NCBI GenBank assembly: GCA_021462845.1
Contig: JAJTXU010000005.1
Location: 1-50,330 of the forward strand
Reading direction: 5' to 3'
From: Anaerolineales bacterium
GTDB lineage: Bacteria > Chloroflexota > Anaerolineae > Anaerolineales > Villigracilaceae
Length of the DNA stretch: 50,330 nucleotides
The translations under genes were made by a program, and so were the position numbers. Positions 1 through 50,330 of this stretch are shown here, in pieces. Positions within the stretch are counted from its first letter, which is position 1. Every line of letters begins with the position of its first letter. The notes beneath the pieces are model-generated. The model saw only the letters and a program-made list of their open reading frames with translations. It was not told where the DNA came from and did no database searches.

Positions 1-111
1 GAGCCTTGATTTCATTGGGTTTTCCTTGGTGACCGTCGTGTCATTTCGACAAGCTCAATGCAAGCCTTTGTGTTTGAAAAGAGTTATCCCGTTAAAAACG
101 GTAGAACCTCA

Positions 112-150
112 AAAACAAAATCCCGGGACGTTCTCCCGGGATTTTGTTTT
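112..150. terminator. Bidirectional rho-independent-type terminator downstream of gyrA
   Basis: AAAACAAAATCCCGGGA-cgttc-TCCCGGGATTTTGTTTT: perfect GC stem flanked by A/T tracts, just after the gyrA stop at 162. Confidence 0.85.
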
Positions 151-161
151 AACTACTCTAC

Positions 162-2681
162 TCAAATCAATTGTTGTTGAGGATCGGGCTTTTCCTCTTC
201 CATCATCGCCGCGCCCGCTTTTTTCATATCTTCCGCGGAAATGCGAGCCACCGATGCAACGTAATCGCCGTCCTGCGGCTTGATCAGATGCACCCCTTTC
301 GTGGCGCGTCCCGCCGTCTTCACTGTCTTGTTCTTGATGCGGATCGTCTGTCCGTTGGCGGTCATGATCGTGAGATCGTCATCCTGTTGAACGACACGCG
401 CCGAGACGATCTTCCCAATCTCTTTCAATGCTTTATGGTCGATGGTGGCAATGCCGCCGGTGGCGCGTCCCTTGGGGGAATATTCCTTCAACGGAGTCTG
501 TTTGCCGAATCCGCCGCTGGTGACGACCAAAAGCGACCCGTCTTTTTCGACCACATCCATGCTGGTGACCGCGTCATCTTTCTTGAGTTTGATTGCCGTC
601 ACACCTGCGGCTTGTCGCCCCATCGAGCGGACTTTGGTTTCGTTGTAACGCAGGGCTTGCCCATGTTGGGTGACGAAGATGAGATCATCCTTACCGCTGG
701 TGACGCGCGCCCAGCCCAACTGGTCACCGTCTTCCAGATTGACAGCAATCAAACCCGAGGGTCGGACGGAGGCGAATTCTTCCATGACCACGCGCTTCAC
801 TTTGCCGCGCGCGGTTGCAAGGATACAAAACCCATGCGCTGAAAAATCCGAGACGGCGATGGCGGCAGTGACGCGCTCATCGGCATTCAACGCCAGCACA
901 TTGACCAGCGGGATGCCCTTGGCGGTTCGATCCGCGTCGGGGATTTGATAGACCTTCTCACTGTACACTTTGCCGCGATCGGAGAAGAATAACATCGTGT
1001 CGAGGCTTCGCGCGGGGATGAGCGCGACTACCTCGTCTTCTTCTTTCGTTTCGAAGCCTTTCACGCCGCGCCCACCGCGACTCTGCGAACGAAACGCCGA
1101 CGCCGCCACGCGTTTGATATAGCCGCGCTCGGTGAGGCTGATGAGAACCGCTTCATCTTGAACGAGGTCGGCTTCGCTCAGTTCTTCTTTGGCTTCGGCG
1201 GCGATGCGCGTGCGGCGGTCGTCGCCATATTTTTCGGCGAGTTCGTTCAAGTCGGTTTGGATGAGCGTGAGAATCTTTTTCGGGTGGGCAAGCAAATCTT
1301 CAAGATATGCGATCTGCTCGGCAACCTGCTTGTGTTCCTCCTCGATCTTCCAACGTTCGAGCGCGGCAAGACGGCGCAACTGCATGTCGAGGATCGCCTG
1401 CGATTGCAGGTCGCTTAACTTAAAGCGTTTCATCAGGTTTTGCTTCGCAACATCGGCATCTTCCGATTCGCGAATGGTCTTGATGACCGCATCCAAATTG
1501 TTCAGCGCGATCAAGTAACCGTCAAGGATGTGTTGCCGCGCGCGCGCTTTTGCCAGGTCAAAATTCGTGCGGCGGACGATGACCACTTGCCGATGTTCGA
1601 TGAAAATTTGCAACGCGCGTTTGAGCGGAAGCGTGCGCGGTTCGCCATCCACGAGGGCTAGCACTTGCGCGCCGAACGTGGTTTGCAGTGAGGTGTATTT
1701 GTACAGCTGGTTCAGCACCTTCTTCGGTTGCGCTCCGCGTTTCAATTCGATGACGATGCTCATGCCGCGCTGATCGGATTCGTCGCGCAGGTCGGAAATT
1801 TGATCAATCTTGTCATCGCGCACCAGTTCGGCGATGCGTTCGATCAACGTTGTTTTGTTTACTTGATAGGGAATCTCAGTAATGATGATCTCATGCCTGC
1901 CGCCCTTCCCTTCTTCGATGTGAGCCATACCGCGCACGACAATGCGCCCCTTGCCCGTGCCATACATGGATTCGATTCCCTCGCGCCCGACGATGATGCC
2001 GCCGGTGGGGAAATCGGGTCCTTGCACGAATTTCATCAAATCTCCAACAGGGATATCATCCATCCGCTCGTGGTTATCGATCAAATAGTTGATGGCATTT
2101 ACCAGTTCGCGCAGGTTGTGCGGCGGAATGTTGGTCGCCATACCGACCGCAATGCCCGAAGTCCCGTTGAGGAGCATGTTCGGCACACGGGCGGGCAAGA
2201 CAAGCGGTTCTTCGAGTGAATCGTCGAAGTTGGGACCAAAGTCCACAGTGTCTTTATCTAAATCGGCAAGCAGTTCTTCCGCCAGTTTTTGCAGGCGGGC
2301 TTCGGTATAACGCATCGCGGCGGGCGCGTCGCCGTCAATCGAGCCGAAGTTGCCCTGCCCGTCCACGAGCAGGTAGCGCATGGAGAAATCCTGCGCCATG
2401 CGAGCCATACTCTCATAGACCGCCGAATCGCCGTGCGGGTGAAATTTACCCAGCACCTCACCCACGATACGGGCAGACTTTTTATAGGATGAATTCGAAC
2501 GCATTCCGAGTTCTTGCATGGCATATAAAATACGCCGGTGGACGGGTTTCAGCCCATCGCGGGCATCGGGAAGGGCGCGCGCCACGATCACGCTCATGGC
2601 GTAATCGAGGTACGCCGAGCGCATCTGGGCGTCAATATCTACGTGTTCGATGTTTCCAGACTGGGTGGTTTCTTCTGCCAT
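162..2681 (-). CDS. gyrA: DNA gyrase subunit A
   Basis: Motifs [46 protein letters not shown]-like boxes and C-terminal beta-pinwheel repeats. Start set at [16 protein letters not shown]; the ORF track extends further upstream. Confidence 0.95.
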
Positions 2682-2919
2682 TTTTATCTCGTTAGAAGGG
2701 ATTTCGGCATAAAAAAGACACGAAGGACGTATTTCTGCGACTCCGCGTCTTAAGTAATGAAAGGTCTGCCTGATTTTTCTCTGATTATACCACTGACCCA
2801 CCCCAGTTTTCGAACCGCGAAGCCCGCAAAGAACACAAAGTTTTGATTTTCTTGCGGTCTGAGCGCCTTTCGCGGTGGATAAAAAAACCCGCCTCTCAGC
2901 GGATTTCAACCTGCTACAG

Positions 2920-3003
2920 TGCCGAAGGAGGGATTTGAACCCTCAAGAGATTGCTCTCACCACGCCCTGAACGTGGCGCGTCTGCCAGTTCCGCCACTTC
3001 GGC
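2920..3003 (-). tRNA. tRNA-Leu (anticodon CAG)
   Basis: Reverse complement GCCGAAG...CCACG-TTCAGGG-CGTGG...GGTTCAAATCC...CTTCGGCA folds as a cloverleaf with a long class II variable arm. CCA is not encoded. Confidence 0.93.
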
Positions 3004-3229
3004 TCAATTGCGTGTGAATTTTATCTCAAAGGCGGTTTTTGTCAACGCGGGATCGGTTACCCTGTTCAGGGCTTTCTTAAGGTCGCAGTAAACCACTTCA
3101 TTGGACGCGGATGCCACGGACTTTTCCGTAAAAAACGGAAGAAAATCCGTTTACTCCGTAAAACTTGTGCTGACGGTTCGTCTTTCGCTCACCGTGCCGA
3201 AGTATCCGCGTACGAAAAAGACTTTAAGA

Positions 3230-3316
3230 ACTCACCTTACGCAGAACGTCCCGAAGGTTTCCTTGAAAGTACCTTGTTGCGCCAAACCAACCTTCGGGAC
3301 GGTGCGTAACATCAGT
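3230..3316. repeat. Composite inverted-repeat element
   Basis: Ends ACTCACCTTACGC / GCGTAACATCAGT; internal stem CGTCCCGAAGGTT (3247-3259) / AACCTTCGGGACG (3289-3301). Confidence 0.7.
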
Positions 3317-3429
3317 TAAGCAGACCCTGACGGGAGAAGTTGGCGGAGAAAGAGGGGCTGCAGATCATGGTAAGATTCTTCATCAAACACAAAACCATAC
3401 AATACTATGATTCTTGGCAAGACTGATCC

Positions 3430-4401
3430 ATGATCTCATCCTCTGATCTCCTCCACCTCCCCTACACCCGCGACCTGACCGAGGCGGGGATTGCGTACGC
3501 GCTGAGGGCGTTGCCACACACGTACAATCGCATGGGCGCGTCGCCGTATGACAAGTTGCGAAGAACTGTCGCAAGCGTGGCGGTGGAGTTGGCGTTTCGA
3601 CGCTATCTTTCGGAGCAGAACATTCCCTTCGACGTGAAGAGCGCGGCTCCGTTCACGAACCCGGATCATTACGACGTGTTGCTTGGCGGGAGAAGATGCG
3701 GCATCAAGTCATTTTTCATTTCGCATCGCGAACAAATTTCAGAGATGAGGCGCAACCCGCAAGTGATATTGAACGCCCCCGCGCTCGTCCCTTCCGACCA
3801 GAACGCGGCGGAGGGACATTCGAATAGCGACATTTATCTCTTCGCGTTTTTATCGGGTCTCATCGCCGCGTCGCAGGAGGATTTGAAGAAAGCCATCAGC
3901 GCGGGACAGCCGCATTATTTGGTCCACGTGATGCCAGACTCGTGGATGAAACCCGCGCAATGGAATCCGCTTGGCGCGTTGGTCGTCAAGTCGGAGGCGG
4001 AGGAGGCGATCACGCTGGAGTTGGGCGGGCAGGTCGAAGGGCGAGAGATTCGTCCGCTTGAAGTGGAGATCCCGCCGCGCAGGCGAGTCGAAATCCAAGA
4101 CGATTTTTTCACGCTGGCGTACATCCACACAAAAACACAACCGAACGCGAGGGTGGGCATCCGTTGTTCCCAGCAAAACGAATTGCATCTCATCGGCGCA
4201 TCGGATTGGGGTAACATTTGGATCTATGGCATGGATATTTTGCTGGCTGGTTTTCTGACGCGCGAGGAGTTCAACCGCAAAGCCAAGCCTGTGCCGGAAG
4301 GCGCGCGCGTGTTTCAATATGAAAAGACGCGCGTCAAGAATCTCGCCGCGCCGGTGGTCGATCTGAAACCTGTCGCCGAATTACTGATGTTACGCAGTTG
4401 A
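3430..4401 (+). CDS. Hypothetical protein, possible degenerate PD-(D/E)XK-like fold
   Basis: 323 aa ORF. Segment VELAFRRYL...HYDVLLGGRRCGIKSFFI resembles the alpha-beta-beta nuclease core but lacks the second acidic residue. Confidence 0.6.
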   Translation: MISSSDLLHLPYTRDLTEAGIAYALRALPHTYNRMGASPYDKLRRTVASVAVELAFRRYLSEQNIPFDVKSAAPFTNPDHYDVLLGGRRCGIKSFFISHREQISEMRRNPQVILNAPALVPSDQNAAEGHSNSDIYLFAFLSGLIAASQEDLKKAISAGQPHYLVHVMPDSWMKPAQWNPLGALVVKSEAEEAITLELGGQVEGREIRPLEVEIPPRRRVEIQDDFFTLAYIHTKTQPNARVGIRCSQQNELHLIGASDWGNIWIYGMDILLAGFLTREEFNRKAKPVPEGARVFQYEKTRVKNLAAPVVDLKPVAELLMLRS

Positions 4402-4675
4402 AGCCAGTCTGATCTCCGTAACGCGACATTCATGTCGCTCTTGCTCAAGAACAACCTGAAAGGCGAGATATTGAACTTTTCTAAATTAATCGAGCAAAAA
4501 AACTAACCACTGAGACACGGAGACACAGAGAAAAACAGGTAAAAAAACTCCGCGACTCACATGTCCCGAGGATTTTCGGGAGTGTCTCTGTGGTTCAAAA
4601 TGAAGTGGAAGAATTGCTAGGTTTAATTGTTAACCTGCAAAATCTCGCATTACGACTTTACAGCGTAAGGTGAGT
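4383..4675. repeat. MITE-like segment with ACTGATGTTACGC / GCGTAAGGTGAGT ends and internal palindromes
   Basis: 13-bp end sequences match those of the 3230-3316 element. Contains GCGACAT-tc-ATGTCGC (4423-4438) and AACCACTGAGACAC/GTGTCTCTGTGGTT (4505-4595). Confidence 0.5.
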
Positions 4676-4707
4676 GAATTATTTGAACGCATAAAGGAAC
4701 ACACACT

Positions 4708-6096
4708 ATGAAATTAAAACGCATCGGCTTGGGGTTGCTGGTTTTATCCATGCTTTCGTGCAATTTCGTCACGCGGATGATCCTCCCCGCGACCGCCACG
4801 CCCGCGCCAACCGCAACACCCATCGCGACGCTGGCGCCATCGCAGACCCCGCTGGTCCCATCCTATATTCCGCCGGAGTGCCAGGCATCCGCGCCGTTCG
4901 CCACGATCTCGCCGGACCTTGCGCTGGCTCAACCCACCATCACATTCGAGCCGAACCCCGAAATTTCCAAAGACCTGCAAGTGGATGTGTTCGACGAACT
5001 CACAAAAAAAGTGGATACGGTATACGTGTACCCCGATTTCAACGGCAAAGATTGGACGGAGATCAAGGCGCGCTACCGCGCCAAGATCGAAGCAGGGCTG
5101 GATACCGAATCGTTCTACCTGGAAATGCAGGCAATGATCAACGAATTGGGCGACGAGCATTCGTTTTATCTTTCGCCGCTTGAAGTGAAAGCCTCCGAAG
5201 CGGAATTGCGCGGCGAAAACGATTATGTAGGCGTGGGCATTTTCTCCCTGCCCGACCCCGAGCGGCAGATCATCTCGATCATTTCCACCTTCCCCAACTC
5301 GCCCGCTGAACACGCGGGAATCAAACCTCACGACAAGGTTATCGCTGTGGACGGCGTTCCCCTGCAATTCGATGTCGACGCTACGCGCCAAATTCGCGGA
5401 CCAAAATGTTCGGCGGTGACGCTCACCGTGCAAACGCCGGGCGAGGCGCCGCGCGACATTATGTTGATTCGCGCGTCGATTCAGGGAAACTTGAACATCG
5501 TTTCACAACTTGCGCCTACCACCGATGGCTCGAAGATCGGCTACATTTTCATCCCCACTTTTTTCGATGAAACGATCCCCCCGCAGATCAAAGAGGCAAT
5601 GGAGGCGTTCGGTCCGCTGGATGGGTTGATCCTCGACGTGCGCTTGAACGGCGGCGGGAGCAGTTCGGTGGTGGACCCGATCTTTGAGTTATTCGTAGAT
5701 GGAACGCTGGGAAAGTTCGTCAGCCGCAACGATTCGCGGACGCTTAAGATCAAAGCGGACCCGATAAACAATTCACAGACCGTGCCGATCATCGTCATCG
5801 TGAGCGAGGATACCGTCAGTTACGGCGAGATCTTTGCCGGGGTGTTGAAAGACCTGGGTCGCGCCAAAGTTGTCGGGCAGACCAGCCTCGGCAACGTGGA
5901 AGTCTTGCACGGCTATGATTTTGACGACAACTCGCAGGTGTGGATCGCCTCCGAAACATTTTACTCCGCCACTTCCGAGACCAATTTCGAGCAATCGGGG
6001 ATCATCCCAGACGTGGAAGCCTTCGCCGAATGGGATTCGATCACCTTCGAGACCGATCCTGCCGTCAAAGCGGCGGTTGAGTTGCTGGGGCATTGA
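4708..6096 (+). CDS. S41-family peptidase with PDZ domain, lipoprotein
   Basis: Lipobox-like MLSCN; PDZ SPAEHAGIKPHDKVIAVDGVPL; S41 core LDGLILDVRLNGGG and TVSYGEIFAGVLKDLGRAKVVGQTSLGN. Confidence 0.85.
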   Translation: MKLKRIGLGLLVLSMLSCNFVTRMILPATATPAPTATPIATLAPSQTPLVPSYIPPECQASAPFATISPDLALAQPTITFEPNPEISKDLQVDVFDELTKKVDTVYVYPDFNGKDWTEIKARYRAKIEAGLDTESFYLEMQAMINELGDEHSFYLSPLEVKASEAELRGENDYVGVGIFSLPDPERQIISIISTFPNSPAEHAGIKPHDKVIAVDGVPLQFDVDATRQIRGPKCSAVTLTVQTPGEAPRDIMLIRASIQGNLNIVSQLAPTTDGSKIGYIFIPTFFDETIPPQIKEAMEAFGPLDGLILDVRLNGGGSSSVVDPIFELFVDGTLGKFVSRNDSRTLKIKADPINNSQTVPIIVIVSEDTVSYGEIFAGVLKDLGRAKVVGQTSLGNVEVLHGYDFDDNSQVWIASETFYSATSETNFEQSGIIPDVEAFAEWDSITFETDPAVKAAVELLGH

Positions 6097-6172
6097 CCCC
6101 TCCGCCGCTCTAACGGCAGGAGGGGCGGGTCGAATTAAATTTGACTCATTCGCCTCTGGTACACTTTTTCGC

Positions 6173-7423
6173 ATGACAAAAAGAAATATTGCATTGAGCG
6201 CCGCAGGGGTGATTCTGCTTGCCGTTCTGTTGTATCAAATCCCCGCGATCAACAGTCGTTTATCGTGGCGGTTTGAAGTTGCGCGCACCTACGTCAAAAA
6301 CATGATCAACCCTGTGGGCGATGTGCCGACGGCGATCCCGCAACCGACGAAAATTTCTACGCCGACAATCGCTGTTCAATCAACTTCGACGACTGACCCA
6401 CAGGGCGCAAGCGGAGTCGTCACTACGGAGATTCCGCCAACGCCGACACTGGCTCCGCCTCCCGCGCAGGCGTTCATCGCCTCGCCTCCGTATGAAAAAC
6501 AGACCGCCAACAATTGCGGTCCTGCCGCGCTTTCGATGATGCTTCACATGTTCGGCTGGAGCGGATCGCAAAAAGATATTTCCGATGTGATCAAACCCGT
6601 CAACGGCGATCGCAACGTCAACCCCGAGGAAATGGCGTTCTGGGTTCGCAATTACGCGGGCTGGCTCCGCATCGAATACCGCGTGGGCGGCGACCTCGAT
6701 ACCCTCAAGCGACTCCTCGCCGCGGCGTATCCCGTCATCGTCGAATCTACCACCGCGCTCAACCGCGAAGATTCGGGCTGGGTCGACGATGATCTCTGGG
6801 CGGCGCATTATCTGCTACTCACCGGCTACGACAACGCCGCGCAAACCTTCACCGCGCAAGATACCTATCGCGGACCCGACAAAAAAATTTCCTACGAACA
6901 ACTCGAGTCGGAATGGAGGCCGTTCAACTATTTATACCTGGTCGTGTATCTTCCCGAGCAGGAGGCGGAGATCAAGACGATCCTCGGTTCCAACTGGGAC
7001 CCGGACCTGAATCGCCAGCGGACGCTGGAACTCGCCCAAGCCGCCACAGCCGCGGATCCCTCCGATGCGTTTGCGTGGTTCAATGTGGGAAGCAATCTCG
7101 TCTACTTCGAGCGCTACGACGAAGCCAACGCCGCATACGACAAATCGCGCGAACTCGGTTTGCCCCAGCGGATGTTCCGCTATCAATTCGGTCCGTTCCT
7201 TGCCAACTTCCACGCGAATAGAAACAACGACCTGCTCGCGCTGACCGATTACGCGCTTCAACGCACTGAGATGTCTGAAGAAACCTGGTTATGGCGCGGT
7301 TGGGCACTGTATCGCGATGGCGACCTCAACGGCGCGATCAAGGCATGGCGCAAGGCGTTGTCTGTCCATCCCGGTTATGAAGACGCGTTGTACGCGCTGA
7401 ACTTTGTCGGCTCGACGCCGTAA
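6173..7423 (+). CDS. C39-like papain-fold peptidase with C-terminal TPR region, membrane anchored
   Basis: N-terminal TM; NNCGPAALSMMLHMFGW catalytic Cys motif; HYLLLTGYD His motif; TPR-like C-terminus. Start reassigned from the ORF-track start at 5870. Confidence 0.82.
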   Translation: MTKRNIALSAAGVILLAVLLYQIPAINSRLSWRFEVARTYVKNMINPVGDVPTAIPQPTKISTPTIAVQSTSTTDPQGASGVVTTEIPPTPTLAPPPAQAFIASPPYEKQTANNCGPAALSMMLHMFGWSGSQKDISDVIKPVNGDRNVNPEEMAFWVRNYAGWLRIEYRVGGDLDTLKRLLAAAYPVIVESTTALNREDSGWVDDDLWAAHYLLLTGYDNAAQTFTAQDTYRGPDKKISYEQLESEWRPFNYLYLVVYLPEQEAEIKTILGSNWDPDLNRQRTLELAQAATAADPSDAFAWFNVGSNLVYFERYDEANAAYDKSRELGLPQRMFRYQFGPFLANFHANRNNDLLALTDYALQRTEMSEETWLWRGWALYRDGDLNGAIKAWRKALSVHPGYEDALYALNFVGSTP

Positions 7424-7492
7424 TGCAAACTTCAGTTTGTATGAATCATAAAACTACGCCTTGCGAAACTATGGCGCAAAATAAATTTTGCG
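7424..7492. repeat. Paired palindromic element
   Basis: CAAACT-tc-AGTTTG (7426-7439) and CGCAAAAT-aa-ATTTTGCG (7475-7492), starting directly after the stop at 7423. Confidence 0.6.
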
Positions 7493-7507
7493 TTACGAGA
7501 TTGCCTC

Positions 7508-8452
7508 ATGAAAAAAATTCTCCTAATTCTCTTTGTATTCATTACGGCATGTTCAAACACCACTCAAACCCCCGCGATTGAGCCAACCTCGCCGCCCTCG
7601 CCTACAAGCGCGCCGACCTTCACGCCCGTCCCTGCGGTAACAGCCGAGGTGACTGCGCCCAGCCCCACATCCACGCTGGAAGCGCAGACCTTCCGCGTCT
7701 CCTCTGTGGATGGGATGCCTCAAGTCTACATCCCCCACGGCGTCCTCCACATGGGCGGATACGACGTCCGCGCCGCGCCGGATGAATTTCCCGCGCACGA
7801 TGTGACGCTGAACGCGTTTTGGATGGATCAACTCGAAGTGACAAATGCGATGTATGCGTTGTGCATGAGCGCGGGCGCGTGTGATCCTCCGCAGAATCTC
7901 GGAACAGCGAGGATTGCCAATTACTTTGGCAATCCTGTATTCAACGATTATCCTGTAGTCTACGTTACGTGGGGGCAGGCAAAAACATATTGCGAATGGG
8001 CAAACCGCAGACTACCCGCCGAAGCCGAATGGGAACGCGCCGCGCGCGGTGATGATCTGCGAACTTTTCCATGGGGCGAAGATAAACCCGACTGGCGATT
8101 TGCCAACTTCAACATGCTCGTGACGGACACTTCGCGTGTGGGAAGTTATGCCATGGGCGCAAGCCCGTTTGGCGCGCTGGATATGGCGGGCAATGTGGCT
8201 GAGTGGACGAACGATTTTTACGATTTCGATTACTACCTGACTTCGCCGTTGCAAAATCCGTTCGGACCCGAATCGAGTTCGAGTCTAAACCGCGTGGTGC
8301 GCGGAGGCAGTTTGGGCGATGCGGAGATCAACATCCGCGTGTCGAAGCGTTCGTCGGTGCAAGGATCGAATTTGAATGCCGCGCCGGGATCGGAATCCTA
8401 TCTTGGCGATTTTTCTCCCCGCATTGGGTTCCGCTGCGCGCAAGGCGAGTAA
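7508..8452 (+). CDS. SUMF1/FGE-sulfatase-domain lipoprotein
   Basis: Lipobox TACSN; MGGYDVRAAPDEFPAHDVTLNAFWMDQLEVTNAMYALC, RRLPAEAEWERAARG, RVVRGGS, GFRCA. Confidence 0.88.
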   Translation: MKKILLILFVFITACSNTTQTPAIEPTSPPSPTSAPTFTPVPAVTAEVTAPSPTSTLEAQTFRVSSVDGMPQVYIPHGVLHMGGYDVRAAPDEFPAHDVTLNAFWMDQLEVTNAMYALCMSAGACDPPQNLGTARIANYFGNPVFNDYPVVYVTWGQAKTYCEWANRRLPAEAEWERAARGDDLRTFPWGEDKPDWRFANFNMLVTDTSRVGSYAMGASPFGALDMAGNVAEWTNDFYDFDYYLTSPLQNPFGPESSSSLNRVVRGGSLGDAEINIRVSKRSSVQGSNLNAAPGSESYLGDFSPRIGFRCAQGE

Positions 8453-8456
8453 TTGG

Positions 8457-8486
8457 CTGATGGTATGCAGTTGAAGCCTTTCTGAT
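8457..8486. repeat. Dispersed repeat, second copy of the 4384-4413 sequence
   Basis: CTGATGGTATGCAGTTGAAGCCTTTCTGAT vs CTGATGTTACGCAGTTGAAGCCAGTCTGAT, 26/30 identical by eye. Confidence 0.6.
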
Positions 8487-8497
8487 GTGCGCAAGAA

Positions 8498-9190
8498 TTA
8501 TCTTGCCTGCGGAGGCAATTTATTCCCCTCGCCCAACTTCGTCACTTCCACCCATAACGAACCCGCCAGTTCATACCCGATCAAGTGATTGTTCGGCTTA
8601 ACCTGCAAATTGAGCGGACCCTTGAACGGCGCGCAACTGAACAGGTGAAACCTTACCCCGGGCACCAGCCCCAAATCGGCGAAGTAGCGGAGTTTATCAC
8701 CGTCGTGAGTGCGCACCCGAGAGATGACACAATCTGACCCGGACGGAACTTCCAATAAATTAACATCCTTCAGCGCGGGCATCACGCCGTCTTTAGACGG
8801 TATCGGTTCGCCATGCGGACAGCGCGTGGGGTGTTCTGTAATTTCGTCGATGCGATCCTCGATTTGATCGTTGACCCCCAACGCGAATGAATCCGAAATC
8901 TCATGCGCTTCGTCCCAGCCGTATTTCATCACTTTGACAAGGAACACTTCCACCAGCCGGTGACGACGCAGTGACGGCATGGCGATCTTCTCCCCTTTTA
9001 TTGTCAGCCGCACGCCGCGATATTTTTCGTGATCAAGATAATGCAACTTCTTCATCCGCGCGACCATACGCGCCGTGGCTTGCGCGGAGGAATTTGCGTG
9101 TTCCGAAAGCTCGGTTAACGCCACAAATTGCGAATCCTGCTGTAACCTATAGATTTCCGCCGCGTATCTCTGCATCGCCGGTGTAGACAT
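8498..9190 (-). CDS. DtxR/MntR-family metal-dependent transcriptional regulator with FeoA-like C-terminus
   Basis: N-terminal HTH (YAAEIYRLQQ...VALTELSEHANSSAQATARMVARMKKLHYLDHEKYRGVRLTIKGEKIA), dimerisation helices HRLVEVFLVKVMKYGWDEAHE, FeoA-like SH3 tail. Confidence 0.88.
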   Translation of the reverse strand: MSTPAMQRYAAEIYRLQQDSQFVALTELSEHANSSAQATARMVARMKKLHYLDHEKYRGVRLTIKGEKIAMPSLRRHRLVEVFLVKVMKYGWDEAHEISDSFALGVNDQIEDRIDEITEHPTRCPHGEPIPSKDGVMPALKDVNLLEVPSGSDCVISRVRTHDGDKLRYFADLGLVPGVRFHLFSCAPFKGPLNLQVKPNNHLIGYELAGSLWVEVTKLGEGNKLPPQAR

Positions 9191-9236
9191 CAAAACTTCT
9201 CCAAACGCACAAGGGTCATTTTCCAAGAGAAAAAAA

Positions 9237-9259
9237 TTCACCCTGGGTGAAACAGGGTG
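9237..9259. promoter_or_regulatory. Candidate operator upstream of the DtxR-family gene
   Basis: TTCACCC-t-GGGTGAA overlapping CACCCTG-ggtgaaa-CAGGGTG, just downstream of a minus-strand TATAAT (9274-9279). Confidence 0.45.
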
Positions 9260-9392
9260 TCTCAGCGGCACAGATTATAACATCGGCATTCGGACAACTT
9301 AAATCGTATTTAGGAGATTCAAATCCAACTCTTCCCACTCCTCTGGCATTTCTGCGTGATGGACGGAAAGCCGCGATTTCTTCCAATTGAAG

Positions 9393-9425
9393 AACCTTGC
9401 GAAGGTTGAGAACCTTCGCAAGGTT
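9393..9425. repeat. CCTTGCGAAGGTT palindromic element, copy 1
   Basis: AACCTTGCGAAGGTT-gag-AACCTTCGCAAGGTT, 15-bp perfect arms. Confidence 0.9.
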
Positions 9426-9430
9426 TTCGT

Positions 9431-10657
9431 TTATTCTCTAAATATCCCCATCTCACCTGTCGGCACATAACCAGGAAACACAGACGCAACATCCGCATTC
9501 CCCAAGCGGTGAGCAAGCATCTCGCTTAACACCTGACGATAATCGGTTGTGATGGCGAGGTCGGCGTGATCGTAGAGTTGATCGTTGTGCAAGCCGGGCC
9601 ACGCACCATAGACTTGCCCGCCGTTGACTCCGCCGCCGAGGGCGAACATCACGTTGCCATGACCGTGATCCGTGCCGTAGGATTCGTTTTGCACGAGCCG
9701 CCGCCCGAACTCACTGATGACGACGACGGATAATTTATCGGTGTAGCCTGAATCGAGATCGAGGTAAAAGTTGGACAGTCCGCTGGCGAGGTTGCCGAGT
9801 AAGTCCGCGATGTAACCGCCGTCCCCGTCGTTCTCGTATTCGTGCGTGTCCCAGCCGCCGTAGTCCACAGTTGCCACGCGCAGACCCGTGCCGAGTTTGA
9901 TCATCCGCGCGACGGTTTTGAGTTGCTGGCTAAGTTCATCGTCGTTATAAGTCGCGCCGTTCGAGGGTTGATAGTCGCCCTCCACGATCGGGCTGACGAT
10001 GCCAAGCGAATCGAGCGTGCGGATTCCCGCGCGGTGCAAGAGAGTCTCGCCGCTGTACATCTGCCGCAACGCGACTTGTTGCGAAGCCGCGAGTCCGTTA
10101 TCCCATTGTGAAAATTCGGAGGGATCATTGAGATTCACCGTCGGGACAAAATTCAACAGCGACGATGGCGCGCCCGACGTGGAGAGCGCGGGCAAAATGG
10201 ACGATACGCCTTGCGTTTGCAAATGGCGCGTGATCCAACCCGAGGTTGTGCTTTTCTGCCCCGGCGTGCCAAGTTCGATGTATTCCATCGCGTCGAAGTG
10301 ACTGCGCGTGTCGTAGTTGAGCCCCACCGCGTGGACGACCGCCATCTTGCCTTGTTGGTACAGTCCATGCAAGGGCGCGAGCGCGGGATGCAAACCGAAC
10401 TGGTCGTTCAATGGCAACAAGTTGCTGATCTTGATGTTCGGTCGCGCCAGTTCATAAAAGCCGCGATCGTCGCCAGCCATCGGCGGGACAACGTTGAGCG
10501 CGTCCCAGCCGCCGCGCAAAAAGACAACGACGAGCGTGTCCGCTGATGAGTTATCCTGACGGAACGCAACGTTCGTCAACCGCGCGCCAGCCAGTTCAGC
10601 GATGGCGGCGGAGCATCCCTGCAAGAAGTTTCGGCGTGTAAATTTTTGTGTCGGCAT
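9431..10657 (-). CDS. DUF1501 domain-containing protein (Tat-type leader)
   Basis: RRNFLQGCSAA leader; VVVFLRGGWDALNVV, FGLHPALAPL, YGTDHGHGNVMFALGGGVNGGQVYG. Confidence 0.9.
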   Translation of the reverse strand: MPTQKFTRRNFLQGCSAAIAELAGARLTNVAFRQDNSSADTLVVVFLRGGWDALNVVPPMAGDDRGFYELARPNIKISNLLPLNDQFGLHPALAPLHGLYQQGKMAVVHAVGLNYDTRSHFDAMEYIELGTPGQKSTTSGWITRHLQTQGVSSILPALSTSGAPSSLLNFVPTVNLNDPSEFSQWDNGLAASQQVALRQMYSGETLLHRAGIRTLDSLGIVSPIVEGDYQPSNGATYNDDELSQQLKTVARMIKLGTGLRVATVDYGGWDTHEYENDGDGGYIADLLGNLASGLSNFYLDLDSGYTDKLSVVVISEFGRRLVQNESYGTDHGHGNVMFALGGGVNGGQVYGAWPGLHNDQLYDHADLAITTDYRQVLSEMLAHRLGNADVASVFPGYVPTGEMGIFRE

Positions 10658-10668
10658 ATCATTTCCTC

Positions 10669-10735
10669 ATCCGCTAATCTCCGCGAATTTTCGCTAATCT
10701 CTTTTATTCGTGGAGATTAGCGCGGATTAGTGGAT
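10669..10735. repeat. 9-nt-periodic long hairpin downstream of DUF1800 gene
   Basis: ATCCGCTAATCTCCGCGAATTTTCGCTAATCTC / GAGATTAGCGCGGATTAGTGGAT. Confidence 0.65.
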
Positions 10736-10739
10736 TAAT

Positions 10740-12476
10740 TTATTTCCATTGAAAATCGGGGCTCATTAGAATCACTTCGACCATCGCGGGCAGAACGTAA
10801 TCAATGTGATCCTGCGGAAGTTCAGCCTGCGTTCCATAGTCTTGCGCCATGACTGTGATAACTGCCTGACGATCAGCATCAGTCATGGGGCGGTTGAGGA
10901 TGCGCGGAATCCAAAAGTCCGCGAGGGATTCGGCGGTGCGGAGTTCGGCTGGGGTCTGCGCGACGATGTCCGTGCGGATGACGCGCTTTTGCTCCTCATC
11001 GTCCATCCAGTTTTCAGTGATGCCCACCGCGAAATTCCAGCGATATAACATGGACATCGTGTTCGCCCATGCCTCTTTCACATCCGGATACCCATCGGGC
11101 GGACGCCGCTCGAACATGGCTTGTCCCATCATCCCGCACATCCACGCGATTCCGCCGGGCAGTTTGGTGAAGTCCGCGTTGACGGCGCGCATCATCGAGA
11201 TGGCGGCTTCGATGGGACGTTTGATCTTCGCGCCCCATGTCTGTTTAAATTCGGGCGAAAGTAGAATCGTCTCGACCACGCGCTTGAGTTGATCGGGCGC
11301 GGACAGGTTCGCCATAAAAGTGGACGCGGCGGCTTCCACGACTGAATCAGGCGGAGTGTCCGAAATGAAGCGGCGAGCGAGTTTGCGCGAGATGAATCGC
11401 GCGGTGCCGGGATGATACGCGAGCAAGTCCAACACATCGCGCCCGTCTTTCATATCTTCCTGATCGGCTGGGATGTATCGTCCGAGGATCAATTTATTGA
11501 AGCGATCGTGCCACGGCTTGTAATACAAAAAGCGACCCGTCTTCTCGACGCCGTCTTCGTATTCGTAAATGTCATCATCCACGCGCCAGCCCGTGAGAGC
11601 GCGAGCCGATTCGTACACGTCGTTGTCCACGTAGCCGATGGCGATGCCGTTCGCATCTTTTGCGATGGCGTTCGGGTCTTGCACCCCAAAATAATTCTCC
11701 GCGCCGAGCGTGTGCAGTTCGAACAACTCGCGCGCAAAGTTTTCGTTAGGTCCCGCATCGGATGAATTGTTTTGATTCAGGTAATACAACATCGAGGGAT
11801 GCATCGCCACCGCTTCGAGCATTTGCCTGAAATTGCCGAGCATGTGCGCGCGCAACACATCGCGATTGTATGACGCAAGCATTGGCACGCCGTCGTCCTG
11901 CCAGAAATAAACATTGAAATGGTTGTGCCAAAAATCGGCAAGCGTTTCAACGAGTTGTTTTTTGCTGTAGACTGCGCGCAAAAAAGTTGCGTCCACTAAT
12001 TCATACGCGGGTTTGCTGTACCAATCCCAATACGCGTCGTCGTTCGAGTTATATGGATTGCTGGCGATGTGATCGAAATACAATTCGTCTTGCGTCTTGT
12101 GCAGTGTTTCAAATCCTGCCGCGGCGTAACGTGTTTCGAATTCGCTGTCGTCAATCGAATCGGGGTTCAATTGTTGCGACACATAATTTCGCAAACGCTC
12201 GTCATCAGATGCGCCCAACGCGTTGAACGCGTCGAAGTCGCCGGGACGCGCTCCGTATGCCATACGACTCAATGCGATGATTCCCAGCGCGACAGGAGGC
12301 AGGGTCGGTTCAGGAGGCACGCCCGTCGGGTTGACCGGCGGCTCGACCACCCGCGTCGGATCCGGACCTGGAACCTGCTCGGGCGCGCAAGCCGTCACCA
12401 CCACCGACGCTCCCGCGAAAGCGCCCATCAACTTCAAAAAGTCGCGGCGGTTCATTTTTGTTTTTTGTTGAAGCAT
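10740..12476 (-). CDS. DUF1800 domain-containing protein (Tat/lipoprotein leader)
   Basis: RRDFLKLMGAFAGASVVVTAC; LSRMAYGARPGD, LADFWHNHFNVY, ENFARELFELHTLG, RALTGWR, LARKLARRFISDTPP. Confidence 0.92.
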   Translation of the reverse strand: MLQQKTKMNRRDFLKLMGAFAGASVVVTACAPEQVPGPDPTRVVEPPVNPTGVPPEPTLPPVALGIIALSRMAYGARPGDFDAFNALGASDDERLRNYVSQQLNPDSIDDSEFETRYAAAGFETLHKTQDELYFDHIASNPYNSNDDAYWDWYSKPAYELVDATFLRAVYSKKQLVETLADFWHNHFNVYFWQDDGVPMLASYNRDVLRAHMLGNFRQMLEAVAMHPSMLYYLNQNNSSDAGPNENFARELFELHTLGAENYFGVQDPNAIAKDANGIAIGYVDNDVYESARALTGWRVDDDIYEYEDGVEKTGRFLYYKPWHDRFNKLILGRYIPADQEDMKDGRDVLDLLAYHPGTARFISRKLARRFISDTPPDSVVEAAASTFMANLSAPDQLKRVVETILLSPEFKQTWGAKIKRPIEAAISMMRAVNADFTKLPGGIAWMCGMMGQAMFERRPPDGYPDVKEAWANTMSMLYRWNFAVGITENWMDDEEQKRVIRTDIVAQTPAELRTAESLADFWIPRILNRPMTDADRQAVITVMAQDYGTQAELPQDHIDYVLPAMVEVILMSPDFQWK

Positions 12477-12552
12477 ATTTATGTCTCCTCGTCAAAACGA
12501 TGCGGAAGTTTATCAAATCATTTTCCACCCTTGAAATCACCCGTTGGTTCAT

Positions 12553-12662
12553 CATGTTGTCATTCTCCCGAAGAACATCGGGACAACGTGAGCGAGCGTT
12601 CGTCGCGATCGAAGAGTCTCGCTTGGCGTGTTGGAGATTCTTCGCTTCGCTCAGAATGACAT
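12553..12662. repeat. TGTCATTCT-ended inverted repeat element overlapping the lipB stop
   Basis: Left TTGTCATTCTCCCGAAGAACATCGGGA, right CGAAGCGAAG...CTCAGAATGACA in inverted orientation. Confidence 0.6.
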
Positions 12663-13448
12663 GCCAAAAGTTTGCCGAAACGCTTTCACAATTTCCTCTT
12701 TCACACGCTCCATCGAAGGCGGTTCTGGAAACAAATCTGCCAACGAGACAATCGGCTCATCCTGCAATCCGCAGGCGATGATGCCATCCCAATATTCCAT
12801 GTTCGGATTCACATTCAACGCAAAGCCGTGACGCGACACCCCACGCGCATCCACCTTGACGCCGATCGCGGCGATCTTGGCTGGCTTCTTCCGATCTTCC
12901 GGCGAACAGCGCGGACAGCGCGAATGCACGTCCGCTTGAATCCACACGCCGGTCAAGCCGGGACGTTGTCCTGCCGCGAGACCGAGATTCGCCAGCGCGA
13001 TGATGATGACTTTTTCGAGCTTGCGGACGTAGCCGACGTAATCGGCTTGAGGGATTCTTGTTCCAGACCTGTCAGGTCTCAGCGAGTCGAGAGTCGAGTC
13101 TGACTCAGACACGGACACGGTGTTTTGCAATTCGCGGTTCTCCGAAGACCTGACAGGTCTTAATGGCAATAACGGATACCCAACCAACTGACCCGGTCCG
13201 TGATAGGTCACGTCGCCGCCGCGATCTACCCAGTGGATGGCGATTCCCTTTTCTGTGAGTTGCGATTCGCCCCACAGTAAATTCTCTTGCTTGCCGCGCC
13301 GACCGAACGTGTACACATGCGGATGTTCCAACAACAAAAGCGTCGGTAGGCGTTTGCCTTCCGCGATCTCCGCCGCGTATTGGTCCTGCAACTTCCACGC
13401 GGATTCGTATTCGATCAAGCCGAGGTCTTCAATAATTAAGTTAGACAT
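12651..13448 (-). CDS. lipB: Octanoyltransferase LipB
   Basis: HPHVYTFGRRG, DRGGDVTYHGPGQLVGYPLLPL, LTGVWIQ, KIAAIGVKVDARGVSRHGFALNVN, IIACGL. Start set at MSNLIIEDLG. Confidence 0.93.
   Translation of the reverse strand: MSNLIIEDLGLIEYESAWKLQDQYAAEIAEGKRLPTLLLLEHPHVYTFGRRGKQENLLWGESQLTEKGIAIHWVDRGGDVTYHGPGQLVGYPLLPLRPVRSSENRELQNTVSVSESDSTLDSLRPDRSGTRIPQADYVGYVRKLEKVIIIALANLGLAAGQRPGLTGVWIQADVHSRCPRCSPEDRKKPAKIAAIGVKVDARGVSRHGFALNVNPNMEYWDGIIACGLQDEPIVSLADLFPEPPSMERVKEEIVKAFRQTFGMSF
13065..13161. repeat. Palindromic repeat pair inside lipB
   Basis: AGACCTG-t-CAGGTCT (13065-13079) and AAGACCTG-a-CAGGTCTT (13145-13161). Confidence 0.75.
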
Positions 13449-13544
13449 GGAAAGAGGTAGAGGAGTTAGCAGGCACGATTGTATACAAGTAAACAAGTAG
13501 ACAGGTAAACAAACGGGCAGACTCGCGAAAAGCGGAATATACCT

Positions 13545-14951
13545 CTACGAAAATATCCTTCGATACAGATCAGATTCCAACAACCCGTTCGGGTCGCATC
13601 GCTTTTTGAGTTTCCTAAATTTCGCAACCGCTTCATCGCCTAAAAACCTGCGCGTGGACTCGGCGGTTGTCTCGCTATTCTTGGCAAAATAGAATCGCCC
13701 GCCCGCGTCGAGAACGATGCGGTCAAACTCTTGCAGCATCTCGCCCAACTTCAAGCGATTCGAATCAGTCACTTTAAAATCCAACGCCAGTGACAACCCG
13801 TCTACAGCGTGCGTAAGCAGAAATTTATCCGGGCGGTGACGCTTCGTCACGCCGAGATATGAAGGCAGTCCATTCTTTTGCGAGAGTTTCAGCATCTCCG
13901 TCCATGCGTCCTCGGCGGTTTCCTTCGGCAGGAACGATTGGTATTGGATCAATCCGCCGCGCCCGAAGGAACGCTCCCAGCCCGGGGCATAATCCAACAG
14001 AAAATGAAATTCATCGTGCGATTGTCGAAAGGTATGCGCGCGCAACGCCAGCAAATATCTGCCGATGTTGACGAAGCGCATCCCAATATTATTCATCATT
14101 GGCTTCATCAAAAAATGCAACATGGATTTCGGCACAATGCCGAAAAAGCGATCGGGCAAATGTTGGTTCGAAAGGTCCTCGGTCTTTTTCGGGTTCGGGT
14201 CTTCGCCCTCGTTCAATTGCCGCGCGGCATGGATCTGTCCGCGCCCCAAACTGTTTCCGCTTGCGAACGCGTCCAGCCAGCCGACAATGTAATCATGAGT
14301 CGGCGCGTGTTCGCGCAGGTCGCTTAAGTGTCGGCTGAGATTCGGCACGCGCCAGGCGTCCACAGCCACCAGTCCGGAAAAGATGCGTTTCATCTGCAAT
14401 GTGACGGAGGTAAAGACCCCCAGCATCCCCAACCCGCTGATCATCGCATAAAACAAATCCGCGTTTTTTCTCGGCGAGCAAGTTACCAGCGCGCCCGTGG
14501 GTAACATCGCTGTAAATTCGATCACATGCTCGCCGATGGCGCCCACTTGAAAATTATTCTTGCCATGGATGTTCACCGCGAGGCATCCGCCCAACGTTGT
14601 TTTCATCGTGCCAGAGACGACGGGAGGCCACCAACCATCAGGCTCGACTCTCTGCCACAACTGCTCGAGCGTGACGCCCGACTCGCACCTCACCACGCCT
14701 GTGGCTGGATCCCATTCTTCGATTCGATTCATTCCCCGCATATCCAGCGCAATGCCGCCACCGTTGAGCGACGCGTCATTGTAACTAATGCCTGTGCCGC
14801 GCGCGGTCACTTTCAACCCGAGTTTCTTCGCGAGTTGAAACGCCTCATAAATATCTTCGGTCTGTTTAATTGGAATTCGATATGATGGGGCTTGGAGTGA
14901 GTGACCAAAATTTTCGAGTTGGGTGAAGGTTACGTTGAGGTTGATGGGCAT
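13545..14951 (-). CDS. FAD-binding oxidoreductase, DprE1-like
   Basis: ARGTGISYNDASLNGGGIALDMRGMNRI, VSGTMKTTLGGCLAVNIHGKNNFQVGAIGEHV, GGLIQYQSFLPKE. Confidence 0.78.
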   Translation of the reverse strand: MPINLNVTFTQLENFGHSLQAPSYRIPIKQTEDIYEAFQLAKKLGLKVTARGTGISYNDASLNGGGIALDMRGMNRIEEWDPATGVVRCESGVTLEQLWQRVEPDGWWPPVVSGTMKTTLGGCLAVNIHGKNNFQVGAIGEHVIEFTAMLPTGALVTCSPRKNADLFYAMISGLGMLGVFTSVTLQMKRIFSGLVAVDAWRVPNLSRHLSDLREHAPTHDYIVGWLDAFASGNSLGRGQIHAARQLNEGEDPNPKKTEDLSNQHLPDRFFGIVPKSMLHFLMKPMMNNIGMRFVNIGRYLLALRAHTFRQSHDEFHFLLDYAPGWERSFGRGGLIQYQSFLPKETAEDAWTEMLKLSQKNGLPSYLGVTKRHRPDKFLLTHAVDGLSLALDFKVTDSNRLKLGEMLQEFDRIVLDAGGRFYFAKNSETTAESTRRFLGDEAVAKFRKLKKRCDPNGLLESDLYRRIFS

Positions 14952-14962
14952 GATATTCAAAT

Positions 14963-14995
14963 ACCCTTGCGAAGGTTAGGAACCTTCGCAAGGGT
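14963..14995. repeat. CCTTGCGAAGGTT palindromic element, copy 2
   Basis: ACCCTTGCGAAGGTT-agg-AACCTTCGCAAGGGT between two co-directional genes. Confidence 0.9.
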
Positions 14996-15001
14996 TAATC
15001 A

Positions 15002-15889
15002 TTAAAAACTTAATTTCCTGAAAATGAACGACGGCGTATGTTGGATCGCCAGCATGATCCAACGCCAGATCGGCGCGGTGTAGATAACCTGCTTGCGTTT
15101 CTTCATCGCTTTCAAAATATGATCCGCCGCCACCGACGGCTCGACGGCAAACGGAGTTGGTCCCGGCGCGGCTTTGAGCATTTCTGTCTTCATGAAGCCG
15201 GGTTTCACCGTCAGCACGTTCACCCCGCGACGGGTGAGCCTGTTTCGCAACGCTTCGAGATACGTCGTCAGCCCGGCTTTGGAGGTGTTGTAGCCGGGAT
15301 TTCCAACGCGCCCGCGATCACCCGCGACGGAGGAAATGCCGACGATCTGCCCCGCTTTTGCCGATTGGAACATTTCGGCGACCGGCGTGAGCCATGCCAT
15401 CGCGCCGATCAAATTGACTTCGATCATTTGGCGGTCATTCTCAAAATTATATTTATCAATTCCGCCCGGCGGTTGGTTGATACTGGCAACGTAGATGACC
15501 GCATCCAAGCCGCCGAGGTCTGCGACGATCTTGAGGAGTAGGTTTGGAACTTCATCGTAGTCCGTCACGTTATGCTCGTATGAACGAGCGCTCCCGCCCT
15601 GCGAATTGATCTCCTGACAAAGCGCGTCCAGTTTCTCTTTACTTCGGGCAAGCAGGGCAAGAGCATATCCCTCGCGAGCAAGTTTTCGGGCAAGTTCTGC
15701 TCCTAAGCCGGTGGACGCGCCGATGATAAGCCCGCGTCGGCGTGGGTTCAATGGGGTGGCTGGGCCAGACTTCCCCTGGGTCGACCCGATGGGTGTAAAT
15801 TGTTCAGACACGATATTCTCCAAGCAGTGTTGTATCCATTGTAGCATATCAGTTTGGACAAGGTTGTAATGGGCGTGTAATCCCATCAT
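15002..15889 (-). CDS. SDR-family oxidoreductase, possibly DprE2-like
   Basis: RRGLIIGASTGLGAELARKLAREGY, GISSVAGDRGRVGNPGYNTSKAGLTTYLEALRNRL. Start uncertain; GTG near 15811 is an alternative. Confidence 0.82.
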   Translation of the reverse strand: MMGLHAHYNLVQTDMLQWIQHCLENIVSEQFTPIGSTQGKSGPATPLNPRRRGLIIGASTGLGAELARKLAREGYALALLARSKEKLDALCQEINSQGGSARSYEHNVTDYDEVPNLLLKIVADLGGLDAVIYVASINQPPGGIDKYNFENDRQMIEVNLIGAMAWLTPVAEMFQSAKAGQIVGISSVAGDRGRVGNPGYNTSKAGLTTYLEALRNRLTRRGVNVLTVKPGFMKTEMLKAAPGPTPFAVEPSVAADHILKAMKKRKQVIYTAPIWRWIMLAIQHTPSFIFRKLSF

Positions 15890-15991
15890 GGCGCATGCTG
15901 GTTATAATTTGTGCTGACTTGGTCGCACAGGACAAATGAGCCAATCTATTATATTGGGTTCGTGATTAAATGTTATTCTTTATGTGAGTTT

Positions 15992-17231
15992 ATGGACGAT
16001 ATCCGATCTAAAATTTTAGAAGACGCCTATCAAGTACTGGAAACTCAGGGCGAATCTCCCATTGCGCGGGAATACCTGCTCAAACTATTGGATGTGCTAT
16101 CCACCGCCCTGGAAAAATATTCTCAAGGCAACCCGGAAGAATCCAAAAATCTGGCATTGCAGTTGATCGATCATCGCGCCATGTTGATGATGCTCAAACA
16201 ACAGACCGATGAGCTGGACGCGCTTAAAAAGTTGAGCATCAATCTCACCTCCAGCCTTGAACTGCCCGACGTGCTCAATGCGGTTGTCACCGAGGCGATG
16301 CGTCTGGTATTCAATGCGCGCGATGTCAGCATTTTCCTTTATAACGACCAGAAGCTCTCGTTCGGCGCGGCGCTCGATTCGGAAGGCAAGCGCAACAAAC
16401 CGTTCACCACGCCGAGAAACAATGGGTTGACGTATACGGTTGCCCAAACAGGCGAGATGATCATCGTTGAAAACACGCGTACCCATCCCCTCTTTAAAGA
16501 CATTACAGATAATTGGGCAGGGTCCATTATTGGAATTCCTCTCAAGGTGGGAAAAAAGATTGTCGGTGTAATGAACCTCGCCCGTGTTACAGCGGGAAAA
16601 TTCTCGCACGCAGAATTACGCCTGTTGAGCCTGCTAGCCGACCAGGCGGCGGTCGCCATCTCGAACGCCAGCCTGCACTTGATGATCAGTCAACAGGCAT
16701 TCAGCGATACCGTCACCGGGCTACCCAACCGTCGCGCGCTCGATGAACGGCTCGAAGATGAAGCTTCCGCCGCGCGCAGGAACAATTACTCCTTCGCCGT
16801 CATCATGATGGACCTGGACGGGTTTAAGGAAGTTAACGATACTTACGGGCATGGCATCGGGGATGATGTATTGCGTTATGTCTTTAATTTCATGGCGCGG
16901 GGGCGTTCGCAACACCGATTTTCTGGCGCGGTACGGCGGCGACGAATTGACCCTGATCCTCACCCAGTCAGATCTATCCTCTGCCCGCATCGTAGCCGAA
17001 AAGATCGTTGAAAGTATGCAAAAGCTCAAATTCAAATTGCCCGACGGAAAAAACCTCAGCCTCGGGATTTCTGGCGGGATTGCGCTCTATCCTACACATG
17101 GACGCACCGGTTCGGACCTGTTACGCGCGGCGGATACGGCGCTCTATCAGGCAAAAAAATACGAACGCGGTTCATTTCAGATCGCGCGCGGGGTTACCGC
17201 CCCACTCTCGAAGGTCAAACTTCCCGAATAA
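15992..17231 (+). pseudogene. GAF-GGDEF diguanylate cyclase, frameshifted at a G5 run (16899-16903)
   Basis: Frame 1 gives GAF and GGDEF N-half (DTVTGLPNRRALDERL...MMDLDGFKEVNDTYGHGIGDDVLRYVF). Frame 2 continues as RNTDFLARYGGDELTLIL...ISGGIALYPTHGRTGSDLLRAADTALYQAKKYERG. Confidence 0.85.
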
Positions 17232-17255
17232 GCGCATCCGCGTTACAACGAGGGT

Positions 17256-17261
17256 TATAAT
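17256..17261 (+). promoter_or_regulatory. Candidate -10 element of lipid kinase gene
   Basis: TATAAT followed by a hairpin leader and a GGAGG Shine-Dalgarno. Confidence 0.4.
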
Positions 17262-17272
17262 CGAAGAAAACC

Positions 17273-17305
17273 AAGTGACAGTCACCTTCAAGGTGACTGT
17301 CACTT
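17273..17305. repeat. 16-bp-arm palindrome in the 5' leader of the lipid kinase gene
   Basis: AAGTGACAGTCACCTT-c-AAGGTGACTGTCACTT, perfect. Confidence 0.88.
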
Positions 17306-17324
17306 CTCTACGGAGGAAACTTTC

Positions 17325-18242
17325 ATGCCACCCAAAATCAAAATCATCCTCAACCCCATGGCAGACATGGGCAACGCCTGGCGCGTCGCGCGCGACTTGC
17401 GATCCATCACCGAACAACACGGCAACGTCACGTGGAGCGGAACGGTGTACCCGGGTCACGCGATTGATTTAGCGCGCGAAGCGAGCGAGGAGGGATACGA
17501 TAGAGTCATCGCCATGGGCGGAGACGGCACAGTCCATGAAGTGGTCAATGGGATCATGCAAGCGCCTGAAAACAAACGCCCCGTCCTCGGCGTTGTGCCT
17601 GTCGGCTCAGGCAACGACTTCGCGCACGGCATCGGCGCGACAAAAAAATCAAATGAAGCGCTTGCACGCGCGCTAAAGGGTGAACCTTCCACAGTAGACC
17701 TCGCCTTGATGACAGACGGTAATGGACGAAAAGAATATTTCGACAACACACTCGGAGTCGGCTTCGGCGCAATGGTCACCATTCGTTCGCATCGTTTGCC
17801 CCTCTTGCGCGGCTTCCTTATGTACCTCGCCTCAGTCATTCAAACGATCGTGATCGATCACAACCCCATCGCAATGCAGATCGAAACCGACGCTGAAACA
17901 TGGGAACAGAAAGTCATTTACCTCGTGCTGTGCAACGGTCCGCGCGAGGGCGGCGGCTTCCTCATCGCGCCCGAAGCAAAAATTGACGACGGCATCCTTC
18001 ACTACGCGATGATCACCGACGTGAGCCGCGCCATGATGTTCCGCATCCTGCCCGAGGTGATGAAAGGCACGCACGGAAAATTCAAAGAAGTAAAAATGGG
18101 CACGTGCAAAAAATTCTCGCTCACCGCAGACCGCCCGCTGTACATCCACACCGACGGCGAAATCTTTTCAGGTCTCGGCACCGACGTTCGCAAAGTGAGT
18201 TTTGAAATTTTGCCCAACGCGCTGAAAGTAGTAAAAGGCTAA
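17325..18242 (+). CDS. Diacylglycerol/lipid kinase family protein (YegS/BmrU-like)
   Basis: IILNPMAD, VIAMGGDGTVHEVVNGIM, LGVVPVGSGNDFAHGI, TDGE near C-terminus. Confidence 0.92.
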   Translation: MPPKIKIILNPMADMGNAWRVARDLRSITEQHGNVTWSGTVYPGHAIDLAREASEEGYDRVIAMGGDGTVHEVVNGIMQAPENKRPVLGVVPVGSGNDFAHGIGATKKSNEALARALKGEPSTVDLALMTDGNGRKEYFDNTLGVGFGAMVTIRSHRLPLLRGFLMYLASVIQTIVIDHNPIAMQIETDAETWEQKVIYLVLCNGPREGGGFLIAPEAKIDDGILHYAMITDVSRAMMFRILPEVMKGTHGKFKEVKMGTCKKFSLTADRPLYIHTDGEIFSGLGTDVRKVSFEILPNALKVVKG

Positions 18243-18245
18243 TTA

Positions 18246-18293
18246 CCAATTACGAATTACAATGTGTGCTAGTAATTGGTAATTCGTAATTGG
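18246..18293. repeat. Hairpin CCAATTACGAATTAC / GTAATTCGTAATTGG
   Basis: 15-bp perfect arms, 3 nt after the upstream stop codon. Confidence 0.8.
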
Positions 18294-18299
18294 CGACAT

Positions 18300-19916
18300 A
18301 TGCCTGATCTAATCCACTCCCTCCTCAACCAAGACATCGGACACCTCCGCATCATCGCGGAAGTATGGGGACTCGAATTGGACTCTACGGATTCAGATTC
18401 AGCGCGGGATGAACTATCCGCCTCTCTCCTCGACTTCAACCTGCTCGCAGACCATCTAGCCTCTCTCCCCCCCAAAGCGGACTCCGCCATCGCCGCCCTC
18501 ATCGCCTCCAACGGACGAATCGCGTGGGCGACATTCGCGCGTCAATTCGGCGACATCCGCGAAATGGGCGCAGGCAAACGCGACAGGGAACATCCGCATC
18601 GGAATCCAATTTCAACCTCGGAGATTCTTTTCTATCGCGGCATACTTGCGCGCGCGTTTTTTGACACCGACAAAGGTTCGCAGGAGTTTGCATACATTCC
18701 TGACGATCTATTATTGTTATTGAGTCGCATGGAGAGGAAAGAGGAAAGAGGAAAGAACTTAGCGAACTTCGCGGGCTTGGCGGTTAATAATTCTGCGCCG
18801 CTCGGTCGCCCCGCATCCCCCGCTGAAAAAGGGAAAGAGATTCTCGCAGACGATTCCATCCTCGACGATGCCACCACCCTGCTTGCCGCGTTGCGCATGG
18901 GTAGGTCAAATTGGCAATTTGACCAACAGCTTGTGGCATTGCTGATCTCTGCGAATCTCATCTCGAATAACACAATCCAAGCCGAGCCTGTAAAAACCTT
19001 CCTCGAATCCTCCCGCACGGACGCATTGAAGATGCTCCACGACTCATGGCTCGCAAGCGACACGTTCAACGAACTCAAACTCATGCCGAGTATCATCTGC
19101 GAAGGGGAATGGAAAAACTTACCGCGAGAGACTCGAAACGCGATACTCGGTTTTATCAACTCTGTCCTTGCGAACAAATGGTGGAGTGTGACCGATTTTA
19201 TCCGCGCCATCAAACAATCACATCCCGACTTCCAACGTCCCGCAGGCGATTACGACTCATGGATCATCAAACGCGCCTCCGATGGCGTATACCTGCGCGG
19301 ATTCGATTCATGGAATGAAGTAGACGGCGCGTTGATCCGATTCTTTATCAACACACTTCATTGGCTAGGGCGGTTGGATTTGAATTTTGTAGAAGGCGCA
19401 ACAGGACCGACTTCTTTCCGTCTTTCTTCTTTCCAAAATGAGAAAGAGGAAAGAGGAAAGATTGGAGTCGCGTCAAACGGAAAGATTTCCATACCACGCG
19501 ATGCTATGCGTGTGGTTCGTTATCAGATCGCGAGGTTTTGTGAATGGGATGAGTCAAAAGGCGATGGATATAAATATCGAGTCACAGCTCAGTCGTTGAA
19601 ACACGCCAAAGAGCAGGGATTGAAAGCCGAGCAACTCTTGTCTCTGCTGGTGAAGCACACCGACAACAAAGTCCCGCCGCCGCTGGTGAAAGCGCTCAAA
19701 CGGTGGGACGCTAATGGCACACAGGCTCGAATGGAAACTCAAACCATCCTACGGGTGAGTCAGCCCGAGGTGTTGGAAGAAGCGCGTAAGTCAAAAGCGG
19801 GAAAATTTTTCGGCGAGATATTAAGTCCGACGGCGGTTGTCGTCAAAAGCGGGGCAATCCAAAAAGTGATGGAAGCGATGATCGAGTTGGGATTGTTTGC
19901 GGACATTGAAGAATAG
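18300..19916 (+). CDS. Helicase-associated (Helicase_C_3/XPB N-terminal-like) domain protein
   Basis: Overall helical domain organisation; C-terminal ILRVSQPEVLEEARKSKAGKFFGEILSPTAVVVKSGAIQKVMEAMIELGLFADIE. Confidence 0.55.
   Translation: MPDLIHSLLNQDIGHLRIIAEVWGLELDSTDSDSARDELSASLLDFNLLADHLASLPPKADSAIAALIASNGRIAWATFARQFGDIREMGAGKRDREHPHRNPISTSEILFYRGILARAFFDTDKGSQEFAYIPDDLLLLLSRMERKEERGKNLANFAGLAVNNSAPLGRPASPAEKGKEILADDSILDDATTLLAALRMGRSNWQFDQQLVALLISANLISNNTIQAEPVKTFLESSRTDALKMLHDSWLASDTFNELKLMPSIICEGEWKNLPRETRNAILGFINSVLANKWWSVTDFIRAIKQSHPDFQRPAGDYDSWIIKRASDGVYLRGFDSWNEVDGALIRFFINTLHWLGRLDLNFVEGATGPTSFRLSSFQNEKEERGKIGVASNGKISIPRDAMRVVRYQIARFCEWDESKGDGYKYRVTAQSLKHAKEQGLKAEQLLSLLVKHTDNKVPPPLVKALKRWDANGTQARMETQTILRVSQPEVLEEARKSKAGKFFGEILSPTAVVVKSGAIQKVMEAMIELGLFADIEE
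18904..18924. repeat. In-ORF palindrome GGTCAAATTGGCAATTTGACC
   Basis: 10-bp perfect arms around central G; same core as 47904-47924. Confidence 0.85.
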
Positions 19917-19949
19917 ATCCTTGCGAAGGTTCAGAACCTTCGCAAGGAT
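19917..19949. repeat. CCTTGCGAAGGTT palindromic element, copy 3
   Basis: ATCCTTGCGAAGGTT-cag-AACCTTCGCAAGGAT immediately after the stop at 19916. Confidence 0.9.
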
Positions 19950-19966
19950 AAAAACAGGAGAACATC

Positions 19967-21148
19967 ATGTCAAAAATTGATTGGCTCGCGCAGGAAATTG
20001 ACGGATTGAAAGAGCAGGGTTTATACAACCGCATCCGCACGATCGGCTCGGCGCAGGGGGCGCGTCTTATCGTGGATGGACAAGATGTGTTGAATTTTTG
20101 CTCGAACAATTATTTGGGGCTGGCGAATCATCCGAAGTTGGTTGAAGCCGCCAAAGAGGCGACGAAAAAATTCGGCGTGGGTCCCGCCGCAGTACGCACC
20201 ATTGCTGGCACAACCGATCTGCATGTTGAGTTGGAAAAACGACTCGCAACATTCAAAGGCGCGGAGGATGTCATCACGTTTCAATCGGGCTTCACCGCGA
20301 ATCTCGGCGCGATCTCGGCATTGGTCGGCAAAGAAGATGTGATCTTCTCCGACCGTTTGAATCACGCTTCGATCATTGACGGATGCCGACTCTCGGGCGC
20401 GAAGATCGCGGCGTATGAACATAACGATGCGGGCGCGTTGGAGGATGCGATCAAAGAACACGCCACTTCTTTTCGCCGCGCGTTGATCATCACTGACGGC
20501 GTCTTCAGCATGGACGGTGACATTGCTCCCCTGCCCGATCTGGTTGAGGTTGCAAAGAAATACGATATTCTAATTATGGTGGACGACGCGCACGGCGAAG
20601 GCGTGCTCGGCAAAGGCGGGCGCGGCATCGTGGATCACTTCGGCTTGCACGGTCAAGTGGACATTGAAGTTGGCACGATGTCGAAAGCGTTCGGCGTCGT
20701 CGGCGGAATCGTCGCGGGCAACAAAGTCATCGTCGAATGGCTGAGACAGCGCGGACGACCGTTCCTGTTCTCGTCCGCAGTCACCGCGCCCGATGCGGCG
20801 GCATGTCTCGCGGCGGTTGACCTGCTCGAAGAATCAACCGAACTCGTGGATAAACTTTGGGACAATGCGAAATATTTCAAAACCGAAATGAAGAAACTGG
20901 GATTTGACACGGGCGTCAGCGAAACGCCGATCACGCCAGTGATACTCGGCGAGGCTCCGCTCGCGCAACAATTCAGCCGCGAACTGTTCGACGAAGGCGT
21001 GTTCGCCATGTCCATCGGATTCCCCACTGTGGCAAAAGGTAAAGCGCGCATCCGCGTGATGATCTCCGCGTCGCATGACCGTGATGATCTCGGTCAGGGC
21101 TTGGAGGCGTTTGCGAGGGTTGGGAAGAGGTTGGGGGTGATACAGTGA
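19967..21148 (+). CDS. Glycine C-acetyltransferase / 2-amino-3-ketobutyrate CoA ligase-like (alpha-oxoamine synthase)
   Basis: [77 protein letters not shown]. Confidence 0.9.
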
Positions 21149-21170
21149 AAAGTGATCAGTAATCAGTAAT

Positions 21171-21203
21171 CAAGACCTCTGAGTCAAATGCTCAGAGGTC
21201 TTG
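21171..21203. terminator. Hairpin downstream of Kbl-like gene, possible terminator between converging genes
   Basis: CAAGACCTCTGAG-tcaaatg-CTCAGAGGTCTTG. Confidence 0.7.
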
Positions 21204-21236
21204 TTATAAGTATCTATCTGTTTCTGTGTTTACCGA

Positions 21237-22430
21237 TCACGGCACGTACGCATTCAAGAATTCATCCCAATTGGTTGTCAGGGCAAAATCGATCACGGAG
21301 CGATAATAGGCATAGTCGGAGTCTTTTTCGGAAGCGCTGGAAATATGATAGATCGTGATACCGTTGGCGCCGCCATATTCCTCGGCGCGCTTTTCATATA
21401 AAACCACCTGTCGGACAGCGTCCATTACCGCCAGACTCTTGGCTTTTATGTTCTGATCTGCCACAGTACGCTCCAATTCAAACGCCATATCGTACAGGTC
21501 TTTATCCATTGGGGCATCCCAAAAAGATTGTGTGGCTTCAAAAGCCCGTTCGTATTCAATACGGTTCGCGGGCAGTCCATTCATCAAGGCGATGGACCAG
21601 TTGTCCACAGCGGTAAGAAGCGTGTCGAGGCGCGAATCGGTGGCAAGGGCAGACCAGGTCTTATCATGTATCGCGCTGCGACTGGTGGCAATCGCCACTT
21701 CGTCTGCGGACATATCGGGGTTGGCGATCAATTCAGCAAGGAGGGCGTCATATTCGATCCCGTAATCTTCCACATATTCCTGCGAACTAGTCAGAGCCGT
21801 GCTGTACCCGTGCCAGACCTGCAACATCTCAAGAGACGCCATGTTACATCCGTCGTAACCGACTACGTCGATAAAGCCCAAAGAAGGGATGGCGTTTTTC
21901 AGTTCGTCATAATCGAGCGTGTCGACATCTGTTTCGTCAATCAATACCCAGCCGGGATGCCAACTCCAACCATGATCCCAAAAATATAACGCGTAGTGGT
22001 CGGCAGGATAGTTGGTCTTCGACCAGGCGACAAAATCGATCAACGTTTGCGCATTGCCCATATTTCTTTCGCCCCAATCTGCCACTGCGCTTGCTGAATC
22101 AGCGACCATACCTTGTGTGACGTAAAACAACTTCGTTGACTGCCAGTCGCCTTGACTCGTATCATAGCCGGGGGCGCGGTCTGCCAACACAAGCACATTC
22201 ACATTCTGGCTTGACCCTGTGATAGCAAGTTCCTGTTCAATATCCGGGATCACATATTCTTCCAATTCGTTATCCCCCACCATATACACCATCACCGTCC
22301 ATTTGTCTTGCGTCGTCAGCGCGGCAGGCGCGGCGCAGGATTGCCCGAAGACAAGCGTTACCCAAACGAACAGAAAGGGAATTCTTTTTAATAATTTCGA
22401 CGTTCTACGCATTTTTCTTTTGACATTCAT
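21237..22430 (-). CDS. Clostripain-like C11 peptidase, lipoprotein
   Basis: FGQSCAAP lipobox; WTVMVYMVGDNELEEY, YALYFWDHGWSW, DVVGYDGCNMASLEML. Confidence 0.9.
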   Translation of the reverse strand: MNVKRKMRRTSKLLKRIPFLFVWVTLVFGQSCAAPAALTTQDKWTVMVYMVGDNELEEYVIPDIEQELAITGSSQNVNVLVLADRAPGYDTSQGDWQSTKLFYVTQGMVADSASAVADWGERNMGNAQTLIDFVAWSKTNYPADHYALYFWDHGWSWHPGWVLIDETDVDTLDYDELKNAIPSLGFIDVVGYDGCNMASLEMLQVWHGYSTALTSSQEYVEDYGIEYDALLAELIANPDMSADEVAIATSRSAIHDKTWSALATDSRLDTLLTAVDNWSIALMNGLPANRIEYERAFEATQSFWDAPMDKDLYDMAFELERTVADQNIKAKSLAVMDAVRQVVLYEKRAEEYGGANGITIYHISSASEKDSDYAYYRSVIDFALTTNWDEFLNAYVP

Positions 22431-22481
22431 TGGATTTGGCGCAGTGTAGCACAAGACAGACCCGCCAGTGGAACGGGAAAG

Positions 22482-23987
22482 TTACACTCCGGGTTGTCTT
22501 CTCCGTCTTTGTCTCCCCCTCATCATCATCGCTTCGATCCACGCGGCGAGCGGTTCGGGGGGCGGATAGGGCTGCGCGTCAAACGATTCTTTGCCGCACA
22601 ACGATAACACGCGGTTCGCGGCTTCGAGTCCCGTCACGCAGGCGCGTTCCAAAAAGAAGGATGGGTTTTGCAGCCAGACCCAATCGCCCGCGCAGAAAAA
22701 ATTTTCCCAGGGCGTTTCAACTCCGAGATGTGTGCCGCGCGCGCCCAACGCGGGCAACGTGTGAGTCGCGGCGTTGCGCTGTAAATGCGGTTTGATGAGG
22801 TGTCCCTTCAATTCAGGGAACGCGCGATAAAAATCGGTCAGCACATTCGTCAGCAGAACGGCGTCGGTTTGTTGCAACACAGATTCGGGACCGTACACGT
22901 GGACTTCGATGCACGCGCCGCCTGTTTCGTCACTCCACGCGCGATACTCGTCATAAATTTTATCGAGCCAGAAAAAATTGTGCATCACGAAATCGCCGCT
23001 GAAGATGCCCGCCTCGGGATGTTTGCGCGGTTGTTTGCTGAACCATAATCGAATCACTGCGTGACCGAGTCCATGCGGGAAGAAAAAACTGTCCGCTTGG
23101 AAACTGTTGAGGATGAGCGACTCAGCCGAAGGGGAGTCTGAAGCGAGGATGACGAAGCGGGATCGAATCGAAGCGGGGATTCCATCCGACTCGTAATGCA
23201 CAGTCCAATCATCATTTTTTTCAACACGCTTCACACGCGACTTGAACCTGATCTCGCCTCCGTGTTGCGTTATCTTCGCTGACAGTTTTTCGCACACGTC
23301 GCCGCCGCCGTTGGGAAGATATTCAAAGCGCCACGCGTCGCGCCGCATGACCGTGTAAAAACGGAGGAAGGCGAGGAAGCCCGCGAGCGGAACATCGTCG
23401 GGATTTGTGGACAAGCCGTTGCGCGTGAGACCGAAGAACAGCGCACGGAACGCGGGACCCCAACGCTTGAGCGACTTGCCGAATGTGAGACCTTCGAGCG
23501 GCTGGTCTTCGACAAACGGATCAATGCCGATGGACATGAGGAGCGTGCCCCACACGTGAAAGAGCGACGCCCAATCGCTGAGGCTGAGCATCCACATAAA
23601 TTTTGGATGGAACAACAGAGGCAAATAATGAAGCGGCGCAGGCAGGATGCTGTTGCGGATCATCGAGCCGATGTTCACGCGCCCGATGAAGTTGTGATGA
23701 CGATAGATCCATTGCTCATCGTTCGCAGGGACGAGTTGGTCAATGATCGCGTGCCGCCGCAACATCGTTTTGAGATTCAAATACGACGACCACACGCCAT
23801 GCACGCCGTGTTCGTTCGGGAATTTCCACCCGTTGAGGTTGATCTCTTCTTTGCCCGATAATCGTCCGCCCACGCGTTCGTCCGCTTCAAGGATGAGCGG
23901 CTTGAGTCCGCGTTCGGCGAGGTGAAGCGCGGCGGTAAGCCCCGCCACCCCCCCGCCGATGATGACGGCGTCGTAATGATTATCCAT
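22482..23987 (-). CDS. FAD-dependent oxidoreductase (phytoene desaturase/amine oxidase-like)
   Basis: DAVIIGGGVAGLTAALHLAERGLKPLILEADERVGGRLSG; C-terminal FCAGDWVWLQNPSFFLERACVTGLEAANRVL. Confidence 0.88.
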   Translation of the reverse strand: MDNHYDAVIIGGGVAGLTAALHLAERGLKPLILEADERVGGRLSGKEEINLNGWKFPNEHGVHGVWSSYLNLKTMLRRHAIIDQLVPANDEQWIYRHHNFIGRVNIGSMIRNSILPAPLHYLPLLFHPKFMWMLSLSDWASLFHVWGTLLMSIGIDPFVEDQPLEGLTFGKSLKRWGPAFRALFFGLTRNGLSTNPDDVPLAGFLAFLRFYTVMRRDAWRFEYLPNGGGDVCEKLSAKITQHGGEIRFKSRVKRVEKNDDWTVHYESDGIPASIRSRFVILASDSPSAESLILNSFQADSFFFPHGLGHAVIRLWFSKQPRKHPEAGIFSGDFVMHNFFWLDKIYDEYRAWSDETGGACIEVHVYGPESVLQQTDAVLLTNVLTDFYRAFPELKGHLIKPHLQRNAATHTLPALGARGTHLGVETPWENFFCAGDWVWLQNPSFFLERACVTGLEAANRVLSLCGKESFDAQPYPPPEPLAAWIEAMMMRGRQRRRRQPGV

Positions 23988-24139
23988 TGCGGGGATTATA
24001 TGTCATAACCCGATACCATCTGGCAGTCAGTCAACCCCGCATCTAATCACGGAATGTCCGAAGCAACTATCCCGAACGAAATCATCGTTAATTGGAACAT
24101 TATTGCCATTTTTCGGATGAATATAGTCCGATTAGTGTT

Positions 24140-24145
24140 GTATAA
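24140..24145 (+). promoter_or_regulatory. Candidate -10 (TATAAT) for a leaderless kinase transcript
   Basis: TATAATcttttgtATG: only 8 nt between the -10 and the start codon. Confidence 0.5.
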
Positions 24146-24153
24146 TCTTTTGT

Positions 24154-25917
24154 ATGCCAGATTGGATAGGCAAAACGATCGGTAAAGTACGAATAGATAA
24201 ATACCTCGCGCACGGGGGCATGGCTGAGGTTTATCTTGGCACGCATCTTACCCTTGACCGCCAAGTGGCTGTCAAAGTATTGCACAGTTACATTGAAAAG
24301 GACCCAGACCTGCTGGCGCGCTTTCAGCGGGAAGCCAGAGTTGTTGCGGGGTTAAGGCATCCCAATATCGTTCAAATCTACGATTTCGACGCGGTGGACG
24401 GGCATCCCTATATTGTCATGGAATATCTGAAAGGACCGACGCTCGCATCCTATCTGCGCGAATTGCATGGGCGTAACGAGAGGATTCAACCGCATCAAGT
24501 GGCGCGGCTACTCAAGGCTTTGACCGCATCGCTGGATTATGCGCACGGGCAAGGTGTGATCCATCGAGACATCAAACCGGGGAACATCCTCCTCCATAAA
24601 AAGATTGGGGATATCCCACTTGACAGACCACTTACGAACGACGTAGAAGCGATCCTCACCGACTTCGGCCTGGTTCGCATTGCCAATTCAGCGTCTCAGA
24701 CCGCCTCAGGCATGGTCAGCGGGACTCCCGCCTACATGTCACCGGAGCAGGCGCGGGGCGATCCGATAGACCACCGGACGGACATCTACTCGCTGGGCAT
24801 CGTATTGTATGAAATGCTGGCGGGGCGCGTCCCGTTCGAGGCAGACAGTTCATTAACCGTAATTTACAAGCAGATCAACGATCCGCCTCCGCCCATAGCA
24901 GGTATTTCTCCGGTCGTTCAAAAAGTGATTGACCAAGCGTTGACCAAGAGACCCGAAGACCGGTATCCGTCTGCGCGCAATATGGCAGTTGATTTTTACC
25001 TTTCCATTGGCATGAGCAGAGAGGCAGAGACGATCATTGGCACGCTTCCCGAAGAAGTGAAAAGCGCTAACAGCAAATTATACGAATCGCCGCCTCAGGT
25101 CGCCACACCGCAAACTTCAATGCCAGCCACACGGAAGAAAGTGCTGATCGGAGTAGGGCTTTTTTCTGTTGTAAGTTTGATCGCGTTGTTGATCGGCGCA
25201 TTCTTCATATTCTCCCGGCTAACGGGAGCCGTGTCGCCGGTGGATGGTGAAACCCCAGTGACCGTACCCGCATCTGATTCAGCCAGCCCACCCAGCGCAG
25301 ACGGGATGGTGGATATCCCATCTGGCACGTATGTGGTTGGCTCTCCAGCCGGGGATGAGTATCACAGCGCTCCCAAAGAAATTCTCTTGGGCGGGTTTTG
25401 GATTGATCAATATCAAACCACCTATAACCAGTACGCTCAATTTTTGACAGCGACAAACGGGCAATCACAGGAAATACTTGGCGCCGGGAATCAACCGGTC
25501 CGCGGCGTGACGTGGGATCAGGCAGTGGCATATTGCAGTTGGGCAAACAAGCGCTTGCCAACTGAGGCAGAATGGGAGGCGGCTGGGCGCGGGTCTGGCC
25601 CGAATCCACAACTGTATCCCTGGGGAGAAGACCCAACCGCGGGCGGTCAGGTGTTGAACCTTCCCACTGAGGATGCGTATGAAGTTGGGTCTATGCCATT
25701 CAATCAAAGTCCATTTGGGGTGTACGACATGGTGGGTAACGTCTGGGAATGGGTGGGAGAGCCGTATGCCGAAGCGCCCATCGGTTCGAAGATCCTACGA
25801 GGCGGACGCTTCGGGTTGCCGATCCTTGATCTGGCATATCGTTTATCGGTTTCGCCTGATGACGAGCGTTACATAAAGTTTGCCGGCTTTCGCTGCGCCG
25901 CCGATGCTGTTAAGTAA
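24154..25917 (+). CDS. Ser/Thr protein kinase with TM segment and C-terminal FGE/SUMF1 domain
   Basis: GKVRIDKYLAHGGMAEVYLGTHLTLDRQVAVKVL, VIHRDIKPGNILL, ILTDFGLVRI, GTPAYMSPEQ; TM VLIGVGLFSVVSLIALLIGAFFIF; FGE MVDIPSGTYVVGS...RLPTEAEWEAAGRG...GFRCA. Confidence 0.93.
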   Translation: MPDWIGKTIGKVRIDKYLAHGGMAEVYLGTHLTLDRQVAVKVLHSYIEKDPDLLARFQREARVVAGLRHPNIVQIYDFDAVDGHPYIVMEYLKGPTLASYLRELHGRNERIQPHQVARLLKALTASLDYAHGQGVIHRDIKPGNILLHKKIGDIPLDRPLTNDVEAILTDFGLVRIANSASQTASGMVSGTPAYMSPEQARGDPIDHRTDIYSLGIVLYEMLAGRVPFEADSSLTVIYKQINDPPPPIAGISPVVQKVIDQALTKRPEDRYPSARNMAVDFYLSIGMSREAETIIGTLPEEVKSANSKLYESPPQVATPQTSMPATRKKVLIGVGLFSVVSLIALLIGAFFIFSRLTGAVSPVDGETPVTVPASDSASPPSADGMVDIPSGTYVVGSPAGDEYHSAPKEILLGGFWIDQYQTTYNQYAQFLTATNGQSQEILGAGNQPVRGVTWDQAVAYCSWANKRLPTEAEWEAAGRGSGPNPQLYPWGEDPTAGGQVLNLPTEDAYEVGSMPFNQSPFGVYDMVGNVWEWVGEPYAEAPIGSKILRGGRFGLPILDLAYRLSVSPDDERYIKFAGFRCAADAVK

Positions 25918-25929
25918 CGGAGTACTACC

Positions 25930-27510
25930 ATGACAAAAAAAATATACGACAGGTATTTCTGGCTTACGTTGCTCTTGGTTGTCTCATTACTGTTATCGAG
26001 TTGCTCGCTAGGCACGACCCCCAATGAACAAGCCACCGAAAGCTCGCCGCTTACTCCAACTGAAGAGGCTGTAAGCACCCCTACGCCCGAGCACGATCAC
26101 GGCACGACAGTGGCTGACGATGATGTTCTTTATCATGATGATTTTGCGAATCCCGCCACAGGCTGGCCCGAGGAAAAGTTCGACAATTTCTTCATTGGGT
26201 ATCACGAGCCAGAGTATTACCACGTTGAAATAACGAGTCCAAACTACAAGACCACCGTTTTTGAACCGGGGAAACAAAGTTATGGCGATGCCACTATCGA
26301 AGTCAAGGCATTCACGGCATCTAGCAGAACAGCCGAAACCGGCGACTTTAGTTTCGGCGTGGTCTTCCGTCGTTCCGGTGATCAGTATTATGCCTTCGTC
26401 ATCTCACAACGAACCAAGAAATGGTACGTTCTCAAAAGCACGCCAACCGCATTGACGATTCTAGTGGAAGGAACAGACGAAGGCATTCATGACCCCGATG
26501 TGGAGGATTTGTTGCGAGTGGACGCGCAAGGAGCGAATTTCACGTTCAGCATCAACGGCAAGGTTGTCAACCAAGTGACCGATGCGGACTATGCGAGCGG
26601 CGAAGTCGGTTTCTTTGTTCAATCATTCGATGTGACTGCCGTGCATATCCACTTCGAAGATTTGATGATCCGCAAGTACGACGGGCCCGCCTCTTCAGAT
26701 TCTGACGCGGCGCTTTATCACGATGACTTTGCGAATCCCGCCACCGGCTGGCCCGAGGAGAAATTCGACAATTTCTTCATCGGGTATCACGAGCCGGAGT
26801 ATTACCACGTTGAAATCACGAGTCCAAACTACAAGACCACTGTATTCGAGCCCGGGAAGCAGAGTTATGGCGATGTGACCATCGAGGTCAAGGCGTTCAC
26901 AGCCTCGAGCCGAACAGCCGAAACCGGTGACTTTAGTTTCGGTGTGGTCTTCCGTCGTTCCGGGGATCAGTATTATGCCTTTGTGATCTCACAACGGACC
27001 AAGAAATGGTATGTCCTCAAAAGCACACCAACCGCATTGACGGTGTTGATGGAGGGAACAGACGAAGGCATCCATGACCCCGATGTGGAGGATTTATTGC
27101 GAGTGGACGCGCAAGGAGCGAGTTTCACGTTCAGCATCAACGACAAGGTTGTTAGTCAGTTAACCGATGCGGATTATGCGAGCGGCGAGGTTGGGTTCTT
27201 CGTTCAATCATTCGATGTGACCGCCGTGCATATTCACTTCGAGGAGATAACGATCAAACCGCTAAAGTTGGTGGTCATTTGCGATGTCAGGGCGCAGGTA
27301 TTGCATGTGCGAAGCGGTCCCGGCACCGAGTATTCTTCCCCAGTCTATTTGAAATCGGGAGAAACAGTTCAACCCATCGGCCGTTCGGCGGATGGAGATT
27401 GGCTCTTGATCGCTGTGGATGCGGACAATAACAAAAGCTGGGTGTACAGTTCCGCGCAATATTTGACCTGCAACGAACCGTTGGATGGGCTTCCAATCGA
27501 ATCTCCGTAA
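25930..27510 (+). CDS. Lipoprotein with two near-identical ~195-aa beta-sandwich-like repeats and a C-terminal SH3-like domain
   Basis: LLSSCSLG lipobox; duplicated LYHDDFANPATGWPEEKFDNFFIGYHEPEYY...; SH3 LHVRSGPGTEYSSPVYLKSGETVQPIGRSADGDWLLI. Confidence 0.85.
   Translation: MTKKIYDRYFWLTLLLVVSLLLSSCSLGTTPNEQATESSPLTPTEEAVSTPTPEHDHGTTVADDDVLYHDDFANPATGWPEEKFDNFFIGYHEPEYYHVEITSPNYKTTVFEPGKQSYGDATIEVKAFTASSRTAETGDFSFGVVFRRSGDQYYAFVISQRTKKWYVLKSTPTALTILVEGTDEGIHDPDVEDLLRVDAQGANFTFSINGKVVNQVTDADYASGEVGFFVQSFDVTAVHIHFEDLMIRKYDGPASSDSDAALYHDDFANPATGWPEEKFDNFFIGYHEPEYYHVEITSPNYKTTVFEPGKQSYGDVTIEVKAFTASSRTAETGDFSFGVVFRRSGDQYYAFVISQRTKKWYVLKSTPTALTVLMEGTDEGIHDPDVEDLLRVDAQGASFTFSINDKVVSQLTDADYASGEVGFFVQSFDVTAVHIHFEEITIKPLKLVVICDVRAQVLHVRSGPGTEYSSPVYLKSGETVQPIGRSADGDWLLIAVDADNNKSWVYSSAQYLTCNEPLDGLPIESP
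26128..27250 (+). repeat. Internal tandem duplication, period 585 bp
   Basis: CTTTATCAYGATGAYTTTGCGAATCCCGCC at 26128 and 26713; similarity continues through HIHFE. Confidence 0.9.
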
Positions 27511-27606
27511 CACATCCGATTTTACCCGTTGAGGATCTGGCGGCATTGAGTTGTACACAAGGATTGATGCGGCGGTACCTCATTTCAAAGAAGGCGCGAT
27601 AAAAAT

Positions 27607-28059
27607 ATGGCATCTGCTGTCATGGCATTTCTACATCACTTGTTCGCGTTCACACTGGTGGCGTGCGTGGTGTACGAATTCATCGCCTTTCGCAAAGGAC
27701 TCACCATCGAAGAAACGCGCCGCATCCAGCGCGTGGATTTGTTCTACGGCATTTCAGCGGGACTCTTGTTGATCGTCGGTTTGTTGCGCGTGTTCTTCTT
27801 CGAGAAAGGCGCGGCGTTTTATAGCCAGAGTCTGTTCTTTTGGGTGAAGATGGGCACATTCCTCATTGTTGGTTTGTTATCCATTGACCCAACGATTCGT
27901 TACATCCGTTGGAATAAAGTGATAAGTGAAAACAAAACGCCCGAAGTTAGCGACGCGGAATTCAAACGGACGCGCTTCATCCTCTGGCTGGAAATGATCG
28001 GATTCGTCGTCATCATGCTGTCGGCGGCGTTCATGGCAAGAGGAATTGGATTGAATTAA
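27607..28059 (+). CDS. DUF2214-like membrane protein
   Basis: Four hydrophobic helices; AFLHHLFAFTLVACVVYEFIAFRKGL...RIQRVDLFYGISAGLLLIVGLLRVFFFEKG. Confidence 0.75.
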   Translation: MASAVMAFLHHLFAFTLVACVVYEFIAFRKGLTIEETRRIQRVDLFYGISAGLLLIVGLLRVFFFEKGAAFYSQSLFFWVKMGTFLIVGLLSIDPTIRYIRWNKVISENKTPEVSDAEFKRTRFILWLEMIGFVVIMLSAAFMARGIGLN

Positions 28060-28078
28060 ACAAACCCGCCTCGTTTAT

Positions 28079-28105
28079 GGGACAGGATGACACCTGTCCC
28101 TTTTT
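28079..28105 (+). terminator. Rho-independent terminator
   Basis: GGGACAGG-atgaca-CCTGTCCC-TTTTT. Confidence 0.85.
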
Positions 28106-28158
28106 ATTTATTCTTTTCATCCATTGCAAACTTGTCGTGATGAAGTATCATTTCGTCT

Positions 28159-29097
28159 ATGCCTCACAAAAAAGCGGAACACAATGATCTGATGCAAAAC
28201 CGCGCGTCGCTGACGCGGTTTGCGTGGCTATCCATCGGCGCGGCGGTGGCGACCATTGCGTTGAAAACCACTGCATATTATTTGACAGGTTCGGTCGGTC
28301 TGTTGTCGGATGCGATCGAGTCGCTGGTGAATCTCGTCGGCGCAGGGATGGCGCTGGGAATGTTGACCATCGCCGCGCGCCCTGCGGACGAGAGTCACGT
28401 GTATGGTCACAGCAAGGCGGAATATTTCGCCAGCGCAACAGAGGGATTGCTGATCCTCGGCGCGTCGGCGGGAATCGTCAGCGCGGCGGTTCAGCGGTTG
28501 AGGAGTCCGCAGGCGTTGGAGCAGTTGGGGTTGGGGCTAGGGGTGAGCGTGATGGCGTCGGTAATAAACTTCCTAGTGGCACGCAGGTTGACCGTCGAGG
28601 GGAAGCGGCGGAATTCCATCTCGCTCGAAGCGGACGCGCAGCATCTGATGACCGACGTATGGACATCCGCTGGAGTCATCGCGGCGGTGGCGATCGTGGC
28701 GCTCACGGGCTGGACGATTCTCGATCCGCTCATTGCGATCCTTGTCGCGTTGAATATTATTTGGACGGGGTATCAACTGATGAGCCGCTCGGTGGCTGGG
28801 TTGATGGACGCGTCGCTGGCGCCGAAGGAAATAAAGTTGATCGAAGATGTGATGGAAAAATATCGCGCCAGGCGCGTGACCTTTCACGCGTTGCTCACGC
28901 GGCAGGCGGCGGCGCGGCAATTTGTTTCGGTGCATATGCTCGTGCCGGGCGCGTGGACGGTGCACGACGCGCATCACGTGGCGGAAGATTTCGAAGCGGA
29001 TATTCGCAACGCGCTCGGCGGCGCTGTGACGGTCTTCACGCATCTTGAACCTGTGGAAGACGAACTCTCGATGGAAGACATTAATCTGGATCGTTGA
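28159..29097 (+). CDS. Cation diffusion facilitator family transporter
   Basis: YLTGSVGLLSDAIESLVNLVGAGMAL, YGHSKAEYFASATEGLLIL, EADAQHLMTDVWTSAGVI. Confidence 0.93.
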   Translation: MPHKKAEHNDLMQNRASLTRFAWLSIGAAVATIALKTTAYYLTGSVGLLSDAIESLVNLVGAGMALGMLTIAARPADESHVYGHSKAEYFASATEGLLILGASAGIVSAAVQRLRSPQALEQLGLGLGVSVMASVINFLVARRLTVEGKRRNSISLEADAQHLMTDVWTSAGVIAAVAIVALTGWTILDPLIAILVALNIIWTGYQLMSRSVAGLMDASLAPKEIKLIEDVMEKYRARRVTFHALLTRQAAARQFVSVHMLVPGAWTVHDAHHVAEDFEADIRNALGGAVTVFTHLEPVEDELSMEDINLDR

Positions 29098-29105
29098 TAA
29101 TCGGG

Positions 29106-29153
29106 ACGCTGATCAACGCAGATTTTTTCTTTTGAATCAGCGTGAGTCAGCGT
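29106..29153. repeat. Imperfect hairpin after CDF gene
   Basis: ACGCTGATCAACGCAGATT / AATCAGCGTGAGTCAGCGT. Confidence 0.6.
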
Positions 29154-29211
29154 TGCTCTGCATCCAAAAGGGGTTCTGTAAGGCGCTCTATTCAGAAGAA
29201 ACCTGAATGGT

Positions 29212-29281
29212 TGACACGTAGTGACGACTTAAGTCGTCTTGTTACGGCCAAAAAGCGACTGAAGTCGCTACTACGCTGTCA
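29212..29281. repeat. 70-bp composite palindromic element
   Basis: Ends TGACACGTAGTGACGACTT / AAGTCGCTACTACGCTGTCA; inner palindromes GACGACTTAAGTCGTC and AGCGACT-ga-AGTCGCT. Confidence 0.8.
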
Positions 29282-29335
29282 GGCAATATGTGTTACTCTG
29301 AATAATCGTTGATACAATTTTGACAGGATAAAAAT

Positions 29336-30106
29336 ATGCCGATCTTCATTGCACAAAGCTTTATCGCCGGTATTATCGCTAGTTTCACCTGCGGGTTAGG
29401 CGCATTGCCTCTGGCATTCAAAGCCTTCGACCTTCGCAAGCATACCGGGCTCGCGTATTCCGCCGCGGGCGGACTCATGTTCGCCGCCTCGGTCTACAAT
29501 TTGATCTTGCCGGGGCTGACCATCTCCTCCAGCCACATCGGGCTCGCCGACGCCCTGCCGATGGTGTTGGGAATCGTCCTCGGCGCGTTGTTCCTCTCGC
29601 AAGTGGACACCTATTTTTCATCGGAGCGGCTCGAGCAGGGAAATTGGAAACGCTGGGGCAACAAAACCCAGGTGCTGATCTTCGTGGCGATGGCGATTCA
29701 TAGTATTCCCGAAGGCGTGGCGGTGGGGGTCGGGTACGCCTCCTCGGCGGTGTATGAAAATAACCTCGGCAATTACATCGCGCTTGCCATTGCGCTCCAC
29801 AACATTCCCGAAGGTTTGGCGGTCGCCATCCCCATGCGCGCGGCGGGCGCTTCGATCTGGCGATGTTTTTGGGCGGCGTTCTTCACCAGCCTGCCCCAAC
29901 CGATTGCCGCCGTCCCTGCCGCGTATGTTTCGTGGTTGTTTCAACCCATCATGCCCGTGTTGATGGGGTTCGCCGCCGGAGCGATGATCTTCCTCGTCAT
30001 CCTTGAATTGATCCCCGAAGCGTTACACTCCTCGTCGCCGATTCGAGTGGCATGGGCGTTCACGGTCGGGTTCTGCGCTATGATTCTGGTACAAGTGTTG
30101 CTGTAA
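29336..30106 (+). CDS. ZIP family metal transporter
   Basis: AIHSIPEGVAVGVGYAS and ALHNIPEGLAVAIPMRAAG (HNxPEG motifs), multiple TMs. Confidence 0.92.
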   Translation: MPIFIAQSFIAGIIASFTCGLGALPLAFKAFDLRKHTGLAYSAAGGLMFAASVYNLILPGLTISSSHIGLADALPMVLGIVLGALFLSQVDTYFSSERLEQGNWKRWGNKTQVLIFVAMAIHSIPEGVAVGVGYASSAVYENNLGNYIALAIALHNIPEGLAVAIPMRAAGASIWRCFWAAFFTSLPQPIAAVPAAYVSWLFQPIMPVLMGFAAGAMIFLVILELIPEALHSSSPIRVAWAFTVGFCAMILVQVLL

Positions 30107-30129
30107 ATGAGGCGCGGAACGGAACAACC

Positions 30130-31290
30130 GTGTTGACCAAAGATAGAATTTATTTCCCCAACCTCAACGGCTTGCGATTCATCGCCGCGCTGTTGGTCAT
30201 TGTTCATCACATCGAGCAGATCAAAGATATGTATGGTCTGCCGAATAATTTTTCATCCACATTCATTCAGATCATCGGCGAACTCGGCGTCATCCTCTTC
30301 TTTGTGCTGAGCGGATTCCTCATCACGTACTTGTTGCTGGAGGAAGAAAACAGGACGCAGACCATCGCCGTCAAAAATTTTTATTTGCGAAGGATCCTGC
30401 GCATCTGGCCCCTCTATTTTTTCATCATTTTTCTTGCGTTCGCCATTTTGCCCAACCTGCCGCTCTTCGTCCTCCCCGGGTACGACCGCGCGACGATCTA
30501 CGAAGACCTTCCCGCGAAATTACTGTTGTATGTTTTTTTTCTGCCCAACCTTGTGCCAGCGGTTCTCGGCGTGGTGCCTTATGCGTCGCTGGCTTGGTCC
30601 ATCGGCACGGAAGAACAATTTTATCTCCTCTGGGCTCCCCTGCTGAAATTTATCAAACGTTACCGAATCGCGTTGATGTTCGTCATCGTGTTCGGGTATT
30701 TGCTCTTCGCCCGCGCCTTGTTCTCAGACCGCACGAATTTTCTCGTCTACAAATACGAGATCAATGCCTTCTGGCAATCGTTCAACATCCCCAGCATGGC
30801 GATCGGCGGATTCTTCGCGCTGTTGCTTCATTCCAATCATCGCGCGCTCAAAATTTTTCTCAACAATTATCTTTTCTATTTCGCGCTCGTCTTCACGTCC
30901 ATCATGTTGTATCGCGGCGTGTACTTTCCGCACATCACGGTCAACGATCTTCCCTTCCCCTACCTCTACAAGGAATTTTATTCGGTCTGGTTCGGTATCC
31001 TCATTCTCAACTTCGCCGCGAACAAAAATATTTTTATTTCTTTGGAAGGACGACCGATTCGCTACCTTGGCAAGATTTCATACGGACTCTACATGTACCA
31101 TCCCATCGTCATCGTCATTGCGCTTCATACGACGGGCTGGCTGGGCGCGCCCTCGGATGCCTTTCTCTACCCCCTCACCCTCGCGTTGACAGTTCTCCTC
31201 GCGGGCGTGTCGTACAAATATTACGAGTCGTATTTCTTGAATTTCAAAACGAATTACACCAGCATCCAAAGCGGAGATGTAAACACGTAG
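30130..31290 (+). CDS. Acyltransferase family 3 (OafA/YrhL-like)
   Basis: LNGLRFIAALLVIVHHIEQ, FFVLSGFLITYLLLEE, RIWPLYFF, SLAWSIGTEEQFYLLWAP. GTG start assumed; ORF track begins inside the ZIP gene. Confidence 0.9.
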   Translation: MLTKDRIYFPNLNGLRFIAALLVIVHHIEQIKDMYGLPNNFSSTFIQIIGELGVILFFVLSGFLITYLLLEEENRTQTIAVKNFYLRRILRIWPLYFFIIFLAFAILPNLPLFVLPGYDRATIYEDLPAKLLLYVFFLPNLVPAVLGVVPYASLAWSIGTEEQFYLLWAPLLKFIKRYRIALMFVIVFGYLLFARALFSDRTNFLVYKYEINAFWQSFNIPSMAIGGFFALLLHSNHRALKIFLNNYLFYFALVFTSIMLYRGVYFPHITVNDLPFPYLYKEFYSVWFGILILNFAANKNIFISLEGRPIRYLGKISYGLYMYHPIVIVIALHTTGWLGAPSDAFLYPLTLALTVLLAGVSYKYYESYFLNFKTNYTSIQSGDVNT

Positions 31291-31388
31291 GGGTTGAACA
31301 TTCCGCGCCGAGGGTTGCGGTGAGTCATGGGAAATTATTGCCACAGGAATTTGGCTTATAATATCGAACATGCAGAAAGGATAGCCGC

Positions 31389-31679
31389 ATGTTACAGGAA
31401 ATCGTTATCCGCACTGAAAATGCAGACGCGCTCAAACCTCTGGTACGCGCCGCAATGGATCGCGAAGCGAAACTGCTCGAACATTCCGTCGAGCGGACGC
31501 GTGCCGCGTTGGAAGCCTTCGAAAAACGCTACAACATGACCACCGAGGAATTCGAGCGAAAATTCAAGGCGCGCGAAATCGAAGAGACTCTCGATATACT
31601 AGACTGGTGGATGGAAGTAGAAGCCATGCACCACCTTGAGAATCAACTTCAATCTATGCGCGAGGCGCAAGTTGAATGA
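31389..31679 (+). CDS. Small helical protein, putative antitoxin partner of the TumE-like toxin
   Basis: 96 aa, charged and helical; stop overlaps the start region of the TumE-like ORF. Confidence 0.6.
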   Translation: MLQEIVIRTENADALKPLVRAAMDREAKLLEHSVERTRAALEAFEKRYNMTTEEFERKFKAREIEETLDILDWWMEVEAMHHLENQLQSMREAQVE

Positions 31680-32043
31680 GTATTTCGAGCGGTTGCAGGC
31701 TTTGCTTGCCACATCCCCTTTCGTGCATGAGCCGCTCCTCTCATTCGACGACCGCAAAGATGCCTGGTTCATTCGCGGTGACATTTACTTCATTGACAAT
31801 TCCCGATTGCATTTTCGGGAATTGTTTGTAGGACAGGGCAACCCAGTAAAAATTGCATATTCATACCACTACCAGCAAGGGGATGCAACGATGATCTTCC
31901 GCTATGACAATTCCCCACATTATCCCGATCTCCCTTCCGCGCCTCATCACAAGCACACAGCCGATGAAAATGTTATTGAAGCAGGTTTGCCTGATTTCGA
32001 ATCCGTGCTTCGTGAAATTGAAAATCTTATTGCAGTGAAATAG
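31671..32043 (+). CDS. TumE-family (DUF6516-like) putative toxin
   Basis: YFERLQALLATSPFVHEPLLSFDDRKDAWFIRGDIYFIDNSRLHFRELF...AYSYHYQQGDATMIFRYDNSPHYPDLPSAPHHKHT. A TTG start (LNEYFERL) overlapping the upstream gene is likely; ORF track starts at 31636. Confidence 0.78.
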
Positions 32044-32049
32044 AAATTT

Positions 32050-32388
32050 ATGGAAACAATAACCTTTGACGAATTCACCAAAGTCGAACTCCGCGTGGGA
32101 CGGGTGGTCTCCGCCAAGCCTTTCCCCGAGGCGCGGAAGCCTGCCTACATCCTCGAAGTGAACTTTGGCGAGGAGCTCGGCATCAAGAAATCGAGCGCGC
32201 AACTTACGGGCTTATACAAGCCCGAAGAACTGGTTGGGAAATTGGTCGTCGCGGTGGTGAACTTCCCCAAGAAACAAATCGGACCGATCATGTCGGAGTG
32301 TTTGGTGACGGGGTTTGCGAATGAAAATGGCGATGTCGCGTTGTGCGTGCCAGACAAGTCCGTGCCGTTGGGGAGTAAGTTGTTTTGA
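32050..32388 (+). CDS. csaA: tRNA-binding domain protein (CsaA-like)
   Basis: FTKVELRVGRVVSAKPFPEARKPAYILEVNFGEELGIKKSSAQLT...VVNFPKKQIGPIMSECLVTGF. Confidence 0.9.
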   Translation: METITFDEFTKVELRVGRVVSAKPFPEARKPAYILEVNFGEELGIKKSSAQLTGLYKPEELVGKLVVAVVNFPKKQIGPIMSECLVTGFANENGDVALCVPDKSVPLGSKLF

Positions 32389-32548
32389 GATCAGGGGCGG
32401 GAGTATAATCTCATCGAAGTTTCATTCACGACAGTATGACCTCTTAAACGCTATAGAACCATTGGCGGCGAGCCTACAACGCGTATAAGTTGTTATCCGC
32501 CGATAGCCCTCATCGGGCGCTCTGACCCGCGCAATCCATCCACACAAC

Positions 32549-33346
32549 ATGGCTGACCTGAACTCTCTCCAGCAATTGATCTCCCTCCGCGATAAACGCG
32601 CCCTTATCACGGGCGCCGCCGCGGGCATCGGCAAAGCGATTGCCCGTCGCTTCGCTGAAGCAGGCGCCTGCCTCGATCTTGTTGATGTCAACTCCGAACG
32701 CCTTGCCATAACCCAATCAGAACTCGCCCAGTTTGGGACGAACGTGAAAACCCATCGTGTTGACCTATCGCAGAAAGAAGCGATAGACGCTCTCTGGGAA
32801 TCTTTCGACAGAGATACGCCAGATATTCTGGTCAACAACGCTGGCGTTTATGCCTTCAAAGATTTCGTGGACGTAGATGAAGCCTTTTATCGCCAAGTCA
32901 TGGATACCAACCTATCCTCGGTCTACTGGATGTGCCAGCGCCTGATCCAAGCTCGCCTCAAACAGGGCGGCATCATTATCAACATCGGTTCGATCGAGGC
33001 GATCATGCCGTTCAAAGACGACCTGGCTCACTATAGCGTGAGCAAAGCGGGCGTTATCGCCCTCACTCGCGCGTTAGCAAAGGAACATGCCCGGCACGGA
33101 TTCAGGGTCAACGCAATCTTGCCCGGCGGCATCATCACAGAAGGAACAACTGCGGCCGCCAAGCAAATATTACAGTTCAAGTTCGACTTATTGGTAACAG
33201 GGGTTGATTTTGCGCGGCGCTTGCCGGTTGGGCGACCTGGCCAGCCTGATGAAGTCGCCCGCATGGCTTTGGTGTTGGCAAGCGACCTCGCGAGTTATGT
33301 GCATGGCGCGGCAATACCGATCGATGGTGGGTTTTTGGCAGCCTAA
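32549..33346 (+). CDS. SDR family oxidoreductase
   Basis: RALITGAAAGIGKAIARRFAEAGA, DILVNNAG, INIGSIEAI, HYSVSKAGVIALTRALAKE, IPIDGGFLA. Confidence 0.92.
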   Translation: MADLNSLQQLISLRDKRALITGAAAGIGKAIARRFAEAGACLDLVDVNSERLAITQSELAQFGTNVKTHRVDLSQKEAIDALWESFDRDTPDILVNNAGVYAFKDFVDVDEAFYRQVMDTNLSSVYWMCQRLIQARLKQGGIIINIGSIEAIMPFKDDLAHYSVSKAGVIALTRALAKEHARHGFRVNAILPGGIITEGTTAAAKQILQFKFDLLVTGVDFARRLPVGRPGQPDEVARMALVLASDLASYVHGAAIPIDGGFLAA

Positions 33347-33364
33347 TCGGATCGCCCACTCGCT

Positions 33365-33406
33365 TTGTCCAGTAGTTCGATTTGCTTGGCAAATCGTGCT
33401 GGACAA
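33365..33406. repeat. Interrupted palindrome between convergent genes
   Basis: TTGTCCAG-tagttc-GATTTGC-ttg-GCAAATC-gtg-CTGGACAA. Confidence 0.75.
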
Positions 33407-33410
33407 ACAA

Positions 33411-35114
33411 TCATTTATTCTTCCACACCGTAAAATCTTTCAAGATTGATCCCCCAAGAAACTCGCGCATGATCGAAGTCTCAGGGACGAGGTTGAGATC
33501 AAGCGGCACGAACCATTCAAGGAACGCCAGCAGGCGTTTCGCTTCGATATGTTCCGGCGTGCCGTATTGAACTTGGCGAAGCAACGGCTCGGCAAGCGAT
33601 TTCAACGCCGCCATTTCATACACCAACGCAGAGTTGAACATCACATCCGCATTTTCTTGATTCGGGAAGATATATTTCGCTTCGCCGCGCCGCACCGACT
33701 CCCAGCGCGAGATGGTCTGCATGGCGGTATAGCCTCGTTCGCGCGCGTCGCGCACAGTGCGCCTCAGCAAGCGCGTGTCGGTGGTCGAGACTCGATTATG
33801 GCGATCCAGGTTCAATTGCGTCAGAGCCGAGATGTAGATGCGGAACGCCTCGCCGCTCAAACTGTCGGGGATGAGGCGCGGGTCGAGTCCGTGAATCCCT
33901 TCGAGGATGATCGGCTGTCCACGCGTGAGGCAGATGACTTCCCCCGCTTCTCTCAGCCCGGTCTTGAAGTTGTACCGTGGAAGTTGGACTTCGTCTCCGT
34001 GAATTAATTTTTGCAAATGGTCGGCAAGCAACGCGAGATCGAGCGCTTCGAGCGCTTCGAAATCGGGCTTGCCGTCTTCGCCGAGCGGGGTTTGATCGCG
34101 CGAGAGGAAATAATTATCGAGTTCGAGCGGAAACGGCGAAATCCCCAGCGCCAGCAATTGCACCGTCAGTCGCCGCGAAAATGTTGTTTTCCCCGCGGAT
34201 GACGGACCCGAAACCAGAATCACATGCGCGCGGTCGATTCGTTCCGCAACCTGACCCGCGATCTGTGAAAGCCGCTGTTCGTGAAACGCCTCCGAGACCA
34301 TCACGATCTCATCGCCATGACCCGCTTCGATCGCTTGATTCAACGCGCCCACGTTCGAGATGCCGAGTTTTTCGAGCCAGCCTCCGTATTGCAAAAAGGT
34401 CGCCAGCAATTTTGGGTATTCGGTGGTCGGCGAAAGTTCGTTGGGGTTCCTGCGGCTCGGATACAGCAAGGTGAAGCCATCGCCGGCGGGAACGAGATCG
34501 AACCAGCGCAAATATCCCGTAGACGGAACCATATAGCCGTGGTGATAGTCCATGCGTTCGTTGAGGCTGTAGAGCGTGAGGTATGCCTTCTTGCGATACT
34601 TCAGCAACTGCACTTTGTCTTCCTCGCCGCGCGCCAGGAAATAATCCATCGCCTCTTTCAACGGGACTTCTTTTCGCGTGAACGGCAAATCGTCCTTGAC
34701 GAACTTTTGCATTAAGACCTTCAACACGCCCAATTCAGAGACAGATAACGGCTCGCGCCCTTTCACCTCGCAGTAAAATCCGCCTGTGGCAACGGAATGA
34801 TCGATGAATAGCGTTGCCAGCGGAAACATATCCGCGAACACCATCTCCAGCAAAAAGGTGAGAGAGCGCCGGTAGATGCGCGTGCCGTCCGGCGAAGACA
34901 TGGTGATCGGCGTAACGCGCGAATCCATTCCGACGGGGAAAGTTAACTCGCGCAGGTCGCCATTGATCACCGCCCCAACGGGTTGCGAATCATGCTCGAC
35001 TACGGATAGAAAATCTCCCACCGCCGCCCCGCGCGGACCGGCGATCACGCGTCCATCGGGGAGGTGGAGTTCGACTTCGTTGCGGGGTTGTACGAGTTGG
35101 AATTTGTTTTTCAT
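33411..35114 (-). CDS. TGS-domain nucleoside/uridine kinase (PRK/UDK family)
   Basis: N-terminal TGS-like LPDGRVIAGPRGAAVGDFL; P-loop ILVSGPSSAGKTTFSRRL; LILEGIHGLDPRL. Confidence 0.9.
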   Translation of the reverse strand: MKNKFQLVQPRNEVELHLPDGRVIAGPRGAAVGDFLSVVEHDSQPVGAVINGDLRELTFPVGMDSRVTPITMSSPDGTRIYRRSLTFLLEMVFADMFPLATLFIDHSVATGGFYCEVKGREPLSVSELGVLKVLMQKFVKDDLPFTRKEVPLKEAMDYFLARGEEDKVQLLKYRKKAYLTLYSLNERMDYHHGYMVPSTGYLRWFDLVPAGDGFTLLYPSRRNPNELSPTTEYPKLLATFLQYGGWLEKLGISNVGALNQAIEAGHGDEIVMVSEAFHEQRLSQIAGQVAERIDRAHVILVSGPSSAGKTTFSRRLTVQLLALGISPFPLELDNYFLSRDQTPLGEDGKPDFEALEALDLALLADHLQKLIHGDEVQLPRYNFKTGLREAGEVICLTRGQPIILEGIHGLDPRLIPDSLSGEAFRIYISALTQLNLDRHNRVSTTDTRLLRRTVRDARERGYTAMQTISRWESVRRGEAKYIFPNQENADVMFNSALVYEMAALKSLAEPLLRQVQYGTPEHIEAKRLLAFLEWFVPLDLNLVPETSIMREFLGGSILKDFTVWKNK

Positions 35115-35133
35115 AATTATTCATTCATACATC

Positions 35134-35412
35134 GGTGGTCGAGTAGGTCGAGGGTTGAGTAGCGAAGCGTATCGAAACCCGAAACCGTATCGAGACCACC
35201 AGTTTGATTCAAAATTTTCAAATCATTAATTCATCGGTGGTTGAGTAGTCCCGCGTGTGCTGAGCGGAGTGGCGCGTGATGTTCGCGCCACGAAGTCGAA
35301 GCATCGCGGGACGTATCGAGGCCGCCAGTTCTCAAAAGTACTTTTGTTACAAAAAATATTTCGCTTACCTGTGGTCTCGATACGTGGCGACTTGCGCCAC
35401 TACTCGACCACC
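35134..35412. repeat. Cluster of three GGTGGTCGAGTAG...GTATCGAGACCACC hairpin elements
   Basis: Copies at 35134-35200, 35236-35326 and inverted 35371-35412; shared outer arms, different inner arms. Confidence 0.85.
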
Positions 35413-35453
35413 GATTTTTTCAATGTTCAAGACGCACGCAGTTCAAAATCTTT

Positions 35454-35518
35454 AGCCGCGAATTCCGCGAATTTCGCTAATTTTAAATAATTCGCGTGAA
35501 TTAGCGAAATTCGCGGCT
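35454..35518. repeat. 9-nt-periodic hairpin downstream of panE-like gene
   Basis: AGCCGCGAATTCCGCGAATTTCGCTAATT / AATTAGCGAAATTCGCGGCT. Confidence 0.8.
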
Positions 35519-35530
35519 GAGTTTGTGGTT

Positions 35531-36580
35531 TTACGAAAGTCTTGACGATAATTTCTCAGGCTTCTTCGCAAACTCATCCAACGGAATTTCCTTGCGAACC
35601 AACGCGAGCAGGGTTTCTGTCAACATTTTATTCACGGGCGTCGACACGTTGAATTGTACGCCCGCGCGGACGACCTCGCCATGCAGATAATCCACTTCGC
35701 TTTTGCCGCGACCTGAGCGCAGGTCAATGTGAAAGGACGGCATTTTATTTCCGCGCCCCGCGCCCGCCGCGCGGCTGAGGAACGGCTTGGATAACCACAA
35801 CGGCAGTTTCGTGGCAAACGCCAGCGCGCGGACGGGTGTGCCGGGCAGGTCAACGACTTCGATCCCCTGCGCCTTCATCACCGCGAGACATTCGCGCAAC
35901 ATCTCAACTTCCAATTGATACAATTTTCGATTCGACAGAACCTCGGCGGCGGTCATATCCAGAATTGCCGAAGTTGGGTTGGCGATCAGGTTCGTCAACA
36001 ACTTCGACCATTTCATCGAAGCCGCATCATCGAACAAGCGCGGGTTAAGCAGGGCATTCTCAAACGCTACAAGCAACCCCGGAACAAGAGGTTGTCCTTT
36101 TGCAATACCGACGCCGCGCAAACGCTCCAACACAATATCGCCCGGTCCGCGTTTGCCGACAGCGGTGGTCACTGTGCCGTAGATCACTTTCTCTTTGCCA
36201 ACAACTTCCGCAATCGTTTGCTCGTTTGAAATACCGTTGGACAAGCATAGGATTGGCGGCATTTTATCCGCGTAGGGCTTGATGGTCTCGAGCGCGGCGG
36301 AGGTGTCGTACGATTTCAAGGCAAAGAGGACCAGGTCAAAGGGTCCGTAGCGAAGCGCGTCTTCCATCGAAGCGACAAAGACCGCCGAAGAGGAATCCAC
36401 ACGAAAGGCGTCTTTCGTCTTTCTTCGTTCATCTAACGTGAGATCGAGGCGCAATCCGCGTTCGCGCAATTCGGTGATCCTGGAGGCGCGCTCGAGGAAG
36501 ACCAACTGGCTCCCTGCTAACGCGAGGCTGCCGCCAACGTACGCGCCGATGGCGCCTGCGCCAAAGACCAGGACTTTCAT
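35531..36580 (-). CDS. panE: 2-dehydropantoate 2-reductase
   Basis: MKVLVFGAGAIGAYVGGSLALAG, LVLFALKSYDT, LSNGISNEQTIAEVVG, KWSKLLTNLIANPTSAILD. Confidence 0.88.
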   Translation of the reverse strand: MKVLVFGAGAIGAYVGGSLALAGSQLVFLERASRITELRERGLRLDLTLDERRKTKDAFRVDSSSAVFVASMEDALRYGPFDLVLFALKSYDTSAALETIKPYADKMPPILCLSNGISNEQTIAEVVGKEKVIYGTVTTAVGKRGPGDIVLERLRGVGIAKGQPLVPGLLVAFENALLNPRLFDDAASMKWSKLLTNLIANPTSAILDMTAAEVLSNRKLYQLEVEMLRECLAVMKAQGIEVVDLPGTPVRALAFATKLPLWLSKPFLSRAAGAGRGNKMPSFHIDLRSGRGKSEVDYLHGEVVRAGVQFNVSTPVNKMLTETLLALVRKEIPLDEFAKKPEKLSSRLS

Positions 36581-36631
36581 ACGCGCGTTGATGTGGATCG
36601 CAGTGTCGGGAGTAGCCAATGAGATTTCCTA

Positions 36632-37270
36632 TTACAAATTCTGCGTGTGCGCGCGATCGTTGATGGCGTCGATCGCCCAGCGATGCAGATGAGGTTGATA
36701 GATCACGCGCGCGAAGGCTGTATTTTCGAAACGGAAGCGCACGCCAGAAGGGTCGGCATGATGCGCCACGCCGACAATGGCGTGCATGAGCTGATTCAAC
36801 AATCCGCCGTGCGATACGATGAGATAACTTCCCGCGGGGCGCTTCAACAAATTATGCAACGCCTGCCCCGCCCGCAGAAATAATTCCCAATCTCCTTCGC
36901 CGTCGCCGCCGATCGAATCGTACGGAGTCACGTAGGATGGTTTCGGTCGCAGTTGGACTTCGGCAGAGGTTAACCCCTCCATCTCGCCAATATCGCGCTC
37001 AAGCCAGATCTCGTCAAGTTCAAGTTTGACATCCAACGCGGAACTCACAATCTCGGCGGTTTCCTTGGCGCGCTGCAACGTGCTCGAAATGGCGAGATCG
37101 AACTTCGCGCCTTCCGCCTTCCAGCGATTCGCCAACGCGACTGCCTGGGCGCGCCCGCGTTCGGTGAGCGGATAATCGGACTGCCCCTGCCAGCGCGACT
37201 CGGCGTTGCCGGTCGATTCGCCGTGACGCAAGAATACAAATTGATATACTGGTTTTAGAGTCGCGCTCAA
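36632..37270 (-). CDS. Histidine phosphatase family protein
   Basis: FVFLRHGESTGNAESRWQGQSDYPLTERGRAQA, LIVSHGGLLNQLMH. Confidence 0.93.
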   Translation of the reverse strand: MSATLKPVYQFVFLRHGESTGNAESRWQGQSDYPLTERGRAQAVALANRWKAEGAKFDLAISSTLQRAKETAEIVSSALDVKLELDEIWLERDIGEMEGLTSAEVQLRPKPSYVTPYDSIGGDGEGDWELFLRAGQALHNLLKRPAGSYLIVSHGGLLNQLMHAIVGVAHHADPSGVRFRFENTAFARVIYQPHLHRWAIDAINDRAHTQNL

Positions 37271-37271
37271 T

Positions 37272-38219
37272 CTACTCCTCTTTCTTCAATAGATAGACGG
37301 GTCTGCGTTTCACTTCTTGAAAAATATACCCGACATAAACGCCAATAAAGCCTAACAATATCATGATGATTCCGCTGGCGATGAGCAGGACCGCCATCAA
37401 AGAACTCCACCCGGGGGCAATCACCTGCTCGGTATTCTTTGTAACAGACAGCCAAACCACCCAACTCAACTGCACAGCCGCCAGAGCAAAAAACACCAGC
37501 CCCGAACTCAACCCAATGTACAACGGGATCAACGAGAAGGAAAAGATCGCATCTGATGCGAGGCGGAACATTTTACCCAACGAATATTTCGAGCGCCCCG
37601 CCACGCGCGGCGGCTGGTGGTACGGCAGAATGACACTCCGAAACCCCATCCATGTGATCATGCCGCGCAGAAAACGGTGGAACTCGGGCATGGCTTTGAG
37701 CGCGTCCACCGCCTGGCGCGTCATCGCGCGAAAGTCCGCCGCGCCGGCGACCATACGCGTGCCGCTGATGGTGTTGATAAAGCGGTAGAACGTGTCCGAT
37801 GTCCATTTCTTGAAAAACGTTGGTTGCGCCTCCGCGGCGCGTTGCCCCTGCACAATATCGTACCCATGCCCGATTAACTCGATCATTTCGGCGATCAACT
37901 CCGGCGGATGCTGACCGTCGCCGTCCATGCTGATGACGATATCGCCGCTGGAGTGATCGAGCCCCGCGGTGAGCGCCGCCTGGTGACCGAAATTGCGGCT
38001 CAACGTGAACACGCTCACGCGCCGGTCAGCCTGCTTCAGCGACTGGAGCGACTCCGCCGTCCCGTCGTCTGAGCCGTCGTCTACGTAGAGGAAGCGAAAG
38101 TCGTGCGGAAGCGCATCCACCACGCCGCGAATCTGCGCGTGGACTTTCTCGATCACGCCCGCCTCATTGAAGACCGGGATGACAAGGTCAACTTTGTATT
38201 TACGTTTTTTCGTAGGCAT
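37272..38219 (-). CDS. Polyprenyl-phosphate glycosyltransferase family 2 (DPM/ArnC-like, two TMs)
   Basis: VDLVIPVFNEAGVIEKV, LYVDDGSDDGTAE, NFGHQAALTAGLDHSSGDIVISMDGDGQHPPE; C-terminal TMs. Confidence 0.92.
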   Translation of the reverse strand: MPTKKRKYKVDLVIPVFNEAGVIEKVHAQIRGVVDALPHDFRFLYVDDGSDDGTAESLQSLKQADRRVSVFTLSRNFGHQAALTAGLDHSSGDIVISMDGDGQHPPELIAEMIELIGHGYDIVQGQRAAEAQPTFFKKWTSDTFYRFINTISGTRMVAGAADFRAMTRQAVDALKAMPEFHRFLRGMITWMGFRSVILPYHQPPRVAGRSKYSLGKMFRLASDAIFSFSLIPLYIGLSSGLVFFALAAVQLSWVVWLSVTKNTEQVIAPGWSSLMAVLLIASGIIMILLGFIGVYVGYIFQEVKRRPVYLLKKEE

Positions 38220-38242
38220 CAGGACGATTCTACCCCATGAAA

Positions 38243-40270
38243 TCAATCATGCTTGCACAGAGATTCTGCCAGCAAATCACGGTCATACTCGGCGGGCGTC
38301 CCAGCGAGCGATTTTAGCCTCTGGCAGATGCTTTGATATGTCTTTTTATCCACGCGGATGAGTAATGCGATACGCTTTGCCATTTTCTGATCGCCAACAT
38401 GGATGTAGGCTTCGAGGGCGGGCAACCATTCCGATACCTCATAAGGCTGATAGCCCAGGGCAATAGCCTCATCGGCGAATTGTGCCGCGCTCGCCCAATC
38501 TTTGCGTTGGCGGGCAAGATCGGTTTGTTGGTAGAAATAACACCAATCGTGGCTGGGTTCGGCCCCAAAGATATCGCTCGGAGGAACCGCTTGCGCGCCC
38601 GAGGGGTCGATCAAGTCCGCGTCCGAAAACGGAGCGAGGCGCTGTACGTCCAGCCGTTCCTGCGCGGTAAGTTCCGCGCGCGCGCCATCGATCACATGCA
38701 GGCAGGAAAATGCCGAAGGCTGTGTCACCAGCAAAAGTTTGGCGTAATCGCGCTTCACGGTTACGGTTCCACGCACGAGCCGCTCCTCCTGCGCTCCGAG
38801 AACCGCCTCAAGCCACAGATCATCGTACATCACCTGTCCCGCGATTTTCAATTCCTGGCGCGGGTGATACACAAGGTTGATCGGACTCCACACTTCGTAC
38901 TCCTCCGCGAGCGCGTAATTGCCCGGCAAGACCAGCACGACCGTCGTTCCATCTTCGATCTGCGGCGCGCGCCATGCGAGTTGCCACATGGCATCGCTTT
39001 CCACCCGCCAAAATCTTCGATAATAATTTGCCGAGAATAATTGAGTGAGGACGCCGCTCATCAACAGCAGGCATAGAGCCGCCCAGCGTAAACGCCCTTT
39101 CAGCCCATAAAAAATAATTCCGCCCATGAACAACGCCACACCCGCCGCCGATTGATAGGTATAACGATCCCATTGGATGTCAAAAATCACATTCCGTCCC
39201 GCGAGGACGATCGGCAATGTAGTGACGAAGATGATCGCCGCGCCGAGCCATAACCAATCACGGCTGTTTTGCGGATTCTCACCCGCCTCTTCCGACGGGG
39301 AAGCCTGCCCTCGCATGAGCAAGAGGTATGCCCCTGCGAGCATCAACACGATCAACGCGAGCCCAGTTGCCATCGCGGTGATGCGCGCATCTCCCACGCT
39401 CGTGGAAAACTGGTAGAAAGGGACTCCCCATGCAAGCAGGCTGGTCTCGATCAAATCGAGGATCATTTCCACAGCGAGGTGAAGCGCGCTGGTCAACGAA
39501 AGCGGACCGAAGTTGCTCAGCACCACATCCACATTCGTGGCGCGACGCGTGCTCTCGAACAGGAACAAACGCCAAAACAGGAATGCGGCGGCGAATGTCA
39601 GGTAGGGTATGGCGGCGACGATCGTTTTTCGCAGGGACTCGCCGATCTTCAACTTTCCATCACGCTTCAATACATACCAGATCAAAATGAGCCGCACCGC
39701 TTCGATACCGATCAACGCTTCGTAGATGAAAATGCTGAGGGCGGCGAGCAAGATCGAGGCGGCAACGAGCATCGTTTTACGGAAGACGGAAGCGCCTTTC
39801 AGCGCCAGAACTGTGCACGCCAACGACGCCATTGCCGCGCCGTATGCCAGCAACAAATTCTTGAAGGTGGCGGCATTCGGTTGTTGATAAAAGCCCGGAT
39901 ACACCACAAACAGCAACGCGATCAGGGTGGTCTCGATCTTCCGTTCTTTCCAAACCGTTCGCAATAACCAGAGGAAAGCCAGCGCGCTGAACACCTTGAT
40001 AATCAGCGCGTACACGTGCCAGTTCAATGGAGAATTGCCCAGCAGGTTGTAATCCAGCGCGTAGAGCCAGCCAATGAACGGGCGGTCTCCCTGAAAGAGG
40101 CTCATGATTCCTTCCGCCCCGCGCGCTTGCGCCGTCCAGATCAGGTACCAATCGTCACGATAAAAACCGAGCGAAGGGATGAGTGGACCGTACGTTAGCA
40201 GGGTAACGATCACCACAAGAGCGGCTGAAAGCCAGCCTTCCAAGCGGGGGGGAATCCTCGGGAACTTCAT
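38243..40270 (-). CDS. Large polytopic membrane protein, probable GT-C-like glycosyltransferase
   Basis: 675 aa, many TMs, N-terminal GFYRDDWYLIWTAQARG acidic motif in first loop typical of GT-C folds. Confidence 0.6.
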   Translation of the reverse strand: MKFPRIPPRLEGWLSAALVVIVTLLTYGPLIPSLGFYRDDWYLIWTAQARGAEGIMSLFQGDRPFIGWLYALDYNLLGNSPLNWHVYALIIKVFSALAFLWLLRTVWKERKIETTLIALLFVVYPGFYQQPNAATFKNLLLAYGAAMASLACTVLALKGASVFRKTMLVAASILLAALSIFIYEALIGIEAVRLILIWYVLKRDGKLKIGESLRKTIVAAIPYLTFAAAFLFWRLFLFESTRRATNVDVVLSNFGPLSLTSALHLAVEMILDLIETSLLAWGVPFYQFSTSVGDARITAMATGLALIVLMLAGAYLLLMRGQASPSEEAGENPQNSRDWLWLGAAIIFVTTLPIVLAGRNVIFDIQWDRYTYQSAAGVALFMGGIIFYGLKGRLRWAALCLLLMSGVLTQLFSANYYRRFWRVESDAMWQLAWRAPQIEDGTTVVLVLPGNYALAEEYEVWSPINLVYHPRQELKIAGQVMYDDLWLEAVLGAQEERLVRGTVTVKRDYAKLLLVTQPSAFSCLHVIDGARAELTAQERLDVQRLAPFSDADLIDPSGAQAVPPSDIFGAEPSHDWCYFYQQTDLARQRKDWASAAQFADEAIALGYQPYEVSEWLPALEAYIHVGDQKMAKRIALLIRVDKKTYQSICQRLKSLAGTPAEYDRDLLAESLCKHD

Positions 40271-40289
40271 TTCTATCTATTCTCCTCGA

Positions 40290-41231
40290 TCAAGCCAGAA
40301 ATTTCAAAATCAGGTTGGTCAATCTCTCTGCCCTATCATAGTCAAAATGATGGTCGTTGAACAGATTGACCGCCTCCCCCGCCAGCACGTCTGCCACCGG
40401 CGCGCGCTCACCGGACATAATTCCCGCCAGCGAGGCGTAATGCGAACTGGCGAACAAGCCGTCGGCAAAAATCGCGTCCATGATCTTTTTCTTGTTCTTC
40501 ACACGGATGTTGAACCGCCACGTTTGATATTGCGGCTGTAATTGTAACTCCATTGGTAAACGGGCTGAATACACCGCGTTCAATCTTCTTTTGTGTTGTA
40601 ACGACAATTCCAACGCGATCTCGACCATACGGCGATAGTCCTTCCAGTCGGGCAGGTCTCCTTCCGTCTGCAACCAATTGCTGTCGTGATAGTCAAATCG
40701 GGCGCGGCGTTGAATGGCGGCTTTGTAGTCCCTTTCGAGTTCCTCGTGATGCGCGGGATCGAATTTCAACCGCGTGAGTTCGCACTTCACGTTATCTTTC
40801 ATGAACGCATACCCGCCAAGATGCAGATCAACGGTCTTGGCATAGCCCGTGCTGAACAAGGTCAAATCGGCGGAAGAATTCACATCGAAAGAGGGGATGC
40901 ACAAACAACGGTCATCCACGATCAACATTTCGGGGTTCAGCGACTTCGCCCGCGCGAAAAAATCGTCAGGCGTGGACTCTTCCCCGTACGTGTGCGCATA
41001 TAACAAGCCGCCTACATCCCGCCTCTTTATCCGCGCCTCCGCCTGACCCAAATCCATGTGCAGGGACTCTGGCGAAATGTCCACAAACTCAAACGAGACA
41101 CGCGCTTTCATAAATGTGATCGGCACAATGGGGCAAATATTTGCAGGCAGGAGCCACGGCTTTGCCTGATTCTGACTCGCCAGCAAATGATAGAGGATCG
41201 CAGAAGCGCGCGGGGCGAGGATGGTCTTCAT
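40290..41231 (-). CDS. DegT/DnrJ/EryC1-like PLP-fold protein
   Basis: LLPANICPIVPITFMKARVSFEFVDI, MLIVDDRCLCIPSF, LTLFSTGYAKTVDLHLGGYAF with candidate PLP lysine. Confidence 0.6.
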   Translation of the reverse strand: MKTILAPRASAILYHLLASQNQAKPWLLPANICPIVPITFMKARVSFEFVDISPESLHMDLGQAEARIKRRDVGGLLYAHTYGEESTPDDFFARAKSLNPEMLIVDDRCLCIPSFDVNSSADLTLFSTGYAKTVDLHLGGYAFMKDNVKCELTRLKFDPAHHEELERDYKAAIQRRARFDYHDSNWLQTEGDLPDWKDYRRMVEIALELSLQHKRRLNAVYSARLPMELQLQPQYQTWRFNIRVKNKKKIMDAIFADGLFASSHYASLAGIMSGERAPVADVLAGEAVNLFNDHHFDYDRAERLTNLILKFLA

Positions 41232-41251
41232 GTCGCAAACACGTCACAAAA

Positions 41252-41317
41252 AGCGGACGTTAGAGAACGTCCGCTACACAATAACAAGTTGCGTAGCGCG
41301 CGCTCTCTAGCGCGCGC
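41252..41317. repeat. Double palindrome element with shared TAGAG core
   Basis: AGCGGACGTT-agag-AACGTCCGCT and GCGCGCGCT-ctct-AGCGCGCGC; linker stem CGCTACACAA/TTGCGTAGCG. Confidence 0.85.
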
Positions 41318-41326
41318 AAAAAATTC

Positions 41327-41962
41327 TTACACAACTTTCCTCACCAGTATCGTGAAATCGTACAACCCGTAATCGTGGAGCAATGCCACGTTGCGCGAGA
41401 AATTGCGTTTGCAAAAATCGAAAAAGAAGAGCGGGTCGCCGTAAAAGAGGTCCGGGCGCTGAGCCATGCGGTCGGCGTCGGAATATTTTGTGAGCATGTT
41501 GAAGGCGAATCCCTTCGAACAGAGCGCGTTCATGCGCCCGAGGGTCGCGCAGGCAAAGTTCTGCCAGTTGTCATACGATTCTTCCAATTTGATATTGAAG
41601 ATCGCGCCCGCCAGCAAATAATCCACCATCGGAACCTCGCTCTCGTTCGTGGTGAAATGAGCGTTGGGAAAATCCTTGTGCGATTCGCGTCCAGCCACAA
41701 CCATCTTTTCAAGCAGGTCAATACCGTAATATTCGAATGCCCAGTCTTTACTCCGCAAGAAATCGAACATTCCTCCATAGCCGCTTCCATAATCAATGAC
41801 AGAAAACGGTTGCGAGGCGTCGACAACCTTCACAAGTTGTTCGAAGCGAAGCGCCTGCGATTCGGGCCCGTTGTAATCCACGCCTTTGGGCGTCGCGCCG
41901 AACTCTTCGAGTTTCTCGACAAAGTATTCGCCTAGTTTTTTCTGGGTTTCATCCATGCTCAT
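41327..41962 (-). CDS. Class I SAM-dependent methyltransferase
   Basis: FSVIDYGSGYGGMFDFLRSKDWAFEYYGIDLLEKMVVAGRE; start chosen at MSMDETQKKL. Confidence 0.82.
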   Translation of the reverse strand: MSMDETQKKLGEYFVEKLEEFGATPKGVDYNGPESQALRFEQLVKVVDASQPFSVIDYGSGYGGMFDFLRSKDWAFEYYGIDLLEKMVVAGRESHKDFPNAHFTTNESEVPMVDYLLAGAIFNIKLEESYDNWQNFACATLGRMNALCSKGFAFNMLTKYSDADRMAQRPDLFYGDPLFFFDFCKRNFSRNVALLHDYGLYDFTILVRKVV

Positions 41963-42665
41963 ATTCTTGTTCCTTTTGCTTCTCAAAAAAATCGCCCGCT
42001 TTACTTCCTGTCATGAACAACAAATCCAGAATGGAAACATACGGGTCATAGGGCGGATGCATCTGCGGGTATTCGGGGTAGGTATAGTCCATGTATTCGA
42101 ATGTGATCCCCGCCGCGTCGAATTTTTCAGGCTCCATGTAGGAACTCGCCGAGGGACCGCAGAGGTAATGCGTCGCGCCGACCTGTTTCAGCACGTTGAT
42201 CACGCGATCGGTTTTTTGTCCTTCGATATTCGATAACTCAGAGGAGCGCATGAACCTAGTAGAGGCCAATCCCAGTTCACGCGCGAGGCGGATCGAAGCC
42301 TCAATCGTGAAATCGGCGAGGAATTCGTCGCGGCGTTGATACAGTTCGTCTAGCAGAGGCAGGTATCCCTTGTAGTGAGGCGCTTTGGAGTAGGAAATCG
42401 TCAAGGTCTTGAAATGACTCTTCGCCCAGGGCTTGGACCAGTCGATGCGAACATCCTTGATCGGCACGCCTTGCGTAACGCCCTTTGAGTTGACCGGGAT
42501 GGTCAGCCATTGTTTGCCCTGATGCGTTTTGATCTGGTTGCGGTTGCGCCAGCCGTGTTTATCGTATTGAATATCGTCGTAAAAGATGAACAAGTCCGCG
42601 CGGCGGACCTGGTCAAAGTATCCTCGCCATGGGATGTATGAAGGTTGTAATATGACTACGTTCAT
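41949..42665 (-). CDS. WbqC family protein
   Basis: MNVVILQPSYIPWRGYFDQVRRADLFIFYDDIQYDKHGWRNRNQIKTHQGKQWLTIPV. Confidence 0.93.
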   Translation of the reverse strand: MNVVILQPSYIPWRGYFDQVRRADLFIFYDDIQYDKHGWRNRNQIKTHQGKQWLTIPVNSKGVTQGVPIKDVRIDWSKPWAKSHFKTLTISYSKAPHYKGYLPLLDELYQRRDEFLADFTIEASIRLARELGLASTRFMRSSELSNIEGQKTDRVINVLKQVGATHYLCGPSASSYMEPEKFDAAGITFEYMDYTYPEYPQMHPPYDPYVSILDLLFMTGSKAGDFFEKQKEQEYEHG

Positions 42666-43576
42666 TTGCCCGCCAGTTCGGAAATAATATAGGTGGGACG
42701 ATCCATACTGCGGTCGAACATGCGCGCCAGATATTCGCCGAAGATGCCCAGCGCGAACAGCTGCGCGCCGCTGAACAACGCGATGATGGAGGCGAGAAAT
42801 GGAAAGCCCGGGATACCGCCCTCCATAAACGAAATAATGACCACATAGAGAAACACGCCCAGCCCAAACACGGTCATCAAAAATCCGATCCAACTTGCCA
42901 GACGCAGGGGCGTGGTGCTATACCCCGTGAGGATCAACAGCGCGGCTTTCACCAACGCGGAAAATTTATAGTTCGAGCGTTCCTCGGGTTTTTCGATCTC
43001 AACAAGAACAGACGTAAAACGCGGCGTTCCCCACGAGAGCAACACGTCGATGATCAGGGTAGGGCTTTGAAAATTTTCGAAGGCGTTGCGCAACTCGGTG
43101 CGGAAAGCGCGAAACGCGGAAATATGTTTCACCGATGGAACACCCATTACACGCGCCAGAATATTCTTGATGTTCGCGGTTAGCGCGTTGCGCAAGAATC
43201 CCTGCGGCAATTTCTTCGGCGCGCCGTAGACCACGTCGAATCCGTTTTCGAGTTCAGCCAACAAAACGGGAATTTCTTCTGGCGGATGTTGCAGGTCTTG
43301 ATCCATCGTGACCGTAATTTCATATTGCGCGGCACGCACGCCGCAAAGCGTGGCGTTGTGCTGTCCGTAATTTCGCATCAAACGGATGCCCCTCACCCAC
43401 TTGTATTTGCTCGCCAAGTTTTGAATCACAGCCCAACTATTGTCGGGACTGCCATCGTTGACGAGCAGGACTTCATATTTTTTTGAAAATTTAGACAACG
43501 ACTTCGCCAAACGTTCGACAAGCGGTTCGATCAACGCTTCGCCGCGATAGACGGGGACGACAATGGAAATATTCAT
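42662..43576 (-). CDS. Glycosyltransferase family 2 (GtrB-like, two C-terminal TMs)
   Basis: ISIVVPVYRGEALIEPLVERL, LLVNDGSPDNSW, YGQHNATLCGVRAAQYEITVTMDQDLQHPPEEIP. Confidence 0.93.
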   Translation of the reverse strand: MNISIVVPVYRGEALIEPLVERLAKSLSKFSKKYEVLLVNDGSPDNSWAVIQNLASKYKWVRGIRLMRNYGQHNATLCGVRAAQYEITVTMDQDLQHPPEEIPVLLAELENGFDVVYGAPKKLPQGFLRNALTANIKNILARVMGVPSVKHISAFRAFRTELRNAFENFQSPTLIIDVLLSWGTPRFTSVLVEIEKPEERSNYKFSALVKAALLILTGYSTTPLRLASWIGFLMTVFGLGVFLYVVIISFMEGGIPGFPFLASIIALFSGAQLFALGIFGEYLARMFDRSMDRPTYIISELAGK

Positions 43577-43617
43577 CGGGACGCTATTCTACCACTCGCC
43601 TTATCCTTCGGCTCGCC

Positions 43618-45309
43618 TCACAAGCGGACCTCGTGCCTGTCTGCCAGAATGGTGAGCGCGCGCGCGGCTTCGGCTTTTTTCTGCTCGCCGTCCCAGCCGA
43701 GGATGTCGCCCAACGTGTGCGTGAGTTCGAGGATCATCTCGCGCGTTAACCGTCCCAGCATGGCGAGCATGGATCGCCGTAACAGGAAATCGTCGAGGTG
43801 AATGATCTTTTCATGTTGAACGAGGTAGGCGACCTCACGAAACGAATAATCGGGCAGAGACTCGAGCGCGGAGTCTGTGCCGCTGTTGATGTAGGTGGCG
43901 ATGGCTTCGGCGCGAGTGCCGTATCGCTCGAATAGATGTTTCAGCCGCTCTTGCGAAACGCCTGTCCATGCGAAGAGACTTCCCATTTGACGATTCGGCT
44001 CTTCGACATCGCGCGCATATCCGCGTCCGCCGCCGATGGGCAGGGAGCGCGTGTCGCGCTTGCGCGTGAGTCCGAGGTAGGCGAGCGCTTTATCAGCCGC
44101 TTGTTCGCCGAACGCGCGGAAGGATGTCCATTTGCCGCCGACGAGGGAGAAGACTGGGAAGGTGAGATTCGTCCAGTCGCCGCTGAGGACTTCGATGGTG
44201 TGATCGCGCGAAATTTGGCTGACCGTCTTCGCCGTCGAGCGCGGGAGCGGACGAACGCCGGAGAATCGAAAAACGATGCGCTGGCGAGTCAGGTTGAGAT
44301 CCGGGAAGACTCGGCTCGTCATCCGCAAAAAATAATCCACTTCGTCATCCGTGCAACGCGCTTCTTCGGGATTCTCGATGGGGATGTCGGACGTGCCGAT
44401 GAGGACTTTGTCGAACAGCGGAAAGATCAACACGATGCGACCGTCGTCGTTCTCGAAGAAAAATTCGTGATCGCCGATCGTCGCGCGGAGTTCGGGATGA
44501 TCCACCACGATGTGCGAACCTTTCGCGCCGCCGATGAAATTTGTGGACACGCCGAGTTTTTTGTTGGTCGAGTCGATCCACGCGCCCGCCGCGTTGATCA
44601 CGAGTTTCGGGCGCACGTCATACGTTTCATCGGTGAGTTCATCGCGCAGGATGATCGTATTTTCCGCGCCGCCCACCATGCTGACGTAATTGAGAGCGCG
44701 CGCGTTCGGGTTTTCAGATTCGGCGTCGAGGATCAATTCGATGCCGAGGCGTTCGGGGTTTGTGATCGCGCCGTCGTAATACACCGCCGTGTTGACGATG
44801 TTCGGGTTTAGCAGATTCCAATTAGCAAGCGATTTTTTGCGCGACAAAAATTTATGACGAGGAACCGCGCGTCCTTTGCCGGTGAAGGCGTCGTAGAACA
44901 TCAAGCCGATCTTGATGACGAGCGAGCCGCGTTCGCTGGGCTTATCTAACATGCCGAAAAATTTCAGCGGCGCGTTGAGCAGACCTGAGAATCTTTTGAA
45001 AATGGGAATGGCGGTTGGAAGCGGTTTGACGATGTGCGGCGCGTTCTGCAACATGAGGTTGCGTTCGCGCACAGCCTCGCGCACAAGACGGAACTCCCCG
45101 TTTTCGAGATACCGAATCCCGCCGTGCGCCATGTGCGAAGAGGCAGACGATGCGCCCGAACAAAAATCGCCGCGCTCGACGAGCAGAACATCCACGCCGT
45201 TGATGGCGAGGTCGCGGAACGCGCTAATACCGTTGATGCCTCCGCCGACGATGAGGACGGAGGGGTTGGGGTTCTTTTTGAGGGCGGCGAGAGTTTCGGA
45301 ACGGTTCAT
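43618..45309 (-). CDS. glpD: Glycerol-3-phosphate dehydrogenase
   Basis: SVLIVGGGINGISAFRDLAINGVDVLLVERGDFCSGASSASSHMAHGGIRYLENGEFRLVREAVRER. Confidence 0.93.
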   Translation of the reverse strand: MNRSETLAALKKNPNPSVLIVGGGINGISAFRDLAINGVDVLLVERGDFCSGASSASSHMAHGGIRYLENGEFRLVREAVRERNLMLQNAPHIVKPLPTAIPIFKRFSGLLNAPLKFFGMLDKPSERGSLVIKIGLMFYDAFTGKGRAVPRHKFLSRKKSLANWNLLNPNIVNTAVYYDGAITNPERLGIELILDAESENPNARALNYVSMVGGAENTIILRDELTDETYDVRPKLVINAAGAWIDSTNKKLGVSTNFIGGAKGSHIVVDHPELRATIGDHEFFFENDDGRIVLIFPLFDKVLIGTSDIPIENPEEARCTDDEVDYFLRMTSRVFPDLNLTRQRIVFRFSGVRPLPRSTAKTVSQISRDHTIEVLSGDWTNLTFPVFSLVGGKWTSFRAFGEQAADKALAYLGLTRKRDTRSLPIGGGRGYARDVEEPNRQMGSLFAWTGVSQERLKHLFERYGTRAEAIATYINSGTDSALESLPDYSFREVAYLVQHEKIIHLDDFLLRRSMLAMLGRLTREMILELTHTLGDILGWDGEQKKAEAARALTILADRHEVRL

Positions 45310-45318
45310 TCGATTCTA

Positions 45319-45395
45319 AACACAAAGGACACGAAGTACACAAAGTTTTTAATTCAACACAAAGAATCCTTCGTGACCTTTGTGTCCTTCGTGTT
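45319..45395. repeat. 9-nt-periodic hairpin between glpK and glpD
   Basis: AACACAAAG GACACGAAG TACACAAAG ... inverted as CTTTGTGTCCTTCGTGTT. Confidence 0.75.
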
Positions 45396-45400
45396 AAAAA

Positions 45401-46909
45401 TTATTCCATCCAGTTAAAAGTTCGTGTCACCGCTTTCTTCCAGCCCGAGTATAACTTCTTTCGTCCTTTCGAGTCCATTGATGGATTCCATTCTTTATCT
45501 TTGCCCCAGTTGTTTTTCAATTCGTCGAAATCCTTCCAAAAGCCGACAGCGAGTCCTGCTGCGTATGCCGCGCCCAGCGAGGTGGTCTCTGCCACTTTCG
45601 GTCGCACGACAGGCGCGTTCAACATATCCGATTGAAATTGCATGAGCAATTCATTGAAGACCATGCCGCCGTCCACTTTGAGCGCGGATAATTTCACGCC
45701 CGAATCTTTTTCCATCGCGTCTAATACTTCGCGCGTTTGATAGGCTGTCGCTTCGAGCGCGGCGCGGGCGATGTGTCCCTTGTTGACGTAGCGCGTCATC
45801 CCGACGATCACGCCTCGAGCGTCGGATTTCCAATACGGAGCATAGAGTCCGCTGAACGCGGGGACGAAATAGATCCCGCCGTTATCCTCAACGGACTTCG
45901 CCAACGCTTCCACCTCAGGGGATGCCTGAATCAACCCTAGGTTATCTCTCAGCCATTGAACCAACGCGCCCGCGATCGCAATTGAACCTTCGAGCGCATA
46001 CACGGCTTTTTGATTTCCGATCTTGTATCCCAGCGTGGTGAGCAACCCCGCTTTGCTTTGCACGGGCTTCTCGCCTGTGTTCATCAACATAAAACAACCC
46101 GTGCCATACGTGTTTTTCGCTTCGCCCGCTCTGAAACACGTCTGCCCGAACAACGCGGCTTGCTGGTCGCCGAGGTCGCCTGCGATGGGGACGCTCTTGC
46201 TGCCGTCCCCGGCGGCGAGGACGCCGCCTCGAGCATTAACATAACCATAAATTTCCGACGACGATTTGATCGTCGGCAACATCGCGCGTGGAATGCCCAT
46301 CGCCTTGAGAATCTCCTCGTCCCAATCCAACGATTTGAGATTCATCAGCATCGTGCGTGAGGCATTCGTCACATCGGTGACATGTTGACCTGTGAGATTC
46401 CAGATCAGCCATGTGTCAATCGTTCCAAACAACAAATCCCCTCTTTTAGCTTTCTCTTTCACGCCTTGCACATTGTCAAGAATCCATTTTATTTTTGGGC
46501 CCGAAAAATAGGTGGCAAGCGGTAAACCCGTTTTCTTTCTAAAGCGGTTCTGCCCGCCTACCTTTGCGAGTTTCGCGCAAATCGCATCCGTCCGTGTGTC
46601 TTGCCAGACGATGGCGTTGTAGACGGGCTTGCCGGTGTGTTTGTCCCACACAACCGTCGTCTCGCGTTGGTTTGTGATCCCGATCGCGGCAATGTCTGCC
46701 GACTGGAGGTGTGCGGACTTAAGTCCGCGCTCCGTTACCTCAAGCGTATTCTCCCAAATCTCCAGCGGATCATGCTCCACCCAGCCGGGTTTCGGAAAAA
46801 TTTGTTTGTGTTCTTTTTGGGCAACAGAAATTACATTCCCACCATGATCGAAAACAATGAAACGCGTACTTGTCGTCCCTTGATCAATCGCCGCGACGTA
46901 TTTTGCCAT
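45401..46909 (-). CDS. glpK: Glycerol kinase
   Basis: [94 protein letters not shown]. Confidence 0.97.
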
Positions 46910-46929
46910 GAGAAACCTCTGCCCCATTG

Positions 46930-46964
46930 TAAAACAAAAGTCCCCGCGAAAACCATCGGGGACT
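46930..46964 (-). terminator. Terminator downstream of glpF
   Basis: AGTCCCCG-loop-CGGGGACT, followed by TTTTGTTTT on the minus strand. Confidence 0.8.
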
Positions 46965-46986
46965 CTCTTCTTTCCATTTTCCTCTT

Positions 46987-47760
46987 TTATTTCTTCTTCG
47001 GCGGCATCTTTGCGGCTTCCACTTCACCGCTATTCAAAAACTTGAACACCCCCACCGCCAGCGCCGACCCCAGCAACGGACCAATAAAGTACACCACATA
47101 AAAGATCCAATTTGCAAGATCAGGATTCTCCAGATCGATGGAGGTTGAAAAGATCGCGGGACCGAACGAACGCGCCGGGTTGAGCGAGGCGCCGCTCATC
47201 GGTCCGCCGGCGAGGATGGCAAACGTCACCGTGAGACCGATCGCCAGGCCGGCAAACGCGCCCGCCTTGCCCGCCACCATTCCATGCAACACCATGTTGA
47301 CGAGGAAGAAGGTCAACACTGCTTCGACCGCCATGGCAATGAACGGCGAAGGGCTGGTCAGCAAACCAATCGTCGCGCCTTCTTGAATGCCGTTCACGCC
47401 GATATTCCCCACAAACAGATTCAGCGACCACGCCGCAATCGCCGCGCCGAGAAATTGTGCCGCCCAGTAATACACCGCATCGCTCCACTTAACCGTGCCA
47501 TTGAGCGCCAAGCCAAACGTGACGGCGGGGTTGAAATGCGCGCCTGAGATGTGACCATACGCGTACACAAACGTTGCGATCACCAGCCCGTGCGCCAGCG
47601 CGACCCCAACCAAACCGCCAAAGCCAGAAACTGCCGCGCCTGCGCCGATGAACACCAACGCGAACGTGCCGATCCATTCAGCCACAAACACCTTTGCATT
47701 GAACATGCTTCCTCCAAAGATTGATTTGAACATAAAACCCCTCGCGGGATGATGAGTCAC
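46987..47760 (-). CDS. glpF: MIP/aquaporin family protein, likely glycerol facilitator
   Basis: [15 protein letters not shown] and [17 protein letters not shown] boxes; adjacent to glpK and glpD. Start may be internal ([11 protein letters not shown]). Confidence 0.92.
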
Positions 47761-48671
47761 GCCCAGTGACGCGCTCCCGCAAGAAACGATCTTCCACTCA
47801 TGGATTTTTTACCGGCAGGCTGAACCTCATCCAGGATGAGAACCCCGCCTCTCGCGCCGACGGCGGGCTGATTCGCCTGCGTCAGCCTCTGCCCCTCCTC
47901 GTAGGACAAATTGGCAATTTGTCCCACATATGCGCGATGAATTTTGAGGACCGCCCCATCAAACTCCATGAACGCGCCGGGCCACGGGTTCAACGCGCGG
48001 ACTTGTCTTTCGAGTTCGTTCACATCGCGAGTGAAGTCGAGCCGCCCTTCCTCTTTTTTCATCATCGGCGCATACGTGGACAGTAGATCGTCTTGCGGCT
48101 CTGGCTGAATTTCACCGGCGATCCAGCGCGGAAGAGTTTCGATCAGCAAGTCGGCGCCGAGGTGAGATAACGTCGAGGTGACTGAACCAGCTGTCCCGTC
48201 GGAAGAGAGGCGCATGGATCGTTTCGTGAGCATCGCGCCGGTGTCGAGTCCCGCGTCCATTTTCATGATGGTCACGCCCGTTTCTTCATCCCCGTGCAAG
48301 ATCGCGGCGTTGATGGGAGCCGCGCCGCGCCATCGCGGAAGCAGAGAGGCGTGGACGTTGAGGCATCCGAAGCGCGGCAAGTCCAGCACATCTTGTTTGA
48401 GGATCTGCCCGAACGCGGCAACGACAATGAGATCGGGCGACCACGCGCGGAGAGTTTCCATCGCTTCGGGCGCGCGCAATTTTTCGGGTTGCATCACGGG
48501 GAGTCCCAACTTGAGCGCGAGCGTTTTGACGGGCGGCATTTTCACTTCGCGCCCACGCCCTGAGGCGCGGTCTGGTTGAGTCACCACGCCCACCACATCG
48601 TACGCGCCAGCCAACACGCGCAGACTCGGCAAGGCAAATTCGGGCGAACCCATAAAAACGACTCTTGTCAT
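47757..48671 (-). CDS. fmt: Methionyl-tRNA formyltransferase
   Basis: TRVVFMGSPEFALPSLRVLAG, VGVVTQPDRASGRGREVKMPPVK, LNVHASLLPRWRGAAPINAAILHGDEETGVTIMKMDAGLDTG. Confidence 0.96.
   Translation of the reverse strand: MTRVVFMGSPEFALPSLRVLAGAYDVVGVVTQPDRASGRGREVKMPPVKTLALKLGLPVMQPEKLRAPEAMETLRAWSPDLIVVAAFGQILKQDVLDLPRFGCLNVHASLLPRWRGAAPINAAILHGDEETGVTIMKMDAGLDTGAMLTKRSMRLSSDGTAGSVTSTLSHLGADLLIETLPRWIAGEIQPEPQDDLLSTYAPMMKKEEGRLDFTRDVNELERQVRALNPWPGAFMEFDGAVLKIHRAYVGQIANLSYEEGQRLTQANQPAVGARGGVLILDEVQPAGKKSMSGRSFLAGARHWA
47904..47924. repeat. In-fmt palindrome GGACAAATTGGCAATTTGTCC
   Basis: 10-bp perfect arms around central G. Confidence 0.85.
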
Positions 48672-48782
48672 GCGGCGATTTTAGCATAGTAACATTTTTG
48701 CAAGAAAAGCCGGTTGCGCTTTGCCTGTAAAGGTTGTACAATTGCGGAAATTCAAAATCAAGTTATTCGGAGGAATAAAGCA

Positions 48783-49058
48783 ATGGAAACTACAAGCGAT
48801 GACAAACTTTGGGCGGCGTTGGCGTACGTTTTTTCGCCTCTTGTCCCCATCATCATCTTGTTGATGCCCGACAAGAAGGATCGTCCTTTCATCAAGGCGC
48901 ATAACACACAGGCGCTGGTGCTCGGCATCATCATGGTTGTAACATCCACCTTTTGCGTCGGTATTCTCGTCTGGTTCTACCAGTTGTACTGCGGCTATCA
49001 AGCGTATCAGGGTCAGATGATCGAGATCCCTGTCATTTCGGGCATGTTCAAGAGCTAA
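48783..49058 (+). CDS. DUF4870-like membrane protein
   Basis: TSDDKLWAALAYVFSPLVPIIILLMPDKKDRPFIKAHNTQALVLGI; start at METTSDD. Confidence 0.8.
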   Translation: METTSDDKLWAALAYVFSPLVPIIILLMPDKKDRPFIKAHNTQALVLGIIMVVTSTFCVGILVWFYQLYCGYQAYQGQMIEIPVISGMFKS

Positions 49059-49073
49059 AAAATTTTCACGAGG

Positions 49074-49103
49074 AAAGGCTCACTGTTGTACAGTGAGCCT
49101 TTT
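49074..49103 (+). terminator. Rho-independent-type terminator
   Basis: AAAGGCTCACTG-ttgta-CAGTGAGCCTTTT. Confidence 0.85.
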
Positions 49104-49157
49104 GCTTTAATTCTATGTTACACTCGCAATATCTTTCATTTATATAAAGGAGTCATC

Positions 49158-49604
49158 ATGAGCAACGAACCAATTTTCTCCATGCCGAACACAAGCCAAC
49201 CACCACTGTCTGAAAACGATGAACGCCAATTTGCCATGTTCGCCCATCTGGGTGTGCTGGCAAATCTGCTGTCGGGCTTTTTGGGACCGCTTGTGCCTCT
49301 CATCATTTACATGGTGTACAAAGATCGTTCACGCTATGTAGCGTATCAATCTCTACAAGCATTGATCTTTCAACTGATCTGGTGGGTCGGAGGCGGTATT
49401 CTCACCGGTGTGGCATGGTTTGTCACCAGCATCCTCTCGACGGTATTGATCGGAATTCTCTGTATCCCATTCGCCTGTATCATTAGCGCCATGCCTCTCG
49501 TTGCGCTCGGTTATGGGATCTACGGCGGCATCCAAACCAGTCAAGGACAAGATTTCAAATACTGGCTCGTTGGCGATTGGGTACGAAAGACCCTCACGGG
49601 ATGA
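49158..49604 (+). CDS. DUF4870-like membrane protein
   Basis: SENDERQFAMFAHLGVLANLLSGFLGPLVPLIIYMVYKDRSRYVAYQSLQALIFQ; start at MSNEPIF. Confidence 0.82.
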   Translation: MSNEPIFSMPNTSQPPLSENDERQFAMFAHLGVLANLLSGFLGPLVPLIIYMVYKDRSRYVAYQSLQALIFQLIWWVGGGILTGVAWFVTSILSTVLIGILCIPFACIISAMPLVALGYGIYGGIQTSQGQDFKYWLVGDWVRKTLTG

Positions 49605-49624
49605 TTCGCGAACAACTGATATGC

Positions 49625-49654
49625 AAAAGCCCGCGTTCCCATGCGGGCTTTTTG
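49625..49654 (+). terminator. Rho-independent-type terminator
   Basis: AAAAGCCCGC-gttcccat-GCGGGCTTTTTG. Confidence 0.85.
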
Positions 49655-49713
49655 TTTGCAACCAACCACCTGAACTCCCGTATGAAGGGTAGAAATCAAA
49701 ACAGGAGATCGTT

Positions 49714-50193
49714 ATGAACACGACCAAACCCACCCTCGTCCATATCATCGCATGGACCACCCTCGCCAGCGGCGTTGTGAACATCCTTTTTGGGATCACC
49801 GCGCTCGGCACATTCATCGGCTTCATCTGCGCGCCGTTCTCGATCCTGCCGATCATCTTCGGCTCGTTCGAGTTGGTCTATGCCGCAAAACTATTCGGCA
49901 CACAGCCGGTCAAACCGTCCACAAACATCGCGGTCATTGAGATCGCCTGCGTCCTCTTCGGCAACGCCTTTGCGATGGCGGTCGGCATCCTCTCGCTCGT
50001 CTTTTACAACGACACCCTCGTCAAGGATTACTTCGCCCGTCTGAACGGGACACCAACCCCCTCACCTGTGACTCCCGTCCCGCCCGCGTCACTGCCCCAG
50101 CCTACACCGGCTCCAGTTATCAAAGTGTTACCTTCCCCTGCCGAGGACGCGCCATCCAAACCGAAACGCGCTCCACGCAAAATGGCGAAGTGA
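49714..50193 (+). CDS. Small membrane protein with Pro-rich/basic C-terminus
   Basis: Two to three hydrophobic segments followed by TPTPSPVTPVPPASLPQPTPAP...PSKPKRAPRKMAK. Confidence 0.65.
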   Translation: MNTTKPTLVHIIAWTTLASGVVNILFGITALGTFIGFICAPFSILPIIFGSFELVYAAKLFGTQPVKPSTNIAVIEIACVLFGNAFAMAVGILSLVFYNDTLVKDYFARLNGTPTPSPVTPVPPASLPQPTPAPVIKVLPSPAEDAPSKPKRAPRKMAK

Positions 50194-50196
50194 TAG

Positions 50197-50231
50197 AAGC
50201 CTTGCGAAGGTTGATAACCTTCGCAAGGCTT
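50197..50231. repeat. CCTTGCGAAGGTT palindromic element, copy 4
   Basis: AAGCCTTGCGAAGGTT-gat-AACCTTCGCAAGGCTT, 16-bp arms. Confidence 0.92.
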
Positions 50232-50269
50232 TATGGTTTTTCCAAAGTCGCTTGACAAAAGATAAAAAG

Positions 50270-50328
50270 TAGATCCTTCTCGGTAGAATTGCGAGTGCTG
50301 AGCAAGCAAAACCACCGAGGAGGATCTA
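50270..50328. promoter_or_regulatory. Inverted repeat enclosing a putative RBS at the window edge
   Basis: TAGATCCTTCTCGGT / ACCGAGGAGGATCTA (one G-T type mismatch); right arm contains GAGGAGG. Confidence 0.5.
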
Positions 50329-50330
50329 AA

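Follow-up and report, generated by a model that had tools for sequence, protein, structure and literature searches.

A 27-nt palindrome found in genes of Anaerolineales bacteria is very probably a variant GTAG-tagged REP

INTRODUCTION

Repetitive extragenic palindromes (REPs) are usually taken to be intergenic, slowly decaying parasites. The closest described relatives of the repeat reported here are the GTAG-tagged REPs, which are dispersed palindromes of 20-40 nt with a terminal GTAG whose stem bases can be exchanged for other complementary pairs, and which in REPtrons flank a gene for a REP-associated tyrosine transposase (RAYT); some copies are genic, and the GTAG often provides a TAG stop codon (Di Nocera et al. 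2013, PMC3733652). The Chloroflexota case in that study is the GTAG-23 elements of Thermomicrobium roseum, whereas the host here belongs to the Anaerolineales. The TnpA-REP enzymes cleave single-stranded REPs at a CT adjoining the hairpin, with GTAG needed for, and a likely guide to, cleavage; in group 3 the palindrome is perfect (PMC8266576). The Rickettsia palindromic elements (RPEs) are likewise small palindromes lying in frame within conserved genes. RPE-4 and RPE-6 carry a CGTC tag, and no transposase dedicated to CGTC repeats is known (PMC3733652). The 27-nt repeat described below is shorter than RPE-1 and unrelated in sequence to the RPEs. The small dispersed repeats of cyanobacteria are very small, apparently mobile hairpins of 20-odd nt; to our knowledge they have no RAYT link.

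RESULTS AND DISCUSSION

Two palindromes in the window belong to a 27-nt repeat family

The window is a 50,330-nt stretch of DNA from an Anaerolineales bacterium. The original prediction was that two palindromes in unrelated genes, which share a core and differ by a compensated pair in the arms, mark either a hairpin under selection or active hairpin-recognising mobilisation. Re-read from the window, the palindromes are exactly as described, at 18904-18924 (GGTCAAATTGGCAATTTGACC) and 47904-47924 (GGACAAATTGGCAATTTGTCC), and their translations match the peptides given, GRSNWQFDQ(Q) and VGQIANLSY. Both are indeed preceded by GTA, which is part of a longer unit of 27 nt, at 18901-18927 (GTAGGTCAAATTGGCAATTTGACCAAC) and 47901-47927 (GTAGGACAAATTGGCAATTTGTCCCAC), each with 12 of 13 arm pairs. 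The first, on the plus strand, is read as GRSNWQFDQQ and forms residues 209-218 of a 546-aa ORF (18276-19916, plus strand) whose residues 398-508 form a Helicase_C_3 domain (PF13625). The second is read as VGQIANLSY on the minus strand of fmt (47757-48671, minus strand), encoding methionyl-tRNA formyltransferase (Formyl_trans_N and Formyl_trans_C), where it lies in a C-terminal-domain linker of variable length. By its fmt orthologues, the window falls among Anaerolineales metagenome-assembled genomes, near isolates such as H5_CFX6, UTCFX1 and HKUEN02.

The observation on the paired palindromes is correct yet understated: both are copies of one repeat, with the consensus GTAGGACAAATTGNCAATTTGTCCTAC and the layout GTAG-NN-CAANTTG-N-CAANTTG-NN-CTAC. 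The 4.17 Mb genome has 16 occurrences of the core 15-mer and none of a reversed control pattern, and the 27-mer consensus has seven exact copies plus further variants, some of them compensated (e.g. GTAGGGCAAATTGTCAATTTGCCCTAC and ATAGGACAATTTGGCAAATTGTCCTAC). When arm positions are left free, a looser pattern finds 32 places; a covariance model finds about 40, so that the repeat is far more frequent than chance allows and the two window copies are not an isolated coincidence. Extending the scan to relatives in the genus, family and order gave covariance-model matches in 38 of 61 genomes; copy numbers come from the pattern and covariance-model searches, and a genome's count above roughly 100 is a minimum, as the model scores no more than 125-150 candidates per genome.

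The arms covary, as the original prediction implied they should. At the three arm positions left free by the search, 95 of 96 pairs are complementary, whereas no column of 32 exceeds 22-24 in shuffles, and the pairing is lost once partners are slid. Folded as single-stranded DNA, the unit forms a 12-bp stem with a 3-nt GNC loop at -9.8 kcal/mol (mean for shuffles, -1.3). Nearly all copies have GTAG or GTGG at one end; in most the GTAG is paired with CTAC, and in some, such as 18901-18927, the foot of the stem is frayed. No RNA family in Rfam matched the repeat above the gathering score, the window giving only a tRNA. Exact copies were also absent from viral contigs, so there is no sign of carriage by phage.

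Copies of the repeat flank RAYT genes

Contig C296 of the window genome (G000) carries a gene for a Y1/HUH transposase resembling RAYTs, which scores above the cut-off for Y1_Tnp and matches the RAYT profile NF047646 at 2.7e-21 with a score of 76 bits, the cut-off being 80; a relative in G019 reaches 82.9 bits, above that cut-off. Repeat copies lie upstream of the C296 gene at 1745-1771 and 1825-1851 and directly downstream at 2503-2529, where the GTAG of the copy supplies the stop codon of the transposase. The enzyme has NHGH in place of the NHVH of its relatives and may thus be weakened. Flanking copies recur in other genomes, on both sides of the RAYT gene in G004 (contig C346) and G015 and on one side in G016. 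They also lie on both sides in G019, where an IS-like transposase gene intervenes; the flanking type of that genome (GTAGAGCGAGATANTATCTCGCTCTAC) has 16 dispersed copies there. In the sister RAYT clade (C298 and its orthologues, in about a dozen genomes), the gene has directly after it the 26-nt GTAGGACAAACTTAAGTTTGTCTTAC, a relative of the 27-nt unit that agrees with it in the ten outer bases of either arm save for one mismatch.

Ignoring kinship between the genomes, each of the 23 genomes in which the RAYT query detects a member of its clade also carries the repeat, as do 15 of the 38 without one; within the genus, again ignoring kinship, there are 14 to at least 109 matches with the RAYT and 0-10 without it. 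The exceptions are G021, G039 and G056, which are rich in the repeat and in which the RAYT query matches nothing at 1e-10, and of which G021 and G039 have other Y1 transposases. Among the RAYT loci inspected, the link with the repeat is seen only at C296, C298 and their relatives. Alongside the RAYT loci on C341, C318, C23, C343, C201 and C150 there are no palindromes of the 27-nt family, and some of these RAYTs are accompanied by different hairpin families. Hairpins beside other RAYTs have other centres.

Dispersal, covariation, the flanking of RAYT genes and a copy number that tracks the RAYT together suggest that the repeat is best placed among the GTAG-tagged REPs as a new family, and we consider it very probable that it is a non-autonomous variant of these elements copied by a RAYT, an HUH/Y1 single-strand nuclease. 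The 27-nt length, the roughly 40 places, the GTAG end and the alternative stem pairs are as described for GTAG-tagged REPs, and the placing of copies around a RAYT gene of the host genome is as described for REPtrons. In the published elements the GTAG is unpaired and outside the stem, whereas here it pairs in most copies with CTAC in a perfect stem of 12-13 bp, which is why we class the repeat as a variant; about 40% of copies being genic, length-neutral overwriting and exchange at orthologous sites are further differences (PMC3733652). Group 3 TnpA-REP systems also combine a short perfect palindrome and GTAG with a cognate HUH/Y1 nuclease, predicted in our case, although their stems are 5-8 bp (PMC8266576).

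Of the two explanations in the original prediction, active hairpin-recognising mobilisation is thus well supported by a dispersed, covarying repeat flanking RAYT genes, one of them in the window genome. We infer mobility from this distribution; no insertion was caught in action among the genomes compared. The RAYT would recognise the single-stranded hairpin, with its 12-bp stem, GNC loop and GTAG at the foot, would cut at the CT within the far-end CTAC, the complement of GTAG, and would join the cut strand to a new site, probably where the replication fork exposes single-stranded DNA.

Many copies lie in frame within genes

About 17 of the roughly 40 copies are in frame inside genes, with conserved domains or orthologues extending to both sides. 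The hosts are fmt, the helicase-associated ORF, rsmI, a 23S uracil-methyltransferase-like gene, HMG-CoA reductase, a xanthine-dehydrogenase-like gene, an M20 peptidase, a polyprenyl synthase, pheT, mutY, a glyA-gcvT fusion, an FAD/NAD oxidoreductase, a murE-like ligase, a class IV aminotransferase, a choline-kinase-like gene and a methyltransferase with two copies, which are less sure because they follow the recognised domain. On contig C320 of the window genome (locus L191, about 3110-3185), two or three tandem units lie in one methyltransferase ORF and are read as VGRDAIPPYGQDGIPLYGQDGILSY.

On each strand two of the three frames are open (the VGQIANLSY and RTNWQFVL types) and the third contains the TAG of GTAG. 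Genic copies would survive only in an open frame and at positions of the protein that tolerate change. The original prediction held that such palindromes do not reflect protein constraint; this is right as to why the palindrome exists, but survival is filtered by what the protein tolerates. Peptides like VGQIANLSY in the host proteins would then be traces of a mobile element and not protein motifs. A single REP family that has its own RAYT lies in frame in a formyltransferase, a tRNA synthetase, an rRNA methyltransferase, a cell-wall ligase and isoprenoid enzymes.

This distribution bears on the suggestion of a hairpin, in RNA or DNA, selected for a cellular role such as mRNA stability or gyrase or terminator function, with compensatory changes in its arms: strong stem covariation and the precedent of REPs that have gained such roles elsewhere (PMC3733652) speak for it, but with copies that occur in unrelated genes and are found on both strands and in two reading frames, with orthologues that are empty, decayed or carry quite different palindromes, and with no match in Rfam, we regard it as very unlikely.

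Palindromes are exchanged at orthologous sites

Alignment of the Fmt and helicase homologues showed the segment to be absent or replaced in some orthologues. At the fmt site, four close relatives have the same palindrome as the window, HKUEN02 and Bin_53R have a different one of the GCCAAACTTCCAGTTTGGC type, others have longer hairpins, and more distant relatives have just a short linker. The pheT, HMG-CoA reductase, xanthine-dehydrogenase-like and helicase sites are similarly empty or occupied by the same or a different palindrome, and across relatives the orthologues in general lack the repeat or carry a decayed copy or a quite different palindrome. Other in-frame hairpins also occur at these sites: four relatives have long imperfect hairpins of the CAAGTTTCAAGT / ACTTGGAACTTGAAACC type in the xanthine-dehydrogenase-like gene (L285-L288), and the helicase site in G004 (L421) and G010 (L413) holds a large double hairpin of another element family, in G010 CTCTGGAGTCCGACAGCTTGCTGTCGG ... 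CGGAAGCAAGCTTCCGCACTCCAGAG.

The helicase site shows how such exchange differs from gradual change. Between G000 and G011 the flanks are 95% identical over 300 bases whilst the palindrome matches at only 13 of 21 positions (62%), with three base pairs altered on both sides as well as the loop; between G000 and G013 the reverse is seen, the palindrome being identical (21/21) and identity over the nearest 120 flanking bases 78%. The arm pairs do differ in a compensated manner, as first noted, but mostly through replacement of whole elements between genomes and not by slow compensation of a selected hairpin. Wholesale swaps between close genomes are better explained by a copying mechanism than by stepwise compensation. 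They leave no need for a cellular role, the "hairpin under selection" half of the original prediction. We propose two reasons why complementarity stays perfect: mobilisation is limited to hairpins that fold well, and palindromes are replaced as whole units. Codon positions re-used by different palindromes in sister species would then form a natural series for the placing and replacing of REPs by RAYTs.

Simple transposition does not describe every site. The element leaves gene length unchanged in rsmI and the polyprenyl synthase, where it overwrites codons, and both proteins align through it without gaps to solved structures from other bacteria (RRDALKAIEAEPRTLIF of Escherichia coli RsmI against RRKFVGQIANLSYTLIF); simple transposition does not predict these length-neutral sites. 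The genes for Fmt, the uracil methyltransferase, PheT and HMG-CoA reductase are longer by a net 9-18 nt or so, and not by 27. No aligned site gave a clean empty counterpart with a simple 27-nt difference, and insertion with target duplication was seen at none of them. A gain of zero or 9-18 nt suggests either insertion followed by loss of adjacent codons or replacement of resident sequence.

Single-stranded REP DNA, released by a RAYT or otherwise, could anneal to a partly similar coding stretch and replace it, much as in gene conversion or recombineering. The gap-free RsmI and polyprenyl synthase alignments and the net gain of 9-18 nt elsewhere agree with this, as do resident codons that resemble the element (by eye, e.g. 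VERIGN of MutY) and two chimeric sites, namely the helicase site of G002 with one arm of each type and the HMG-CoA reductase of G011 with half an old element and one whole new one. Insertion followed by selected loss of adjacent codons would give the same picture, and we hold overwriting of this kind to be a tentative explanation, less probable than not. Equally tentative is its extension, that Anaerolineales REP hairpins also overwrite partly similar coding stretches with length kept, through a RAYT-linked or single-strand annealing process, and thereby swap 9-residue stretches of conserved enzymes between genomes. In the open-access literature we found no earlier description of what these alignments suggest, the exchange of palindromes at orthologous codons and length-neutral overwriting.

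One-step compensated changes at unchanged length could also arise by template switching (quasi-palindrome correction), in which the fork copies one arm onto the other and so perfects a genic palindrome without a transposase. The choline-kinase-like gene offers a fitting series, from GACGACCAAGATGAACTGCTGGTAAAAGCC in G006 through an imperfect palindrome in G012 to a perfect one in G010. This process cannot, however, yield an identical 27-mer at seven or more unrelated loci or place the repeat beside RAYT genes, and the helicase palindromes of G000 and G011, in which three pairs and the loop changed at once, come close to having neither arm in common. As the origin of the family it is improbable, although it may act on copies after their arrival; RAYT-mediated copying is the reading that we retain.

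Other repeats in the window

A second family in the window consists of nested palindromes, AACCTTGCGAAGGTT-NNN-AACCTTCGCAAGGTT, with four copies (9393-9425, 14963-14995, 19917-19949 and 50197-50231) against 0 expected in shuffles; a relative of this family adjoins a RAYT in G021 (L363). The palindrome AAGTGACAGTCACCTT-C-AAGGTGACTGTCACTT lies at 17273-17305, and three copies of its type surround a gene for a Y1 transposase on C23, a contig of the window genome (L057). On contig C201 of the same genome (3000-10500, L059), a RAYT-like gene sits amid six nested palindromes of the AGACTTCCGAAGTCT type, so that this genome has several RAYT-repeat pairs. Finally, an inverted repeat at 3247-3301, CGTCCCGAAGGTT ... 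AACCTTCGGGACG, has arms that recur in a tight hairpin near a RAYT in G019 (L362).
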